This document shows, in pieces, positions 1 through 64,000 of a stretch of 64,000 nucleotides of DNA. The stretch is from Bacteroidia bacterium (GTDB lineage: Bacteria; Bacteroidota; Bacteroidia; Cytophagales; Cyclobacteriaceae). Numbering within the stretch: position 1 is the first letter of the stretch; the number at the start of each line of letters is the position of its first letter. The notes beneath the pieces were generated by a model. That model had not been told where the DNA came from, did no database searches, and saw nothing but the letters and a program-made list of their open reading frames with translations. The DNA is taken from the NCBI GenBank assembly GCA_030425425.1, contig JAUIAO010000002.1, positions 124,001 to 188,000 on the forward strand, in the 5' to 3' direction. The translations under genes and the position numbers were made by a program.

Positions 1-2
1 TC

Positions 3-308
3 GGTCGTCGTACTAAGGTCCAATCTCATGCTTTTATCTGTGAACTGGTAACCATCGGTGCAGATTGCTTTATTGGTCATGGGGTGATGTTTGTCAACGA
101 TCTTTTTCAGGATGGAGGCCCGGCCGGCGGAGATGTCTCAAAGTGGAAATCTACTACAATTGGTAATCATGTATCCATAGGTTCAAATGCCACGATTCTT
201 CCAGTCAACATTTGTGATCATGTAGTTATAGGAGCTGGAAGTGTGGTAACCAAGAATATTTCGGAACCAGGAGTCTATGTAGGTAATCCGGCGAGAAAAT
301 TGCGTTAA
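3..308 (+). CDS. Hexapeptide-repeat sugar N-acetyltransferase, C-terminal part (5' end outside window)
   Basis: The reading frame is open from the first complete codon at position 3, so the start lies outside the window; the ATG at 84 is internal. The visible 101 residues show left-handed beta-helix repeats (IGADCFIGHGV, IGNHVSIGSNATI, CDHVVIGAGSVVTKNI) and the usual ending GVYVGNPARKLR. This is the acyl-CoA-dependent transferase family that acetylates amino sugars in surface polysaccharide synthesis, resembling the WbpD/WlbB branch. The DegT-type aminotransferase at 5808 is the kind of partner such enzymes have in the 2,3-diamino-uronate pathway, which supports but does not prove that role. 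Family is clear; substrate is inferred. Confidence 0.85.
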   Translation, partial: GRRTKVQSHAFICELVTIGADCFIGHGVMFVNDLFQDGGPAGGDVSKWKSTTIGNHVSIGSNATILPVNICDHVVIGAGSVVTKNISEPGVYVGNPARKLR

Positions 309-342
309 TCATTTTTAGAATGGTAGAGATGTATTTTTAAAC

Positions 343-3126
343 ATGATTAGAAAACTTGCCCAGGTATTTACGCTTATTCTCAGCCTTGCTGCTTCGGGAC
401 AAGAATCATATTCAATTACTACCAATTATACGGAGGAAGACGGACTACCTTCTAACCAGGTTTATGCAGTAGCACAGGATAATCTGGGTTTCATTTGGTT
501 TGGGACAGATCATGGGCTAAGTAGATTTGATGGTCAGAATTTTGTCAATTATTCAATAGCTAATGGGGCACCTGATAGTGAAATTCTAAAATTTTATAAG
601 GACAGTATAGGTCAGCTATGGTGCTATACCCTTAGTGGTAAAATAGGCGTGATTTGGGATGGGAAGATTCTATTGGATAGAGATAATCTAGGTAGAGTGT
701 TGCCTAACTTAGATGATCAGATTACGGATATAGTTGAATACAAAAGTGAGATTTTTGTTTCTACTACAAATCAAATAGGAAACTTAGATACTCTTGGTTT
801 TACAACCATAACAAAGAGCGTGAGATACCCTCATTTAATTTCAAATAGGGATAAGTTATTTGCCACTTCTTTTGATACGCTGTTATATTATTATGATGAT
901 TCTGAAAAACAATTCGAAGTGTTGTTTGAAACTAAGTTTGCTAATTTTCGATACGCTTATGGTATTAGTTATCATAATCATTTGGTTTCATATCCATTCC
1001 AATATTTTGAGTCTTATATAAAGTATTTTGATATCCAAACAGGCACATCGAGAGAATACCCATGTCCTTATTCAATAAACAATATTCAGATCATTGATGA
1101 CGAGATTTTGGTAGTTACTACAGGAGGGATATTAAAATTTTATCCTGAGATACCAGCTTTGAAAGATTATATTTTGGTGGACAATGCCACTTCGATACAT
1201 AAAGACACTGATTTTAATAAGTGGGTCTCTTCCTATGGCAATGGGGTCGTGCATATGCGTTCTTCTCATTTTGAGCCAATAGAATTAATCGAGGATATTG
1301 GAGTTGAAAACATAATTATTGCGGAAGATTCTCTTTTTTTTATTTCTAAGAAGGGGTTTGTAGTCTCAACCGGAGATTTGAATGAAATAAGAGAAATCGA
1401 CAAGTTTATTGTTCAGGTTAATGATATCGAATTATTACCCAATTATAAGCCCATTTATGCCACTAATCAATGGATTGAGAGTGGCAAAAATCTATACGCC
1501 AATTCTTTTTATAAAACTGATTCTGTCCTTATTGCCGGTGGCAAGGAGAGTATTCGTATTTATAATTTGCATTTTGATGGGTTAAAGGAAAAATCAAGTT
1601 GGGTAAACGTAGAATTTGGCCAGGTTCAAAAAATAGTCCATTTATCAGATTCGTCTATACTGTTTTTTAATAAGCAGGGGTTGTACGAATTTTTGATCAG
1701 TCCTTCACATCAAGTGTTGCAGGTTTCGAATGTAGCTCTTTCTGGTGATGCCTTGGTAACAAACAATGAGGAAATTTGGTACGGAACTTATGGTAAGGGA
1801 ATTCAACTGATAAGTGCGAAAAGTGAAAAGTTCATGACAACAAATGAAGGATTGTCTTCTGATTATATCCAGCGTATCATTGAAGATGATGATAAGCTCT
1901 GGGTATTGACCTCAGCAGGAATTGATATTTTGGATATTGGTAATCTTGACTCTATTGTCATCAAAAATGTTCCAACTTTCACCAGCCAGATCAATGATAT
2001 TGAATTATTCAATGATGAAGTTTTGGTAGCCTCTGATAATGGGTTGTTTGCTTTCTCTAAGTATCTGGAATTCGCTGAATCCAATTCTAAATTCATAGTG
2101 GAGTCTTTTGAAATAGCGAAAGAAGAAGTTGAGGTCGAAGATCATTACAGCATTTATCCATACCAACGTGAGTTTGGAGCAAATTATGCAGTTTTGAATT
2201 TTGAACCGGATAATAACGTTCGTTATCGGTATTCCCTGATTCAAAGTGGAGAATCACCTAAAGCACCATGGATTGAAACTGAGCAGAATAGTGTGGTGTT
2301 TAGCAATGTCAGACCTGATCAGTATCAACTGGTCATTGAATACAAAGTCAGTAATTCTGATTGGAAGAGCGGGGTGGTTTTCAATATTGAAGTTGTTCCC
2401 AAAATAACTGAGACTCTTTGGTTCTGGGCAGTAATATCTTTGATAGGATCTGCTATCATGGGATACCTTTTTATCTTGGGTAGAGAATTTGTGATGTCCC
2501 GAAACCGACTGAAGAATGAAAAACTATCCGCCGAACTGATGGCCAAAAATGCACAGCTAAAGCCTCATTTCGTTTTTAATGCACTGAATGCAATTCGATC
2601 ATATGTACTGGAAAATAACGCAGAGCTTTCCGATAAATATCTTACTCTGTATGCGTCTCTGATGAGAAAAGTCTTGAACGCATCCAATAAAATGTTTCAA
2701 CCAATTGAGGAAGAATTGTCGATCATTTCGATGTACCTGGAACTTGAGCAGTTACGTTTTCATCATTCATTTAAATTTGAAATAGTTAAAAAGGTAAACT
2801 CGAACATAATACTACTATGCCCATCTATGATTTTACAGCCGTTTGTGGAAAACGCTGTGATGCATGGAGTACGAAGTATTCCAAATGGAGGATTGATAAA
2901 ATTAGAAGTGGAGGAAAATGAAGAGTATATCCGCTTGATCGTGGGAGACAATGGTAATGGGTTTGAAAAAGCGGATAATAGGACTGATTTGCATGCCACA
3001 GATATATTGAAGGATAAGGTAGATTTGATGCGTCAAACCTACAATATGAAGATTGATTATGATATTAAATCATGTAGCGGGCAAGGTACCGAGGTAACTA
3101 TTTCATTTGAAAAACTAGTAAAGTAA
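343..3126 (+). CDS. Beta-propeller sensor histidine kinase of the LytS (His_kinase) type
   Basis: A 927-residue membrane sensor. Residues 1 to about 20 form a signal peptide. The long periplasmic part carries two-component-regulator propeller repeats (for example GLPSNQVYAVAQDNLGFIWFGT and GLSSDYIQRIIEDDDKLWVLT), followed by a Y_Y_Y-like beta domain near residues 600-680. One membrane helix lies near residues 690-713. The cytoplasmic kinase has the LytS-type H-box KPHFVFNALNAI with the phospho-acceptor His742, then the N-box VENAVMHG and the glycine-rich GDNGNGFE. It lacks the one-piece HTCS architecture because no response regulator is fused. The regulator gene starts two bases after the stop, so the two form an operon and almost certainly a signalling pair. 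The ligand is unknown; neighbouring surface-polysaccharide genes suggest an envelope or carbohydrate cue. Confidence 0.9.
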   Translation: MIRKLAQVFTLILSLAASGQESYSITTNYTEEDGLPSNQVYAVAQDNLGFIWFGTDHGLSRFDGQNFVNYSIANGAPDSEILKFYKDSIGQLWCYTLSGKIGVIWDGKILLDRDNLGRVLPNLDDQITDIVEYKSEIFVSTTNQIGNLDTLGFTTITKSVRYPHLISNRDKLFATSFDTLLYYYDDSEKQFEVLFETKFANFRYAYGISYHNHLVSYPFQYFESYIKYFDIQTGTSREYPCPYSINNIQIIDDEILVVTTGGILKFYPEIPALKDYILVDNATSIHKDTDFNKWVSSYGNGVVHMRSSHFEPIELIEDIGVENIIIAEDSLFFISKKGFVVSTGDLNEIREIDKFIVQVNDIELLPNYKPIYATNQWIESGKNLYANSFYKTDSVLIAGGKESIRIYNLHFDGLKEKSSWVNVEFGQVQKIVHLSDSSILFFNKQGLYEFLISPSHQVLQVSNVALSGDALVTNNEEIWYGTYGKGIQLISAKSEKFMTTNEGLSSDYIQRIIEDDDKLWVLTSAGIDILDIGNLDSIVIKNVPTFTSQINDIELFNDEVLVASDNGLFAFSKYLEFAESNSKFIVESFEIAKEEVEVEDHYSIYPYQREFGANYAVLNFEPDNNVRYRYSLIQSGESPKAPWIETEQNSVVFSNVRPDQYQLVIEYKVSNSDWKSGVVFNIEVVPKITETLWFWAVISLIGSAIMGYLFILGREFVMSRNRLKNEKLSAELMAKNAQLKPHFVFNALNAIRSYVLENNAELSDKYLTLYASLMRKVLNASNKMFQPIEEELSIISMYLELEQLRFHHSFKFEIVKKVNSNIILLCPSMILQPFVENAVMHGVRSIPNGGLIKLEVEENEEYIRLIVGDNGNGFEKADNRTDLHATDILKDKVDLMRQTYNMKIDYDIKSCSGQGTEVTISFEKLVK

Positions 3127-3127
3127 T

Positions 3128-3868
3128 ATGATGAGAGCTGTAATAATTGATGATGAATCAGCAGCAAGAAAAAGCCTTCTCGATCTTATTCAAAATCATC
3201 TGCCTAAAATTAATGTGGTGAAATCCGCAGGCTGTCTGGAAGAAGGTGTGGTAGCTATTGTTGAAGAAAAACCCGAACTCATTTTTTTAGATATTGATAT
3301 GCCTGATGGCACTGGTTTTGACTTATTGGAGAGGATTGATGACATTAACTTAAATGTAATTTTTACTACTGCACACGAAAAGTACGCACACCATGCATTT
3401 AAAGTCTCTGCTATTGATTATTTGCTAAAACCAGTTAATCTCAACGGTTTGAAACAGGCCATTCGCAAAGTCGAAGAAAGACAGGAAAGTACTAGTTTAT
3501 CAGATTTGGTGAGGCTTGTAAAATCTCCAAAGAGAGAGAAAATAATGGTTTCAACTGCAGAAGAGGTGCGCCTGGTTGATGCAGCAGAAGTGATTTGCAT
3601 TAAAGCAGATCGAAATTATTGCGAAATAGTTTTAGAATCAGGTGCTAAAATCATGTCTACCCAAAACCTTGCACAATTAGAGAGTCGATTGGATGATTCA
3701 AAGTTTTTGAGAGTTCATAAATCTTACATAATCAATTTTGACTTTGTGGAGATTTATAGAAAAGGCAGAGGTGGCCAAATTATTCTGACAAATGGTGAAA
3801 TGATTGAGATATCTAGAAATAAAAAGAATGTAGTACTGGAAATAATGAGTAAAATGAGTGGTAGGTGA
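3128..3868 (+). CDS. LytTR-family response regulator
   Basis: A 246-residue regulator. The receiver domain (about residues 1-120) has the acidic pocket D8/D9, phospho-acceptor Asp55 in FLDIDMPDG, and the conserved lysine in YLLKPVN. The C-terminal LytTR DNA-binding domain spans about residues 140-246 (ADRNYCEIVLESG, FLRVHKSYIINF, ISRNKKN). It begins immediately after the kinase stop codon, so it is co-transcribed with and presumably phosphorylated by that kinase. LytTR proteins usually bind paired direct repeats upstream of envelope genes; its targets are not evident here. The start offers two adjacent ATG codons at 3128 and 3131; either is possible. Confidence 0.92.
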   Translation: MMRAVIIDDESAARKSLLDLIQNHLPKINVVKSAGCLEEGVVAIVEEKPELIFLDIDMPDGTGFDLLERIDDINLNVIFTTAHEKYAHHAFKVSAIDYLLKPVNLNGLKQAIRKVEERQESTSLSDLVRLVKSPKREKIMVSTAEEVRLVDAAEVICIKADRNYCEIVLESGAKIMSTQNLAQLESRLDDSKFLRVHKSYIINFDFVEIYRKGRGGQIILTNGEMIEISRNKKNVVLEIMSKMSGR

Positions 3869-3990
3869 AATCCACTTAATCCTCTCAACCGACCACTTCG
3901 TCCTGCGAAAGTGCCCTTAGGATAGATAAGTAACCACTTTAGGTTTTCTTATCACAAACATTCAGAAATTTGGAGCTCAATCGTCAGATA

Positions 3991-4071
3991 ATGAGAGCAA
4001 GTTCAATCAAAGCAATGATACTTTTTCTGATTTTAATAGGCCTGCTTAGCTTAATGAATATGGGCTATTAA
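3991..4071 (+). CDS. Possible small hydrophobic peptide (26 aa)
   Basis: ATG at 3991 opens a 26-codon frame that starts MRASSIKA, continues with a run of about a dozen hydrophobic residues, and ends at TAA in NMGY. This looks like a single short membrane helix. It is followed 70 bases later by a good terminator. There is no visible Shine-Dalgarno sequence and no family match that I recognise, so it may be chance. Low confidence. Confidence 0.2.
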   Translation: MRASSIKAMILFLILIGLLSLMNMGY

Positions 4072-4140
4072 GAATCAGCTTTTTGCTATGGTTTTCAAAT
4101 TGATTTTACCGCTGATATTCTGATGAATTGAATGCTTGTT

Positions 4141-4180
4141 TATTGCACAACTTTCACCAGAAAGTTGTGCAATATTTTTT
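4141..4180 (+). terminator. Intrinsic terminator
   Basis: A perfect 14-bp inverted repeat (4141-4154 with 4161-4174, stem core TTGCACAACTTT) with a six-base loop CACCAG, followed at once by six T residues. The orientation is plus. It separates the upstream LytSR region from the lipoprotein gene at 4275. Confidence 0.85.
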
Positions 4181-4274
4181 ATAAATATTGCGATTACCTA
4201 TATGTGGTTTTTAGTTTTAAATTTTATCAGAGGGCTGCAGTGACTTCACTTGCAGTTTGCCAATTATTCATTAA

Positions 4275-5699
4275 ATGAAAACTATAATGAAAACTAAATT
4301 ATTGATTATCCTATTCGCCGTGATTCTTTTCAATTCCTGTAGTACAGATGAAGAAGTATCAAAAGGTGAGTTGCAATTGCAAGTACTAAGCACTGCAAAC
4401 ATGGAAAGCCAGATTCTGGAGGAAGGAAATTCAATTGTGATTTCTGTAGAAGATGAATCTGGTAGCTTGATTATAGATCAGAAAAAAATCTCCTTGCTAA
4501 ATGGTCAGAATTCGGATCCGATTCTGTTGGAAATCGGTAATTATTATCTCACTGAATTTGTGGTTTTGGATGATGATGATTCAGTTATTTATGCTACCCC
4601 TAAGTCTGGATCTTTGTTTGAAAATTTGGTATCAACTCCACTGCCACATGAATTTGAGATTGGTTCTGAGCAAGTGACCAATGAGACCATTGAGGTAGTA
4701 TCTACAGCTAGCGCTAGTCTGGAGGATTTAGCATATTCATCTTTGAACTATTCTGTGGTAGAAACCACCACAATTTTCATTAGTGTGTTTGTGGAAAATG
4801 ACTCACTGAGTGAATTGACCTATAGTCCTTCAGAAGTTTCATTGTTTGTAGATGGTGATTCTGTTTACACTATATTATTAGAGTCGGGAATTCAAGGCTT
4901 AGTAGTCCCCTTAGGGCATGCTGAGTATAAGTTTCATGTCTCTATTGATGGTGAAAGTATGAAAGAACTCACCTTTACTCTTGAGGAGTTATTACAGTTT
5001 GAGAATAAGCCTTTGGAGATAGTTTTTAATTCAAGTGCTGGATTAAGGTTAGGCTTAGTGGCTCATTATGATTTTAGCGGAACTGCTGTAGATTTAAGTG
5101 GCTATAACAACAATGGATTGGTTAGTGGTGCAGTTTTGTCTGAAGACAGGTTTGGAAATGAAAATAGTGCTTATTTTTTCGACGGTGTTGATGATTATAT
5201 AGAAGTAGCAGATGATTCATCTTTACATTTTACGAATGAGTTTAGTATTTCAGTATGGTTCAACATGCAAACAGCAAAATACTGGGGAAGTAGAATCATA
5301 GATAAAGCTATTGGTAGCTTGGGGCAGGGATTTAATTTGGATACTTATGATCCTATTAAAACAGGTACTAAAATTAGATTACAGGCAGTAAACCCGTGGG
5401 TATATCTTTCCGATACAGAACTTCAGTTGAATCAGTGGTATCATGTCGTGGTTATTTTCGAAAATGGCACCACTAGTTGCTATATCAATGGAGAGCTGGA
5501 TTTTGAACTGTCAGGAGAAAACAAAACATTAGTTAATACGAATGAAGTGATGAGAATCGGTTTTGATTCTGGTGTTCGTACCGGACCGGACTATGATGAT
5601 GGATTCAACGGTTATATTGATGAAATAAGAATATACAACAGGGCGATTGATTCTCAAGATGTTCAAACGCTTTTCAATATGGAACAAGTTATAAATTGA
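4275..5699 (+). CDS. Outer-membrane lipoprotein with C-terminal LamG/jelly-roll domain
   Basis: A 474-residue secreted lipoprotein. The signal peptide ends in the lipobox FNSC with acidic residues after the cysteine (STDEE), typical of surface lipoproteins in this phylum. Residues to about 250 are beta-rich and not recognised, possibly one of the DUF4493-like N-domains. From about residue 260 to the end lies a concanavalin/LamG-like jelly roll (GLVAHYDFSGTAVDLSG, FDGVDDYIEVADDSSLHF, YHVVVIFENGTTSCYING, GYIDEIRIYNRAI). Such modules bind glycans or proteins. It is a single gene after the 4141 terminator. ATG at 4275 gives MKTIMKTK; the ATG at 4287 is equally plausible. The precise function is unknown. 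Confidence 0.75.
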   Translation: MKTIMKTKLLIILFAVILFNSCSTDEEVSKGELQLQVLSTANMESQILEEGNSIVISVEDESGSLIIDQKKISLLNGQNSDPILLEIGNYYLTEFVVLDDDDSVIYATPKSGSLFENLVSTPLPHEFEIGSEQVTNETIEVVSTASASLEDLAYSSLNYSVVETTTIFISVFVENDSLSELTYSPSEVSLFVDGDSVYTILLESGIQGLVVPLGHAEYKFHVSIDGESMKELTFTLEELLQFENKPLEIVFNSSAGLRLGLVAHYDFSGTAVDLSGYNNNGLVSGAVLSEDRFGNENSAYFFDGVDDYIEVADDSSLHFTNEFSISVWFNMQTAKYWGSRIIDKAIGSLGQGFNLDTYDPIKTGTKIRLQAVNPWVYLSDTELQLNQWYHVVVIFENGTTSCYINGELDFELSGENKTLVNTNEVMRIGFDSGVRTGPDYDDGFNGYIDEIRIYNRAIDSQDVQTLFNMEQVIN

Positions 5700-5718
5700 T
5701 TTGAAGGTTTTTTCTTTT

Positions 5719-5760
5719 AGTGGTTGTTTTGAAGAACTTTAATTACTTCTAACAACCACT
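5719..5760. other. Inverted repeat between genes (possible terminator)
   Basis: AGTGGTTGTT at 5719-5728 is matched by its exact complement at 5751-5760, and a further GAAG/CTTC pair lies inside. No strong T run follows on either strand, so termination is uncertain. It sits between the lipoprotein and the aminotransferase. Confidence 0.4.
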
Positions 5761-5807
5761 TCCATTATCCTTTTAATTCTCACATCTTTGCTGCAAATCA
5801 TTTCATC

Positions 5808-6902
5808 ATGAAAGTTCCATTTGTAGATCTCAAACCACAATATCAATCCATCAAACCCGAAATTGATGCGGCAATAGCAGGTGTGATTGAAAATACCAGC
5901 TTTATAGGAGGAGGTATTATTAAGGATTTCGAAAAAGCATTTGCTGAATATATCGGAGTAGATCATTGTGTGGCTTGTGCTAATGGTACCGATGCTATTG
6001 AGATTGCTTTGCAAGCTTTGGGTATTGGTGAAGGAGATGAAGTGATAGTACCTGCCATCACATGGATTGCTACTGCTGGAGCAGTGAAAAACGTGGGTGC
6101 AGAGCCTGTTTTCGTTGATTTGATAGAGCGTGAGTTTACCATGAATCCAGATTTGTTGGAGGATGTAATCACCGATCAAACAAAAGCAATTATACCTGTT
6201 CATTTGTACGGACTTCCATGTAGAATGCCCGAAGTTATGGCCATTGCCAGAAAACATGACTTGTATGTTTTAGAAGATTGTGCTCAGGCACATGGTGCGA
6301 ATATCGATGGAAAAACGGTAGGTACTTTTGGGGACATAGCTACATTCAGCTTTTACCCTGGCAAAAATCTCGGGGCTTATGGAGATGCTGGAGGAATAGT
6401 TACCAATGATGAAAATCTGGCAAATACCTGCAGAATGATTTGTAATCATGGTCAGCCGAAAAAGCATGTTCATAAAATGATTGGTCGAAATAGCAGAATG
6501 GATACCATGCAGGCAGCTATTCTCAATGTAAAACTTCCTCATTTAACAGACTGGACTAAGAAAAGGCAACAGGTAGCTGAGTGGTATGGCATATACTTAC
6601 CGGAGGAAATCAAGAGGCCGAGGGTTCCCGAGGAATATGAGCATGTATATCACTTGTATGTGATCAGGGCTAAAAACAGGGAGGAGGTTCTGCGTTTATT
6701 GGATGATGCCGGAATTGGACATGCAATTCACTACCCGACTGCTTTGCCTTTCGTTAATGCTTTTGTTTATAAAGACCATGACAAGACAGATTTTCCTGTT
6801 GCTCATCAACTATCTAAAGAAATCATTTCAATTCCTATGTTTTCAGAGCTAAAGGAAGAGCAGGTAAAGTATGTATCCAAAGTGCTTTCTAATACAATTT
6901 AA
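5808..6902 (+). CDS. DegT/DnrJ/EryC1/StrS-family PLP-dependent sugar aminotransferase
   Basis: A 364-residue enzyme of normal family length that transfers an amino group from glutamate to a nucleotide-linked keto sugar. Visible features: the N-terminal MKVPFVDLKPQYQ, the cofactor region ANGTDAIEIALQAL, EDCAQAHGA (PLP-ring aspartate), and the Schiff-base lysine Lys186 in SFYPGKNLGAYGDAG. It closely resembles the WbpE/WlbC group that makes UDP-2-acetamido-3-amino uronic acids, which fits the hexapeptide acetyltransferase at the window start. It is transcribed toward, and ends five bases from, the convergent sulfotransferase gene. Family is certain; the exact sugar is inferred. Confidence 0.92.
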   Translation: MKVPFVDLKPQYQSIKPEIDAAIAGVIENTSFIGGGIIKDFEKAFAEYIGVDHCVACANGTDAIEIALQALGIGEGDEVIVPAITWIATAGAVKNVGAEPVFVDLIEREFTMNPDLLEDVITDQTKAIIPVHLYGLPCRMPEVMAIARKHDLYVLEDCAQAHGANIDGKTVGTFGDIATFSFYPGKNLGAYGDAGGIVTNDENLANTCRMICNHGQPKKHVHKMIGRNSRMDTMQAAILNVKLPHLTDWTKKRQQVAEWYGIYLPEEIKRPRVPEEYEHVYHLYVIRAKNREEVLRLLDDAGIGHAIHYPTALPFVNAFVYKDHDKTDFPVAHQLSKEIISIPMFSELKEEQVKYVSKVLSNTI

Positions 6903-6907
6903 TTACA

Positions 6908-7549
6908 TCAAGACCGGTTTCTTAAATAGAAACGCCATTTCAGGATTGGTGTCTTCACTGTTTCAAGAAAATACAAAAAGAGTTTTCTCCATTTATTATC
7001 AGAAATATTGTGTGGCGTATCGAATGAATTTAAGGCAGCTTCCAGATCTCCTTCTGCACCAACTCTGCTCCAAAATGTTTTGAAATCTTCTTTGATACTT
7101 TCAAGATGTATGATCTGAGTTTTGGTCTTGTCTTTTAGAAACAATTCAATATTAGCATTTACTGTGTCATAGTATTGCTCGCAAACCTTGAGTGATTCGG
7201 CTTTGGATAATTTATAGAATGGGTTCATTAATATGCCACTCGCAAAGGCTTTATTGATACTATTTTCGGCATACCATCTTCTGGCTATGCTTTTAACCGT
7301 TTTTTCTTTGTCCCGTATGAGATGAATATAGTAAGCCTCATCACCATATCGTTTGTCAAGATCGCCTAACAGCCATGACAAGCGATTGTCAGCTTCTATG
7401 TGATTTTCTGGGTATTTGAGTCTATTTGGGCCAATAGTTTTGGCTTGCGATTCATGACCACTCGTATAGTTTTTGATAAATTCGCACGCATGTGCAAAAC
7501 TTACTGAGCCGGATCGGCCGGTACAAAGTACAAATACATTCATTAACAC
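6908..7549 (-). CDS. Sulfotransferase-family protein
   Basis: A 213-residue cytoplasmic protein. Its N-terminus has the PAPS-binding P-loop-like motif FVLCTGRSGSVSF, and the middle has YIHLIRDKEKTVKSIARRW, which matches the 3'-phosphate-binding RD...S region of carbohydrate sulfotransferases. This suggests sulfation of a surface glycan made by neighbouring genes. It lies on the opposite strand between two polysaccharide genes, divergent from the GT4 gene at 7608. Start options are ATG 7549 or ATG 7543; both precede the P-loop by only a few residues. The acceptor cannot be told from sequence. Confidence 0.75.
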   Translation of the reverse strand: MLMNVFVLCTGRSGSVSFAHACEFIKNYTSGHESQAKTIGPNRLKYPENHIEADNRLSWLLGDLDKRYGDEAYYIHLIRDKEKTVKSIARRWYAENSINKAFASGILMNPFYKLSKAESLKVCEQYYDTVNANIELFLKDKTKTQIIHLESIKEDFKTFWSRVGAEGDLEAALNSFDTPHNISDNKWRKLFLYFLETVKTPILKWRFYLRNRS

Positions 7550-7607
7550 GTCACTTTTGCCTGCACGAAGATATTAGTTTTTTGGACCTCACAAACAAGA
7601 TTATGAT

Positions 7608-8780
7608 ATGAAGGTAGGGATGATTTTAGATGGACTATTTCCGACAGATGCCCGAGTAGAGAGAGAAGCATTAGCTCTGATAGCAGAGGGTCATGAAGTG
7701 CATTTGTGGGCATTTACTAAAGATCCGAAGAAAAAATTTGAAGAGTATAATGGGATCAAAGTTCATTATGCTCATAGAAATAATCTGATTTATAAAGCTT
7801 CTGCTATGGCTATTGACTGGCCAATCTATCATTTGCTTTTAAGAAAACACGTGCAATCCTTTCTGAAGAATCAATTCGATGTGATTCATGTCCATGATAT
7901 GACTATTGCAGGATTGGTAATGAAACTCAAAAAGAGTGAAAAATTGGTTTTGGATCTTCATGAGAACAGACCTGAGATCATGCGTTATTATCCTCATTTG
8001 AAGAGATTTCCCACTAATATTTTAATCAATCTTGATCGGTGGAAGCGGGCCGAGATGAGTTACATAAAAAAGTCAGATGCGGTAATAGTCGTTACTAAGG
8101 AAGCAGCAGAATATTATGGTAAGGCGAATTCTAATTATTGTGTAGTGCCGAATACAGCCGAGTTAGCGACTATTGATGCCATTCCGATTGATCAATCCTT
8201 GGTGGATCGATACAAGGATAATTTTGTAGTCCTGTATATCGGTGACTTGGGGAGTAGGAGAGGAATTTATGAATTGATTGAAGCTGCTGATTTATTAGAA
8301 GATCAAATACCAGAACTGAAAGTGGTAATGGTTGGAGATTCTTCCGAAAGGCCTTCTTACGAGCAATTGGTAGATCAGAAAAACCTTCAGGATTTTGTTG
8401 ATTTCGAGGGATTCCAACCTCATGATTTATTGTTTTCTTACATCAAAGCTGCTAATGTAGGTACATCACCACTATGGAGAAATATCCACCATGATACCAC
8501 TTTTGCCAATAAGGTTTTTCAATACATGTCACTTGGGTTGCCACAGGTGGTAAGCGATTGTCCGGCACAGGAAAATGTGGTCGAAGAATGCAATGCCGGA
8601 CTCATACATACCTCAAAAGTTCCTCAAGATCTTGCAGACAAGATTTATGACCTATATGCGAACCCTGAAAAAGCAGAAACTTTAGGCTTATCAGCCCGTA
8701 AATCGATGGAAGAAATTTGGGACTGGAAATACAAAAAACAAGCCTTAGTAAATTTATACAGAGGGTTTCAAGCGGACTGA
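7608..8780 (+). CDS. Glycosyltransferase family 4 (GT-B fold)
   Basis: A 390-residue glycosyltransferase. The N-domain begins MKVGMILDGLFPTDARVERE, with FDVIHVHDMT for the acceptor cleft. The C-domain has the hinge region VLYIGDLGSRRGIYELIEA and the donor-binding stretch FANKVFQYMSLGLPQVVSD before ECNAGL, as in retaining GT4 enzymes. It likely adds a sugar to the lipid-linked repeat unit of a capsule or O-antigen. Its last 13 bases overlap the 3' end of the convergent methyltransferase gene. The donor sugar is unknown. Confidence 0.88.
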   Translation: MKVGMILDGLFPTDARVEREALALIAEGHEVHLWAFTKDPKKKFEEYNGIKVHYAHRNNLIYKASAMAIDWPIYHLLLRKHVQSFLKNQFDVIHVHDMTIAGLVMKLKKSEKLVLDLHENRPEIMRYYPHLKRFPTNILINLDRWKRAEMSYIKKSDAVIVVTKEAAEYYGKANSNYCVVPNTAELATIDAIPIDQSLVDRYKDNFVVLYIGDLGSRRGIYELIEAADLLEDQIPELKVVMVGDSSERPSYEQLVDQKNLQDFVDFEGFQPHDLLFSYIKAANVGTSPLWRNIHHDTTFANKVFQYMSLGLPQVVSDCPAQENVVEECNAGLIHTSKVPQDLADKIYDLYANPEKAETLGLSARKSMEEIWDWKYKKQALVNLYRGFQAD

Positions 8781-9523
8781 TTTTGTGCTTTGCCGGCTAC
8801 ATGCACTTGAAAAGTATTTAACCCTTTTATTACCTTTCTTTTCCAGCTAATGAGTTTCCACATTCCCTTGAGTGGGGTATGACTCACTAGAAGAACTTGT
8901 TTAGGAATGAAGCCAGTATTCTTCAGGAATTTTCTGACTTGTTTTATAGTATATTCCCTTACATGCCCCATGTGACCAATTTTTTCCAGCCGATCAAATT
9001 GATCATATGGATCGTCAAATCCTTTTCCTAAAATGAGATTTACAATATTCTGTAATGAATATAGATTTGGAGTGGAAAGAATTAGTTTTCCAGAAGGACT
9101 AAGAACTCGATTGATTTCCTTCAAGGTTTTAATAGGGTTAATTCTTAAATGCTCAAAGACCTCATTGAAAATAATTAACTCAACAGAGTTGTCAGGAAAG
9201 GGTAATGCCTCGGTTTCAATATTGTTCTTAAAAATATCCAGACCTGCATTTGCAAGAAAATTCTTTTGTCGTTCTGGATCTATATCTACCCCTACAACAT
9301 CATATCCAGCTTTTTTTAGTAAAAAAGTAAGGTGATAAGGCGCTGATCCTATTTCCAGTATCTTTCCCTGAGAATAGGTTTTTTCAATGAGTTTGAGGTC
9401 AAATAGATAGCGCTTCTGATGATTATTAAAGTAATTGAGGCTCCACTTACCAATATCCGCTTCGTCTTTAGCTATTAGTGCTTTGAGTTCGGAAATGCCG
9501 TCTTGTAATCTCTGATTATCCAT
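8768..9523 (-). CDS. Class I SAM-dependent methyltransferase
   Basis: A methyltransferase of about 251 residues. Motif I is KILEIGSAPYHLTFLLKKAG, the acidic post-I residue is in VVGVDIDPE, and NSVELIIFNEVFEHL followed by LSPSGKLILSTPN gives motifs II-III. The frame is open to 9568, but the ATG at 9523 overlaps the stop of the upstream YfhO gene as ATGGATAA, which suggests translational coupling; ATG 9532 is the alternative. It is the last gene of a minus-strand operon with the flippase and YfhO. Substrate may be a glycan or lipid intermediate; this is not determined. Confidence 0.85.
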   Translation of the reverse strand: MDNQRLQDGISELKALIAKDEADIGKWSLNYFNNHQKRYLFDLKLIEKTYSQGKILEIGSAPYHLTFLLKKAGYDVVGVDIDPERQKNFLANAGLDIFKNNIETEALPFPDNSVELIIFNEVFEHLRINPIKTLKEINRVLSPSGKLILSTPNLYSLQNIVNLILGKGFDDPYDQFDRLEKIGHMGHVREYTIKQVRKFLKNTGFIPKQVLLVSHTPLKGMWKLISWKRKVIKGLNTFQVHVAGKAQNQSA

Positions 9524-11951
9524 TAGCTTCATCAGGGTTTTTGAGTGTGACCACAATTGACCCTGCAAAAGCCAAAATGATCAATAGGCTAAAAATCAAA
9601 GAAAAGGTACTGCCCAAAGTGTAACTCTTTGGTTCAAAACTGAACTTGATTTCATGATTTCCGCTTGGTATTACGAGCGCTCTCAAAACATAATTGGCTC
9701 TGAGGATATCTACTTCTTTGCCATCAATTGAAGCAGTCCACCCTTCGGGATAATAGATTTCACTAAAAACTCCCAAAGCATTTCCGTTTGTGCTGGCTTC
9801 ATAAACTATGGTATTAGGTGTTCGTGATTTCAAATTAATAGTTCCACTGCCTGTTAGATCTGTTATCTCAAACTTCGAAATATCCACAATTGCCTCTTTC
9901 GAAGAAATAGTGCAGGTTTTCTGCAACTCCTCATCAGCACTTTGAACTTTTATTATTTGATTGGCAACCCAGGCATTCCCAAGCGCATTAGGATTCTTGA
10001 GGATAGCATTTCTTGATGGCCCAGCTTTGAAATAAGTAGTGTTGAGCATGTTGAGTACTGGTGTGTTGAATGACCTCTTTCCAGCCTGGATATTCGTAAT
10101 CACATCATTCAATTCTCCATCTAAACAGTGGGAGATCAAATCTTGATAACGTCTGATTTTTGCACCGTGATACCCTCCAATGGATTCATGATAATAGGAG
10201 GTAATGGCATCATTGAATGGGTTTTGTAGATTTAGTGTACGCTGACCGGAAGTGCTGTTTTTTTGAATAAACTGATCAGCCTCTGTAGATTTGAAGCTTG
10301 CTCTAATTGGATTTTTCTTAAACGAATCTTCATTTAGAAACCTTCTTGATAAAGAAAACGAGTCGATGAAAGCAATTGCAATCAAGAGCACTAAGACATA
10401 TCGCTCTTTCAATTTGTCATTGATGTATGCCCAAACTAAGCCACCACTCAAAACTACAATGGCGAGGGTTCTGAATGCATCAGCTCTCAGTAAAGACTTT
10501 CTATCTTCTCTAAGCGCACCCGTAAGCCACTCTGGAAGACGGGAATCTATTGCTCCCTTATATCCAAACATACCCGCTCCAATAATCAAGAGTAATGCAA
10601 AACCACCAGCAATGCCAATTGCTAGAAATAGTTTCTTTTGATACTCTTTTTCATTTCTGTTTTCCCATACCTTTTCTAATCCAATAAATCCAATGAGCAA
10701 AATGCCGATCATACTCATGATGATGGTAAAAGTCACCGATCGGAACTTATTGTACATTGGCAAGTAATCGAAAAGGAGGTCATTCACTGATGAAAAACTA
10801 CTTCCCCAGCTCATAATGATTCCTAAAATAATGACCACCAGAAGCCATGTTTTTGTTCCCTTGTCGAGCACAATTAGTCCAATCACAAAAAGTAGAAAGG
10901 CAATAGCTCCCAGATAATATGGAGCAGTAAGCGGTTGATCACCCCAGTAGGTAGGCATAGCCTGAATCTGCTGTTTTACCTGATTCCTATCATAGCCAGC
11001 TTGCCTCAGAGCTTTTGCAGTGGCAGAATCGTCATCCAGTGCTTGCTGAGAAGAACCACCCAACACATTTGGGACAAACAAAAATAACGGCTCCATGATG
11101 CCATTACTGTATCTGAATGCATATTCCCTATCAAGGCCTGAAGATTCTTTTTGATCGGCAGTAAGTTCGGATTTTCCACGAATCGTGTACTTACTATATT
11201 CATAGGTTGTCCAAAGTTTACCGGCATTAGCTCCTACTGCTAGAATGACCGCAATTATCAAACCCAGAACTGAAAAGATGAACTTGTTCAATTGCTGACT
11301 CTTCAGGTGGTGGATTAACTGGTAAATACCGTAAACCAAGGTGATCAGTAATAAATAATAGGTAATCTGAGGGTGATTCGTTCGGATTTGCAGTCCCATT
11401 GCAATCGCCGTAAGCCCAAAACCTAACCATTTCTTCCGAGTAAATGCCAAATGAATTCCTGCCAATGCTAGTGGCATCAGAGCCGTTGCGGCTATTTTGG
11501 CGTTATGTCCGGCGGTTATACTGATGATATTAAAGCCATTTAAACCGAATACAATAGCACCAATAAAGGCGATCCATGGCCTAACACCAAAAGCAAGGAG
11601 TAAAATATAAAAACTCACTAAAGCCATAAAGGTGATACCCTCGGGATGAGGAAGTCCAACTTTATAGATTTGATAGATGACTTTTAAAATATCTCCAGAA
11701 TAGTTCAGACCCGTGAGGTAAGATGGCATCCCGCTAAACATATAGGGATTCCACAGAGCATCCTCTCCGGTCTTTTCGGTGAAGCTATTGATCTGTTCAC
11801 TTGCTCCTACAGATTGCAAAATATCATGCTGACTCACCTGCTCACCCTGTGTGAAATAAGGTAAGTAGACGATGAAAGTAATGATGACAAAACCCAGTAT
11901 AGCTAAGCCATGGGTAATAAGAGCCTTTTTCAAGTTAGTTTTCATTTGCAA
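9516..11951 (-). CDS. YfhO-family polytopic membrane protein
   Basis: An 811-residue integral membrane protein with about a dozen hydrophobic helices, a long periplasmic region after about residue 540, and a final helix near the C-terminus. The N-terminal FTQGEQVSQHDILQSVG followed by DALWNPYMFSGMPSY matches the YfhO family, which has a GT-C-like topology and is linked to glycosylation of lipoteichoic or other surface polymers in other bacteria. The late segment YPEGWTASIDGKEVDILRANYV is also typical. It lies seven bases after the flippase and overlaps the methyltransferase. Family is clear; the transferred sugar is unknown. Confidence 0.88.
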   Translation of the reverse strand: MQMKTNLKKALITHGLAILGFVIITFIVYLPYFTQGEQVSQHDILQSVGASEQINSFTEKTGEDALWNPYMFSGMPSYLTGLNYSGDILKVIYQIYKVGLPHPEGITFMALVSFYILLLAFGVRPWIAFIGAIVFGLNGFNIISITAGHNAKIAATALMPLALAGIHLAFTRKKWLGFGLTAIAMGLQIRTNHPQITYYLLLITLVYGIYQLIHHLKSQQLNKFIFSVLGLIIAVILAVGANAGKLWTTYEYSKYTIRGKSELTADQKESSGLDREYAFRYSNGIMEPLFLFVPNVLGGSSQQALDDDSATAKALRQAGYDRNQVKQQIQAMPTYWGDQPLTAPYYLGAIAFLLFVIGLIVLDKGTKTWLLVVIILGIIMSWGSSFSSVNDLLFDYLPMYNKFRSVTFTIIMSMIGILLIGFIGLEKVWENRNEKEYQKKLFLAIGIAGGFALLLIIGAGMFGYKGAIDSRLPEWLTGALREDRKSLLRADAFRTLAIVVLSGGLVWAYINDKLKERYVLVLLIAIAFIDSFSLSRRFLNEDSFKKNPIRASFKSTEADQFIQKNSTSGQRTLNLQNPFNDAITSYYHESIGGYHGAKIRRYQDLISHCLDGELNDVITNIQAGKRSFNTPVLNMLNTTYFKAGPSRNAILKNPNALGNAWVANQIIKVQSADEELQKTCTISSKEAIVDISKFEITDLTGSGTINLKSRTPNTIVYEASTNGNALGVFSEIYYPEGWTASIDGKEVDILRANYVLRALVIPSGNHEIKFSFEPKSYTLGSTFSLIFSLLIILAFAGSIVVTLKNPDEANG

Positions 11952-11958
11952 TTGTATT

Positions 11959-13452
11959 TCAGAATTCGATTCCCAGATATTTCTTCGAAATTGTCTTAAT
12001 GATTCCGTTTACATCCGAAGAAATCTTCAACTTGTATACCATTCCTAAATAAAGAATGGATATCAAAATTGAACGGATAATCATATTAAACAAAGGAGGT
12101 AATGTGAGTGGGACATAATAAGCTCCAATTCCCAGTACCAAAGCCAAAACTAATAATTTAAGATGTCCGAAAGTGAAAGGAAAGAACTTATACTTCCAGT
12201 ATAAAAATAGGAACTTGGCAAAGTTGAATAAAGTAGTTGAAATCAGAAACGCCAAGCCGGCTCCATTTATCCCCCAGACTGGCAGCCACCAATAGTTTAG
12301 TACAAACATTAATGCTGCTGTAGCAACGAACATATATAGGTTCCACTTATAATACTTTGAGTAAATCAGAATCTCCGAATTGAAGCTAAAAGTGAGATCG
12401 ATCAACTTGGCAAAAGCTACAAATAATACCACATAGAAACCTTGTGAAATTGATCCTCCTTTTGGGATCAATTCGAACAAATCTGAGAGATTGACCAATA
12501 CACCGAGAAGAAAAATGGTGGCAATGACGCTCAAACTTTCTGCAGCTCTCTTATAAAGAGCATTAACTTCCACCAAATTGTTGTTCTTGAACTCTCGGGA
12601 GAGAATAGGCGAAATGATCTGCACCATAGACCTTTTTGGCATTTCTATGACTATTCCAATGTAAAAACAGGTCGCGTAAATGCCGTTTGCATCATCACCA
12701 ATCATGGCAGGGATCATCATGAAACTGATATTGCCATAGATAGAATTGCTACCCACCAGTAATAAGTTATAGCCGCCGAAATAGATCATTTTCCTGATCC
12801 AAAGCATCGGAATGTCAAAAACCCTGAACGTGATTTTAATGGGGTATTTGGTGAAAAGGTAAACTATTAGAATTGCCAAAGATGAACCATATACCAATAT
12901 CAATGAATAAATCATCGTATCAAAGTCTATAAACCCAGCTGAAAAAGTGAGAATTAAGATGATATTTCCGATTCTTAAATAGACCTCTTTGAGTGCCGTA
13001 GGTACTATGACATTTAGATGAACCCTACTATATGATTGTAATTGAGAATAGAGTGTTTGGAATATCAGAATAATCAAACTGACGTAGATGAACTGATAAT
13101 ATTTTGGTGAGTTTTCACTGAAATAACCAGTTATGTAATCCTCGGTGAAATAGACGACTATTCCGGTAAGAGCACAACCAAAGATGATTACTAATAATTG
13201 TAAACTATAAAACTTGGTATCAAGCTCTTGGTTCTCTTTGAGAAAAGGGAAATATCTGATATAAGTACCCGGCATGCCGAGGGTAATAAATGGAGTAACT
13301 AGTAAAGCGTTTGAAACAACAAGGGTAAAAAGACCGATTTGATCCAATTCTAAATAAGCAGGTCTCAATACTATGGTGTTGAAAAAACCAAGTGCTACAC
13401 CTATGTAGGCGAATAAAGCTCCCCAGAAACTTTGTTTGATGACTACTCCCAT
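11959..13452 (-). CDS. Wzx-like polysaccharide flippase
   Basis: A 497-residue membrane protein with about 14 predicted helices, starting MGVVIKQSFWGALFAYIGVALGF split around the first helix. This is the MATE/MOP-superfamily polysaccharide exporter pattern, moving undecaprenyl-linked repeat units across the inner membrane. Features such as PAYLELDQIGLFTLV and LNYWWLPVWGINGAGLAF are characteristic. It heads the minus-strand operon with YfhO and the methyltransferase and is divergent from the PFOR operon across about 560 bases. No matching polymerase gene is seen in the window. Confidence 0.87.
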   Translation of the reverse strand: MGVVIKQSFWGALFAYIGVALGFFNTIVLRPAYLELDQIGLFTLVVSNALLVTPFITLGMPGTYIRYFPFLKENQELDTKFYSLQLLVIIFGCALTGIVVYFTEDYITGYFSENSPKYYQFIYVSLIILIFQTLYSQLQSYSRVHLNVIVPTALKEVYLRIGNIILILTFSAGFIDFDTMIYSLILVYGSSLAILIVYLFTKYPIKITFRVFDIPMLWIRKMIYFGGYNLLLVGSNSIYGNISFMMIPAMIGDDANGIYATCFYIGIVIEMPKRSMVQIISPILSREFKNNNLVEVNALYKRAAESLSVIATIFLLGVLVNLSDLFELIPKGGSISQGFYVVLFVAFAKLIDLTFSFNSEILIYSKYYKWNLYMFVATAALMFVLNYWWLPVWGINGAGLAFLISTTLFNFAKFLFLYWKYKFFPFTFGHLKLLVLALVLGIGAYYVPLTLPPLFNMIIRSILISILYLGMVYKLKISSDVNGIIKTISKKYLGIEF

Positions 13453-14011
13453 AATATCAGCGGGTGAATTTAATGGAATTTCAATGAGTGTCCTCCATTA
13501 TTCCTAGAAGTCTTTGTGACTAAATAGCCGCCTTACACTTCCATGATCTGAGTTGGTTAAATTTCAGATGGATGATAAACTTTTTCGATGGTTCTGCTTC
13601 GAGGTAGTAGATGGAGTTTGCTTTACAAGCATAAAGACACCCGACCGAAAGGGTTGAGGAATAATTCCCCAAGTGGGATTCATTCTGGTAGTAGTGAATT
13701 TTGAGGTGTGGCTACAGCGACAATTAGTGGTGAAATTAACATGGACTACTGCGCAAGATTGAGACGGAGATCACGGATCGTTCTTCATGATTTTCGGTAT
13801 TTTCTCGGTAACAATTGTTACAAATAATTAATGTGTATTATGTACACAGAAATTTCAGGGTATCAGAAACGCCTTTTTAAAGGTCTGAGGGTCGTTTTTT
13901 TGGCTCTTGATATAAATCATCGTGAATCCTGACCAATTCCCTAATATACCATTCCCATTCTGGCCAACTTCATGCTCTCAAATGAAGACAAAAATTAAAA
14001 AGTCAATACTC
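13453..14011. other. Divergent intergenic region upstream of the PFOR-Rnf operon
   Basis: About 560 bases between the divergent flippase and PFOR genes. No coding sequence was recognised. It contains two dyads at 13808-13821 and 13832-13848. An in-frame GTG at 13922 and an ATG at 13982 extend the PFOR frame upstream but encode residues without similarity to the family. Confidence 0.55.
13808..13848 (+). promoter_or_regulatory. Two candidate operators upstream of PFOR
   Basis: GTAACAATTGTTAC at 13808-13821 is a perfect 14-bp palindrome. Ten bases later TGTGTA (13832-13837) and TACACA (13843-13848) form a dyad with a five-base spacer. The second resembles CRP/FNR-type geometry only loosely. 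They lie about 165-200 bases upstream of the PFOR start chosen here. The regulator is unknown. Confidence 0.4.
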
Positions 14012-17000
14012 ATGGAAAACTCGCGATTCGTTACCATCGATGGAAACACAGCGGCTTCCAACATTGCTTACGCCTTCAGCGAAGTAGCGGCTATTTATCC
14101 AATTACACCTTCTTCTGATATGGGAGAAAAAGCAGACGCATGGGCTGCGATGGGTAAAAAGAACCTCTTCGGTGAAAAAGTGGACGTAATCCAAATGCAA
14201 TCGGAAGCAGGAGCGGCTGGAGCCATTCACGGAGCCCTCTCTGGGGGAGCCTTAGCCACCACATTTACAGCATCACAAGGTTTGCTCCTCATGGTGCCAA
14301 ACATGTTTAAAATAGCAGGGGAAATGCTCCCAACTGTGTTCCACGTATCGGCCCGATCTATTGCAGCTCAGGCCCTTTCTATTTTTGGGGATCACTCTGA
14401 TGTGACCAGTACTCGAAGTACCGGTTTCGCGATGCTCTCTTCTAATAATGTGCAGGAAGCGCAGGATATGGCAGCCATTGCTCACCTGGCAACTCTAAAA
14501 TCCAAAATTCCTTTCATACACTTCTTTGATGGGTTCCGGACTTCTCATTCAATTCAGAAAATCAAAGACCTGGATTACGACGTGTTGCGCTCTATGCTGG
14601 ATATGAAGTATGTAGAAGAATTCAGAAACGGCGCATTGAAACCTGAAGATCCTACTTGTAAGGTAGGTGCTCAAAACCCTGATGTTTACTTCCAGGGACG
14701 TGAAACAGTGAACAAGTATTATGATGCATGTCCTGCTATCGTACAGGAATACATGGACTTGTTCTATGAAAAAACTGGCCGTAAATATGAATTATTCGAA
14801 TATATAGGAGACCCTAAAGCCGAGAAAATAGTAATCTCAATGGGTTCTTCTAATGAAACCATAGAAGAGACCATCAATTTCCTTACTGCAAGGGGAGAAA
14901 AAGTAGGTGCCTTGAAGGTAAGACTTTACAGACCATTCTCTGTGGAGGCATTTATGGATAAAATTCCTGAAACAGTGAAGAAAATTGCTGTTTTGGATAG
15001 AACAAAAGAGCCAGGATCTCCAGGCGAACCTCTTTACATGGATGTAGTGACAGCCTTCAAAGGCCGATCTGATGTAGAGATCATTGGTGGTAGATATGGA
15101 TTGTCATCCAAAGAATTCACACCGAGTATGGTGAAAGCGGTATTTGACCATGTGGACAATGACGGATGGAACGGATTTACAGTAGGTATTAATGACGATG
15201 TGACCAACTTGTCTATTCCTGTGAATGAAGAACTGGATACAGAGCAAAAAGGAATCATCAGATGTAAATTCTGGGGATATGGCTCTGATGGTACCGTATC
15301 AGCCAACAAAAACTCTATCAAGATTATTGGTCAGAGTACAGATCAATATGTGCAAGGTTACTTCCAGTACGATTCTAATAAATCTGGTGGATGGACTGTT
15401 TCTCACCTGAGGTTTGGTAAAGAACAGATTCAGAGTGAATACCTGCTTAATAAAGTGGAATTTGTTGCCTTACACAGATCACAATACATCGGTAAGTTTG
15501 ACATTCTGGACGGCATCTCGGATGGAGGTACATTCCTGATCAACAGTAGCCAGAAACCTGAAAGAGTTTTTGGTCTTTTTACTGATGATATGCAAAAAAC
15601 GATCAGAGATAAGAAAATCAAAGTTTACACTATAGACGCGGCTAAGATTGCAAAGAGTGTTGGGCTTGGTGGACGTATCAATAGTGTGATGCAGACAGCT
15701 TTCTTCAAGCTTTCTGGTGTTCTTCCTGAGAAAGAAGCCATTGACCTGATCAAGCAATACGTCGAAAAACAGTTTGCGAGAAAAGGTCAGGAAATAGTAG
15801 AGATGAACTGGAAAGCGATCGATGCGGCAGTAGATGCGGTAGAGGAAGTACCAGTACCAGCTCCGGCAGAAGGAGAGAAAAGCGGAAAACATCAAGATGT
15901 AGTTCCGGAAGGTTTCGGAGATTTTGCAGACAAAGTGATGGATCCAGTATTGAGACTGAAGGGTGATAATGTGCCTGTATCAATGATGTCTCTCAATGGA
16001 ACGATTCCTACAGCTACTAAAAAGTTGGAAAACAAAGGTCGTCCTGGCAACCCTGCGAAATGGGCTGCTAAGCTGGACTTTGTGCCAGAGCACAATTCCA
16101 CAGAAACATATTTCGAATATCCTGGATCATGTTCAGGATGTGGTGAAGTACCATATGTTCACTTAGTAACTCAGCTTTATGGAGACAGGATGGTCATTGC
16201 CAATGCTACAGGTTGTTCTTCTATCTACGGTGGTACTTTCCCAAGTACTCCATATACTAAGGATAGCAACGGATTCGGACCTGCATGGGCCAACTCACTA
16301 TTTGAAGATAATGCGGAGTATGGTTTTGGATTTAGATTGGCAATAGATGCCAACCGTAAACAACTGAAAACAAATATCGAAGCATATCTTGAAAAATATC
16401 CATCTACAAAATTGGCCACAGCGATGAAAGCTCAGCTGGCTATGTGGAAAGAGGTAAACAACAAAGCAAAAGAGAATGCCACTGAGGTGAAGAAGCTATT
16501 AGCTGAAACACACGCTGATGATTCTATGAAATCTGTGCTGGACAAAATCAAAGAGCTTCAGGATTATCTGGTAGAAAAATCTGTTTGGATTTTCGGTGGA
16601 GACGGTTGGGCATATGATATCGGATTCAGTGGTGTAGATCACGTGATGGCGTCTGATAAAAATGTGAACATTCTGGTAATGGACACTGAAGTATATTCCA
16701 ATACCGGAGGTCAGTCTTCTAAAGCTACTCCACGGGGAGCAGTTGCTAAATTCGCATCGAATGGTAAGCAGTTGAGTAAGAAAAACCTTGGTTTAATGAT
16801 GACTTCTTACAGCAATGCTTATGTAGCATCTGTCAACATGGGGCAGGATAGAGATCAGGTAGCCAAAGCATTCGTAGAAGCTGAAGCTCACGATGGGCCA
16901 TCTATCATCATTGCATACTCACCGTGTATTGCTCATGGTTATAACCTACAGCAGGCGAAGCGTCAGTCTGAGCGAGCAGCTAAGTCTGGTTACTGGCCTA

Positions 17001-17278
17001 TCTACAGGTTCAACCCAGAATTGCGAAACGAGGGTAAGGATCCATTTATCTGGGAGACTCCTGAGATCGATACCGATTTCAATAAGTATGTGGAGGAAGA
17101 AATCCGATACAGAACATTGATGAGAGCAAATCCTAAGGAAGCAGAAAGATTGATCAAACTGGCGAAGGAAGATAACGCTCGCCGATTCGAAGAGATCAAG
17201 CATCTGGCTGCTACGCCTAGCGCTCCGAAGAAAGAAGTAGAAACTGAAGAACCAATAAACGAAACTGTCCATGAGTGA
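14012..17278 (+). CDS. nifJ: Pyruvate:ferredoxin/flavodoxin oxidoreductase lacking the internal 2[4Fe-4S] ferredoxin domain
   Basis: Oxidatively decarboxylates pyruvate to acetyl-CoA. From ATG 14012 it has 1088 residues; single-chain PFORs are usually about 1170-1230. The start was chosen because MENSRFVTIDGNTAA is where family similarity begins. The N-terminus has AIYPITPSSDMGEKAD; the TPP site is GGDGWAYDIGF and MDTEVYSNTGGQ. The proximal-cluster cysteines are present: Cys707 and Cys710 (CSGCGE), Cys735 (TGCSS) and Cys972 (SPCIAHG). The domain with two CxxCxxCxxxCP motifs, which normally lies just before CSGCGE, is absent: only 22 residues separate Trp684 (GNPAKW) from Cys707. The frame is intact and both flanks align by memory with the family, so this is a clean domain loss. 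It overlaps the next gene by eight bases. Confidence 0.93.
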   Translation: MENSRFVTIDGNTAASNIAYAFSEVAAIYPITPSSDMGEKADAWAAMGKKNLFGEKVDVIQMQSEAGAAGAIHGALSGGALATTFTASQGLLLMVPNMFKIAGEMLPTVFHVSARSIAAQALSIFGDHSDVTSTRSTGFAMLSSNNVQEAQDMAAIAHLATLKSKIPFIHFFDGFRTSHSIQKIKDLDYDVLRSMLDMKYVEEFRNGALKPEDPTCKVGAQNPDVYFQGRETVNKYYDACPAIVQEYMDLFYEKTGRKYELFEYIGDPKAEKIVISMGSSNETIEETINFLTARGEKVGALKVRLYRPFSVEAFMDKIPETVKKIAVLDRTKEPGSPGEPLYMDVVTAFKGRSDVEIIGGRYGLSSKEFTPSMVKAVFDHVDNDGWNGFTVGINDDVTNLSIPVNEELDTEQKGIIRCKFWGYGSDGTVSANKNSIKIIGQSTDQYVQGYFQYDSNKSGGWTVSHLRFGKEQIQSEYLLNKVEFVALHRSQYIGKFDILDGISDGGTFLINSSQKPERVFGLFTDDMQKTIRDKKIKVYTIDAAKIAKSVGLGGRINSVMQTAFFKLSGVLPEKEAIDLIKQYVEKQFARKGQEIVEMNWKAIDAAVDAVEEVPVPAPAEGEKSGKHQDVVPEGFGDFADKVMDPVLRLKGDNVPVSMMSLNGTIPTATKKLENKGRPGNPAKWAAKLDFVPEHNSTETYFEYPGSCSGCGEVPYVHLVTQLYGDRMVIANATGCSSIYGGTFPSTPYTKDSNGFGPAWANSLFEDNAEYGFGFRLAIDANRKQLKTNIEAYLEKYPSTKLATAMKAQLAMWKEVNNKAKENATEVKKLLAETHADDSMKSVLDKIKELQDYLVEKSVWIFGGDGWAYDIGFSGVDHVMASDKNVNILVMDTEVYSNTGGQSSKATPRGAVAKFASNGKQLSKKNLGLMMTSYSNAYVASVNMGQDRDQVAKAFVEAEAHDGPSIIIAYSPCIAHGYNLQQAKRQSERAAKSGYWPIYRFNPELRNEGKDPFIWETPEIDTDFNKYVEEEIRYRTLMRANPKEAERLIKLAKEDNARRFEEIKHLAATPSAPKKEVETEEPINETVHE

Positions 17279-18299
17279 TTTAAGCACAACTTATCTAGGC
17301 ATTCCACTTAAAAATCCTTTGGTGGTAGGTGCCAGCAACCTGGTGACTGATATTAGTAATCTCATCAAGTTGGAAGAAGAAGGAGCTGCTGCGATCGTTT
17401 ACAAATCGCTGTTCGAAGAGCAAATTCAGCTCGAAAGCTACGCCATGGAAGAAGAGCAAAACTTGTACGAAGATTGGGACGCGGAGCACGCGTCCATCTT
17501 CCCAATGCTCGGACATGCCGGCCCAATGGAGCATCTTCACAAGTTGAAAATTGTGAAAGACACTTTGCAGATTCCGGTGATCGGAAGTTTGAACTGTGTG
17601 AATGAAGCTACCTGGGTGGAATATGCGGTGAAAATGGCTGAGACAGGTGTAGATGCTTTGGAACTTAATTTTTATGCCAATGTGATCGATCCTGAGAAAT
17701 CGGAGGAAGATATCATCGACGAGCAACTGAGAGTATTGAAAGCAGTGAAAGAGGCTGTAGAAATTCCAATCTCAGTGAAGCTTAGCCCATTCTATACCAA
17801 TGCTTTCAGAGTTGTAAAGAAAATGGAAGCATCAGGAGCAGATGGTTTTGTTTTGTTCAATCGCTTATTCCAACCAGATATCGATCTGGAAAAAGAAGAA
17901 CATCATTATCCATACAACTTCAGCTCTGCTGTAGATAGCAGAATCGCTTTGAGATATGCGGGATTGCTTCATAAGCAGATTCATGGTACGATAGTGAGCA
18001 ACACAGGTATTCTCAATGGCTCTGACGCCTTGAAAATGATCATGGCCGGTGCGGATGCCACACAGATTGTGAGTGCGATCTACAAGCGTGGTACTTCTCA
18101 TGTGGGTAAAATGCTCCGGGACATGGAAGAATGGATGGATATCCACGGGTATAAAACATTGGATGAGTTCAAAGGGAAACTTGCAAAAGTGAATATGAAT
18201 GATCCTTTCGCATATAAGCGAGCACAGTATGTTGATATCCTGATGAAATCAGAAATATTTATGCAATATCACCCAAAAGCGGGTGAAGATATTTACTAA
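17271..18299 (+). CDS. Dihydroorotate-dehydrogenase-like flavoprotein paralogue
   Basis: A 342-residue TIM-barrel protein of the PyrD/PreA superfamily. It has NPLVVGASNLVTD at the N-terminus, VDALELNFYAN, IPISVKLSPFY, and phosphate-binding SNTGILNGSDALKMIMAGAD with TQIVSAIY at the C-terminus, consistent with FMN binding. The NxSxPN segment of true dihydroorotate dehydrogenases is replaced by LNFYANVID, so pyrimidine synthesis is unlikely. Its ATG lies inside the PFOR stop region (ATGAGTGA), implying coupled translation. Genes of this kind often sit beside nifJ in related bacteria, as far as I recall. A role in electron transfer around PFOR is inferred; its substrate is unknown. Confidence 0.82.
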   Translation: MSDLSTTYLGIPLKNPLVVGASNLVTDISNLIKLEEEGAAAIVYKSLFEEQIQLESYAMEEEQNLYEDWDAEHASIFPMLGHAGPMEHLHKLKIVKDTLQIPVIGSLNCVNEATWVEYAVKMAETGVDALELNFYANVIDPEKSEEDIIDEQLRVLKAVKEAVEIPISVKLSPFYTNAFRVVKKMEASGADGFVLFNRLFQPDIDLEKEEHHYPYNFSSAVDSRIALRYAGLLHKQIHGTIVSNTGILNGSDALKMIMAGADATQIVSAIYKRGTSHVGKMLRDMEEWMDIHGYKTLDEFKGKLAKVNMNDPFAYKRAQYVDILMKSEIFMQYHPKAGEDIY

Positions 18300-18314
18300 T
18301 AACCTATAAAAATT

Positions 18315-18830
18315 ATGGCAAAAATTGGAATTTTCTACGGATCTACAGAAGGCAACACAGAGAGAGTGGTTGGTCAGATTCAGGAAGCGCTAGGTGGCGA
18401 AGATGTAGCTGCTTTGCACAATGTAAACTCTTCTTCAGCAGAAGAAATGGAGCAATATGACTATCTGATGTTGGCTTGTTCTACATGGGATATTGGAGTG
18501 TTGCAGGAAGACTGGGATACTTTCGTTGACGAATTGGAAGATGTTGATTTCGAAGGTAAAACTGTGACTTATTTGGGTCTTGGTGATGCGGACGGGTACC
18601 CAGATACATTTGTTGATGGCCCGGGTCTAATTCACGAGCGTATCGCTGATTCTGGAGCCAAATTCGTTGGGTTCTGGCCTACAGACGGATATGACTTTGA
18701 AGAATCAAAGGCTATCATAGATGATAAATTCTTAGGATTGGTAATAGATGAAGACAATCAGGCTGACCAAACCGAAGAAAGAGTAGCTACATGGGTAGCG
18801 CAATTGAAAGAAGAAGGATTCGGTGCTTAG
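18315..18830 (+). CDS. Flavodoxin
   Basis: A 171-residue long-chain flavodoxin, a soluble one-electron carrier with FMN. The phosphate loop is FYGSTEGNTERVV near residues 7-19, followed by the two flavin-ring loops near LACSTWDIGVLQEDW and GLGDADGYPDTFVDG. It starts 15 bases after the DHOD-like gene and precedes RseC/Rnf, so it is placed to carry electrons from PFOR to Rnf. The name of the PFOR family includes flavodoxin as an acceptor, which supports this. Flavodoxins often replace ferredoxin when iron is low; no iron-type operator is evident here. Confidence 0.92.
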   Translation: MAKIGIFYGSTEGNTERVVGQIQEALGGEDVAALHNVNSSSAEEMEQYDYLMLACSTWDIGVLQEDWDTFVDELEDVDFEGKTVTYLGLGDADGYPDTFVDGPGLIHERIADSGAKFVGFWPTDGYDFEESKAIIDDKFLGLVIDEDNQADQTEERVATWVAQLKEEGFGA

Positions 18831-18865
18831 TGCACATCTAATAGTATAAGGAAGGAGCGAAAACA

Positions 18866-19279
18866 ATGGACTCTTCAGATCAAATAGCGCACCGAGGAAT
18901 TGTCACCAACCTGGTTGGTGACAAGGCCATCATTCAGTTGATTCAGCCCGGATCTTGCCATTCGTGCAGCATCAAGGGCTTTTGTGGAGTGGAAGATGAT
19001 GACCGTTCGAGATTTGAAGTGTCCAACGCTCATTATGCGATTGGAGATCGCGTCAATGTAGACGTAAGCCCAAACAGTGGTTTTAAAGCTACTTTTTGGG
19101 CTTATCTTTTTCCATTTATCATGATGTTTGCCGTCATAGCGGTAGGTACATCATACGGTTACAATGAAGGTTTACTTGGTGGAATCGCCTTATTACTGTT
19201 GATTCCCTATTACCTCCTACTATCAGCCTTCAAAAAATACCTTACACGACATATTCACCTACATGTCAAGAAATTATGA
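18866..19279 (+). CDS. RseC/MucC-family protein of the Rnf/SoxR-reducing system
   Basis: A 137-residue membrane protein. The N-terminal soluble part contains the cysteine motif CHSCSIKGFCG (about residues 32-42), and two membrane helices follow (about residues 75-115). This is the RseC family, repeatedly found next to rnf genes and thought to assist the complex. It has one of the few clear Shine-Dalgarno sequences in the window, GGAAGGAG just upstream of ATG 18866. It overlaps rnfB by four bases (ATGA). Confidence 0.85.
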   Translation: MDSSDQIAHRGIVTNLVGDKAIIQLIQPGSCHSCSIKGFCGVEDDDRSRFEVSNAHYAIGDRVNVDVSPNSGFKATFWAYLFPFIMMFAVIAVGTSYGYNEGLLGGIALLLLIPYYLLLSAFKKYLTRHIHLHVKKL

Positions 19280-20238
19280 GTCAAGAAATTTTATATACAG
19301 TGCTTTTATTGGTTGCATTAGGAGCGCTGGCAGCAATAATATTATACTGGGTATCGCAGAAGTTTAAAGTACAGGAGAATCCCAAACTTGAAGAAGTAAT
19401 GGATGCTCTGCCAGCCACTAACTGTGGAGGTTGTGGGTTTGCCGGATGTAGCGGATTTGCAAGTGCTTTGGTCAATGCAGATGACCTTTCCCCATATCAC
19501 TGCCCTGTCGGGGGCAATGAAGTGATGCAGGAGGTTGCCAGTATATTAGGAAAAGAAGTACAAGAGAAGGATCCGTTTGTGGCGGTGGTAAAATGTGCCG
19601 GTGCAATAGGCGTGAGAGTACATACTACAAATTATGATGGAGCAGCTAATTGTTCAATTGCTTCTGATCTGTACAGTGGCGAACGTGGCTGTTCAGACGG
19701 TTGTGTTGGATTAGGAGAATGCGTGGACGCGTGTGATTTTGATGCCATGTATATGGACGAAACCACTGGTCTGCCGGTAGTCATAGAAGATAAATGTACT
19801 GCATGTAATGCGTGTGTGACGACTTGCCCAAAAAACATCATCGATCTATGGCCTAAGGGCAAAAGAGATAAGAAAATCTATATAGCATGTGTCAATGAGG
19901 AAAAAGGAGGAACGGCCCGAAAGGAATGTTCCATGGCTTGCTCCGGATGTGCAAAATGTGCGGATGAATGTAAATATGATGCCATCACCGTAGAGAATGA
20001 TCTTGCCAAAATTGATTATGACCTCTGTAAGCTCTGCGGCAAATGCGTAGTGGCCTGCGACGTGAGGAATATCGTGGCGGATGGATTCAAGCCAGAAATG
20101 ATCGATAAGCTTGCAGAGAAGCGTGAGGCAAGGTTAGAAAAAGAGAAAGAAGCTAAACGGCTGGAGCGCGAAAAAGCGAAAGCCGAAGCAGCGGCTGCAA
20201 AAGCAGCGAAGGAAGAAGTGTCAGATAAATCAGAATAA
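19276..20238 (+). CDS. rnfB: Rnf complex subunit B (polyferredoxin)
   Basis: A 320-residue electron-entry subunit. One N-terminal membrane helix is followed by the CGGCGFAGCSGFA cluster motif (about residues 50-62). Then come at least four cysteine groups: CSDGCVGLGECVDAC, CTACNACVTTCP, CSMACSGCAKCADEC and CKLCGKCVVAC. This is the long, multi-cluster form rather than the short enterobacterial RnfB. The C-terminus is a charged alanine/lysine/glutamate helix from about residue 275. RnfB takes electrons from ferredoxin or, here perhaps, flavodoxin, and passes them toward RnfC and NAD. Start overlaps the rseC stop, showing coupling. Confidence 0.94.
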   Translation: MSQEILYTVLLLVALGALAAIILYWVSQKFKVQENPKLEEVMDALPATNCGGCGFAGCSGFASALVNADDLSPYHCPVGGNEVMQEVASILGKEVQEKDPFVAVVKCAGAIGVRVHTTNYDGAANCSIASDLYSGERGCSDGCVGLGECVDACDFDAMYMDETTGLPVVIEDKCTACNACVTTCPKNIIDLWPKGKRDKKIYIACVNEEKGGTARKECSMACSGCAKCADECKYDAITVENDLAKIDYDLCKLCGKCVVACDVRNIVADGFKPEMIDKLAEKREARLEKEKEAKRLEREKAKAEAAAAKAAKEEVSDKSE

Positions 20239-20307
20239 GCCATTAGTGTCTTGATTTTTACGAAATGATTCAGGTGTACTTATTCCAGAATTGATAAAGT
20301 TTTAAAG

Positions 20308-20325
20308 ATTCAACTCTAGTTGATA
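20308..20325 (+). promoter_or_regulatory. 18-base dyad repeat directly upstream of rnfC
   Basis: The sequence ATTCAACTCTAGTTGATA contains the dyad TCAACT-CT-AGTTGA (20310-20323). The same 18 bases occur exactly at 37045-37062, upstream of a beta-barrel gene. Here it ends one base before the rnfC ATG at 20326, within the 87-base rnfB-rnfC gap. It may be an operator or affect translation. Confidence 0.45.
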
Positions 20326-21666
20326 ATGTTACTAAATCTTACAAAAAAGTTGAAGCGCTTCCATAAAGGAGGTATTCATCCGGAAGAAAATAAATTTTCG
20401 GCAGCTGCCCCTATCACTGAGCTGCCTTTGCCAAAAAGTGTGACCATTCCGATTACACAGCACATAGGAGCACCAGCCAAAGTAGTGGTGGAAAGAGGAG
20501 ATACCGTAAAAGTGGGGCAAATCATTGCCACACATGAGGGATTTGTCTCATCCAATATACATTCGTCCGTATCTGGTAAAGTAGGGAAGATTGATAAAGT
20601 GATGGACAGTACGGGATTCAAGAAAATGGCCATCAATATCCGTGTGAAGGGCGATGAATGGGAGGAATCGATAGATCGTACTCCAGATCTGATCAAGGAT
20701 ATTTCTTATGCTCCCGATGAAATCATCAAAAAGATTATGGAAGCCGGTGTAGTTGGTATGGGTGGAGCCGCTTTTCCGAGCCATGTGAAGCTTTCTGTGC
20801 CCCCAGACAAAAAAGTAGATCATCTGATTATCAATGGTGTAGAATGTGAGCCTTATCTCACAGCTGACCACCGAATCATGTTGGAGAAACCACATGAAAT
20901 CATGGTTGGGACACATATATTGATGAAAGCACTTGGTGTGCCAAAAGCCATCATCGGCATAGAAGCCAATAAATGGGATGCCATTGAGAAACTGGCAGAA
21001 GTAGCTAAAGACTATCCCGGCATTGAGGTGCAGGGATTGAGGGTACAATATCCGCAAGGTGGTGAGAAGCAATTGATAGAAGCTCTACTCGGCAGGGAAG
21101 TTCCATCCGGAGGTTTGCCGTTTGATGCTGGGTGCGTGGTTCATAATGTTGGAACGATCTATTCAATGTATATGGCTGTGCAGAAAAACAGGCCATTGAT
21201 AGAGCGAGTGGTGACCGTAACGGGAAAGGATGTGAAAACACCTTCTAACTTTTCTGTGAGAATCGGAACACCGATTTCTGACTTGATTGATGCGGCAGGT
21301 GGCTTACCGGAGAATACAGGAAAAATCATCAGTGGTGGCCCTATGATGGGAAAAGCCCTGAATGAATTGGATATTCCGATCGCGAAAGCTACATCCGGAC
21401 TATTACTAATTCCTGATGAAAAAGCACACAGACAGGAAGTATACAACTGTGTGAGGTGCGGTAAATGTGTGGATGTATGTCCAATGGGACTGCAGCCCGT
21501 GGAATTGTCACTCTTGTCAAAAGGAAAAGATCTGGAGGGTGTGAAAGCCAATGGGATAATGGACTGTATAGAATGCGGATCATGTTCATTCATTTGTCCG
21601 TCCAATAGGCCAATCCTCGATTATATCAGATATGGTAAGTCTAACCTCAAAAAGGCACCAAAATGA
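20326..21666 (+). CDS. rnfC: Rnf complex subunit C
   Basis: A 446-residue subunit that exchanges electrons with NAD(H). The first ATG is at 20326; the frame extends two codons further to a TTG, which is less likely. Features: GGIHPEENK at the N-terminus, the GMGGAAFPSHVKL nucleotide-binding segment, the FMN/NADH-site region INGVECEPYLTADHR, and two C-terminal [4Fe-4S] motifs, CVRCGKCVDVCPMG and CIECGSCSFICPSNRP. It ends in a short basic tail, without the long alanine/lysine extension of E. coli RsxC. It overlaps rnfD by four bases. Confidence 0.95.
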   Translation: MLLNLTKKLKRFHKGGIHPEENKFSAAAPITELPLPKSVTIPITQHIGAPAKVVVERGDTVKVGQIIATHEGFVSSNIHSSVSGKVGKIDKVMDSTGFKKMAINIRVKGDEWEESIDRTPDLIKDISYAPDEIIKKIMEAGVVGMGGAAFPSHVKLSVPPDKKVDHLIINGVECEPYLTADHRIMLEKPHEIMVGTHILMKALGVPKAIIGIEANKWDAIEKLAEVAKDYPGIEVQGLRVQYPQGGEKQLIEALLGREVPSGGLPFDAGCVVHNVGTIYSMYMAVQKNRPLIERVVTVTGKDVKTPSNFSVRIGTPISDLIDAAGGLPENTGKIISGGPMMGKALNELDIPIAKATSGLLLIPDEKAHRQEVYNCVRCGKCVDVCPMGLQPVELSLLSKGKDLEGVKANGIMDCIECGSCSFICPSNRPILDYIRYGKSNLKKAPK

Positions 21667-22658
21667 GCACTCAATTATTAACAGTATCACCTTCACCGCA
21701 CGTATCGTCTCAGCTCACGATACCACAGATCATGCGTGCCGTGATTTTTGCCATGCTTCCAGCATTGGCCATATCCGTTTACAATTTTGGATTATCTGCA
21801 ATCATCGTCACACTGACCGCTGTAGTAAGTGCAGCTTTGTTTGAGTATGTGATTGCCCTGTACTTATTGAAGGTTAAGCCCAATCTCATGGATGGCTCTG
21901 CCATCATCACAGGGATGTTGCTTGCATTTAATGTTCCAGCCAACCTACCATGGTGGATTGTGATCATCGGTAGTGCTGTAGCCGTGGGAGTTGGTAAGAT
22001 GAGTTTTGGAGGATTGGGTAACAACCCTTTCAATCCGGCTTTGGTCGGCAGGGTATTCATGCTGATCTCTTTTCCAGTGCAAATGACCAACTGGCCAGTG
22101 CCAACATTCGCTAAAGTGGATGCTGTAACAGGTGCTACCGCATTGGGTGCTTTGAAAGAAGGACTGTTGCTTGGAAAAACCGTGCCTGAAATAATGCCTG
22201 AGCTGCCTTCTTATTCAGATATGTTTTTTGGATTTCAAGGAGGTAGCGTAGGTGAGATGTCTGCCCTGGCAATGATCATCGGACTGATCTATATGCTATG
22301 GAGAAAAATCATCACCTGGCACATTCCGATCAGTAATCTCGTGGCAGTGGCCATATTTTCAGGAATTTTCTACCTGATCAATCCAGACAGATTCGCTTCA
22401 CCGATATTTCATCTGATGACTGGTGGTGTACTTCTCGGTGCGATCTTCATGGCTACTGATTATGTGACCTCTCCATTTACTCACAAAGGAATGATCATTT
22501 TCGGAGTAGGAATCGGTTTGATTACCGTATTGATCCGACTGTTTGGAGGGTATCCGGAAGGAGTTTCATTCGCCATTTTGATCATGAACGCCTTTGTGCC
22601 TATCATTAATAAATATACAAAACCAGTAAAATTCGGAACTAAACCAGTGAAGTTATGA
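21663..22658 (+). CDS. rnfD: Rnf complex subunit D
   Basis: A 331-residue membrane subunit with about nine helices. It carries the covalent flavin attachment motif DAVTGATAL, where the second threonine binds FMN, and the segment GGLGNNPFNPALVGR typical of RnfD/NqrB. It shares four bases with rnfC and four with rnfG (ATGA overlaps), so expression is coupled. Together with RnfG, A and E it forms the ion-translocating membrane core. Confidence 0.95.
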   Translation: MSTQLLTVSPSPHVSSQLTIPQIMRAVIFAMLPALAISVYNFGLSAIIVTLTAVVSAALFEYVIALYLLKVKPNLMDGSAIITGMLLAFNVPANLPWWIVIIGSAVAVGVGKMSFGGLGNNPFNPALVGRVFMLISFPVQMTNWPVPTFAKVDAVTGATALGALKEGLLLGKTVPEIMPELPSYSDMFFGFQGGSVGEMSALAMIIGLIYMLWRKIITWHIPISNLVAVAIFSGIFYLINPDRFASPIFHLMTGGVLLGAIFMATDYVTSPFTHKGMIIFGVGIGLITVLIRLFGGYPEGVSFAILIMNAFVPIINKYTKPVKFGTKPVKL

Positions 22659-23257
22659 GCGCGAAAGATTCATCATTTGTAAGCATGCTGATTACGCTGG
22701 TAGTGGTTACCGGGGTGGCGGCCTTATCTCTTGGATTTGTTTTCAAGTTTACCGAAGAGCCAATTGCCGCTGCGAAAGCCGCTAAGCAAATGCGAGCCAT
22801 TCAGGGCGTGGTGGGCGATTATGACAATGATCCATTGGCAGAATCATTTATCATTTGTAAAGAAGGGGAGTTATTCCAAAAATGTGAGACCGGAGATAAA
22901 ACCAGTTTGACTTTTTACCCAGCCTCCATACAATCTGAATTATCTGCAACAGGAATCCAGACTTACTCTGAGAAGGGATATAGCGGCAGAATAGAAATCA
23001 TAGTAGGAGTGGATCAGGAGGGAGTGATCAAAAACATTGAGGTAGTCAGTCATGCTGAGACTCCAGGTTTAGGATCTAAAATGAGCTCTCCAAAATTCAA
23101 AGATCAATTCATTGGCTGGAAACTGGAAGACCAGCCTATCAAAGTGAAAAAAGATGGTGGAAAAGTGGATGCCATTTCTGGAGCGACCATTTCATCAAGA
23201 GCATTCAGTGATGCTGTGCAGTTAGCGTTAGAGGCATATAACCAATCAGAACAATGA
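22655..23257 (+). CDS. rnfG: Rnf complex subunit G
   Basis: A 200-residue subunit with one N-terminal membrane helix and a periplasmic flavin domain. The covalent FMN site is [12 protein letters not shown] near residue 175, and [11 protein letters not shown] is a family signature. The ATGA overlaps on both sides place it firmly in the rnf operon. It relays electrons between RnfD and the membrane core. Confidence 0.94.
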
Positions 23258-23853
23258 GTAAAGATATCAGCATAAAAGATAATTTGACCAAAGGGTTTTT
23301 TAGAGAAAATCCGGTATTTGTCCTGCTTTTGGGACTTTGTCCAACTCTGGGAGTTACCACCTCCGCGATCAATGGGTTGGGAATGGGCCTTGCCACCATG
23401 TTCGTATTGATACTTAGCAATGTGGTGATTTCTCTGGTTAGAAATCTGATTCCTAAGAAAGTGCGGATTCCTTCATTCATTGTTATCATAGCTTCTTTCG
23501 TGACCATAGTGGATTTACTGATGGCCGCTTACCTGCCTGGCCTTCACGAAGCATTGGGCTTGTTTATCCCACTGATCGTTGTGAACTGTATCGTGCTGGG
23601 AAGAGCGGAAGCTTTTGCTTCCAAAAACCCGATTGGACATTCGGCAATTGATGGTTTAGGAATGGGTATAGGGTTTACGTTCGCACTAGTGCTTTTGGGA
23701 GGTATCAGAGAGATTCTTGGTAATTATTCCATTTTCGGATTCAAATTCATGGAAGCTGATGGCATTCTGATGTTCATCTTAGCCCCGGGAGCATTTTTGG
23801 TTTTAGGATTCATCATTGGATTTTTCGAATGGAGAAAACTTAAAAAAGCTTAG
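23254..23853 (+). CDS. rnfE: Rnf complex subunit E
   Basis: A 199-residue polytopic membrane subunit with about six helices. It shows [19 protein letters not shown] near the N-terminus and [20 protein letters not shown], each with a cysteine that in this family helps form a membrane-embedded iron-sulfur centre shared with RnfA. It ends 48 bases before rnfA, the largest gap among the membrane genes. Confidence 0.94.
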
Positions 23854-23901
23854 TTATAAGGTGCATCAAACTTCTGACACCCAACATCTAACAAATTAGA
23901 C

Positions 23902-24477
23902 ATGGAACATTATTTAATCATATTAGTCTCAGCCATATTCATCAACAACATCGTGTTGTCACGATTTTTGGGAGTATGTCCATTCCTCGGTGTGAGTAAG
24001 AATACTTCCACTGCTGTTGGTATGGGAGGAGCTGTTTTGTTCGTAATGACAGTCGCGACCATAGTTACATTTCTGATTTACAATTACCTTTTACTACCTC
24101 TCAATATCGCTTATTTGCAAACGGTCGCCTATATATTGGTGATTGCATTTTTGGTACAGGTAGTGGAGATTGTACTGAAGAAAGTAAGCCCGGATTTGTA
24201 TCAGGCACTTGGAGTATTTCTCCCTTTGATCACTACCAATTGCGCTATTCTAGGTGTAGCTATTTTGGTGGTTCAGAATGAATATAACCTGATGGAGAGT
24301 GTGGTTTTCGCCATTGCTAATGCAATAGGTTTTACTCTGGCCATTGTGTTATTCTCTAGTTTAAGAGAGCATATAGACAGAGCTGATCTACCTCCGGCTA
24401 TGAAAGGAGTGCCTGCCGCATTGATTATGGCTGGTATTCTGAGCATGGCGTTTATGGGTTTTGCAGGATTGGTATAA
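23902..24477 (+). CDS. rnfA: Rnf complex subunit A
   Basis: A 191-residue polytopic membrane subunit, homologous to RnfE. Features are INNIVLSRFLGVCPFLGV and LGVFLPLITTNCAILG, with the two conserved cysteines. It is the last gene of the PFOR-Rnf operon and is followed 25 bases later by a terminator. Gene order rseC-rnfBCDGEA is complete, so a functional Rnf complex is expected. Confidence 0.95.
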   Translation: MEHYLIILVSAIFINNIVLSRFLGVCPFLGVSKNTSTAVGMGGAVLFVMTVATIVTFLIYNYLLLPLNIAYLQTVAYILVIAFLVQVVEIVLKKVSPDLYQALGVFLPLITTNCAILGVAILVVQNEYNLMESVVFAIANAIGFTLAIVLFSSLREHIDRADLPPAMKGVPAALIMAGILSMAFMGFAGLV

Positions 24478-24502
24478 AAATATTTTTTGTAGGTGATAGT
24501 GA

Positions 24503-24532
24503 GGAGTGGGTCTTGTGGCTCGCTCCTTTTTT
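24503..24532 (+). terminator. Terminator of the PFOR-Rnf operon
   Basis: GGAGTGGGTC (24503-24512) pairs with GGCTCGCTCC (24517-24526) as a 10-bp RNA stem with three G-U pairs, loop TTGT, followed by six T residues. It marks the end of the roughly 10.5-kb operon. Confidence 0.8.
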
Positions 24533-24629
24533 GTATCTGAAATTGATTTTTATCTATTTCTTCGATGCGATTTGTCATTCAATGTAGCCACGCTCATTCA
24601 TAACTTGGTGGCATTAATTGATATCAATC

Positions 24630-25013
24630 ATGGAAATAATAACTAGCAAACACCTTCATACCTCAATAGAACAATACAATTCTCTGATGGAAGTACTCAA
24701 TAAGCCTAAGCGGGACCTTGTTCCGATAGCGGTTATTGAATTGATTAAAAATTCTATCTGTGGCTTCATGTCGGCTTATCTACATGAGAATGGAGTGGAA
24801 AATATAGACAGAGAAGATATTTTGGCCTTGCAGCAAGCCTGTGGAGCACTAGAGCCTACCTTTTTGGAGTTTAATTTCGAATCAATTGCAGCCCTTATGG
24901 AGGATGATAATTTTGCCTATTCCAGTGAATTAGGTGAAGATCCACTCAATAGGTATTTGGACAAATTGAATAGAACCAAAGATCTGGTAATCAGATCTGT
25001 AAATAGAGGGTAA
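24630..25013 (+). CDS. Uncharacterised helical protein, possibly HEPN-like
   Basis: A 127-residue protein of unknown function. The ATG at 24630 is preferred over an in-frame TTG at 24618, which would lie inside the palindrome ATTGATATCAAT (24617-24628). The sequence is predominantly helical, with no signal peptide or metal motif. The stretch SAYLHENGVENIDREDIL resembles the second half of HEPN-type helical bundles, but the defining residues are not certain, so this is only a suggestion. It is a single gene, with terminators on both sides. Confidence 0.55.
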   Translation: MEIITSKHLHTSIEQYNSLMEVLNKPKRDLVPIAVIELIKNSICGFMSAYLHENGVENIDREDILALQQACGALEPTFLEFNFESIAALMEDDNFAYSSELGEDPLNRYLDKLNRTKDLVIRSVNRG

Positions 25014-25071
25014 TTATCTCCTATATAGTTTTAAAAATGCCATGCATTGGAGTGAGGCATACTTAATTGTG

Positions 25072-25107
25072 AAAAAGAGACTGCCACATATGTGACGGTC
25101 TCTTTTT
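25072..25107. terminator. Bidirectional terminator
   Basis: AAAAAGAGAC (25072-25081) pairs exactly with GTCTCTTTTT (25098-25107), with a nested CACA/TGTG palindrome inside. The A-rich and T-rich arms let it serve both the plus-strand gene at 24630 and the minus-strand lipoprotein at 25716. Confidence 0.85.
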
Positions 25108-25119
25108 AAATTAAAAACG

Positions 25120-25716
25120 TCATTGAATCGTAATATCCCATGTGATATCTACGTCACTTTCGCCATCTGCTGATGTGGAAGTTGCAGATTTGATACCTGG
25201 CTGATGTTTTAAGATCACCTGAAATGTACCATAGCCTGCATCTCCGGTAGTCCATGATGTAATTAGACCCACAGGTTGTGCATTCTCATCACTATCATCA
25301 TAGTTCACAGGATCATTTCGCTGGTCTGTACCAATGTTTCCATCACCTGTAGGGTTAGAAAATAATCCATCAGTCCAACCAAAAAAGAACATATGTTCAT
25401 CACTCTCTGCTTCCACTTCTTCAGTAATAGATTCACCTGCTATACTATTTTCCAGTGCTAGTGTAAGTGTATATGACGTGTTGGCCATAAGTTCTATGTT
25501 TTTAGCAATCTCTAGTTCTTTCGGTCCTTCACCATCAGGGTCTTGTGCCAGTGCAGTTATGTCGTTGCCTCCTGCCGTAGGAGAGAAGGTAAGTGTCACA
25601 TCTGTGATGATTTCTTCTTCGTTTTCTGCTTCAGGAATGTCATCATCACTACAGCTCCAGGAGAGTATGCTTATTAAAACCCACGCCAACACAATCTTGT
25701 AATTAAGCTTTTTCAT
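25120..25716 (-). CDS. Small secreted lipoprotein of a probable zinc regulon
   Basis: A 198-residue lipoprotein. The signal peptide ends LSWSCSDDD, with acidic residues after the lipid cysteine that suggest surface exposure. The mature part is beta-rich and very acidic, with DEHMFFFGW, SPTAGGNDITA, VILKHQPG and a final DVDITWDITIQ. Related proteins in Bacteroidota are often annotated only as periplasmic-binding-fold proteins. It follows the ZnuD-like receptor and has its own promoter with a copy of the dyad found before the Fur-family gene. A role in capturing zinc or another divalent metal for the receptor is inferred; the acidic and histidine residues fit but do not prove it. Confidence 0.7.
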   Translation of the reverse strand: MKKLNYKIVLAWVLISILSWSCSDDDIPEAENEEEIITDVTLTFSPTAGGNDITALAQDPDGEGPKELEIAKNIELMANTSYTLTLALENSIAGESITEEVEAESDEHMFFFGWTDGLFSNPTGDGNIGTDQRNDPVNYDDSDENAQPVGLITSWTTGDAGYGTFQVILKHQPGIKSATSTSADGESDVDITWDITIQ

Positions 25717-25744
25717 AAATCTTTATGTATATGTAATTATGATG

Positions 25745-25774
25745 CAATAATATAATAAATGCAATAAAGTTGCA
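25745..25774 (-). promoter_or_regulatory. Fur-family-type operator B with promoter of the lipoprotein gene
   Basis: The dyad TGCAA-N5-TTGCA occupies 25760-25774. Read on the minus strand, the element TATTATTG (complement of 25745-25752), one base from the TAnnTTTG consensus, lies at the same distance from the dyad as in the regulator's own promoter. A leader of about 25 bases separates it from the ATG at 25716. Repression by the adjacent Fur-family protein is inferred. Confidence 0.7.
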
Positions 25775-25775
25775 A

Positions 25776-28193
25776 TTATAATTGAAGTTTATATTTTACA
25801 CCCAAACTGAAGTTTATTCCCATATCATCAGCAAAGTATCTGAGTTGATCGGTGTAACTTCTATAAGAGTTATTTAAGAGATTGTTTACTTTGAATAGCA
25901 ACGAGAATGACTTGTAATCAGCAGAAATAGCCAAATCAATAAGAAAATAACCATTAGGTGCTGCCATCAAATCAAAGTTTGAGTTATTCACCGCAAAAAG
26001 GGTCACATCATTCTCTTGTGCTTCGAGAATTTCACGAGCTGTTATTACTCTTGGAGCGCGATATTGTTTGAAAAAATAATTGAGTTTCAAAGAAGATTTG
26101 ATCCCGGTAAATGGCCCAATTTTTTTCGTAGAATAATGGAGGTCATAGGCCATATTCGGAGGAGGAATATTGACTAGGTATCCGTCATTTTTCAGATCTT
26201 CAGCCCATAAATAATTCGCTCGGAATTGTGATATCCAATTCCTGTTGTGTTTGAAATGGGCACTAAAATCAATACCCGAGAAAAGTGCATCTGTTTGTTC
26301 GAATAGGAAATATGGAAATGCCCCCCTCACCGTATTGGTGATTCCACCTGGGCGAGAATAGATATAATTGGATATGTAATTGATATAGCCGGTGATTTCT
26401 GCGTCAATTTTTGAAGTTTTCCAGTTGTAGCTATTTACCCATTTGAAACCCATTTCGGATGAACTTTCCTTGTCATCTTCGGTAAGAATACTGTTGGTTT
26501 CTATTTCATTTTGAGTATCATATTCAAATCTCCATAGGCCATAGTAAATCCGAGATTGATGACGTCCGTAGCTGTATAATTCAGAAATGTTCGGAGGTCT
26601 CCAAGCTGTACCTATGTTAGATCGGAAAGATCTGTTTTTATCGATTTTTCTTCTATAACCGACGGTCGCTGAGCCATTTTTATAGATTATCTCATTTCGA
26701 TACACATCGTTATTTGGCTCTCGCCCCCTGATAGAATTGTATTGATAATCAAATCGTGTTCCGATTTCCAGCCAGTCTTTGCTCGAAATCTGACGGCTTT
26801 CTATCAAGTAAAGTCCTAATCTGGATACATTATAATTCGGAACGAAAGGCACCGTATTGGTTCCTGGTATATTGTTGTTGTCTTGATATAGACCTTGCAA
26901 TCCTATGCTTCCCATCCAATTGCCGATTTGAGGGTGTTTCCAATCTATGTCTAAAGTCTGGCTAAAGAGCTCCAGATCGATGGAAGGACTGGTTCCTCTT
27001 CTTAAATCATATTCCTGCCTTTTGTTGATCTGCAGCGCATACTGAAAATCCAGTGTTTGATCATGTCCATTTAGCTTTCCCCCGAGTTTTACAAAATCGT
27101 GCTGAACAGTTTGTTTTGGATTGTTGATGTCATAATCAAATGGTTTGGTGTCTGGAGGAACAATGCTTTCCATGCTATTGATCAAGTCCTCAAAGTTTCC
27201 ATTGACCGATGCTCTGAGTATGCCTAATTCTTGTTCAAAATGTGAATAATAGATATCGAAATCCATTTTGGCTAAATCGTACCTGGCACCCATAGCAGCA
27301 CTATATTCATTTTTCCCTGAATTGGTAAGTATGTAATTCGGAGCACTTAAGTCGCCTTGTTTTAGCCATGAGCTCTGCACCATATAGGCAGTTCGGTGAA
27401 AACCCTGATTCAGCTGAACGTTACCTTCCAAAGATCTTCCGTTTGATTGTGCAGTAACACCAGTTTCAACTTTCAATGGCTGAAACAAGTCCATTTTGGG
27501 AGGGTTGATAAGGATTACTCCACCAAGCGCATCCGGTCCATATCTCACTGTAGCAGCACCTTTGATTACTTCCAGACTCTCTATCAGTGATGGATCTATC
27601 TCTGGCGCATGATCTGCTCCCCAGTTTTGGAATTCATGTCGTACGCCATTATTAATAATCAAAACCCGATTACTGAACAATCCATGAATCACAGGTTTCA
27701 TGATGTTTTGACCCGTCTTGATTACAGAGACGCCACTGATATTTCCTGCCAGGCTTGCCAGTGATCCCGTTTTGTTTTGTTCCAATTCTGTGGCTGAGAG
27801 ACTGCTCACAGTTGCTGACTCCAGATCACCGTGATTGCTTTCACCTTCTACTACAATACTTTCCAAAGTAAAGCTGGACGGTGCAAGGTAGATTTTGGGT
27901 AGTTTATGGTAGATGTCGTGGTGGTGAGTTTTTTCTTTATATCCAATAAATGAAAAGATCAAGTCAAACTCCTTGTTACATATGTTAGATATTTTGAAAT
28001 ATCCATTTTCATCAGCTGTGGTTCCCTTTTGAGTTCCTTTTACCTGTACTGTTCCATATGGTAATGGTTCCCCAGTAGAATAATCATACAAATGACCTTC
28101 TACGGCATTATCACAATTTTGAGACTGAGCCCAAACTGAGAAGGAGAACACAAGCATCAGCGCTACCAATATGTTTTTAGACAATAGAGTCAT
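25776..28193 (-). CDS. ZnuD-like TonB-dependent outer-membrane receptor
   Basis: An 805-residue receptor. A signal peptide (to about residue 22) is followed by a carboxypeptidase-like beta domain (about 30-110), the plug (about 115-250) with VIHGLFSNRVLIINNGV and the signature HEFQNWGADHAPEIDP, then a 22-stranded barrel ending in KYKLQL. The GADHAPEID segment strongly resembles the zinc receptor ZnuD. The N-domain contains a histidine cluster (THHHDIYHKLP). It is 66 bases downstream of the Fur-family gene with no own promoter seen, so the two are probably co-transcribed. Zinc is the best substrate guess; other metals remain possible. Confidence 0.85.
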   Translation of the reverse strand: MTLLSKNILVALMLVFSFSVWAQSQNCDNAVEGHLYDYSTGEPLPYGTVQVKGTQKGTTADENGYFKISNICNKEFDLIFSFIGYKEKTHHHDIYHKLPKIYLAPSSFTLESIVVEGESNHGDLESATVSSLSATELEQNKTGSLASLAGNISGVSVIKTGQNIMKPVIHGLFSNRVLIINNGVRHEFQNWGADHAPEIDPSLIESLEVIKGAATVRYGPDALGGVILINPPKMDLFQPLKVETGVTAQSNGRSLEGNVQLNQGFHRTAYMVQSSWLKQGDLSAPNYILTNSGKNEYSAAMGARYDLAKMDFDIYYSHFEQELGILRASVNGNFEDLINSMESIVPPDTKPFDYDINNPKQTVQHDFVKLGGKLNGHDQTLDFQYALQINKRQEYDLRRGTSPSIDLELFSQTLDIDWKHPQIGNWMGSIGLQGLYQDNNNIPGTNTVPFVPNYNVSRLGLYLIESRQISSKDWLEIGTRFDYQYNSIRGREPNNDVYRNEIIYKNGSATVGYRRKIDKNRSFRSNIGTAWRPPNISELYSYGRHQSRIYYGLWRFEYDTQNEIETNSILTEDDKESSSEMGFKWVNSYNWKTSKIDAEITGYINYISNYIYSRPGGITNTVRGAFPYFLFEQTDALFSGIDFSAHFKHNRNWISQFRANYLWAEDLKNDGYLVNIPPPNMAYDLHYSTKKIGPFTGIKSSLKLNYFFKQYRAPRVITAREILEAQENDVTLFAVNNSNFDLMAAPNGYFLIDLAISADYKSFSLLFKVNNLLNNSYRSYTDQLRYFADDMGINFSLGVKYKLQL

Positions 28194-28258
28194 TTTGGAT
28201 TTTTAAAAAAGGGTAGGAATGGACTGTAGCTTATTGATTTAATGAGAAAAATCATTCT

Positions 28259-28681
28259 TCAATTGGAACTACATTGATTACAAATTCCATTGACAATCAC
28301 ATCTATACTCGCCATTTCATAGTTGTCAGGAAGTGTCGCTGCTTTTATTTCCACTGGGGTATCAATGCATTCTGTAGAGCCACAGGATGTGCACCTGAAA
28401 TGCATATGATTATGATGATGTGCAGCCACATCACAGTCTTTGCATAAGCCATACACTGCCGAACCGCTATCACCGGGGATTTTGTGTAGTAGTCCATTTT
28501 CTTCGAAGGAATGTAATGTTCGATATAGTGTTACTCTATCGTATTCTTGAAATTTATCTTCAAGGTCTTTGATGGAGACTGCTTTTGTATGCTCTTGAAA
28601 GTATTCCAGGACATCCATTCTACAGTCCGTGATTCGCAATTTGTGATTTTTCAGGCTTTTTTTGAGCTCACTATACTTCAT
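28259..28681 (-). CDS. Fur-family metal-responsive repressor, probably Zur-like
   Basis: A 140-residue regulator. The winged helix spans about residues 1-80 (RVTLYRTLHSFEENGLLHKI as recognition region). The metal-binding half has the histidine cluster HHHNHMHFRC, the structural zinc pairs CTSC and CNQC, and CKDC. The family is certain; the split between Fur, Zur and PerR rests on context: it sits directly before a ZnuD-like receptor. Its promoter carries a TGCAA-N5-TTGCA dyad, repeated before the lipoprotein gene, suggesting autoregulation. The -7 element almost touches the ATG, so the message is nearly leaderless. Confidence 0.85.
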   Translation of the reverse strand: MKYSELKKSLKNHKLRITDCRMDVLEYFQEHTKAVSIKDLEDKFQEYDRVTLYRTLHSFEENGLLHKIPGDSGSAVYGLCKDCDVAAHHHNHMHFRCTSCGSTECIDTPVEIKAATLPDNYEMASIDVIVNGICNQCSSN

Positions 28682-28685
28682 GTTG

Positions 28686-28715
28686 CAAAGATATTATAAA
28701 TGCAACTCTATTGCA
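28686..28715 (-). promoter_or_regulatory. Fur-family-type operator A with promoter of the regulator gene
   Basis: The minus-strand -7 element TATCTTTG (complement of 28686-28693) matches the Bacteroidota TAnnTTTG consensus exactly. The dyad TGCAA-N5-TTGCA lies at 28701-28715, eight bases upstream of it, where bound repressor would block polymerase. The 18-mer TGCAACTCTATTGCATTT differs from the corresponding sequence at operator B by one base. Confidence 0.75.
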
Positions 28716-28885
28716 TTTTATTTCGATAATATTGAGAGTATTCTTGACCAATATTTTTAATCGAACTCAGGTTAGTACAAATCTTTTGAATTCATAAATA
28801 ATAAGTTCAGGTTTTCCTGTAGTTGTTTGCAAATTTCTGGCAGAGGATTTAACTTAAACTATCATTTTGCTAAACCGCCAGTTAT

Positions 28886-29260
28886 ATGAGTATTGAACAT
28901 AATATCTTATCATTCTCCAATGATGCCATTATTTTGAGAGAATTTTATGGAGAAGTGTCAGTCTTTGATATTATCGAATCTTGGGAAATGCTAATTCGCA
29001 ATCAAACAATCAATGGTAATACTTTAGGTGTTATCAATGATCTTACTCATTGCAATCTCAATATGAACGTATCGAGTTTTCAAACCCTGATCGATTACCT
29101 TTCAAAAAATCACCTAATCTCCAGATTGAAAATTGCTGTGGTGACAAACCAGCCTGAGATAATGGTGTTTCCGTCTCTTGGAGAAGTTTTTACTGCCTCA
29201 TTAAGTATAAAACCTTTCTCATCAAAAGAATTGGCTATTCTGTGGGTGTCTGAAAAATAA
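28886..29260 (+). CDS. Uncharacterised cytoplasmic protein, possibly STAS/SpoIIAA-like fold
   Basis: A 124-residue soluble protein starting MSIEHNILSFSND. Alternating strands and helices (LGVINDLTHCNL, RLKIAVVTNQPEIMVF, FSSKELAILWV) resemble the small SpoIIAA-like STAS proteins that Bacteroidota carry in many copies. No phosphorylatable serine motif of anti-anti-sigma factors can be recognised. It is divergent from the Fur-family gene and stands alone. Fold assignment is a guess; function unknown. Confidence 0.6.
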   Translation: MSIEHNILSFSNDAIILREFYGEVSVFDIIESWEMLIRNQTINGNTLGVINDLTHCNLNMNVSSFQTLIDYLSKNHLISRLKIAVVTNQPEIMVFPSLGEVFTASLSIKPFSSKELAILWVSEK

Positions 29261-29285
29261 TTGGATTTAATTACCTAATACCAAA

Positions 29286-29789
29286 TCATTCTTTTTCCAG
29301 TTCAATAACCCATCGCTGATGGTATGAGTCATCTGACGGATCCCAATCTCTGCTGTATGCAACCTGGTCAGAATCAAAGTAAGTAGCCCAGACTTGTTTG
29401 TTTTTGGTTTCTTTTTCCACTGTCCAGATCAAATCACAACCGAAAATGTCCCTGCAAAGAGCCGCGTAAAAAAATATTCTAGTTCGGTTTTCGTCTGCAG
29501 ACATGAGGCCACTGGGAGAGAAACTGTTTCCATTTACATTTTGATAGCTCATAGAATAGCTTTTTGATTCATCTCCCACTGCAAGCTGATCTTCTGAAAT
29601 TGTAATAGTGCCAGCATCGTTCAGGTCTTCTATCAAATCCACCGAACCATCGCTATAGATAAGGGTACGTTGTGAACTGACAATATTCCAAGTGCCTTCT
29701 AGTCTAACATGGTACTTTTCCTCGTCAGTTTTACATCCTATTGATAGTCCAACGGATATTATTGCGATACTTAAAATCGACTTTTTCAT
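29286..29789 (-). CDS. Lipocalin-like lipoprotein
   Basis: A 167-residue lipoprotein with lipobox SIGC and the start of a small beta barrel, RLEGTWNIVSSQRTLIYSDGS, like the lipocalin-like domains common in Bacteroidota. The rest is beta-rich without catalytic motifs. Its ATG overlaps the stop of the upstream beta-barrel gene by four bases, so the two are expressed together and may act together at the outer membrane. Function unknown. Confidence 0.65.
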   Translation of the reverse strand: MKKSILSIAIISVGLSIGCKTDEEKYHVRLEGTWNIVSSQRTLIYSDGSVDLIEDLNDAGTITISEDQLAVGDESKSYSMSYQNVNGNSFSPSGLMSADENRTRIFFYAALCRDIFGCDLIWTVEKETKNKQVWATYFDSDQVAYSRDWDPSDDSYHQRWVIELEKE

Positions 29790-30625
29790 AATTTTTCTTT
29801 TAGACCCCTCATTTTACCTATCCAAAATTCAACACCTATACTGAAGCGATTTCCTTCGTAATCGTCCGTTTTGATATAGGCATCATTGGTATCTACTTCT
29901 TTCTGAGCCAGCGCTGCAGGATCTGTAGCATAGAGCGCATAGTCCTGAGGAAACTGAGTGCCAACAGATCCGATTCTCGGGTCATCAGACATGGTAACAA
30001 GCCCTTTGGCTGGTGGAAAGTTTTTGGTTGGGAAGGTATATCTTCCATAGACATATAATCGCCAAACCCTAATACCGGCTTGCACACCGTAATCAAAAGC
30101 GACAGTAGTGCCGGAGTATTGTCCATTGAGTTCATAAAGCTGCGAGAGACTCTTTGATCCATCAGGATAGATGGTGTAATGATTCAATCCCATTTTCCGG
30201 AATGTACTACCCAGGTAACCTTCTAGAAATATGGTTTTTAACAAGATAAAACCTCCGCTAAAATTGAATCGGAAGTCTCGGAGATTGTGCTCTAGCTCAT
30301 TTTGAATATTATTACTCCAGGTCACAGTTTTAGAGTGTTGACTCTTACCATATAGCATATTGAGCGACATGGTAAAACCCAGCATATTGGCCGCAGATAT
30401 CCTTCCTCCAATCCCAAAATTGGGCATGGTGAAATCACCTGATTGGTAAGATTCGTATGGTTCTGATAATCGATTTCCCCAAAAATCATTGAAGCTCGAC
30501 GTGAAATTATTGAGACCATCTACATTGGTATAAAGCTGATTGTATTCCCCGATCAAGGCTAGTTGTGACTTGGCGTCAATGGCCAACAACCAAATGATGA
30601 TGAGAATGGTAAATTTTACTTTCAT
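29786..30625 (-). CDS. Outer-membrane beta-barrel protein of unknown function
   Basis: A 279-residue protein with a signal peptide ending at AKSQ and alternating aromatic beta strands (GIGGRISAANMLGFTMSLNM, GIRVWRLYVYGRYTFP, FSIGVEFWIGKM). It looks like a small barrel of about 10-12 strands, but it does not match a family I can name. It is the first gene of a two-gene unit with the lipocalin-like lipoprotein. Confidence 0.6.
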   Translation of the reverse strand: MKVKFTILIIIWLLAIDAKSQLALIGEYNQLYTNVDGLNNFTSSFNDFWGNRLSEPYESYQSGDFTMPNFGIGGRISAANMLGFTMSLNMLYGKSQHSKTVTWSNNIQNELEHNLRDFRFNFSGGFILLKTIFLEGYLGSTFRKMGLNHYTIYPDGSKSLSQLYELNGQYSGTTVAFDYGVQAGIRVWRLYVYGRYTFPTKNFPPAKGLVTMSDDPRIGSVGTQFPQDYALYATDPAALAQKEVDTNDAYIKTDDYEGNRFSIGVEFWIGKMRGLKEKL

Positions 30626-30770
30626 AGATCAAAAATGTCGCTAGAACAGGATTTTGTCAATACGTGCTAGAGGGTATTTCTTCATTTAAAAGCAATTCAT
30701 CGAGAGCATAGTTTTCTGCTCTCCTTTGGCTATCGACAAGTTGATCCCTTAATCAAATCCATTCTGGATG

Positions 30771-31553
30771 CTAATGATCCAAACTGACTTGATGTAACAC
30801 CAATCCGCTGGCAGGTGCTTTTCTTACAAAAGGTTCACCATCAGGATTTGACAAAGCTTCCTGGATAAATTCTGGGGCAATAATTCCTTGCCCGACATCT
30901 CTCAAGGCTCCTACCATCAATCGCACCTGATAACGTAGAAATCCACTTGCTGCAATTTTGAACACATAGGATGAATTAGGAAAAAATGAGCTTTTAAGGT
31001 CTTTATTGATCTTAAGCTCCGACTTAATCATTGTCCTTTCTAATACTGCATCATTAGAAGGCTTACTGACAAATCGCCTAAAGTTATGATTACCTAAAAA
31101 GTACTGCGTTGCTTTTTTCATAGATTCAATGTCCAGCTCTTCATTAAAATGTGCAATGTATGGAGCGGAAAATGGGTGGCTTTTTGGACCAAAACTAAAG
31201 TGATAGTGGTATTCTTTGGTACGTGCTGACTGAATCACATTGAAACGCTCATCAGTCTCAGAGATGGAAAGTGCCCTAATGTCTGCTGGTAGGTTTTCAT
31301 TGAAATCCTTCAGAAAAGGCTCAGATTCTATCTCATCATTCACAAAAAGCTCGAATACATAATCTTCAGCAGATACCATGGCATCTGTTCGTCCACAGCC
31401 CAGTGTTTTGAATTGGTCATGACCCAGGACATAGTTTAGCGTACGATCGATCATTAGATGAACTGTTTTCAGGTTGCCCTGTTTGGCCCATCCATGATAC
31501 CGGAATCCTAAGTATTGGATTCTAATTAGATAAAACTGAGAAAATCGCTTCAT
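30771..31553 (-). CDS. TruA-like tRNA pseudouridine synthase paralogue
   Basis: A 260-residue protein of the TruA family. It has YLGFRYHGWAKQ at the N-terminus, the catalytic-aspartate loop GCGRTDAMVSAE, KEYHYHF, and SGFLRYQVRLMVGAL near the end. In TruA the loop is GRTDxGVHA; here methionine and serine replace the glycine and histidine while the aspartate is kept. This suggests a diverged second copy with a different RNA site or reduced activity. It starts inside the TAATG overlap with the upstream gene, so the two are coupled. Confidence 0.82.
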   Translation of the reverse strand: MKRFSQFYLIRIQYLGFRYHGWAKQGNLKTVHLMIDRTLNYVLGHDQFKTLGCGRTDAMVSAEDYVFELFVNDEIESEPFLKDFNENLPADIRALSISETDERFNVIQSARTKEYHYHFSFGPKSHPFSAPYIAHFNEELDIESMKKATQYFLGNHNFRRFVSKPSNDAVLERTMIKSELKINKDLKSSFFPNSSYVFKIAASGFLRYQVRLMVGALRDVGQGIIAPEFIQEALSNPDGEPFVRKAPASGLVLHQVSLDH

Positions 31554-32026
31554 TAAACTAGTTTTTCCAATTCCAAACCATAATCATACTGCAGGTCCTC
31601 ATCCAAAGTTTTTAGTTGTTTTCGGATTTGCTGGATTTGTCGGTAGTAAATATTCATCAATTGCTGATTGTTCTTCATCGATGGTCTCATTGATTTTAAC
31701 TCATGACAAAAGTGAATCAACAGTTCAATTTCTGTGGTTTTATGAGGAGAGTAGCGAGCGTATTTTTTGATCACCCTCAGTATTTTCCGCACACTTTTTT
31801 TTATGAAATAATAGCTCGTGGTATTGATCTCGGCAAATAGCTCCTCCACCTCATCTTTCACACTCTGGATAAAACTTTCTTCATCGGCGGCTTCAAATAG
31901 CAAATAGGTGAGGAGCTCTTTATTTTCCTTTTTGAATCTGGAAAGCCTCAGACAAAGATTTTGAAGCTCTTCTGGTTCTAATACTTTTAGTTCTCGTTTG
32001 ATTTCAGTCGCTGTGGCTGCTTTCAT
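31553..32026 (-). CDS. Uncharacterised helical protein coupled to the TruA-like gene
   Basis: A 157-residue, strongly charged, helical protein (IKRELKVLEPEELQNLCLRL at the N-terminus; IYYRQIQQIRKQLKTLDEDL near the end). It has no signal peptide or recognised domain. The stop and the TruA-like start share one base (TAATG), so it may assist the same RNA-related process, but that is only context. Confidence 0.6.
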   Translation of the reverse strand: MKAATATEIKRELKVLEPEELQNLCLRLSRFKKENKELLTYLLFEAADEESFIQSVKDEVEELFAEINTTSYYFIKKSVRKILRVIKKYARYSPHKTTEIELLIHFCHELKSMRPSMKNNQQLMNIYYRQIQQIRKQLKTLDEDLQYDYGLELEKLV

Positions 32027-32243
32027 ATTGGCTAAGCTAGTAAATCCTAAATTGGAATTTCGATTGTTGAATCTCTGGTTTTATGCTATATCTGATAAGC
32101 AGGCAAGCCGCAAGAAATACTATCATTGTGCTGAGAATAAAAAATTGGATATCAATGTCGTTTAGTTAAGACCGCTTATACCTCTATTTCAAGAGAGGGT
32201 AAGGGTGAGTAGTAAAGAAAACTCTTAACTAAATGACATTGAA

Positions 32244-32660
32244 TTGGTTCTGGAAATTATATTATCGAATCACGGAAATATTGAAGACGGTGAAATCTTG
32301 AATTTATACCGATTGAATCAATGGTCCTCTGCTGATAAACCAACCGAACTCATCCAGGCTTTGAAGCATTCACACTCGTTGGTTACAGCCAGGGCCGAGG
32401 GTCAATTGGTTGGTTTGGGTAACGCAATTTCCGATGGGTATCTGGTCGTTTATTATCCTCATTTATTAGTTCACCCCGATTTACATGGACAAGGTATAGG
32501 TAGGCGAATTGTTCAGAAATTGCAGGAAAAATACGCAGGGTTTCATCAGCAGATACTAGTTGCAGATGGAGAATCTGTTGAGTTTTATCAGAAATGCGGT
32601 TTCGAAAGAGCAGGAAGTTGTCAGCCTATGTGGATTTATCAGGGACATGACCATGAATGA
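32244..32660 (+). CDS. GNAT-family N-acetyltransferase
   Basis: A protein of about 138 residues with the acetyl-CoA motif HPDLHGQGIGRRIVQKL and the later ESVEFYQKCGFERAG, the standard GNAT ending. There is no in-frame ATG near the N-terminus: a stop occurs at 32226 and the first usual start is TTG at 32244, while the ATG at 32233 is in another frame. The start is therefore uncertain. The substrate is unknown. It is convergent with the ROK gene, 11 bases apart. Confidence 0.8.
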   Translation: MVLEIILSNHGNIEDGEILNLYRLNQWSSADKPTELIQALKHSHSLVTARAEGQLVGLGNAISDGYLVVYYPHLLVHPDLHGQGIGRRIVQKLQEKYAGFHQQILVADGESVEFYQKCGFERAGSCQPMWIYQGHDHE

Positions 32661-32671
32661 TTTTATCTGAT

Positions 32672-33562
32672 CTATAAAAATGCCGCTCCAAATACTCCGG
32701 CACTATCGCCCAGAAGAGGAGGGATGATTGGTGTGTCGAAACTTGGGTTGAAAACATTTCTTCTTACAGACTCTTTTCCCTCCGTATACAATACATCCAG
32801 ATTACTGACACCACCTCCCAATACGATTACATCCGGATCAAGAATATTGATCACATTGGATAGTCCAATCCCAAAAAAATGAATCATCCGTTCAATGGTT
32901 TGCACCGCGTTTCGATCGCTCTTGGTTTTGTACAAAGAATAAATTTCCTTCAGATTCTTTTTAGATCCGGTATTTTCAAAATAATAGCGCTCCAGAGAAG
33001 GGCCTGCGATAATTCTCTCTACACATCCTTTTTTCCCGCAATAGCAAACACCCCCAGCCCTGTCCAGAAAAGTATGTCCCCATTCACCTCCAATACCTTG
33101 TCGTCCTTCCAGAATCTGTCCATTGATGACTATTCCTCCTCCAACTCCTGTGCCCATGATGACTCCAAAAACCACTTTCGCCTCTGGATATTTTTCTGCC
33201 ACTGCACCCATTTTAGTTTCCGCGAGAGCAAAACAATTGGCATCATTGGCGATTTTTACAGGGATATTAATCGCTTTTTTTAATTCCTCTAGAAATGGCT
33301 GATTGTTGATAGCCTGAGTGTTACTATTTTTTAGCAGTCCTGTGTGAGGGTCGATAGTACCCGGTGTACCAATGCCGATCTGCGTAGGTTGCTCACCTAC
33401 TTCTTCGGATAAGATGTTAATGACTTTTCGAATTTGACCAACTATGTGCGAGATACCCATGTGAGCTTCGGTGGGTACACGTTCCCGAGCCAACACCATG
33501 TGTTGATTATTTAGAACTACACCTTCTATTTTAGTTCCTCCAAGGTCAATTCCCCACAGCAT
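32672..33562 (-). CDS. ROK-family sugar kinase
   Basis: A 296-residue cytoplasmic kinase. It has the phosphate loop GIDLGGTKIEG, the catalytic aspartate in IANDANCFALAE, GTGVGGGIV, and the zinc-binding motif CYCGKKGCVE. These identify the ROK group, which includes glucokinases, fructokinases and N-acetylhexosamine kinases. No helix-turn-helix domain is present, so it is an enzyme rather than a repressor. The sugar is not determined; fructokinase-like or glucokinase-like are the likely choices. Confidence 0.88.
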   Translation of the reverse strand: MLWGIDLGGTKIEGVVLNNQHMVLARERVPTEAHMGISHIVGQIRKVINILSEEVGEQPTQIGIGTPGTIDPHTGLLKNSNTQAINNQPFLEELKKAINIPVKIANDANCFALAETKMGAVAEKYPEAKVVFGVIMGTGVGGGIVINGQILEGRQGIGGEWGHTFLDRAGGVCYCGKKGCVERIIAGPSLERYYFENTGSKKNLKEIYSLYKTKSDRNAVQTIERMIHFFGIGLSNVINILDPDVIVLGGGVSNLDVLYTEGKESVRRNVFNPSFDTPIIPPLLGDSAGVFGAAFL

Positions 33563-33771
33563 AAAATCATTCTTTTATTATGTGCCTAAGGTATGATAAA
33601 AAAAGATTTTGACAGAAAAATTCCGCACACGAGCGGAAATCTCTTTTGGTCGTTAGAATGATTTGGTTGAACGAAAAAGATAGACGATAAGATGGTCACT
33701 TTCCCAAAATTTGATTGAGCTACCAAAACTGGTAGTCATCATCATTTAGATTTGGTTTTCAATAATGGTGA

Positions 33772-33797
33772 AGTGCCTTTTCGAAAGAAAAGGCACT
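33772..33797. other. Perfect hairpin downstream of the permease gene
   Basis: AGTGCCTTTTC (33772-33782) and GAAAAGGCACT (33787-33797) form an 11-bp perfect stem around a four-base loop, GAAA on the plus strand. It lies 17 bases past the stop of the minus-strand permease gene. No strong T run follows, so it may stabilise the 3' end rather than act as a full terminator. Confidence 0.5.
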
Positions 33798-33813
33798 AAT
33801 TTCCGTACATGAC

Positions 33814-36492
33814 TTATTCGTCCTGAAGGCATTCTACAGGATTGATCATGGAGGCTTTTAAGGTTTGATATCCTATTGTAAAAACCGTAATCGTCATTGC
33901 TACGAGGGCTGGCAATAATATGAACCAGATTGAAATATTAACATGGTAAACAAAGTCATTTAGCCAGCCTGACATGAAATAATACGCGATAGGTATAGAA
34001 GCCACAAAAGCGATGCCCACAAGTATTAAAAATTGTTCGGCGATGATCATGGCAATACTTCCAGCAGATGCACCCAGTACTTTTCGCACCCCTATTTCTT
34101 TATATCTGGTACTGATGATGAATCCCACCATGCCAATCAAACCCAGGCAACCAATAAAAATAGCCATCATAGTAAAAGCAGTTATCATGGTGCTTAGTCT
34201 TTCTTCAGCTTGGTATTGCTCTGCAAATATTTCATCTAAAAATCTATACTGCGGAGAACTTTCCATATCGAATTGAGCCCAGGTCGATTCGATATGTTCC
34301 AATACTGATGAAATATCTTTTGTATCTACCTGCAGACATATTTTTCTTGTTTTCCAATCATCTTTGAGAATGATCATTGGAGTGATTTCACTATGTAATG
34401 ACTCGAAATGAAAATCTTCAGTGACGCCAAGGATCCTTCCTGCCCGTAATTGCTGATCATTATAGTTGCCATAGCTAAGTTTTTTGCCAACAATATCTCG
34501 TGGATTACTAAAACCCAGAGCCTCAGCGGCAGTTCTATTGATGAGGTAATAGCCAACCGAATCTTGAGACATATTCATATTTTTTGAGAAATTTTCTCCA
34601 GCTATAAGTGGGATCTCAAATGTGCTGAGAAAGTCTTCATCCGCCAGAATAAAAGGTAGTCGAAAGTTGACTTGTTCTGCACTGTCATTTCTGAAAAAGG
34701 AAGCTCCCCAGCTATCTGCCAGTCGTCCTGTAGGAACTCTGGAGGCATATGTGGCTTTATTGATGTCTGGATGCTGAAGCAATTCGTATTTGAATACCTC
34801 CAGATTCTGGATTTTATTACTCATCCAGAGGTGAACGATCTGATCTTTCTGGTAACCGGGATCAGAGTTATTGATAAATTGCATCTGACCTTTGATCACA
34901 GCAAGAGTGAAGATCAATCCAATAGTTACGGCGTACTGAAAAGTCACCAACCAATATCGAAAATTCCATTTGTTACTTCTGATGGCTGATTCTCCTTTTA
35001 AAGCTTGAAGAAGATGAATTTTAGCCATAAATGTGGCCGGATATAAACCTGCCATCAGCGTTACAGCGAGCATCAGGATAATCAGACCCGCAAATAGATC
35101 CACATTTTGTATGAAATCCAATGAAAGGGTCTTGTCCATGAAATCATTGAGATAGGGAAGGGCAAGCCAAGCAAGAATTATTGCCAGTGGAAAAGCAACA
35201 AAGTTAATGATGAAGGATTCAGTCAGAAACTGATGGATGAGTGATATTTTCCTTGCGCCAACTACTTTTCGAACGCCAATTTCTTTCATTCTTCTGGAAA
35301 ACTGAGAAGTGGCCAGATTCATATAATTAATACAAGCAACTAGTAGCAATAATATTCCTACTATGCTAAAAATATAGATCTGCTCAATACTGCCATTGCT
35401 CTCTATTTCTCCTTCCAGATTGCTGTGGAGATGTATGCTTGTAAGCGGTTGTAGCTCAAAATCATAACCATCTTTGGCGGGCAGACCATTGCTGGTCTTT
35501 CCTACATATTTATCGAAGAATTCATCTTTTCTGTCTTCGATTATTTCAGGGTTAGTGCCAGGCTGCAATCTCAGGTAAGTCAGCCAGTTGTAGTTTCCGG
35601 TGACATTGTTCATGGCGTTTTTACCAAATAATTGCTCAACGAACTGGATAGGGGCCAGATATTCGAAATGAAAATGCTGTTGCTCTGGCATGTCATGCAT
35701 CACCCCTGTAACCTGAAAAGGGGCTTCCATACCGTCTCTGGATAATTCTATGGATTTTCCAAGAATATCCTTTGATTGCCAGTCGCTACCAAATAATCTT
35801 ACTGCACTGGACTCTGTAAGTACAAGCGATTTCACCTCATCAAATGCTGATTCTGGATTGCCAATGATAAAAGGAAAAGTGAAAGTATCAAACACATCCT
35901 CATCTGCGAAAACGACCATTTCACCTGGAAAAACCCTCTCACCAATTCTCAAATCAGGAAATGCCCAGGGGAAAAACCTTACGGCATGTGTTACTTCGGG
36001 ATAGTCTGACTTGAACCTCTGAGCATGACCTGCTGAGGCAAAAGCCCATTGACGGGAAAGTGAGCCGTCCTGATCAAAGTTTTTGACGGTAAGTCTATAA
36101 ACATCTTCTGCGTGCAGGTGGTGTTGGTCATAGGAGATTTCATCTTTCACAAAAAGAGCAATCAATAAGAATGCGGCGATTCCAACAGTGAGACCTAAAA
36201 CATTGATGAGTGTGCTGGATTTGTATTTGGTGAGATTTCTAAATCCGATTTTTAAATAATTTCTAAACATGGTGGTATCGTGTATAAGATGAATGAATGG
36301 TTGGAAGTGTTTGATAAGATTAGGTCTGAGCAGTTTCAAAACCTCGAGAAAATACCAGATTCGAGCCTTTAGAGTTGATGCTGGGGCCTTCATAGCAAAT
36401 TCTTCTTCCAAGTCGCCCTGTATGTCTTCCAGATATTCTTCTCTGCAGAATGTCTCTAGTATTCGATTGGCAAATTTCGGAGGAGCAATCAT
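33814..36492 (-). CDS. MacB/FtsX-type ABC transporter permease with N-terminal prefix domain
   Basis: An 892-residue membrane protein. The first 70 or so residues (ILETFCREEYLEDIQGDLEE) form the permease prefix domain seen in Bacteroidota next to PadR regulators. Two FtsX-like units follow: a helix, a large periplasmic MacB-like domain (about residues 110-370), three helices, a second helix-periplasmic-domain-three-helix unit, and the ending NPVECLQDE. No ATPase gene is adjacent, so it uses one encoded elsewhere. Its ATG shares one base with the padR stop (TGATG). It may export lipids, peptides or lipoproteins, or sense envelope stress. Confidence 0.85.
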   Translation of the reverse strand: MIAPPKFANRILETFCREEYLEDIQGDLEEEFAMKAPASTLKARIWYFLEVLKLLRPNLIKHFQPFIHLIHDTTMFRNYLKIGFRNLTKYKSSTLINVLGLTVGIAAFLLIALFVKDEISYDQHHLHAEDVYRLTVKNFDQDGSLSRQWAFASAGHAQRFKSDYPEVTHAVRFFPWAFPDLRIGERVFPGEMVVFADEDVFDTFTFPFIIGNPESAFDEVKSLVLTESSAVRLFGSDWQSKDILGKSIELSRDGMEAPFQVTGVMHDMPEQQHFHFEYLAPIQFVEQLFGKNAMNNVTGNYNWLTYLRLQPGTNPEIIEDRKDEFFDKYVGKTSNGLPAKDGYDFELQPLTSIHLHSNLEGEIESNGSIEQIYIFSIVGILLLLVACINYMNLATSQFSRRMKEIGVRKVVGARKISLIHQFLTESFIINFVAFPLAIILAWLALPYLNDFMDKTLSLDFIQNVDLFAGLIILMLAVTLMAGLYPATFMAKIHLLQALKGESAIRSNKWNFRYWLVTFQYAVTIGLIFTLAVIKGQMQFINNSDPGYQKDQIVHLWMSNKIQNLEVFKYELLQHPDINKATYASRVPTGRLADSWGASFFRNDSAEQVNFRLPFILADEDFLSTFEIPLIAGENFSKNMNMSQDSVGYYLINRTAAEALGFSNPRDIVGKKLSYGNYNDQQLRAGRILGVTEDFHFESLHSEITPMIILKDDWKTRKICLQVDTKDISSVLEHIESTWAQFDMESSPQYRFLDEIFAEQYQAEERLSTMITAFTMMAIFIGCLGLIGMVGFIISTRYKEIGVRKVLGASAGSIAMIIAEQFLILVGIAFVASIPIAYYFMSGWLNDFVYHVNISIWFILLPALVAMTITVFTIGYQTLKASMINPVECLQDE

Positions 36493-36824
36493 CAGATCAT
36501 TTTCAAAACAAAATCAGGGATAGCATCCCATAGTTGGTTTCGAGTATCCCTCGCATATGCCAGTGCCTTTTTTCCCAGATCAGTGATGTTAAAATATCGC
36601 TTTCTTTTTCCACCTCTTACTGAAGAAGCTTCTCCAAGGTTTGAAATCAAGAAACCCTTGCTTTCCATTCTCCTTAGGGCGGATTGCAGCGCACCTACAC
36701 TCACACTTCTCTTTAGACGCTCTTCTATTTCCTGCTTGATGCTCACCCCATAGGCTTCATCATTCAGGATTGCCACAGTGAGTAGTACGATTTCTTCAAA
36801 TTCGCCAAGCTGAAAGTCTTTCAT
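36492..36824 (-). CDS. PadR-family transcriptional regulator
   Basis: A 110-residue winged-helix regulator beginning MKDFQLGEFEEIVLLTVAIL. The frame is open to 36899, but the upstream residues are not PadR-like, so ATG 36824 is chosen. Features: AYGVSIKQEIEERL, VGALQSALRRMESKGFL and KRKRYFNITDLGKKAL. It is directly coupled to the permease gene by a one-base stop-start overlap, so it probably controls that gene and senses something linked to its transport. Confidence 0.9.
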   Translation of the reverse strand: MKDFQLGEFEEIVLLTVAILNDEAYGVSIKQEIEERLKRSVSVGALQSALRRMESKGFLISNLGEASSVRGGKRKRYFNITDLGKKALAYARDTRNQLWDAIPDFVLKMI

Positions 36825-37037
36825 GGATATATTTCCTATTCGTAAATAAAATATTAAATTCCTAAACGTAGTTTTAATTGTCGGGTTGCGAAATCTCAAT
36901 TTTTTCGAACAACACCTTGTTGAATTTGTCGTTTGTATAGAGGTTATAAATTGTTTCGCTATTCACCAGATCGCAGTTAATCAACTCGCACATGTTTTTC
37001 TTTGACTCAGATTCAACTTCTTACAGATATGAGCTTA

Positions 37038-37068
37038 TTGGTTAATTCAACTCTAGTTGATAGCTTTA
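37038..37068 (+). promoter_or_regulatory. Promoter with an internal dyad before the beta-barrel gene
   Basis: TTG at 37038-37040 and TAGCTTTA at 37061-37068 are spaced by 20 bases, close to the Bacteroidota -33/-7 arrangement. The dyad TCAACT-CT-AGTTGA (37047-37060) lies exactly in the spacer, the normal place for a repressor. The 18 bases at 37045-37062 are identical to 20308-20325 before rnfC. Confidence 0.5.
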
Positions 37069-37087
37069 AATCAAAAATGAAATCGAA

Positions 37088-37696
37088 ATGAAAAAAATAC
37101 TATTAACCCTTTCAATGACTTTACTGGTGATGGTTGGATTCAGCCAGGCTAAAGTAGAACTTGGAATTAAAGGAGGACTCAATCTTGCCAATATTGATAC
37201 CAAGAACGCAATGGCGACATACAACTCGCGTACCGGGTATCATGCCGGACTGTACGCGATAGCCAAGGTAGCTAGTTTCGGAATTCAACCTGAGATTCTG
37301 TATTCTGTGAGAGGAACTGAGCTATCGACTACTATCGGTACTGCCAAACAGGATTTTAAGCAGGATTTTGTTTACCTGGATATTCCTATTATGCTGAAGC
37401 TCTACACCGTTGCAGGATTAAACCTTCAGGCTGGTCCTCAGTTTGGAGTATTAATGTCAGTGGATGGAAAAATTTCTGATGGGGCAGGTGGTACCACTAC
37501 CATTTCAAAGGATAGTTATAAAAATGCGGATACCAGTATTGCTTTGGGAGCTGGTTGGGATGCTCCTTTCGGACTAAACCTTACAGCCAGATATGTGATT
37601 GGATTGAGTGATATCAATGATGGTGGAGGTTCAGAAGCAAAAAACAGAACCTTCCAGGTTGCTGCGGGAATTAAGCTTTTCAGAGCTGGTAAATAA
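37088..37696 (+). CDS. Outer-membrane beta-barrel protein (PorT/porin-like family)
   Basis: A 202-residue protein with a signal peptide (MKKILLTLSMTLLVMVGFSQ) and eight or so amphipathic strands: GIKGGLNLANID, GYHAGLYAIAKV, IQPEILYSV, LDIPIMLKLY and GLNLQAGPQFGVLM. This is the common OMP beta-barrel domain family of Bacteroidota, often highly expressed and stress-regulated. It is a single gene with its own promoter and terminator. The ligand or role is unknown. Confidence 0.8.
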   Translation: MKKILLTLSMTLLVMVGFSQAKVELGIKGGLNLANIDTKNAMATYNSRTGYHAGLYAIAKVASFGIQPEILYSVRGTELSTTIGTAKQDFKQDFVYLDIPIMLKLYTVAGLNLQAGPQFGVLMSVDGKISDGAGGTTTISKDSYKNADTSIALGAGWDAPFGLNLTARYVIGLSDINDGGGSEAKNRTFQVAAGIKLFRAGK

Positions 37697-37718
37697 CCCT
37701 TCCATATTGACTAATTTA

Positions 37719-37753
37719 AAAAGTCAGGGAGTGTGATCTTCCTGACTTTTTTT
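37719..37753 (+). terminator. Intrinsic terminator
   Basis: AAAAGTCAGG (37719-37728) pairs exactly with CCTGACTTTT (37741-37750), and the T run continues to 37753. It lies 23 bases after the beta-barrel gene stop. Confidence 0.85.
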
Positions 37754-37914
37754 GTGCTCTGAAGTTGACCCCTCCTCCCAACGATAAATCGAAGCCCCCC
37801 CTTAATAAGGGTGGTTCGGCGTACCGAAGGATGCGTGGAGTTAAAATTTTAGAGTGAAAAGCAATCTACTTAAGTTACTTTTGGCGCCTTAGAATTTAGG
37901 TTTATTCGCCAGTA

Positions 37915-38331
37915 TTAGCAGAATTCTTTGAAGACTTCTACCATGTGATTAGCAATCATCTGGGCTGATCTTCCTTCTATGTGGTGTCTTTCTACAAAGT
38001 GCACCAATTCACCGTTCTTGAACAATGCCACTGATGGAGATGAAGGAGGAAACGGAAGAGTATATTCTCTTGCCTTGGCAGTTGCTTCCTGATCTACTCC
38101 GGCGAATACCGTGGTAAGGTGATCAGGTTTTTTGTCGCTGTAGTTTACAGCGGCAATCACACCTGGTCTTGCAGTGCCGGCGGCACACCCACATACAGAG
38201 TTGATTACCATTAAGGTGGTTCCTTCATGATCTTTTAAGTGATTATCTACAGCATCAGCTGTTTTTAGTTCTTCAAAGCCTTGCTGAGACAGCTCAGCTC
38301 TCATAGGGGCTACTAGATGTTCTGGATACAT
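37915..38331 (-). CDS. Bacilliredoxin (BrxA/BrxB, YphP family)
   Basis: A 138-residue thioredoxin-fold protein with the active-site motif VNSVCGCAAG, a CGC type that defines the bacilliredoxins, and VALFKNGELVHFVERHHIEG. In Firmicutes these remove bacillithiol from modified proteins; Bacteroidota also make bacillithiol in several lineages. It follows the suf genes on the same strand, 112 bases behind the DUF59 gene, so a role in protecting or repairing cluster-assembly thiols is plausible. Confidence 0.88.
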   Translation of the reverse strand: MYPEHLVAPMRAELSQQGFEELKTADAVDNHLKDHEGTTLMVINSVCGCAAGTARPGVIAAVNYSDKKPDHLTTVFAGVDQEATAKAREYTLPFPPSSPSVALFKNGELVHFVERHHIEGRSAQMIANHMVEVFKEFC

Positions 38332-38443
38332 ATTTCTATTGTTTAAATCTCAAAAATCAAATTTCAAATAACAATTATTTATTGTTTATCCTCTATTTCT
38401 TATACGAGGAGAATTTTTCGATATTATGACTTTATGCTTTCAT

Positions 38444-38785
38444 TTACATGAAGCCCAATTCCAGTTTTGCAGACTCAGACATCATTTCTGTAGTGTATGG
38501 AGGATCGAAAGTAACCTCTACTGTCACATCATTAATTTCCTCAATGGCTTTTACCATTCGTTCAATGTCTCCCGGAATTTCTTCTGCAGAAGGGCATGCG
38601 GGAGAGGTCAGAGTCATCAGGATGTGTACATTATTCACTGGGAAAATATTGATTTCATATATCAATCCTAGCTCAAATACATCCACAGGAATCTCCGGAT
38701 CATACACTTCTTTGATTGCCCTAATGATGTCTTCTCTCAAGTCATCATCGCCACCAGAGATGGGAATATTATGAATTTCTTCCAT
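38444..38785 (-). CDS. DUF59/MIP18-family iron-sulfur assembly factor (SufT-like)
   Basis: A 113-residue protein with PEIPVDVFELGLIYEI and the conserved cysteine in SPACPSAEEIPGDI, both diagnostic of the DUF59/SufT family involved in maturation of [4Fe-4S] proteins. It lies five bases after sufE within the suf operon, as in many Bacteroidota and Gram-positive bacteria. Confidence 0.9.
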   Translation of the reverse strand: MEEIHNIPISGGDDDLREDIIRAIKEVYDPEIPVDVFELGLIYEINIFPVNNVHILMTLTSPACPSAEEIPGDIERMVKAIEEINDVTVEVTFDPPYTTEMMSESAKLELGFM

Positions 38786-38790
38786 GCCTA

Positions 38791-39225
38791 TTAATTCGAT
38801 TCAGTTTTAGTACTTAATGCTAGAGCGTATAATTTCATTTGCTTGATCATTGCTGCAAATCCATTAGAGCGTTGAGTGCCGATGAATCGGTTCATTCCGA
38901 TTTTAGAAGGAAAACTGACTTCTGATTTCAAAATGGTTTCTGGAGATTCTCCGGAAAACGTTCTGACTAATAAGCTCACAAGCCCTTTAGTAATCGCTGT
39001 ATTGCTGTCAGCGGTGAACATTACCAGACCATCATTCAGATTGGCATCCAGCCAAACTTTACTCTGACATCCTTTTACGATGTGCTCATCATCTTTTTTC
39101 TCTTCTGAGATCATTGGGAGCTGATCTCCCAATTCCATGATGTAGTTTATGGCCATTTCCATGTCTCCTTCCAACATGGCAAATTCGTCTATTATTTCTT
39201 GCTCTTTTTCAGCTATTGAACTCAT
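38791..39225 (-). CDS. sufE: SufE sulfur-transfer protein
   Basis: A 144-residue sulfur acceptor that takes persulfide sulfur from SufS. It has the active cysteine in VKGCQSKVWL and the usual FPSKIGMNRFIGTQRSNGF-type ending region. Its ATG overlaps the sufS stop by four bases, which shows coupled translation with the desulfurase. Confidence 0.93.
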   Translation of the reverse strand: MSSIAEKEQEIIDEFAMLEGDMEMAINYIMELGDQLPMISEEKKDDEHIVKGCQSKVWLDANLNDGLVMFTADSNTAITKGLVSLLVRTFSGESPETILKSEVSFPSKIGMNRFIGTQRSNGFAAMIKQMKLYALALSTKTESN

Positions 39226-40460
39226 TTTCTAAACTTCGCTACTATACTTTTTAGTGCTTCTGCAAATACTTCTATTTCTTCCACGGTATTGTAAACCGCA
39301 AAAGAAGCCCGAACAGTTCCTTCTATACCAAATTGATCCATCAAAGGTTGCGTACAATGATGGCCTGTTCTCACAGCAATGCCTTTCGCATCTAGCCACA
39401 TACCCAAGTCAAAAGGGTGGATACCATCAATCAGGAAAGAAATCACACTGGTTTTATTTGCTGCCGTTCCAATTGGTTGAAAACCATCTATATCGAATAG
39501 TAATTCTTTGCCCTTGGCCAAAAGCAGCATTTCCTGATCATGTAACAAATCAAAGCCTATAGTTTCCATAAATTCAATAGCTGTCTTCCATGCCACCACA
39601 TCAGCGATGTTTGGTGTACCAGCTTCAAATTTGTACGGGATATCATTGTAGGTAGTCTTCTCAAAGGATACTTCCCTGATCATTTCACCACCACCTTGAT
39701 AGGGATCCATAGATTCAAGTAATTCTCTTTTTCCATACAATGCACCAACTCCGGTAGGACCGTACATTTTGTGACCAGACAAGGCCATAAAATCACAGCC
39801 TAACTCTTGAACATCCAAATTATAATGCGGAGCTGCCTGAGCCGAATCAATTAAAACTTTTGCTCCTACGGTATGTGCATCATCAATAATGTCTTTTACC
39901 GGATTAATTGTGCCCAGCGCATTACTGATATAAACTACCGAAACGAACTTAGTCTTTTCCGAAAGAAGGGACCTAAATGCCACCATATCCAGTTCACCAT
40001 TCTCCAAAACAGGAATTACCTTTAATCTAGCTCCTGTTTGCTCACAAACCATCTGCCACGGAACGATATTGGAATGGTGCTCCATTCCTGATATCAGGAT
40101 CTCATCTCCAGCTTTCAAGAATTTTCTTCCGTATGACTGTGCAACGAGGTTGATACTCTCTGTGGTTCCTTTGGTTATAATGATTTCTTCGGCTTCCGGG
40201 GCATTCAGAAATCGCTGCAATGCTTTTCTTGTCTCTTCGAAACCCGCAGTTGCACGCTCTGCAAGCGTATGGATTCCCCGATGAATATTGGCATTGTCTT
40301 TTTGATAATAGTTAGTCAGCGCTTCAATAACCGAGGAAGGAGTCTGAGAAGTAGCCGCATTGTCAAAATAGATCAATGGTTTGCCATTGACCTTCTGATC
40401 CAAAACCGGAAATTGCTTCCTGATTTCTGCAATTGACATTATGCCAGCAACTTCGTTCAT
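39222..40460 (-). CDS. sufS: SufS cysteine desulfurase
   Basis: A 412-residue PLP enzyme that removes sulfur from cysteine. It has YFDNAATSQTP, the cofactor lysine in LSGHKMYGPTGVGALYGK, and the catalytic cysteine in RTGHHCTQP. The N-terminus has an alternative ATG eight codons in (MSIAEIRKQFPVLD); that start is equally likely. It is separated from sufD by one base. Confidence 0.94.
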   Translation of the reverse strand: MNEVAGIMSIAEIRKQFPVLDQKVNGKPLIYFDNAATSQTPSSVIEALTNYYQKDNANIHRGIHTLAERATAGFEETRKALQRFLNAPEAEEIIITKGTTESINLVAQSYGRKFLKAGDEILISGMEHHSNIVPWQMVCEQTGARLKVIPVLENGELDMVAFRSLLSEKTKFVSVVYISNALGTINPVKDIIDDAHTVGAKVLIDSAQAAPHYNLDVQELGCDFMALSGHKMYGPTGVGALYGKRELLESMDPYQGGGEMIREVSFEKTTYNDIPYKFEAGTPNIADVVAWKTAIEFMETIGFDLLHDQEMLLLAKGKELLFDIDGFQPIGTAANKTSVISFLIDGIHPFDLGMWLDAKGIAVRTGHHCTQPLMDQFGIEGTVRASFAVYNTVEEIEVFAEALKSIVAKFRK

Positions 40461-40461
40461 A

Positions 40462-41772
40462 TTAGTAATGGAGTTTATTTAAAATGATTCCTTCGATTTC
40501 TTCTTTTACTTGCTCATTTTTCACTTCTTCCAATGTCTCATTGGCGAAAGCATTAAGCATTAGGGCTTTTGCACTTTTCTTGTCAATTCCTCTTGCTCTC
40601 AGGTAGAAAATTGCCTCTTCATCAAGCTGACCCGTGGTACATCCATGTGAGCATTTTACATCATCTGCCCAAATCTCCAGCTGAGGTTTGGTGTTGACAA
40701 TCGCTGTATCTGAGAGCACAATGTTATTATTGGACTGAAACGCATTGGTTTTCTGAGCATCAGGTCTTACGTATATCTTACCATTAAACACACCTCTGGA
40801 ATTCTCGTCCATGATGCCTTTGTACAACTCATTGCTGTAGCAATTAGGAACCATATGATCAACAGATGTATTGTTGTCAACATGTGATTTTCCAGCGATC
40901 TGATAAAGCCCATTCATATGCGCTTCAGAATTTTCACCGCCAATATTGATGTGAATATTATTTCTGATGACCGCACCGCTAATTGAGTAAGTGTTGGTAT
41001 AAAATCTTGAATCCTTATCTTGATTCGCATAAATGCCATCAATGGTGTATTCATTTGAAGCGAATTGCTGAAGCTTGGTAAATCTAACTTCCGCGTTTGC
41101 CGCAACGGATGCTTCTAAAATGCTCAGCGCCAGTACATTCTGACTTCCTTTAGAGAAAGTCTTTTCATAAATATTAGCTCTGGAACCTTGTTCGCCAATA
41201 ATAAGAATTCGAGGGAAATTGATGGTCTGTCCACTTTCACTATCCACAAAATGATATACGAACGTATCGATAGCATCCTTGTTTTTATTCACTTTGATGA
41301 ATAATCCGTTGTTGAAAAAGGCAAGATTCAGAGCTGCAAAAGCATCTTTTTCTATACTTCTTGTTTTTCCCATCAAATTTTTGATCTCTGCGTTTTGGTC
41401 AAAACTTTCATCATCAATTGTCTTGATCTCAAGATCATCGGTACTCCTGATTTCAGAATAGTCGCTTACATATTCACCATTGATAAACACCAGGTGGTTG
41501 GCCTTATCATCTTGATAAAACTCTTCTTTGCAAGCATCTTTCGTCCAGCCCGCCGCTTGATTAGATACCGAGAAATCGAAATTTTTGTTAATCAGACGCT
41601 GAACAGGAGTGTATTTGTAAGCTTCACTCTTCAGTTTTGGTATGCCCAAATCGCTGAAAGACTTTATTGCGTTTTTTCTGACCTGAGTAAGCGCACTGTC
41701 TAAGTGAACAGATTCTTTACTCCAGTTGTCAAACATTTCTGTCAGTTTATTTTCAATTGTAATGTCGCTCAT
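40462..41772 (-). CDS. sufD: SufD scaffold protein
   Basis: A 436-residue beta-helix scaffold partner of SufB and SufC. The frame is open to 41844, but MSDITIENKLTEMFDNW at 41772 matches the family start and avoids overlap with sufC. It shows VDHMVPNCYSNELYKGIMDE and the late KCSHGCTTGQLDEEAIFYLR. The spacing to sufC is ten bases. Confidence 0.93.
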   Translation of the reverse strand: MSDITIENKLTEMFDNWSKESVHLDSALTQVRKNAIKSFSDLGIPKLKSEAYKYTPVQRLINKNFDFSVSNQAAGWTKDACKEEFYQDDKANHLVFINGEYVSDYSEIRSTDDLEIKTIDDESFDQNAEIKNLMGKTRSIEKDAFAALNLAFFNNGLFIKVNKNKDAIDTFVYHFVDSESGQTINFPRILIIGEQGSRANIYEKTFSKGSQNVLALSILEASVAANAEVRFTKLQQFASNEYTIDGIYANQDKDSRFYTNTYSISGAVIRNNIHINIGGENSEAHMNGLYQIAGKSHVDNNTSVDHMVPNCYSNELYKGIMDENSRGVFNGKIYVRPDAQKTNAFQSNNNIVLSDTAIVNTKPQLEIWADDVKCSHGCTTGQLDEEAIFYLRARGIDKKSAKALMLNAFANETLEEVKNEQVKEEIEGIILNKLHY

Positions 41773-41782
41773 ACATTTTGAA

Positions 41783-42538
41783 TTAAGCTGTTGCCAATTC
41801 TTCTTTGATCCAGTCGTATCCTTTCTCCTCCAGCTCAAGTGCAAGTTCTTTGGTGCCGGATTTTACGATTTTTCCTTTGTACAATACATGTACAAAATCA
41901 GGAACGATATAATCCAGCAGCCTCTGATAGTGAGTAACGACTATAGTTGCGTTGCTATCAGACTTTAGTTTATTCACTCCATCTGCTACGATTCTCAAAG
42001 CGTCAATATCCAAACCAGAGTCGGTTTCATCCAGAATAGAAAGCTTCGGCTCTAACATAGCCATTTGGAATATTTCGTTTCTTTTTTTCTCTCCTCCAGA
42101 AAATCCCTCATTCAATGCTCTACTGAGCAAAGCCTGATCAATGTCAACGAGCTTCATTTTGGCCTTCATTTCTTTCAGGAAAGAAACTGCATCCAAAGCA
42201 TCCAATCCACGTGCTTCTCGCACCTGATTCACGGCAGTTTTCAGAAAGTTTGTCGTAGAAACTCCCGGAATCTCCACCGGATATTGGAATGCAAGAAAAA
42301 TACCTTCTCTTGCTCTTTCTTCTGGAGCTAACTCAAGAAGATCTTTATCGATGTAATCCACTGACCCTGCGGTCACTTCATATTCTTCTCTACCTGCTAA
42401 AACAGATGCGAGCGTGCTTTTCCCAGAACCATTTGGTCCCATAATGGCGTGAACTTCGCCAGGTTTTATTTCAAGATTGATTCCTTTCAGAATGTCTTTG
42501 CCTTCTATGGAGGCATGAAGGTTATTTATTTTTAGCAT
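41783..42538 (-). CDS. sufC: SufC ATPase
   Basis: A 251-residue ABC-type ATPase that drives the SufBCD scaffold. Walker A is GPNGSGKSTLASVLAG, the ABC signature is FSGGEKKRNEIFQMAML, and Walker B is LSILDETDSGLD, all in SufC-specific form. The start at 42538 (MLKINNLHASIEG) is preferred over ATG 42553. About 115 bases separate it from sufB; that gap holds only degenerate C-rich sequence. Confidence 0.95.
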   Translation of the reverse strand: MLKINNLHASIEGKDILKGINLEIKPGEVHAIMGPNGSGKSTLASVLAGREEYEVTAGSVDYIDKDLLELAPEERAREGIFLAFQYPVEIPGVSTTNFLKTAVNQVREARGLDALDAVSFLKEMKAKMKLVDIDQALLSRALNEGFSGGEKKRNEIFQMAMLEPKLSILDETDSGLDIDALRIVADGVNKLKSDSNATIVVTHYQRLLDYIVPDFVHVLYKGKIVKSGTKELALELEEKGYDWIKEELATA

Positions 42539-42654
42539 TGCTTTTATGTTCAATGTTTCTTATCTCTGAATTATTCAATTTTTTGACCCCCTCTGCTTGT
42601 GGCATCACTTGCCGTCTGCCTCCCTATATAAAAGAGAGCATGAGGGATGGTTCA

Positions 42655-44100
42655 TTACCCCACACTTCCCTCAAGCGTGAGGGCGAGCAGTTTCTGCGCT
42701 TCCACTGCAAACTCCATAGGAAGCTTGTTCATTACTTCTTTAGCAAATCCATTTACAATCAGTGCTACGGCACTTTCTTCATCTATTCCTCGCTGCTGAC
42801 AATAAAAAATCTGATCTTCACCAATTTTTGAAGTAGTTGCTTCATGCTCAACTTGAGCTGAATTATTTTCCACATCTATGTAAGGGAAAGTGTGTGCACC
42901 ACATTTATCACCCATTAGCAAGGAGTCACATTGTGAGAAGTTCCGCGCGTTTGAAGCCCGCTTCATCACGTGTACCTGACCTCTGTAGCTGTTTTGTGAT
43001 TTTCCTGCAGAAATTCCTTTTGAGACAATTCTTGATCGGGTGTTTTTCCCTATATGAATCATCTTGGTACCGGTATCCGCTTGCTGGTGGTTGTTCGTTA
43101 CTGCTACAGAATAGAATTCTCCTTGTGAATTATCACCTTTCAGAATGCATGACGGATATTTCCAGGTTACTGCCGAGCCAGTTTCTACCTGTGTCCAGCT
43201 CACTTTAGAATTCTCACCTGCACAGATTGCTCGCTTAGTTACGAAATTGTAAATACCACCTTTTCCTTCTTTGTTTCCAGGGTACCAATTCTGTACGGTG
43301 GAGTATTTTACTTCAGCATCTTTGGCTGCATGAATCTCCACCACAGCGGCATGAAGCTGGTTTTCATCTCTCATCGGTGCAGTACACCCTTCGAGGTATG
43401 AAACGTATGATCCTTCATCTGCTACGATCAGAGTTCTCTCAAACTGACCTGTGTTAGCAGCATTGATTCGGAAGTATGTAGAAAGCTCCATCGGACATCT
43501 CACGCCCTTTGGTATGTAGCAGAATGAGCCATCTGAGAATACCGCACTGTTTAAAGCCGAGAAATAATTGTCATTTGCGGGAACAACAGATCCCAGATAT
43601 TTTTTTACCAATTCTGGGTGATCCTGCACAGCCTCGCTGAAAGAACAAAATATGATTCCAAGTTCAGAGAGCGTTTCTTTGAAAGTAGTAGCAACTGATA
43701 CTGAGTCGATTACAGCATCTACGGCTACTCCAGTAAGTCTTTTCTGTTCATTAAGAGATATTCCTAATCTCTCAAAAGTTTTGAGCAATTCAGGATCAAT
43801 TTCATCAAGACTTTTTGGTTTTTCCTTTTGCTTGGGTGCAGAATAGTACTTGATATCCTGATAATCGATGGCCGGATAATTTACATTAGACCAATCAGGC
43901 TCGGTCATTTCGGTCCATCTGCGAAAGGCTTTAAGTCGCCATTCCAATAACCATTCGGGCTCTTCTTTCTTAGCAGAAATAAACCTGATGATTTCTTCAT
44001 TAATACCCTTAGGGGCTTCATCCGCCTCAAAATCCACGTACCAGCCGTGTTCATATTCTTTCGAGGTGAATTCTTCTAATATATGATCGTCTTTACTCAT
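42655..44100 (-). CDS. sufB: SufB scaffold protein
   Basis: A 481-residue scaffold on which clusters are built. It has [40 protein letters not shown] split by the cysteine region, the active cysteine in [17 protein letters not shown], and [21 protein letters not shown]. It is first in the sufBCDSE-DUF59-bacilliredoxin gene run, which supplies iron-sulfur clusters and would serve the heavy demand from PFOR and Rnf. Confidence 0.95.
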
Positions 44101-44170
44101 AGAATTTTCTCAATTCCTGTCGTTTATTAGCATAACTCCCAAGTCGCTTGGAAGTTTTGCAAATTAAACA

Positions 44171-44195
44171 CTTATTTAAATTAATTCTAAATAAG
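44171..44195 (-). promoter_or_regulatory. Candidate operator upstream of sufB
   Basis: CTTATTTA (44171-44178) and TAAATAAG (44188-44195) form a perfect 8-bp inverted repeat with a nine-base spacer. It lies about 70 bases upstream of sufB, in the sufB-lrp gap. An iron or cluster-responsive regulator is possible; none is identified. Confidence 0.4.
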
Positions 44196-44267
44196 CTCTA
44201 ACAAGAATTGAGTAATTCCATAAATTCTTAAAAGAGTGGGGTGTAAGCACGTGATCAACCAGTGATC

Positions 44268-44729
44268 TTAAAACTGTAGGTGTCTGTTTAGACTTTCTTC
44301 TAATGAAATGAAAGTTTCCGTTCTTTCTATACCCTCTACTTTTTGAATTTTGTCATGAAGAACATCCTTTAGGTGTCTTGTGTCCCTGCAATGGATCTTG
44401 ATGAAGATGTTATAATTTCCAGTAGTATAATGGACCTTCACTATCTCAGGAATTTCTTTCAGCTGCTCTACTACCGCATCATACAAAGAAGATTTTTGTA
44501 AGTAAATACCCAAAAAGCAGGTAACGTCGTACCCAAGCTTAGAGTAATCCATCTGAAGAGTAGTGCCTCTCACAACACCCATTTCTTCTAATTTTTTCAT
44601 CCTTACATGGACAGTACCACCAGAAACAAACACCTTTTTGGCGACTTCTGTGTAAGGGATTTTCGCGTCCTCAGTCAATAAATTGAGGATTTTCAGGTCA
44701 ACATTGTCAATTTCGTAATTCTTGCTCAT
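44268..44729 (-). CDS. Lrp/AsnC-family transcriptional regulator
   Basis: A 153-residue regulator. The N-terminal helix-turn-helix is IPYTEVAKKVFVSGGTVHVR with KKLEEMGVV, and the C-terminal RAM/effector domain has VTCFLGIYLQKSSLYDAV and TGNYNIFIKIHCRD. It is transcribed toward sufB, 167 bases away, and may be separate. A good -7 element lies at 44798-44805 on the minus strand. The effector is probably an amino acid, unproven. Confidence 0.9.
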   Translation of the reverse strand: MSKNYEIDNVDLKILNLLTEDAKIPYTEVAKKVFVSGGTVHVRMKKLEEMGVVRGTTLQMDYSKLGYDVTCFLGIYLQKSSLYDAVVEQLKEIPEIVKVHYTTGNYNIFIKIHCRDTRHLKDVLHDKIQKVEGIERTETFISLEESLNRHLQF

Positions 44730-44797
44730 TGTGCGTATGCTCTTTTCTATTTATTCAATAATAGTATTGCAATTTTAAAGCGTATCTAAATATACAC

Positions 44798-44805
44798 CAA
44801 ATTTA
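44798..44805 (-). promoter_or_regulatory. -7 promoter element of the Lrp gene
   Basis: On the minus strand the sequence TAAATTTG matches the TAnnTTTG consensus of Bacteroidota. It lies about 70 bases upstream of the lrp ATG at 44729. No clear TTG was found at -33. Confidence 0.45.
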
Positions 44806-44837
44806 TTAAAATATTTTTAATGTATTATCTGTTCTAT

Positions 44838-44845
44838 TACTTTTG
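44838..44845 (+). promoter_or_regulatory. -7 promoter element upstream of the tRNA-like RNA
   Basis: TACTTTTG matches TAnnTTTG. It lies about 40 bases upstream of the tRNA-like structure and is divergent from the lrp promoter 33 bases away. The -33 region is T-rich but lacks a clear TTG. Confidence 0.4.
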
Positions 44846-44883
44846 AATCATCAAAACGATCAGGAAGCAGATCTGATCCACAC

Positions 44884-45036
44884 TGTAGGGTGTTGAAATT
44901 GGCAGACATGCCCTCCTGTCTCGGGGGTGGAGATAAGGGATAAATCCTGGGTCTTTCACGATAAATTGCTTCGGCAAATTATCGTGGAACCGGGGCTAAC
45001 CGCTCCGTGGAGGTTCGAATCCTTCCCCTACAGCCA
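44884..45036 (+). ncRNA. tRNA-like RNA with a very long variable region
   Basis: A 153-nt stretch folds as a tRNA-like molecule. The acceptor arms are TGTAGGG (44884-44890) and CCCTACA (45026-45032), followed by G and an encoded CCA (45034-45036). The T arm is canonical: GGAGG, loop TTCGAAT, CCTTC. The D loop resembles class II tRNAs (AAATTGGCAGA), but the D stem has only two good pairs. The anticodon arm is CCCTC, loop CTGTCTC, GGGGG, giving triplet GUC, with U at position 37 where a purine is usual. The variable region is about 81 nt, closed by GGAG/CTCC and containing a hairpin with a TTCG loop (arms near 44958-44986). It may be a diverged or non-decoding tRNA-like RNA; identity is unknown. 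Confidence 0.55.
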
Positions 45037-45142
45037 TCATTTTTGGGTTAATGTTGTTTATTGAATCTGGTCGTAGTAGGGGTGCTGCGGCCATTTTCTT
45101 TTTATAGGTGCCCGATTTATCCTCTGCTTGCAGCCATCATTT
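45031..45142 (+). repeat. Direct repeat of the tRNA-like 3' end
   Basis: The 12-mer CAGCCATCATTT, which covers the last bases of the tRNA-like gene, occurs at 45031-45042 and again at 45131-45142. Such duplication of a tRNA 3' end is left by some integrating elements, but 12 bases is short and nothing mobile is nearby. Confidence 0.35.
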
Positions 45143-45420
45143 GTGGATCAGTCCGAAAATATGGGATCAATCAAAATAGATTTGAATTGATCTGTCAACC
45201 AACCAGGATTCTTTCTTCAATGTCATCCTTGGAGGAGCCAGTTTTTCGATACTCAGAAGGAACGCTGACTGTTTTGTTTAACGAAACATTGATTAGGTCA
45301 TATAGAGTATTTGATCTCTCCGGGAGAATAGAGAAAATTGGCCAATCAAGTGATGTGAATGAATTGGAAATAGCACTCAGAGGTTCTGGTGTGAAGATTA
45401 TTCAACTGTTCACCAATTAG
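45061..45420 (+). pseudogene. Possible remnant ending in a T9SS-type sorting domain
   Basis: The frame runs 119 codons from ATG 45061. Only its last 60 or so residues look like protein: FNETLIRSYRVFDLSGRIEK and SGVKIIQLFTN resemble the C-terminal sorting domains of T9SS-exported proteins. The first half does not look like a secreted protein and no signal peptide is present. I read this as the tail of a lost secreted gene, or a chance frame over that tail. It lies just upstream of the GH16 gene. Confidence 0.35.
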
Positions 45421-45546
45421 GGAGTAATCACCAAAAATATTCTTTTTGAATAGTAGCAATTATCAATACTTAAGGAATTGGTTCAATACCATCCATTTCA
45501 TCTCTAAATTGAAAATCAGAAATAGGACTCTTTATCCCAACAAGAA

Positions 45547-48500
45547 ATGAAATCATTCACTCTGCTCTTTATTGCAATTGTTTTTAGTGTCAATCTTTCT
45601 GCTCAGTGCACCAACGGAGCTACTGGCAATCAACCCGGAGAACAGTTTACATTGGTTTGGCAGGATGAGTTTGAAATCAACGGTCCTGTTTGTTCGGAAA
45701 ACTGGCATCACCAGACTCAACTTCCAGCTGGAGGGAGCTGGTACAATGGAGAAATTCAACATTACACTGATCGAACAGATAATGCCATTGTAGATGATGG
45801 AGTTTTGCACATCGTTGCCCGCAAAGAGACTTTTACAGATCAGAATGTTACGAAGAATTATACTACGGCCAGGCTCAATTCAAAGTTTGCTTTTACTTAT
45901 GGTAGAGTAGAGGTCAGAGCTAAACTTCCTACCGGGGTAGGCACATGGCCCGCTATATGGATGCTGGGTAAAAATATCAATGAAGATGGTGGATATTGGG
46001 ATTCAGAATTTGGAACCACCAACTGGCCGGCATGTGGAGAAATCGACATTATGGAGCATTGGGGGCACAATCAAAATTTTGTGCAAAGTGCTATGCACAC
46101 TCCATCCAGCTCCGGATCTACCATCAATAAAGGTGGGCAGACTATTCCCACGGTCAGTACAGAGTTTCATGTTTATCAGCTGGAATGGACTCCTGAGAAA
46201 ATGGTCTTTAGCGTAGATGATGTGGAGCATTACACTTATAATCCGGCGGTCAAAGATGCTTCTACCTGGCCGTTTGATGCAGAGCAATATCTACTTCTCA
46301 ATTTTGCTGTATTACCTTCAATAGAGACATCTTTTACCCAGGATACGCTCAGTGTGGACTATGTGCGAGTATATCAGAAAAGTGATTATAACGTCAATTT
46401 TCCAGAGGAAACAGCTGCTAACCCTACAGTAGATGCGTCTGACGTGACTTCTGTTTATAGTGACAGCTATGCGAACCTGACTAATGTGAATTTCAATCCA
46501 AATTGGCAGCAGACTACCACTTTTGAAACATTTTCTCTATCGGACAATGAGATGCTGCGCTACAAGAATTTCAATTACCAGGGAATAGAATTAAATCAGA
46601 ATCTTGATCTTACCAGTAAAACACATTTGCATCTGGATCTGTGGACGAAAGACGCTGATGTTGTGAAAGTTACCATCATTAGTAATTATGGAGATACACA
46701 AGAATATCTGGTAGGATTGGCACCTTTGACTCAGAAAGCCTGGAATTCCTATGATATTCCATTGACCTCATTTTCCGATCAGGGTGTTCCATTGGATGCT
46801 GTGTTTCAGCTGAAACTGGATGGTCAGGCAGGAACGACACCTTCGGAAATATTCGTTGACAATATCTATTTCTACAATCAGACTACCCCTCCCGATGTAC
46901 CCACTGCTGGTCCATCAGATCCTGTTGAATATCAGAATATGATTTCACTTTTCAGTGATAGCTTCACTAATGTTCCTATGGATACATGGCGCACCAGCTG
47001 GTCGGTGGCAGATATGGAAGAAGTTACATTATCAGGAAATGATGCGAAAAAATACTACAATCTGGATTACGCGGGAATAGAGATGATCAATAATCAAATT
47101 GATCTCACCAATATGACGCATGTTCACCTGGATTACTGGACACCTGATGCACAGGAGTTTGGATTTAAGTTGGTGGATTTTGGAGCAGATGGAGTGTATT
47201 CACCGCAGGTAGATGACAGTGAAGATTATGTGGCGATGGATCCGCTGGTGACTCATGAGTGGGCCAGTATGGATATTCCACTTTCTGAGTTTGCTAATTT
47301 ACAGAGCATCAAGAATATGGCTCAAATTATTCTGGTTGGTCAGCCGGCAGGTTCAGCTACTGTTTACATTGATAATTTTTATTTCCACAATAATCAGCCA
47401 GAGAATCTTGTGATCAGAGCGACTGAAACTGCCAGTAGAAATATCATTTGCAACAACCTTACAGTGAATGCTGGTAATACGCTGACCATTGACGCTGGAT
47501 ATTCGCTCACGATTCATGGTGATATGGACATTCAGGGTGAGCTGGTGATCAATTCTGGAGCATCGTTGATCACATTTGAAGGAAATCAAATGGATGAAGT
47601 CACGATCAGAAGAAATACCCGATACGCCGATGGTAAGTACAGTTTTGTGGGTTCGCCTGTAGAGCAAAGTACGGAAATCCTCGGTGCTGATTTGGGCAGT
47701 TGGGTGTATGAGTATGATGAGACTGTGAGCTACGGTGCTGATGGATTGGCAAGATGGAAAGACGCCAGTGCCAATCAATTGGAAACAGGGAAAGGCTACG
47801 CGCAGGCTGGTCAGAAAGAAATAACTTTTACCGGAATCCCTAATTCTGGTGCAATCAATTATACTGGTACTTTCACCGATAGATCCGATGACAATGATGG
47901 ATGGAACCTAGTAGCCAATCCATACGCTGCTGCCATCAGTGTGGAGCAATTTTTGGCATCTAATTCCAATACAACCAGGGCGATTTATCTCTGGGACGAC
48001 AATGGTTCGGATGTAGAGCGCGGAAGCAATGCCGACTATATTGTGGCAAATGCGCTGGCAGCTACACAAAACAGTCTTGCCGGAAATGGCAATCGCTACA
48101 ATGGATATTTGGGCTCTGGTCAGGGTTTCTTCGTGCAATTACAAAATGCAAACAACACCACAATCACTTTTGCGGAAAGCATGCGAGATGACTCCAATAA
48201 CGAGGATCAGCATTTCTTCAGGCAACTGGAAAACGAAAAAGAATTGATCAGAATCAACTTGACCGATCAGAATGGTTTGTTTAGGCAGGCGGTTTTAGGA
48301 ATGGTAGATGATACAGACACGGAGGCACTAAATCCACAATATGATGCACGGGTTTTCAATGAAGAGAATACCAGTATTTATACTATAAAAGGAGAGGAAC
48401 ACCTGGCTATTCAGGGTATAGACCGTGAGGATGAACAAGTAGCTATTGGCTTGACTATTGAGCAACCGGGTGTTTATCAGATTGATTTTATGATAGAAAA

Positions 48501-48852
48501 TATGATTTTGGGAAACTGGTATCTGTATGACCGACACACCGATCAGTATCAGTCAATCTCAGAGAATTACTCATTCATGGTGACGTCAGCAGGAAAGATT
48601 CGGGATCGTTTTGTTTTGGTAAAAGGAATTCGATCTATTTTGACTATTCCTCAGCATCATCAGATGTTTGTTCACGATCATCAGCTCCATTTGCCGGAAG
48701 ATTTTATAGGTGAATTAAGGATTTATAATCTCATGGGGCAATGTGTTTTCTATCAGCCAAATACCATGGAAACAACGATTCCATTAAGATTACCAAGTGG
48801 TGTATATCTGGTGAAGTCTAATAAACGAACTCAAAAAGTTATTATCCGATAA
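45547..48852 (+). CDS. Secreted GH16 beta-glucanase with two accessory domains and T9SS sorting domain
   Basis: A 1101-residue extracellular enzyme. The signal peptide ends NLSAQ. The GH16 domain spans about residues 25-285, with WPAIWMLGKN and the catalytic motif GEIDIMEH (Glu165, Asp167, Glu170), pointing to beta-1,3 or mixed-linked glucans such as laminarin. Two related beta-sandwich repeats follow (about 290-450 and 455-620; both contain a segment like IFVDNIYFYN or VYIDNFYFHN), probably carbohydrate-binding. A long beta region and a final segment, LRIYNLMGQCVFYQ through KSNKRTQKVIIR, form the T9SS type A sorting domain. It stands alone, about 10 kb from the Sus locus. Confidence 0.9.
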   Translation: MKSFTLLFIAIVFSVNLSAQCTNGATGNQPGEQFTLVWQDEFEINGPVCSENWHHQTQLPAGGSWYNGEIQHYTDRTDNAIVDDGVLHIVARKETFTDQNVTKNYTTARLNSKFAFTYGRVEVRAKLPTGVGTWPAIWMLGKNINEDGGYWDSEFGTTNWPACGEIDIMEHWGHNQNFVQSAMHTPSSSGSTINKGGQTIPTVSTEFHVYQLEWTPEKMVFSVDDVEHYTYNPAVKDASTWPFDAEQYLLLNFAVLPSIETSFTQDTLSVDYVRVYQKSDYNVNFPEETAANPTVDASDVTSVYSDSYANLTNVNFNPNWQQTTTFETFSLSDNEMLRYKNFNYQGIELNQNLDLTSKTHLHLDLWTKDADVVKVTIISNYGDTQEYLVGLAPLTQKAWNSYDIPLTSFSDQGVPLDAVFQLKLDGQAGTTPSEIFVDNIYFYNQTTPPDVPTAGPSDPVEYQNMISLFSDSFTNVPMDTWRTSWSVADMEEVTLSGNDAKKYYNLDYAGIEMINNQIDLTNMTHVHLDYWTPDAQEFGFKLVDFGADGVYSPQVDDSEDYVAMDPLVTHEWASMDIPLSEFANLQSIKNMAQIILVGQPAGSATVYIDNFYFHNNQPENLVIRATETASRNIICNNLTVNAGNTLTIDAGYSLTIHGDMDIQGELVINSGASLITFEGNQMDEVTIRRNTRYADGKYSFVGSPVEQSTEILGADLGSWVYEYDETVSYGADGLARWKDASANQLETGKGYAQAGQKEITFTGIPNSGAINYTGTFTDRSDDNDGWNLVANPYAAAISVEQFLASNSNTTRAIYLWDDNGSDVERGSNADYIVANALAATQNSLAGNGNRYNGYLGSGQGFFVQLQNANNTTITFAESMRDDSNNEDQHFFRQLENEKELIRINLTDQNGLFRQAVLGMVDDTDTEALNPQYDARVFNEENTSIYTIKGEEHLAIQGIDREDEQVAIGLTIEQPGVYQIDFMIENMILGNWYLYDRHTDQYQSISENYSFMVTSAGKIRDRFVLVKGIRSILTIPQHHQMFVHDHQLHLPEDFIGELRIYNLMGQCVFYQPNTMETTIPLRLPSGVYLVKSNKRTQKVIIR

Positions 48853-49172
48853 TTGTCTTTTAATGGTATCTGATAAAGGATTTTATTTAAGCTTCAAGAC
48901 TACAGCAGCGGCGGATCGTCCCCATCATAAAAGTGAGTTTCCAAGATCATCCTTTTAGAGCATAAAAGGTTTTAAGGCCCAGTGATGTTTTTTGGCCATT
49001 TCTTGGATCTAGAAAATTCTTTCTCAGATGCTGGTAACAATCAAGCATAAAAGGTTTTCTGATGTAATCATTTCAGAGGTATTATGGAATGTAAGTCAGT
49101 TTTTCAATGAGGATATGTAATAATTGGTTATCATGCGTTACTTACTATTGTGGTAGTATCAAGACTGAACAA
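48853..49172. repeat. Intergenic stretch with a 15-base direct repeat
   Basis: AGCATAAAAGGTTTT occurs at 48959-48973 and again at 49044-49058, 85 bases apart. The remainder of the gap shows no gene. An in-frame ATG at 49107 precedes the next gene's likely start at 49173, but the residues between lack signal-peptide character. Confidence 0.5.
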
Positions 49173-51035
49173 ATGAAAACCAAATATCTGTTGTTGTACA
49201 TTATCTTGTTTTCGCAGTTGTCCTTATCTGCTCAGTCAATACGTGGTAGTATACTGGATGAGCACAACTCTCCAGTTCCATTTGCCCATATCGTTATTCA
49301 GGGTACTTATGAGGGCACCATTTCAAATGCTGAAGGAAGGTTTGTGATTTTTACAAAATTTGAAAATCCAAGGCTGGAGGTTTCGTGCATTGGTTTTCAA
49401 AAAAAGCTAGTACCAGTCTCTGGTCGAAACCATGTGGTGATTAAGTTGTCACCAGAAAAAAAGATCCTCAATGAGGTGGTGATCCAGCCTAAAAATCATG
49501 CCCTCAAGCTATTAAAAGCGGCGATTAACAGCATTCCAAAAAACTACCCGGATACGGTTGAGCAGTTGACCGCATTTGTGCGGCAGTCCGCCAGATCTCC
49601 TTTAGACAGATCTCCATTTTATGAAATTGAACTTTCACTGGGGATCATTAAAAAGGGGTATAATCAACCGGGAAAGAGAGAAGGAACAGCCAAAATCCTT
49701 CAAAGCAGAAAGTTGGAGTTTCAGAGGATGGATTCGCTGGCGATTCGGTTTTATGGAGGAGCTCACTTGCCTTTTTGGGGTGATGCGGTGGCTAGAAGGT
49801 TAGGCCCTCTTGGTTTCTCGAAAATCGATGGTTACTGGCTGGATGTAGCAGATACTTTGGTTTATGACGGGAAACGACTTTTTGAAGTGAGATTTGAGCC
49901 AATACCGAAAAGTTCCGTGATCGGCTCAGGCTCTGTTTTTATACAGGATAGCTCTTATGCCATTACCAGATTTGTCATTGATTATGATGAAAAAGAATGT
50001 GCAGGGTTCACTGAAGATCTGTTGTCACCTTTGCGAAATTTCAAAAGAAAATACAGCGGCTATAGCATCAATTACGCTAATTATCAAGATGCCTGGAGAC
50101 TGTTAGATATTGATTACAAAACGGGTTTTGATAAAGAAAAAGTACCATACCTCACTCTGGAGGATCAATTGATCATTACGAGAGTCGATTCAGTAATCCA
50201 GGATATTCCCTATGTAGAAACAATCGGCTTCCATGATATCACCATAGATAAAGTAGGGGCCTATGATTCTACATTCTGGGATGGACAAAATACATTATTA
50301 CCCAGCCAGGATTTCCAAAATATGATGGAAATTCATCAGATTAGAGATACGTTAAGAAGCCAGACTAAGCATGAACGGATATTTGATTTTTTGAAGCGTT
50401 TGTATTCCAATTATAGTTTTGGCGGTACGTCTCTCGGTATACACAGTACTGATGTGAGTCACTCTTTGGTAAAAATCAAAACAGAGCAGGAGTCTGGTCA
50501 GGTGTTTTTTCAAAATATTGGAGTAGGCTTATTGATCAATGATCATTGGGCGATTGAGGGCACGAGCAGGGCTTCATTTGTAGCATCTACTTTTAGTGGA
50601 CTATGGCTGTCTTTAGTCTATCAGTGGAACCTCAATCCTAATGAAAGACCAGTTCGTTTGAAACCAAACCTGGGTATTGGCTATCAGCAATGGATGAATC
50701 ATCTGCAGAAAATCAATTCTTCAGAAACTTTTGAGGTCAAGTCGAAAAAATTCAGATCTGAAAATGTGGATGTTTACCTTGCTGAAAGATCACTGAGTAT
50801 TTTGCCAGGAGTGAAGTTGTCTGTGGAAAAGAGTAGAAGGTGGAGCTTCTATTTAAGCGCTTCTCGTAATTTCTCCTTTTTCCCGAATAAAGGACTTTAT
50901 TTTTCAGAGGATAAGTTTTTTGGAAAAACAGCCTTTCTCAAATCTTCTGACTCTTCAGTGAGTATTCAAACCAGCTCAGATTGGATATTCAATAATGAGT
51001 GGCAATTTGTAGTAGGGGCAACACTGAAGTATTAA
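49173..51035 (+). CDS. Outer-membrane protein with carboxypeptidase-like regulatory domain
   Basis: A 620-residue protein. The signal peptide (LLLYIILFSQLSLSAQ) supports ATG 49173 over 49107. The first 100 residues after it are the carboxypeptidase-like beta domain (IRGSILDEHNSPVPFAHIVI, ISNAEGRF, LNEVVIQP). A middle domain follows (KLLKAAINSIPKNYPDT), as in the DUF5686-like envelope proteins, and the C-terminal part has barrel-like strands ending FVVGATLKY. Function unknown; probably binding or assembly at the outer membrane. Confidence 0.7.
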   Translation: MKTKYLLLYIILFSQLSLSAQSIRGSILDEHNSPVPFAHIVIQGTYEGTISNAEGRFVIFTKFENPRLEVSCIGFQKKLVPVSGRNHVVIKLSPEKKILNEVVIQPKNHALKLLKAAINSIPKNYPDTVEQLTAFVRQSARSPLDRSPFYEIELSLGIIKKGYNQPGKREGTAKILQSRKLEFQRMDSLAIRFYGGAHLPFWGDAVARRLGPLGFSKIDGYWLDVADTLVYDGKRLFEVRFEPIPKSSVIGSGSVFIQDSSYAITRFVIDYDEKECAGFTEDLLSPLRNFKRKYSGYSINYANYQDAWRLLDIDYKTGFDKEKVPYLTLEDQLIITRVDSVIQDIPYVETIGFHDITIDKVGAYDSTFWDGQNTLLPSQDFQNMMEIHQIRDTLRSQTKHERIFDFLKRLYSNYSFGGTSLGIHSTDVSHSLVKIKTEQESGQVFFQNIGVGLLINDHWAIEGTSRASFVASTFSGLWLSLVYQWNLNPNERPVRLKPNLGIGYQQWMNHLQKINSSETFEVKSKKFRSENVDVYLAERSLSILPGVKLSVEKSRRWSFYLSASRNFSFFPNKGLYFSEDKFFGKTAFLKSSDSSVSIQTSSDWIFNNEWQFVVGATLKY

Positions 51036-51227
51036 CCTGCATTATTCATCAGAAATGTAGATCGTTTGCTTCAAGTGATTGATTTTCAGTGATGAATGAG
51101 AAGATTTTGAAAAAATTGATAACTCAAATTTGGGCTATTTGATTTTTGGCACTTCGAATCAATCACTCTGTAAATCAAAGTGTTACTGTTTCTCAATAAC
51201 TTACTCCCGAATTTTCAGGGTTAAAAC

Positions 51228-53579
51228 TCACTCATCTTTCAGGCACTTTGCCGGATTGACATTGGCTGCACGGATAGCTTGTGAACTCACTGTGAGCCAA
51301 GCGATTACCAATGCGGCTAAAGCAGCTCCTACGAAAATCCAGATACTAAGATCGATTTTATAGGCAAAGCCATCCAGCCAGTCTTTCATAAAGTAGTACG
51401 AAATAGGAAGCGCTAATATTACAGAGATCAAAACCAGCTTGGTGAAATCTCCGCTGAGCATCATCACGATCTGACTGGTAGTAGCCCCAAGAGCTTTTCT
51501 AATGCCGATTTCTTTGGTTCTTCTCTCTGCAGTAAATGCTGCCAACCCGAAAAGCCCTAAGCATGAGATGAGTATAGCAAATCCTGCAAAATAGGAAGAT
51601 AGTGTACCTATGCGAAGCTCTGATCGATACAGCTTTTCGTAGTTTTTATCCAAAAAATCGTACTCAAATATGAATCCAGGACTAAACCGTTCATAGAGGT
51701 TTTGGATTTGGGCCATTGTGGCTACTTCTTTTCCTTGCTCTAGTTTTACAGCCACGTTCCACGTGTCTCTCAGCCAGAAGAAAGCAGGGTCTACCGTGGT
51801 ATGAATAGATTGATAATGAAAGTCCTTCACTATACCGACAATCTCCAAATCATACTCATCCCACAGTTTGATATTTTCTCCAATTGCCTCTTCAGGTGTA
51901 AAACCCATCACCCTGGCAGCCGCTTCATTCAAAACTATCTTGCTGCTGTCTGCACCAAATTCTCTGCTAAACCATCTTCCGGTGACCATTTCCATTCCCA
52001 TCGTTTCCTGCACATGGTAGTCTACCCGGATATTTTCAAAAAGAATTCTTTCACCTTCGGTTTTACCACGCCAGTCCAGCCCACTGGTATTGCTCATCTG
52101 AGAAGTGAAAGTATGACTCAGCCCACATGCATTGACCACTCCCGGAATTCTTCTGAGCTCATTGAAGAACGCGTCTCTTTTCTCATAAATGCCACCATCC
52201 TGGCTAAACATCACCACATTTTCTCGGCTGTATCCCAGGTTTTTATTGAATGCAAATTCCGTTTGTTTGTAAATCACAATAACCCCCACAATCAAAATAA
52301 TAGTGATGGTGAATTGAAAAACAACAAGTCCTTTTCTCGCCCAGACTTCTCCAGCGCTTTTTTTGATATGACCTTTCAGTACTGTTACCGGGTTGAAATG
52401 GGTGAGGTAGAGCGCAGGGTAACTACCTGCCAGCACGCCGGTAATGATCACAGTCAGGATAGAAGCTACTATCAACTCCGGTGAGAATTCCATGCTTATG
52501 GTTTTTTCGGTGATTTCATTGAACTGTGGTAGGAATAGCCAAACAATCAAAAATGAAAACAGCATAGAAAAAGTAGAAATCAGGATGGCTTCACTGATAA
52601 ACTGCGAAATGAGATTTGAACGGTTTGCTCCTAGTGCTTTTTTAACACCAATTTCGTGTGCTCTCTTTGTGGCTCGCGCAGTGGATAAATTCATGAAGTT
52701 GATGCATGCAATCACCAATATAAAAATGGCAATGATGGAGAACAGCCTTACGTAATCGATTCTACCTCCATCTGGCTGTCCATTGGTATAATTCCCGTAG
52801 AGGTATTGGTCTGAGTATTTTTTCAGAAACAAGTCTACATTGCTATCATCATCCTTTCCTTTTATATAATTAGTGATTTTGGCCGTGACCTGATCGGGAT
52901 CGGCACCATTTTCCAAAATGACGAAAGTATGTGGTCCATTATTTCCCCATTGTTTCACCCAGTCATTCTGATCCGCATAATCCTCAAACGGAAGAGTAAA
53001 ATCAAATTTGTAGGTGGATTTTGGGTGAATGGTCTCGAAAACTCCCGAAACAATAAAATTCCTGGCATCTTCATAACGCAATTGTTTGCCCATTGCATTT
53101 TCGACACTGCCAAAAAATTTCTCAGCCACTGTTCTGGAAATGCATATTGAAGACTTATCCTGCATGACCTGATCGGGATCTCCTGCCAGCAGCGGATAGC
53201 TGAAAATATTAAAGAAATCAGGACCTACATGATATCCGTTTTCACGGAAATAAGTTTGCTCATGAGCGAGCAGCGCAGGGTTGATCCAGGTGGTAACAGC
53301 AGCATACTTGATGTCCGGAAAGTCTTTTTTAAGGTTTTCGGCTAGGATGCCGGGGGTGGAGTTGGTAGCGAAAGTCTCATTGGAATACGTCTGGAATTCC
53401 ATTACCCGATACAATCGATCATCTTTTTCGTGAAACTTATTGATCGAAAACTCATCATTCACCCATAAGTAGATGATTAATGCACATGAAAGACCAGTGG
53501 TCAATCCAATAATATTTATCAGAGACGATACCCGGTGACGAAGTAAGCTTCTAAAAAAAATCCTGAAATAGTACTGCAT
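51228..53579 (-). CDS. MacB/FtsX-type ABC transporter permease
   Basis: A 783-residue membrane protein with two FtsX-like units. The first helix (SSLINIIGLTTGLSCALIIY) is followed by a MacB-like periplasmic domain (about residues 45-270), three helices, a second unit beginning near residue 415, and the ending NPAKCLKDE. Motifs AHEIGVKKALGA and TKEIGIRKALGA are the cytoplasmic coupling segments. Unlike the permease at 33814 it lacks the prefix domain and an adjacent PadR gene. The ATPase partner is not in the window. Confidence 0.87.
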   Translation of the reverse strand: MQYYFRIFFRSLLRHRVSSLINIIGLTTGLSCALIIYLWVNDEFSINKFHEKDDRLYRVMEFQTYSNETFATNSTPGILAENLKKDFPDIKYAAVTTWINPALLAHEQTYFRENGYHVGPDFFNIFSYPLLAGDPDQVMQDKSSICISRTVAEKFFGSVENAMGKQLRYEDARNFIVSGVFETIHPKSTYKFDFTLPFEDYADQNDWVKQWGNNGPHTFVILENGADPDQVTAKITNYIKGKDDDSNVDLFLKKYSDQYLYGNYTNGQPDGGRIDYVRLFSIIAIFILVIACINFMNLSTARATKRAHEIGVKKALGANRSNLISQFISEAILISTFSMLFSFLIVWLFLPQFNEITEKTISMEFSPELIVASILTVIITGVLAGSYPALYLTHFNPVTVLKGHIKKSAGEVWARKGLVVFQFTITIILIVGVIVIYKQTEFAFNKNLGYSRENVVMFSQDGGIYEKRDAFFNELRRIPGVVNACGLSHTFTSQMSNTSGLDWRGKTEGERILFENIRVDYHVQETMGMEMVTGRWFSREFGADSSKIVLNEAAARVMGFTPEEAIGENIKLWDEYDLEIVGIVKDFHYQSIHTTVDPAFFWLRDTWNVAVKLEQGKEVATMAQIQNLYERFSPGFIFEYDFLDKNYEKLYRSELRIGTLSSYFAGFAILISCLGLFGLAAFTAERRTKEIGIRKALGATTSQIVMMLSGDFTKLVLISVILALPISYYFMKDWLDGFAYKIDLSIWIFVGAALAALVIAWLTVSSQAIRAANVNPAKCLKDE

Positions 53580-53608
53580 AGAAAAGAGAGGAAAGGTTTG
53601 TAAAAAGA

Positions 53609-53623
53609 TGCGATTTCATCGCA
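53609..53623 (-). promoter_or_regulatory. Candidate operator before the permease gene
   Basis: TGCGAT (53609-53614) and ATCGCA (53618-53623) form a perfect six-base dyad with a three-base spacer, 30 bases upstream of the minus-strand permease start. A regulator is not identified. Confidence 0.3.
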
Positions 53624-54026
53624 CTGGTTGCATAGACATACCTTGTTTTCAGCAGAAGGTTACATGATTTTTAAAAGAGGGTGACTGAAATTGAAGGTGA
53701 TGAAGGGTTGTTGGCATACATCCCGGATGCATACCAACACTAGAATTGACCTTAAAAGATCAGGGAAACAATCACAATTACTGCGATTACCGTTCCCCAG
53801 AGTGTGGCCAACCTTCCATTGGTTAATTTCCAGTCTTTCATTTTCGAAAAATAAACTGGCGAATGTAATTCCAGAAAAGGGACATATCATCACGAATTGG
53901 AAGGAATTTTTCTTCAGTTTCAATAAAACTTGTAGATATTTAACAAAAAAGTAACAAAAACAATTGTGAGTTACTTTTTAATAAAAAAGAATCACTTTAT
54001 TTTAACGTTATAATATAGCTGGTTGG

Positions 54027-54068
54027 AAACGGGGAACTACCAAACGAGGTGGCCCCGTTTTTGTTTTT
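54027..54068 (+). terminator. Orphan plus-strand terminator
   Basis: AAACGGGG (54027-54034) pairs with CCCCGTTT (54053-54060), with an inner ACC/GGT pair, followed by TTGTTTTTG. The T-rich side is on the plus strand, where no gene is seen upstream, so it may end a small RNA. The stress gene on the other strand would not use it well. Confidence 0.6.
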
Positions 54069-54129
54069 GTAGCCTCTCTATTCGGTAAAACATCTCAGTA
54101 CAAACAAACCCTTACTATCCTGTATTTTT

Positions 54130-54564
54130 TTAGATCGGTACAGTCAATACGGGTACTTTGGTTTTTTCGATCACATGAAAATCAGTGTGTGATCCAAGAA
54201 GTTCCTGCCACCAGGGATGCTGGTGGTGATACATGCAGATCAGATCAATATTGAGTTTTTTGCATTCCCCCACGATCATTTCAGTAGTAGCTCCTTCTAT
54301 TAATAATCCTTCAGCCTGGATCACATTGTTTTCAAACGTTCTCGCCAGATCTTGTAATTGCTGATGTTCTTTCCGCAGTTCCTCAGCACGATAGTCCCGT
54401 ACATATTGTGGTCCTGGTTCGTAACCCACAAAATCCGGATCAGGAGCGGCGATGTGTACCAGCCACAGCTTAGCATCAAACCTTTTGGCTATTTCTTCAG
54501 CATATAGAAGAAGCTCAACTGTAGGTTCATTCAAATCTAACGCGACTAATATATTTTGAAACAT
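54130..54564 (-). CDS. Universal stress protein family, single domain
   Basis: A 144-residue UspA-fold protein beginning MFQNILVALDLNEPTVELL, with LLIEGATTEMIVGECKKL and the final strand KTKVPVLTVPI. The usual ATP-binding signature G-x2-G-x9-G(S/T) is partly lost: MYHHQHPWWQELLGSH keeps only the last GS, with a histidine/tryptophan-rich stretch in place of the first glycines. ATP binding may be weakened or changed. Single gene. Confidence 0.85.
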   Translation of the reverse strand: MFQNILVALDLNEPTVELLLYAEEIAKRFDAKLWLVHIAAPDPDFVGYEPGPQYVRDYRAEELRKEHQQLQDLARTFENNVIQAEGLLIEGATTEMIVGECKKLNIDLICMYHHQHPWWQELLGSHTDFHVIEKTKVPVLTVPI

Positions 54565-54819
54565 GGTGATGTTGTTTGGTTAGGTGATTAAACGAATCGG
54601 AGAAGGAAACGATGGTTTTGGGAAGATTAAATTCTTTTAACTAAAGGGGTAATTACTTTCAGTCTTATCGTGAAGCAATGGAGGCTATAGCTGCAGCAGG
54701 AGATATCAGTCCATCTCTAATTGCCGATGGTATGTCGCAGGCTTTTTCTTTTCCCATTCTGGGTTTAACCAATCTCGGTCTTGCTTTGTGCGTCGGTGAC
54801 TTGTCTTGTGTAGGTTTCA

Positions 54820-55725
54820 TCACGAAACTGTTTTCTTATATTCAGAAGGAGGGATGCCCATCAGTTTTTTAAAAACTCTAGAAAAATATAACGGATCCTG
54901 AAAGTCTAGTTTGAAACTAATCTCCTTTATTGACATAGAAGTAAGGTTTATCAATTCACAGGCTTTTTGGATTTTAATCAGACTAAAAAATTGCATCATT
55001 GAGTAACCAGTTTTGTTTTTAAACATATTGAATAAAACGGAAGCTGATTTACCGAATTCTTGCTCAATATCACTTATACTTAATGAGCCATAGATATTAT
55101 CGTTCATGTATTGAATAATCTCATTAGTGATATCCTCTATTGCTTCAGTCGATTTCAGTGAGTAGAAAATGAACGATCCGATAAGCTTATGTAATAGCAT
55201 GCTGGAATACTCGAAAACCTGATCAGTATATCCGAGGTTGTATAAATTGAGTATGTAATCAAATTCGGCAATTTTATTCTGTTGGTATGGGATGGCTACA
55301 GCATTACCTGAGTTCAATTCCAAAAACCTATGGTGAAGATACCTGGCACTTTTGCCATCAAAGTGTACCCAGTATATGCTCCAGGGAAGGGCTCTGCTTG
55401 CATAGTAAGTGTGCCATTTGTTTTTTTCGATAATATAAAATGAATTGGGGGATAGCTCAATCTTACCTTTTTCAGTTTCAATTTTTCCGTGACCTTCTAT
55501 ACAGTAAAAGAGAATGTATTCAGCGCATCCACTTGGTCTTCTGCGGTAGTGGTTTAGTGCTTTTGGAAAATAACCGATATCAGTGATAAACAGATTTGAG
55601 ACCAATTCCTTCGTGGTTTCCTGTTTGATCAATTTCCGGGGTACCACTATCATTTTTTCTCCTTTGAACCCTTGTTTTAGTAACTGTTGATACTCAGTTT
55701 TTTCGTGATTTTTTTGCATTGTCAT
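54820..55725 (-). CDS. AraC-family transcriptional activator
   Basis: A 301-residue regulator. The N-terminal cupin (about residues 40-150: YILFYCIEGHGKIETEKGK, WSIYWVHFDGKSA) is of the sugar-binding AraC type, and the C-terminal double helix-turn-helix has SISDIEQEFGKSASVLFNMF and DFQDPLYFSRVFKKLMGIPPSEY. It is divergent from the Sus locus, about 190 bases from its first gene, so it likely activates that locus in response to a sugar. Starts at ATG 55725 or 55719. Confidence 0.88.
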   Translation of the reverse strand: MTMQKNHEKTEYQQLLKQGFKGEKMIVVPRKLIKQETTKELVSNLFITDIGYFPKALNHYRRRPSGCAEYILFYCIEGHGKIETEKGKIELSPNSFYIIEKNKWHTYYASRALPWSIYWVHFDGKSARYLHHRFLELNSGNAVAIPYQQNKIAEFDYILNLYNLGYTDQVFEYSSMLLHKLIGSFIFYSLKSTEAIEDITNEIIQYMNDNIYGSLSISDIEQEFGKSASVLFNMFKNKTGYSMMQFFSLIKIQKACELINLTSMSIKEISFKLDFQDPLYFSRVFKKLMGIPPSEYKKTVS

Positions 55726-55917
55726 AATTCTTTCACAAATGAATTGTCCATGTTAAATGTAATAATCTCCATCTAGGATTATTGCCATATTTCTAATTTG
55801 GTCTTCAATTATATTGATAATTAAAATATTTATCCATTTAAACTCCCCTAAGTTATGAAGATTAATGTATTATGTCGTGTCTTTATGGATAGACAAATTC
55901 GGAATATAACGAATCAT

Positions 55918-57348
55918 ATGTCCATATATACAAAACACGGTTGGAGCTTATTATCCTTCGGGATATTATTAGTGTGTCTTTCATCTTGTACAGAAGAATC
56001 AGTAGATGTCTCTTCTGAGCCCTCATTCAATCTGCAAGAGGTGATTACAAGTTTACCTGGCGAATCATTCACCATTACAGGGCTTGTGTCGGATCCTGCA
56101 GGAATTAAAAGTGTTCGTTTTGAATATGCTCCCTGGAGTTTAGATAAAGTAATAGAAGTAGATCCGAGTATTACGCAATACCCGTTTGAGTTTTCATTCA
56201 GTATTCCTGATACAGAAACTGAAGGAAGTACTCACCTCATTAATATAATATCCACAAATGGCGGGGATAAAGAAAGTTCAACACAAGTTGAAATTGTCCT
56301 TTCTGGTGATAATCAGCTGCCTGAGATTGCTATGGCGTCTCCTAGTGATGGCGGTACTTATATTCTTGGTTCTGGTTCTGAATTCAACCTGTCTTTTACG
56401 GTTAGTGACAATAAAGAGATATCAACCGTCGAAATCGTTGGAGTTGGTCTTAATGAGACTGTGGAGGTCAATGCTGCTTCATATTCATTTGATAAAGCAG
56501 TCGATTTTGTTTTTGCGGGGACTTTTGATCTTAGTATTACTGCTACAGATGTATCAGGGAATAAGGCAACAAAAAATCTAAGTGTCAAAATAGAAGAATC
56601 ATTACAGTTTGAAAAGATGTATCTGGCTGACGTTAGTTCAGATGCTGAACTGGTATCCGACCTTTTCGGTGTGCCTATGCTAATCGATGGATTTGAATCT
56701 ACAGACAGTCTAGGAGTTGTTTTTGAAGCAAATTATTACAATTCTACAGCTAATACAGAAATTCGGTTTATACCTCAGAAAGCTTCTTTTGCTCCATTTG
56801 CCTTTGGTGCTGGGGATAGTGCTGGTGAGTTGGCAATAGGATCTGATGCCACCGTCAATCCAATAGTCCTTAGTGAAGTTGGATACTACAATATCGTCAT
56901 TAATCTAAGTACAATGACATATACCATTGAGACTTACTCACCTACTGATGACACTTTCGAATATATCATCATTATGGGTACGGGAGTGAAGGTAGATGGT
57001 GCAAGTACGTGTGTAAGTAACTCAGATGGAGCAGATGACAATTGCTGGTGGTTTGGATCCGGAAAGCCACTCACTGTGGATAGCAACAATCCTTATCTTT
57101 TTTCTGCTACGGTAGAGCTATACGATCATGATCCGGAAGGAGATGGAAACAATGGTTTTATTCTCGGTGCTAACTATGACGATTGGAGTCCGTTCTGGAG
57201 ATTTGATCAGGGAGATGCCCTTGGTGTAGAGCCAGATGCCACAGTACCTAATGGAGGTAACAATTACATTTTTGACGAATCTGCCTTTGGTACATACACT
57301 TTTGTGTTTGATACCCATCTAAACAGGGTCAAAATACTTCCTCAATAA
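55918..57348 (+). CDS. SusE/SusF-like outer-membrane lipoprotein, first of two
   Basis: About 476 residues. ATG 55918 gives a standard lipoprotein signal (GILLVCLSSC); the frame is open to 55855, which would add 21 residues. After the cysteine come two Ig-like beta domains and a C-terminal SusE/F-type domain with LYDHDPEGDGNNGFILGAN and WSPFWRFDQGD. It is very similar to the next gene (shared KMYLADVS, FEANYYN/FEAHYYN, FDTHLNR), so the pair arose by duplication. Such proteins bind polysaccharide at the cell surface. First gene of the Sus operon. Confidence 0.83.
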   Translation: MSIYTKHGWSLLSFGILLVCLSSCTEESVDVSSEPSFNLQEVITSLPGESFTITGLVSDPAGIKSVRFEYAPWSLDKVIEVDPSITQYPFEFSFSIPDTETEGSTHLINIISTNGGDKESSTQVEIVLSGDNQLPEIAMASPSDGGTYILGSGSEFNLSFTVSDNKEISTVEIVGVGLNETVEVNAASYSFDKAVDFVFAGTFDLSITATDVSGNKATKNLSVKIEESLQFEKMYLADVSSDAELVSDLFGVPMLIDGFESTDSLGVVFEANYYNSTANTEIRFIPQKASFAPFAFGAGDSAGELAIGSDATVNPIVLSEVGYYNIVINLSTMTYTIETYSPTDDTFEYIIIMGTGVKVDGASTCVSNSDGADDNCWWFGSGKPLTVDSNNPYLFSATVELYDHDPEGDGNNGFILGANYDDWSPFWRFDQGDALGVEPDATVPNGGNNYIFDESAFGTYTFVFDTHLNRVKILPQ

Positions 57349-57379
57349 AATGACATATCCATTTCAAATTTTGAATAAA

Positions 57380-58786
57380 ATGAAAGTATTAAAAATATCA
57401 ATCTGGTTTTTACCTTTATTATTTCTCATATGCATGGTGTCATGTACTGAGGAGGGATTTGAATTCCCTGATTCCGAGCCTTTAATTACTGGTGATATGG
57501 AAATCAATGCGCTCCCCGGTGCCAATATTACTATTGAGGCGTCGGTAACTGATCCGGCTGGGTTAAAAAGTGTAAGCTTAGTATATGATGAGTGGAGTCT
57601 CTCAGAGACATTTTCTGTGGGAGAGTCAGCTGTAGAATACAATGTTTCTCATAACCTGACCGTACCTGAAACAGCAGTAGAAGGATCTTCGCATGATTTG
57701 AAAATTGTAGCTGAAAATGTGAATGGAATTAGTAAAGAATATACCGTAACTATTTCCTTAAATCAGGACACGGGTATGCCTGTTATTGAAAATAAAACCG
57801 ATGTAGGAATCGCATTTCTTCAGGAAGGAGTGGATGCTACACTCGTGATAGATGTGACTGATAATCAATCAATTGCCACATTTTCGATTACCGGTGCTAA
57901 TCTTAGTGATAAAGTGGATGTAAATGCCGCATCCTATACCTACACCAAAGAATTAAACATTCAAGTATCTGGAGTATATGAATTTGAAGTAATGGCAAAA
58001 GATGCGGAAGGCAACGAAAGCTCAATGACCGTAAAGGTGGCAGCTTTTGAACCTTTTGAGAAAATGTACCTGGCTGATGTTTCTACAGACGCAGAACTGG
58101 TTTCTGATTTAATGGGAGTCCCAATGTTGGTTAATGGATATGACGCACAAGATAGTCTGGGAAAAGTTTTTGAAGCTCATTATTACAATGCTGCTGCAGG
58201 AACCGAAATTCGGTTTTTACCGAACAAAGAGACATTCAGCGAGCTCACTTTGGGAAGCGGAGATGAGTCAGGCATGTTGTCCATTGGTAGTGACGCGTCA
58301 GTTGCTCCTATAGTTCTAAATGAAGTGGGTTATAATAAAATTTCTTTTGACCTAAGAGACCTTACTTACCAGGTAGAAGCTTACACCCCAACTGATTCTG
58401 TATATGAATATACTATTGTAATGGGTACAGGAGTGAAAGTAGATGGAGAGTCAACCTGTATCAATAACGAAGATGGATCTGATGGAGCATGTTGGTGGTT
58501 TGGAAGTGGTAAAAAATTTACCAGAGACGAAAACAACCCATACGTGTTTTATGGAGAGATGGAGCTTTATGATTATGACCCAGAGCAGTCTGGTGAGACG
58601 GGCTTTATTTTGGGAGCAAACCTATCCGGTTGGTCTGATTTCTGGAGATTTGATCAAGGAGAAAATCCAGATGCTACAGTGCTGAACGGCGGTTCAAATT
58701 ACAACTTCGGTGAAAATGAGTACGGCACATATGATGTGGTATTTGATACGCACTTAAACCGCTTCAAAATGACTCCAAAACAATAG
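57380..58786 (+). CDS. SusE/SusF-like outer-membrane lipoprotein, second of two
   Basis: About 468 residues. The ATG at 57380 starts MKVLKISIWFLPLLF and leads to the lipobox MVSC; ATG 57350 is an alternative. Layout as in the preceding gene, with Ig-like domains and a C-terminal glycan-binding domain ending LYDYDPEQSGETGFILGANL and DVVFDTHLNRFKM. It ends nine bases before the SusC start at 58795. The two copies differ most in their N-terminal Ig-like domains, suggesting different reach or ligand preference. Confidence 0.83.
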   Translation: MKVLKISIWFLPLLFLICMVSCTEEGFEFPDSEPLITGDMEINALPGANITIEASVTDPAGLKSVSLVYDEWSLSETFSVGESAVEYNVSHNLTVPETAVEGSSHDLKIVAENVNGISKEYTVTISLNQDTGMPVIENKTDVGIAFLQEGVDATLVIDVTDNQSIATFSITGANLSDKVDVNAASYTYTKELNIQVSGVYEFEVMAKDAEGNESSMTVKVAAFEPFEKMYLADVSTDAELVSDLMGVPMLVNGYDAQDSLGKVFEAHYYNAAAGTEIRFLPNKETFSELTLGSGDESGMLSIGSDASVAPIVLNEVGYNKISFDLRDLTYQVEAYTPTDSVYEYTIVMGTGVKVDGESTCINNEDGSDGACWWFGSGKKFTRDENNPYVFYGEMELYDYDPEQSGETGFILGANLSGWSDFWRFDQGENPDATVLNGGSNYNFGENEYGTYDVVFDTHLNRFKMTPKQ

Positions 58787-58794
58787 TGGGACAG

Positions 58795-61700
58795 ATGAAA
58801 CAATTAAGAAGCTTAATGATATTATGTTTCTTCTTCATAGCTGGAAGCCTGATTGCTCAAAATCAGGTTTCCGGTATCGTGACTTCCGAAATGGGAACGC
58901 TTCCAGGCGTCACAATATTGGAGAAAGGGACAGTAAATGGGACTATCACTGATATGGAGGGTAATTTTGATCTATTCCTCGAATCAGGTGATCCAGTGCT
59001 GGTATTTTCGATGGTAGGGTTTGCAACAAAAGAAGTGCCTGTAGATGGTAAATCTCAGCTTACTATTACCATGGAAGAGGATATTACAGGGTTGCAAGAG
59101 GTAGTGGTTATTGGATACGGAACAGCAAAGAAGAATGAGTTGACATCTTCAATTTCTATTGTAGAGGGAAAGGATCTTAATAAAATGACCGTTGGGAATG
59201 TAGCCGAATCAATGCAGGGTTTGGCTTCAGGAGTGCAGGTTCTTTACAACGGAGGAGGCCCAGGATCTTCACCAAAACTACTTATCCGAGGAATAGTAAC
59301 CAATCAGGGATCAGATCCATTAATCGTTGTGGACGGTGTGGCATTGCCGCAAGGTTCCAATCTGAACTTTCTAAACCCTTCAGATATTAAGAGTATTCAG
59401 GTGCTGAAAGACGGCTCTGCATCCTCTATCTACGGTACTCGGGCATCAAATGGTGTGGTTCTCGTCACAACTGAGAGAGGCAATCTTGGAAAATCTAGTA
59501 TTTCTGCATCCTTGTCTTTTGGGTTGAAGGCTCTTCAGCAACCAGATATGGCTAATGCTTCAGAGTATGCACAGGTAATGAACGCCCGACAGGAAAACGA
59601 TGGACAAACAGCAGTATATGATCTTACTTCTCTGGAAAATGATACTGATTGGTGGGGTGAAGTTTATAAGGATTTTGCGAATGTACAGAACTACTCAATT
59701 CGCTTGAATGGAGGTACTGAAAAAATCAATTACCTGAACAGTCTTGCGTATTTTCGTGAAGATTCTCATTTGGAAAAAGGTTACTGGGAAAGATTGTCGA
59801 ATAGATCTAATGTAGACTTTTACGCAACAGACAAACTATTCATTCAACAGGATGTAAATATTCGCTATGAGCATTGGGAAAATACCCCAAATATGTTCTT
59901 CGATGTTATGCGTATTGACCCCCTCACTTCGGTGTATCTGCCCTTTGATCAGAGGGAAAACCGAAATGAATACAGTATCTACGGGAGGTCCCAAAACTAT
60001 GTTTGGAATCCTGTGGCCAATGTCAATAGGTCATTCAATGAGTCTTTCTATTTTGGCTTATTTTCTAATACCAAAGTCAATTATGACATTACTGATAACC
60101 TGAGTATTTCTAGTAGACTTGGTCTCAATATCGATCAGCTGCGTAATGATTGGTTTGAGCCTAAGTTCGTTATTGAACCAAACCTGGAAGAGAATCAGAG
60201 AAGTAAGATTTCTTCACGATATACCAATACTTTCAACTACGTATGGAACAACCTGGTGAATTACAATCGAAGATTTGGTACTCATAATATAGATTTGACC
60301 GCTGGTCTGGTATTCGAAAGAAATCAGTCCAACTACCTAGATGGTAGGCGAACAGATGTTATTCTTAGTGATCCTAATTTTCGCTATCTGGATGCGGCTA
60401 CTGGAGACGGTATCGAAGCTTATGGTAATGAGACTGCCAATTCATTGCAGTCTTATCTGGCCAGAGCTATGTACAATTATGACGACCGTTATTTTGCGTT
60501 TGCTTCTTTTAGGAGAGATGGATCTTCACGCTTCCCAGTGTCTAATCAGTGGGCCAATTTCTATAGCTTTTCGGGAGGATGGAAAATTTCAAATGAATCT
60601 TTTTTCAATGTGAGTTGGATTTCCAATTTGAAAGTAAAGGCTGGATATGGTCAGGTAGGTAACCAAAATATTCCTGCTTCTGCCTTCTCATACCTGGTAG
60701 ATAGCGAGAGTTTTGTGTTTGGTGAAGACAAAGATCGAGTGGTGACCAACTACATTTCTCAATTTGGCAATCCGAGTCTTAAGTGGGAGACTGTGCAGGA
60801 TCAGAACTACGGAGTAGATGTTGGCTTATTTGATAATAAGTTGACCCTCACTTTGGATAGGTATATTAAGGAATCCAAGGACTTGCTGTTTGCTACTACT
60901 TTACCATTGTTCACTGGTTCTCCAAGTACCATCATGCAAAATGTGGGTAGCTTCAAATCTACAGGTTGGGATGTTTCCCTCGCGTATCAGCAATCAGTAG
61001 GAGATTGGACTTTTGGAATAAACTCCACTTTTAATACCAACGAAAGTATAGTACAATCACTGGCTACCGGTAATGACCAATTGCTGGCACAGAAAAGAGA
61101 AGAATTAGGTAATAACTTTTTGAAAATCACACAAGTAGGTGAAGTGGTGGGTTTGTTTTATGGATATGAAACAGATGGTATTTTCAAGAGCCAAACTGAA
61201 ATCAATAGTCATTCTGATAACTCAGGCCAACTCATTCAGCCCAGCGCGCAACCTGGTGATTTAAAATTCATAGATCAGAATGATGATGGTATACTAGACG
61301 AAAAAGACCTGACAATTATAGGAAACCCATTTCCAAAATTCTATTCGGGCCTAACATTTAATATGCAATACAAAAACTGGGATATGAATATGCAGTGGTA
61401 TGGGAGTTTTGGTAACGATGTGTATAACTATATGAAGTATTACCAAACCTCAGGGGTAGGAGGATCAAACGTTCAGGCAGGGTTATTAAATGATAGCTGG
61501 AGTGAGCAAAATTCAGATGCAACAATTCCTAGATTAACTGCTTTAGACCCCAATAGAAATTTTAAAGTGTCCTCTGATTACTTCATTGAAGATGGATCAT
61601 ACGTGAGGCTGAAAAATCTGCAGATTGGATACAATTTTCAGTTTTCCAAATTGACTCAATGTCGCGTTTATGTGTCCGGTCAGAACCTGTTTACATTCAC

Positions 61701-61827
61701 ACAATATACAGGAATGGATCCGGAAGTCTCTGATGCCAATACCAGTGTTATCGATGGGTTAGGCGTGGATTATTCGCCATATCCACTTACCAGAACGTAT
61801 TTATTGGGACTGAATATCAGTTTTTAA
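58795..61827 (+). CDS. SusC-like TonB-dependent polysaccharide transporter
   Basis: A 1010-residue outer-membrane transporter. The signal peptide ends AGSLIAQ; ATG 58795 is preferred over the in-frame GTG at 58786. It has the carboxypeptidase-like N-domain (QVSGIVTSEMGTLPGVTI), the SusC hallmark EVVVIGYGTAKK, a plug with LIVVDGVALPQG and GSASSIYGTRASNGVVLVT, and a large barrel. It imports oligosaccharides with the SusD partner encoded 13 bases downstream. Confidence 0.95.
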   Translation: MKQLRSLMILCFFFIAGSLIAQNQVSGIVTSEMGTLPGVTILEKGTVNGTITDMEGNFDLFLESGDPVLVFSMVGFATKEVPVDGKSQLTITMEEDITGLQEVVVIGYGTAKKNELTSSISIVEGKDLNKMTVGNVAESMQGLASGVQVLYNGGGPGSSPKLLIRGIVTNQGSDPLIVVDGVALPQGSNLNFLNPSDIKSIQVLKDGSASSIYGTRASNGVVLVTTERGNLGKSSISASLSFGLKALQQPDMANASEYAQVMNARQENDGQTAVYDLTSLENDTDWWGEVYKDFANVQNYSIRLNGGTEKINYLNSLAYFREDSHLEKGYWERLSNRSNVDFYATDKLFIQQDVNIRYEHWENTPNMFFDVMRIDPLTSVYLPFDQRENRNEYSIYGRSQNYVWNPVANVNRSFNESFYFGLFSNTKVNYDITDNLSISSRLGLNIDQLRNDWFEPKFVIEPNLEENQRSKISSRYTNTFNYVWNNLVNYNRRFGTHNIDLTAGLVFERNQSNYLDGRRTDVILSDPNFRYLDAATGDGIEAYGNETANSLQSYLARAMYNYDDRYFAFASFRRDGSSRFPVSNQWANFYSFSGGWKISNESFFNVSWISNLKVKAGYGQVGNQNIPASAFSYLVDSESFVFGEDKDRVVTNYISQFGNPSLKWETVQDQNYGVDVGLFDNKLTLTLDRYIKESKDLLFATTLPLFTGSPSTIMQNVGSFKSTGWDVSLAYQQSVGDWTFGINSTFNTNESIVQSLATGNDQLLAQKREELGNNFLKITQVGEVVGLFYGYETDGIFKSQTEINSHSDNSGQLIQPSAQPGDLKFIDQNDDGILDEKDLTIIGNPFPKFYSGLTFNMQYKNWDMNMQWYGSFGNDVYNYMKYYQTSGVGGSNVQAGLLNDSWSEQNSDATIPRLTALDPNRNFKVSSDYFIEDGSYVRLKNLQIGYNFQFSKLTQCRVYVSGQNLFTFTQYTGMDPEVSDANTSVIDGLGVDYSPYPLTRTYLLGLNISF

Positions 61828-61840
61828 AAAAAAAGGAATT

Positions 61841-63418
61841 ATGAAATTACTATCTAAAACAATATTCCTCATCATTGTTGGTTTTGGTATTTCTTCGTGC
61901 AAAGATTATCTGGATGAACCAATACGCTCAAAGCCTACATTGAATGAGATACTTTCTAGTGAAGAGGCTGTAGTGGCTTTTGTGAATGGTGCCTATGATG
62001 GGGTACAGGAAAATGACTGGTGGCAGATCAACTTTTATCGCCAGATCATGGATATGGCCTCAGATGATTGTTGGGCAGGAAATACCGAACAGTCACGACC
62101 AGATATCATCAGTATCGCACATTTCAATAATGTGGATATTGGATCTAGTTACTTTGAGACTTTTTGGAATTATCAGTTTAGAGGAATCACAAAGTGTAAT
62201 GTGGTTATTCAGGAAATTGGAGCTTTGGATCTGGATGAAGATTTGAAGCAAAGACTAATCGGGGAGACTAAATTCTTGAGGGCGTTTTACTACTTTCAAT
62301 TGGTCAAAAATTTTGGAGGAGTTCCAATTGTTACCACTTTTGACGAACTCTTGGAGCCTGAGATTCTGGAGTATGAGAGAAGCTCTGAAGATGAAGTATA
62401 TGCATTGATAGAGCAAGATTTGCTAGATGCGGTGGACTTACTGCCTTTAAAAAGCGAATACGCTTCTTCTGATCTTGGAAGAGCTACTAAAGGTGCTGCG
62501 CAAAGTTACCTGGCTAAAGTATACCTTTTCAGAGAACGATGGGATGAGGCGGTGGCAATGGCTAATGAGGTAATCCTTTCTGGCGAATATGCTCTTGAAC
62601 CACAGTTTGAAGATGTATGGAATGTCACTAATCCGAATGGTGTAGAGACGATTTTCGAAATCAGATATAGGACAGATCCGACATATCGAATTGGTGGCTA
62701 CTATGGTGTGACCACAGGCTCCAGAGATGATGGCGGATGGAACTGGTGTGTTCCTTCCAGTTACCTGGAAAAAGCGTTTTTAGATGAAGGTGATAATATC
62801 AGGTTGAGAAGTACGATCATCAAACATGGTGAGCCCGTATACGGTGATCCGGATAATACCTCGTTCAATGCCTCACCAGATAGGAATAAATCTGCAAGGA
62901 TCAATCGTAAGTTTTATATACCACAGGCATATCGCGACTCGCCTTATACTCAGGGAAATTTACCTCTAAATCATATTTTCATGAGATATGCAGACTTACT
63001 GCTCATATATGCTGAAGCGAGTTACTTCGACGGTAATGAAACAGAAGCACTCAATAAATTAAAAATGATCAGAGATCGGGTTAGCCTAGCTACGGATATG
63101 AGCTTATCTGGAGAGGATCTGAGAGATGCAATCTGGAAAGAGCGCCGATTGGAACTTGCCTTAGAGCAACATCGTCTTTACGACCTGAGACGACAGAAGG
63201 TCAACGGAGAACCTAGAATTAATCAGGTTTTTGGTCCTAATGGATCATTCGTGAAGTATAACCTCACTGAAAACACCGATCAGTATGAACTAGCAAACAA
63301 AGGGGAAGATCAGTCCAAGGGGTCCACATTTGATCCCGACAAACATTTGGTTTGGCCAATTCCAAATAGTGAAATCATATTGTCTCAGGGAAAAATTACC
63401 CAAAACCCTAATTATTAA
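61841..63418 (+). CDS. SusD-like glycan-binding lipoprotein
   Basis: A 525-residue surface lipoprotein with lipobox ISSC, the early KDYLDEPIRSKPT, TPR-like helical region (GETKFLRAFYYFQLVKNFGGVP) and the ending LVWPIPNSEI. An A-rich stretch with AGGAATT precedes its ATG. It forms the lid over the SusC channel and binds the glycan. The spacing from susC is 13 bases. Confidence 0.94.
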   Translation: MKLLSKTIFLIIVGFGISSCKDYLDEPIRSKPTLNEILSSEEAVVAFVNGAYDGVQENDWWQINFYRQIMDMASDDCWAGNTEQSRPDIISIAHFNNVDIGSSYFETFWNYQFRGITKCNVVIQEIGALDLDEDLKQRLIGETKFLRAFYYFQLVKNFGGVPIVTTFDELLEPEILEYERSSEDEVYALIEQDLLDAVDLLPLKSEYASSDLGRATKGAAQSYLAKVYLFRERWDEAVAMANEVILSGEYALEPQFEDVWNVTNPNGVETIFEIRYRTDPTYRIGGYYGVTTGSRDDGGWNWCVPSSYLEKAFLDEGDNIRLRSTIIKHGEPVYGDPDNTSFNASPDRNKSARINRKFYIPQAYRDSPYTQGNLPLNHIFMRYADLLLIYAEASYFDGNETEALNKLKMIRDRVSLATDMSLSGEDLRDAIWKERRLELALEQHRLYDLRRQKVNGEPRINQVFGPNGSFVKYNLTENTDQYELANKGEDQSKGSTFDPDKHLVWPIPNSEIILSQGKITQNPNY

Positions 63419-63424
63419 TATTGG

Positions 63425-64000
63425 ATGAGAAATTCATTAGTACTTGCTTTTTTGTTTTTGTTGGGGTTGGCAGCCTGTAATGAAGAATTTACAGATCCGA
63501 ATGATCCTAAATATGACAATACAGAAGTGAAAGGTATTCTACTTCATACGGATCAGCTCCATCAGACGATGCACCATTTTGGTGCATCGGATGGTTGGGC
63601 TGTCTCAGTTATTGGAAAAAACTGGCCCGAATCTGATAAAGAGCTCATCAGTAAGCTGCTGTTTAGCCAGGATATTGGCGAACGAAATCAACCTCAGGGG
63701 ATTGGGTTGTCCATGTGGCGTACCAATATAGGAGCTGGAAGCGCCAATCAATCAAATAATGGGTTTGCGGCAGACGCTTGGTTTAGAGCCACAGAGTGTG
63801 CCTTACAACCTGACGGTACTTATGACTGGACACAGCAAGAAGGTTCCAGATGGTTTCTGAAAAAAGCCAAAGAAATGGGGGTAGAATACGTAACAGGGTG
63901 GGTTACTTCTCCTCCATATTTCATGACCAAAAATGGTTATACGTTCTCCACACCAGGCACTGGTGGATTTAATCTGGATGAGAATAAATATGTAGACTTT
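63425..64000 (+). CDS. GH30-like glycoside hydrolase lipoprotein (3' end outside window)
   Basis: The first 192 codons are visible. The signal peptide and lipobox are LFLLGLAAC, followed by NEEFTDPND. The catalytic domain begins HHFGASDGWAVSVIG and continues with IGLSMWRTNIGAGSAN and TGWVTSPPYFMT, like the O-glycosyl hydrolase (GH30, COG5520) group that includes beta-1,6-glucanases and galactanases. The catalytic glutamates lie beyond the window. It starts seven bases after the susD stop, so it belongs to the same operon. Confidence 0.78.
   Translation, partial: MRNSLVLAFLFLLGLAACNEEFTDPNDPKYDNTEVKGILLHTDQLHQTMHHFGASDGWAVSVIGKNWPESDKELISKLLFSQDIGERNQPQGIGLSMWRTNIGAGSANQSNNGFAADAWFRATECALQPDGTYDWTQQEGSRWFLKKAKEMGVEYVTGWVTSPPYFMTKNGYTFSTPGTGGFNLDENKYVDF

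Follow-up and report, generated by a model that had tools for sequence, protein, structure and literature searches.

Pyruvate:ferredoxin oxidoreductase (PFOR) passes electrons from its active site to the protein surface along a three-cluster wire. The stretch of DNA analyzed here, 64,000 nucleotides that are referred to below as the window, encodes a single-chain PFOR from which the two-cluster part of that wire appears to be absent. The locus therefore raises the questions of whether such a shortened enzyme is genuine, how it arose, and which partner would take up the electrons that leave it.

Domain content and genetic context of the short PFOR

The gene at positions 14012-17278 of the forward strand is translated into 1088 residues with no internal stop, in agreement with a preliminary description of this DNA in which the frame had been called intact. 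Its product scores 1499.3 bits against TIGR02176 (pyruvate:ferredoxin (flavodoxin) oxidoreductase, NifJ; cut-off 911.35) and contains the Pfam domains POR_N, PFOR_II, POR, EKR (PF10371), and TPP_enzyme_C. No Fer4 domain is found in it by Pfam at E <= 0.001, and a scan of the whole 1088-residue chain returns no CxxCxxCxxxC motif, as the earlier description had also observed. T32 (of YPITP) and R115, which we take to have roles in pyruvate specificity, are conserved. These roles are consistent with PMC5020499, parts of which describe domain V as the carrier of the median and distal clusters in full-length PFOR. In the alignment with the Desulfovibrio africanus enzyme (1b0p), the match jumps from query residue 685 and chain residue 684 to query residue 697 and chain residue 801, so that about 105 residues are absent. 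Judged by its sequence, the window PFOR is an intact single-chain enzyme without domain V, that is, without those approximately 105 residues and their two [4Fe-4S] clusters. Two-subunit OFORs are distinguished by separate alpha and beta parts and by the lack of domain IV; the window protein is one 1088-residue chain with EKR.

The gene opens a tightly packed run (14012-24477) encoding PFOR, a DHOD-like protein, flavodoxin, an RseC-like protein, and RnfB, C, D, G, E, and A, in that order. The relevant features are as follows:

14012..17278, forward: short (domain-V-less) single-chain PFOR/NifJ, 1088 aa, with domains I, II, III, IV (EKR), and VI; model mean pLDDT 85
16064..16129, forward: 22-residue junction (residues 685-706), from alignments; 122-140 residues, including domain V, in full-length enzymes
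16130..16141, forward: proximal-cluster ligands C707 and C710 (CSGCGE); Cys in 34/34 short and 53/53 full-length rows
16214..16216, forward: proximal-cluster ligand C735; Cys in 34/34 short and 53/53 full-length rows
16925..16927, forward: proximal-cluster ligand C972; Cys in 33/34 short and 52/53 full-length rows, the remaining row of each group being a gap
17271..18299, forward: DHOD-like flavoprotein (PRK07565 type), with an 8-base overlap with the PFOR stop; NF005741 352.8 bits, cut-off 303
18315..18830, forward: long-chain flavodoxin, 171 aa, the proposed acceptor and the genome's only Flavodoxin_1 match at E <= 0.001; TIGR01752 219.7 bits, cut-off 146.75
18866..19279, forward: RseC/MucC-like protein (PF04246)
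19276..20238, forward: RnfB, polyferredoxin subunit of Rnf; TIGR01944 113.4 bits, cut-off 68.7
20320..21666, forward: RnfC; TIGR01945 566.6 bits, scanned from 20326
21663..22658, forward: RnfD; TIGR01946 above cut-off
22655..23257, forward: RnfG; TIGR01947 above cut-off
23254..23853, forward: RnfE; TIGR01948 above cut-off
23902..24477, forward: RnfA; TIGR01943 above cut-off
24501..24528, forward: terminator-like hairpin 3' of rnfA, a possible operon end; 12-pair stem and T tail, from a consensus scan only, which gives 11 sites in 13400-24900 vs 7.7 (sd 3.3) in shuffles

An adjacent gene supplying the missing domain as a separate subunit, an arrangement raised in the preliminary description, was looked for in the operon and not seen: no small ferredoxin gene that could supply domain V occurs there, and a split-off domain-V gene was rejected, as Fe-S motifs in the operon are limited to RnfB and RnfC.

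The alignment of NifJ homologs and their count across Bacteroidota, proposed earlier as a check, have now been carried out and reveal a conserved short form. The alignment used for the junction and the cysteines comprised 87 rows (34 short, including the window, and 53 full-length; 85 different), leaving out PFORs poorly covered in the C-terminal half, loci L001 and L077, and, except for every fourth number, the near relatives L009-L031. In the window, W684 and C707 are separated by exactly 22 residues, the distance first reported between GNPAKW and CSGCGE, and the spacing is 22 or 24 across the short rows (34 with the window) vs 122-140 in the 53 full-length rows. The eight domain-V cysteine columns hold Cys in none of the 34 short rows vs all 53 full-length rows. 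When columns with Cys in more than 80% of either group are considered, the two groups share only C707, C710, C735, and C972, and the proximal-cluster cysteines initially noted as intact are thus preserved across the aligned short enzymes. Other residues, e.g., K687, Y700, P704, R947, and N456, are specific to short PFORs.

Distribution and descent of the short form

A scan of named genomes located short forms, at 66-81% identity, both in spirochaete MAGs and in MAGs bearing the labels Fulvivirga, Flammeovirgaceae, Cyclobacteriaceae, Cytophagales, or Bacteroidetes; 80 of 134 confirmed matches were considered, and further lineages could have been missed. Since these relatives carry the same junction in open frames, the short PFOR is not a product of chance, a frameshift, or an assembly error. 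A frameshift or assembly gap was accordingly rejected, and the broader notion of an assembly error or a decaying gene, in favor of which nothing was found, has a negligible probability. PFORs of Tetragenococcus and Loigolactobacillus, whose match lengths had hinted at short forms, were rejected as such because each contains two CxxCxxCxxxC motifs.

When 296 genomes were drawn evenly from the phylum, the matches listed included one uninterrupted match in each of four genomes, all of the window's own family. Among the matches listed for 196 genomes of that family, 13 were uninterrupted (the window's included) and 11 were split matches of the full-length type, and two of 198 Spirochaetota genomes had an uninterrupted (short-type) match among the matches listed.

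Phylogenetic analysis groups the short enzymes into one clade. This clade received an SH-aLRT value of 100 in a tree of the 87-row alignment and 100/100 (bootstrap/SH-aLRT) in a second tree with 21 short rows, domain-V columns having been removed in both. Independent losses in Bacteroidota and Spirochaetota were therefore rejected, and domain V was probably lost once, in the ancestor of a clade that today spans Cytophagales and Spirochaetota. The supported neighbors of the short clade in the second tree are full-length enzymes, the nearest being from G466, a genome drawn from Spirochaetota (100/97; next step 96/88). An alternative holds that shortness is ancestral, domain V having been absent from the fused chain at its origin, and unrooted counts do require one change either way; however, when NifJ-like fusions with Fer4 motifs serve as the root, the short clade comes to lie several supported steps inside the tree, albeit with a very long outgroup branch that makes the rooting weak. 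Ancestral shortness is thus considered very improbable, and the tree strongly indicates that the short architecture represents a loss, which supports the domain-loss reading put forward in the preliminary description.

The second tree also includes four full-length PFORs from the window's family, all of them far from the short clade. Because the nearest full-length enzyme is instead that of the spirochaete G466, the Cytophagales copy was probably not produced by an in-place deletion in a Bacteroidota full-length PFOR. Transfer between lineages, presumably into Cytophagales, would be the simplest reading of this topology.

Candidate electron acceptors

It is rather likely that a single loss of domain V gave rise to a one-cluster pyruvate:flavodoxin oxidoreductase, in which electrons would pass from the proximal cluster to flavodoxin and onward to Rnf. 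In the proposed mechanism, pyruvate and CoA would be converted to acetyl-CoA and CO2 at TPP, the TPP and CoA domains being retained, and the electrons would enter the single proximal [4Fe-4S] cluster, one per chain, as suggested by the conserved residues and the known enzyme. This cluster would reduce flavodoxin directly, with flavodoxin docked in the pocket vacated by domain V, a step for which gene context offers support. Reduced flavodoxin would then be oxidized by Rnf, coupled to NAD+ reduction and an ion gradient, as the rnf neighbors and the presumed flavodoxin-Rnf chemistry suggest. Chowdhury's study of 2016 is said, by its title, to concern the sodium-dependent reoxidation of flavodoxin by Rnf.

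Gene neighborhoods were compared among distinct loci, i.e., loci with no more than 90% of their sampled 25-residue words in common, using a flavodoxin search profile made from the loci themselves that could miss a very divergent flavodoxin. Of the 38 distinct short loci, 28 are flanked by 1.4 kb on each side, and of these 25 have flavodoxin within 3 kb, 25 a DHOD-like gene, and 15 an Rnf gene within 10 kb. Downstream sequence of 1.4 kb or more is available for 27 distinct Bacteroidota short loci (window included), and in every one of them the DHOD-like and long-chain flavodoxin genes follow PFOR directly; one further Bacteroidota short locus, outside this count, is broken off by a contig end. 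This shared gene order reflects common descent and does not amount to 27 independent observations. One of ten distinct spirochaete short loci has both flavodoxin and the DHOD-like gene; the other nine are without a nearby flavodoxin, which counts against the flavodoxin reading, although several of them have little flank. The exception, G433, has flavodoxin ahead of the short PFOR and the DHOD-like gene after it, an order unlike that of the Bacteroidota short loci; a second DHOD-like gene and a gene for an Rnf-Nqr membrane subunit lie upstream. For the 41 full-length loci that have 3 kb of flank on each side, flavodoxin lies within 3 kb in two, both Tetragenococcus halophilus, and an Rnf match within 10 kb in two. 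The full-length loci L065 and L088 also have a flavodoxin-like gene near, with a flank too short for counting.

Flavodoxin is likewise found at the level of whole genomes. In each of the six Bacteroidota short genomes analyzed, a single Flavodoxin_1 match reaches E <= 0.001 and lies beside PFOR or its Rnf genes, and five of six spirochaete short genomes contain a flavodoxin match with E < 1e-18 in a frame of 173-220 residues. In the window's family, a long flavodoxin above cut-off occurs, among the matches listed, in 13 of 13 genomes with short PFOR, in seven of 11 with full-length PFOR, and in nine of 172 with neither; a second, weak match to the flavodoxin model, below cut-off, is present in five of the 13 short genomes. 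The long flavodoxin adjoins PFOR in 12 of these 13; in the thirteenth, the contig ends at PFOR. All seven full-length genomes that have a long flavodoxin carry it on a separate contig from PFOR, although adjacency could still hold in those of them whose PFORs sit at contig ends. Since seven of 11 full-length genomes encode flavodoxin too, its use need not depend on the loss of the domain.

Three acceptors had been listed in the preliminary description: flavodoxin, the DHOD-like protein, and RnfB. Gene context, which is no proof of electron flow, favors flavodoxin among the three; that list omitted a free ferredoxin, although the window genome encodes one. The main rival to flavodoxin is accordingly an external dicluster ferredoxin that would fill the vacated pocket, leaving flavodoxin only an accessory or low-iron carrier. 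A precedent comes from the Sulfolobus tokodaii OFOR (StOFOR), which lacks domain V and, according to parts of PMC5020499, uses a 7Fe ferredoxin with a Km of 2-3 uM, the ferredoxin being modelled into the pocket. The window genome encodes a 115-aa dicluster ferredoxin as well as a 74-aa single-cluster ferredoxin, both off the PFOR contig; the gene of the former is on contig C15, whereas the flavodoxin gene adjoins PFOR, and ferredoxin as the principal acceptor is regarded as unlikely.

Even less probable is a partner complex, in which either the DHOD-like flavoprotein or polyferredoxin RnfB would take electrons directly from the proximal cluster. The DHOD-like gene overlaps PFOR in the window and, besides G433, accompanies it at all 27 Bacteroidota short loci counted above, and RnfB belongs to the same gene run; however, a DHOD-like gene also lies within 3 kb of a full-length PFOR in 14 of the 41 loci and thus does not track the loss of the domain. 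Of the 17 Bacteroidota short loci that extend 9 kb or more downstream, 14 have RnfC there; its absence nearby in the other three (L038, L052, and L154) likewise speaks against such a complex, and it counts against the flavodoxin-Rnf reading too.

The proposed flavodoxin-linked enzyme also gains support from its metabolic setting: no [FeFe]-hydrogenase match was obtained in the 12 Bacteroidota short genomes tested (G567 was left out), and three of five spirochaete short genomes have one. Genes for E1-type 2-oxoacid dehydrogenases are present in all 17 short-PFOR genomes tested, so that PFOR presumably comes into play at low oxygen.

Relation to known enzymes and possible significance

The best matches of the window PFOR, by both sequence and Foldseek, are the PFORs of D. 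africanus (1b0p) and Moorella thermoacetica (6cin). These enzymes resemble it in the order of domains I-IV and VI, the TPP site, and the proximal cysteines, but they carry domain V with the medial and distal clusters, and the D. africanus chain extends some 60 residues beyond the end of the match. An AlphaFold2 monomer model based on 110 sequences reached a pLDDT of 85.1 and a pTM of 0.81, and its top 18 PDB matches in Foldseek are PFORs; modelling from 20 close sequences had given a mean pLDDT of 62. Whole-chain superposition of the 110-sequence model on PFORs is nevertheless poor (TM ~0.54, rmsd ~28 A), so parts of the model sit differently relative to each other, an odd placement that may be an artefact of monomer modelling or an effect of the short linker.

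Archaeal two-subunit oxoacid oxidoreductases (OFORs) also lack domain V. The Magnetococcus enzyme (6n2n) is presumably another two-subunit one-cluster OFOR, and in the pyruvate:NADP+ oxidoreductase of Euglena and Cryptosporidium, PFOR is coupled to a flavodoxin-like domain in a fusion that retains the ferredoxin domain. The S. tokodaii OFOR (5b46/5b48) has no domain V and a single [4Fe-4S] cluster that donates directly to an external carrier; passages of PMC5020499 place the sole cluster of such two-subunit enzymes near the surface of a large pocket. It differs from the window PFOR in having two chains, no domain IV, another domain order, a ferredoxin carrier, and a separate lineage. The earlier proposal that electrons leave straight from the proximal cluster finds its precedent in these two-subunit OFORs (PMC5020499, in part), and for the window enzyme itself we infer the same route. 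With regard to the carrier chain, a parallel is offered by Treponema pallidum, for which a PFOR-flavodoxin-RNF pathway has been hypothesized in a paper that, in the parts consulted, calls the T. pallidum PFOR uncharacterized (PMC11717252).

A figure legend in the T. kivui paper locates domain V in most PFORs (PMC8091585, in part), and the short form does not appear in the portions examined of a PFOR phylogeny paper (PMC10968658). No description of a single-chain PFOR without the ferredoxin domain was found, by title or start of abstract, among the papers listed from the open PMC literature, most subscription journals being outside it. The short PFOR is a real and conserved architectural variant of a known enzyme, apparently new, with an acceptor that is inferred.

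An iron-sparing role is plausible by analogy, because low iron raises fldA and lowers pfor in three host-associated Bacteroidetes (PMC10434189, in part). A more far-reaching and tentative interpretation, which must be considered doubtful, is that the loss of domain V created a dedicated iron-sparing one-cluster pyruvate:flavodoxin oxidoreductase, whose cluster would hand its electrons straight to flavodoxin (the DHOD-like protein perhaps being a bound partner) and which would be hard-wired to Rnf, the module having passed from a spirochaete-like lineage into Cytophagales.

A natural single-chain PFOR without the last two clusters makes their purpose testable with respect to acceptor choice, electron storage between one-electron steps, and oxygen sensitivity. 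Being smaller and lower in iron, and perhaps a partner of flavodoxin, it would also be useful for low-potential electron supply. For genome annotation, it serves as a warning that the name TIGR02176 does not guarantee a ferredoxin domain.

Flavoprotein and flavodoxin-like genes beside full-length PFORs

A gene for a DHOD-like flavoprotein (PRK07565 type), the kind that directly follows the window PFOR, lies within 3 kb of the PFOR gene at 14 of 41 full-length loci (those with 3 kb of flank on each side), which retain domain V (examples include L074, L079, L084, L095, L167 and L168). This recurrence suggests that the DHOD-like protein is an unrecognised flavoprotein partner of PFOR. In Tetragenococcus and Loigolactobacillus (loci L065, L066, L087 and L088), PFORs retaining the domain-V motifs have flavodoxin-like genes close by.

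A longer NifJ-like chain in Cyclobacteriaceae

The family also encodes a longer NifJ-like chain of approximately 1550-1690 residues, sharing roughly 27-30% identity with the window PFOR:

L147:461-5398, NifJ-like long chain, genome G627

Other carriers among the matches listed are G654, G673 and further family genomes. The Fer4 motifs of this chain are placed within a longer insert, and the L147 protein bears an additional single-cluster ferredoxin domain at its C-terminus. Among the five other same-genus genomes sampled, three contain the long chain and none shows the short PFOR, the form without domain V.

Residue differences, related loci and genes beyond rnf

In the alignment, position 418 of the window PFOR (14012-17278) is C in all short rows versus 21% of full-length rows; position 456 is N in most short enzymes and K in 97% of full-length ones. 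PFORs near the short clade also occur on contigs labelled Nanoarchaeota and Paceibacterota (L063 and L067), reflecting either gene transfer or mis-binning.

Just downstream of the window's rnf genes, on the opposite strand, lie:

25776-28681 (-), TonB-dependent receptor gene and Fur-family regulator gene

These two genes are possibly relevant to iron control.
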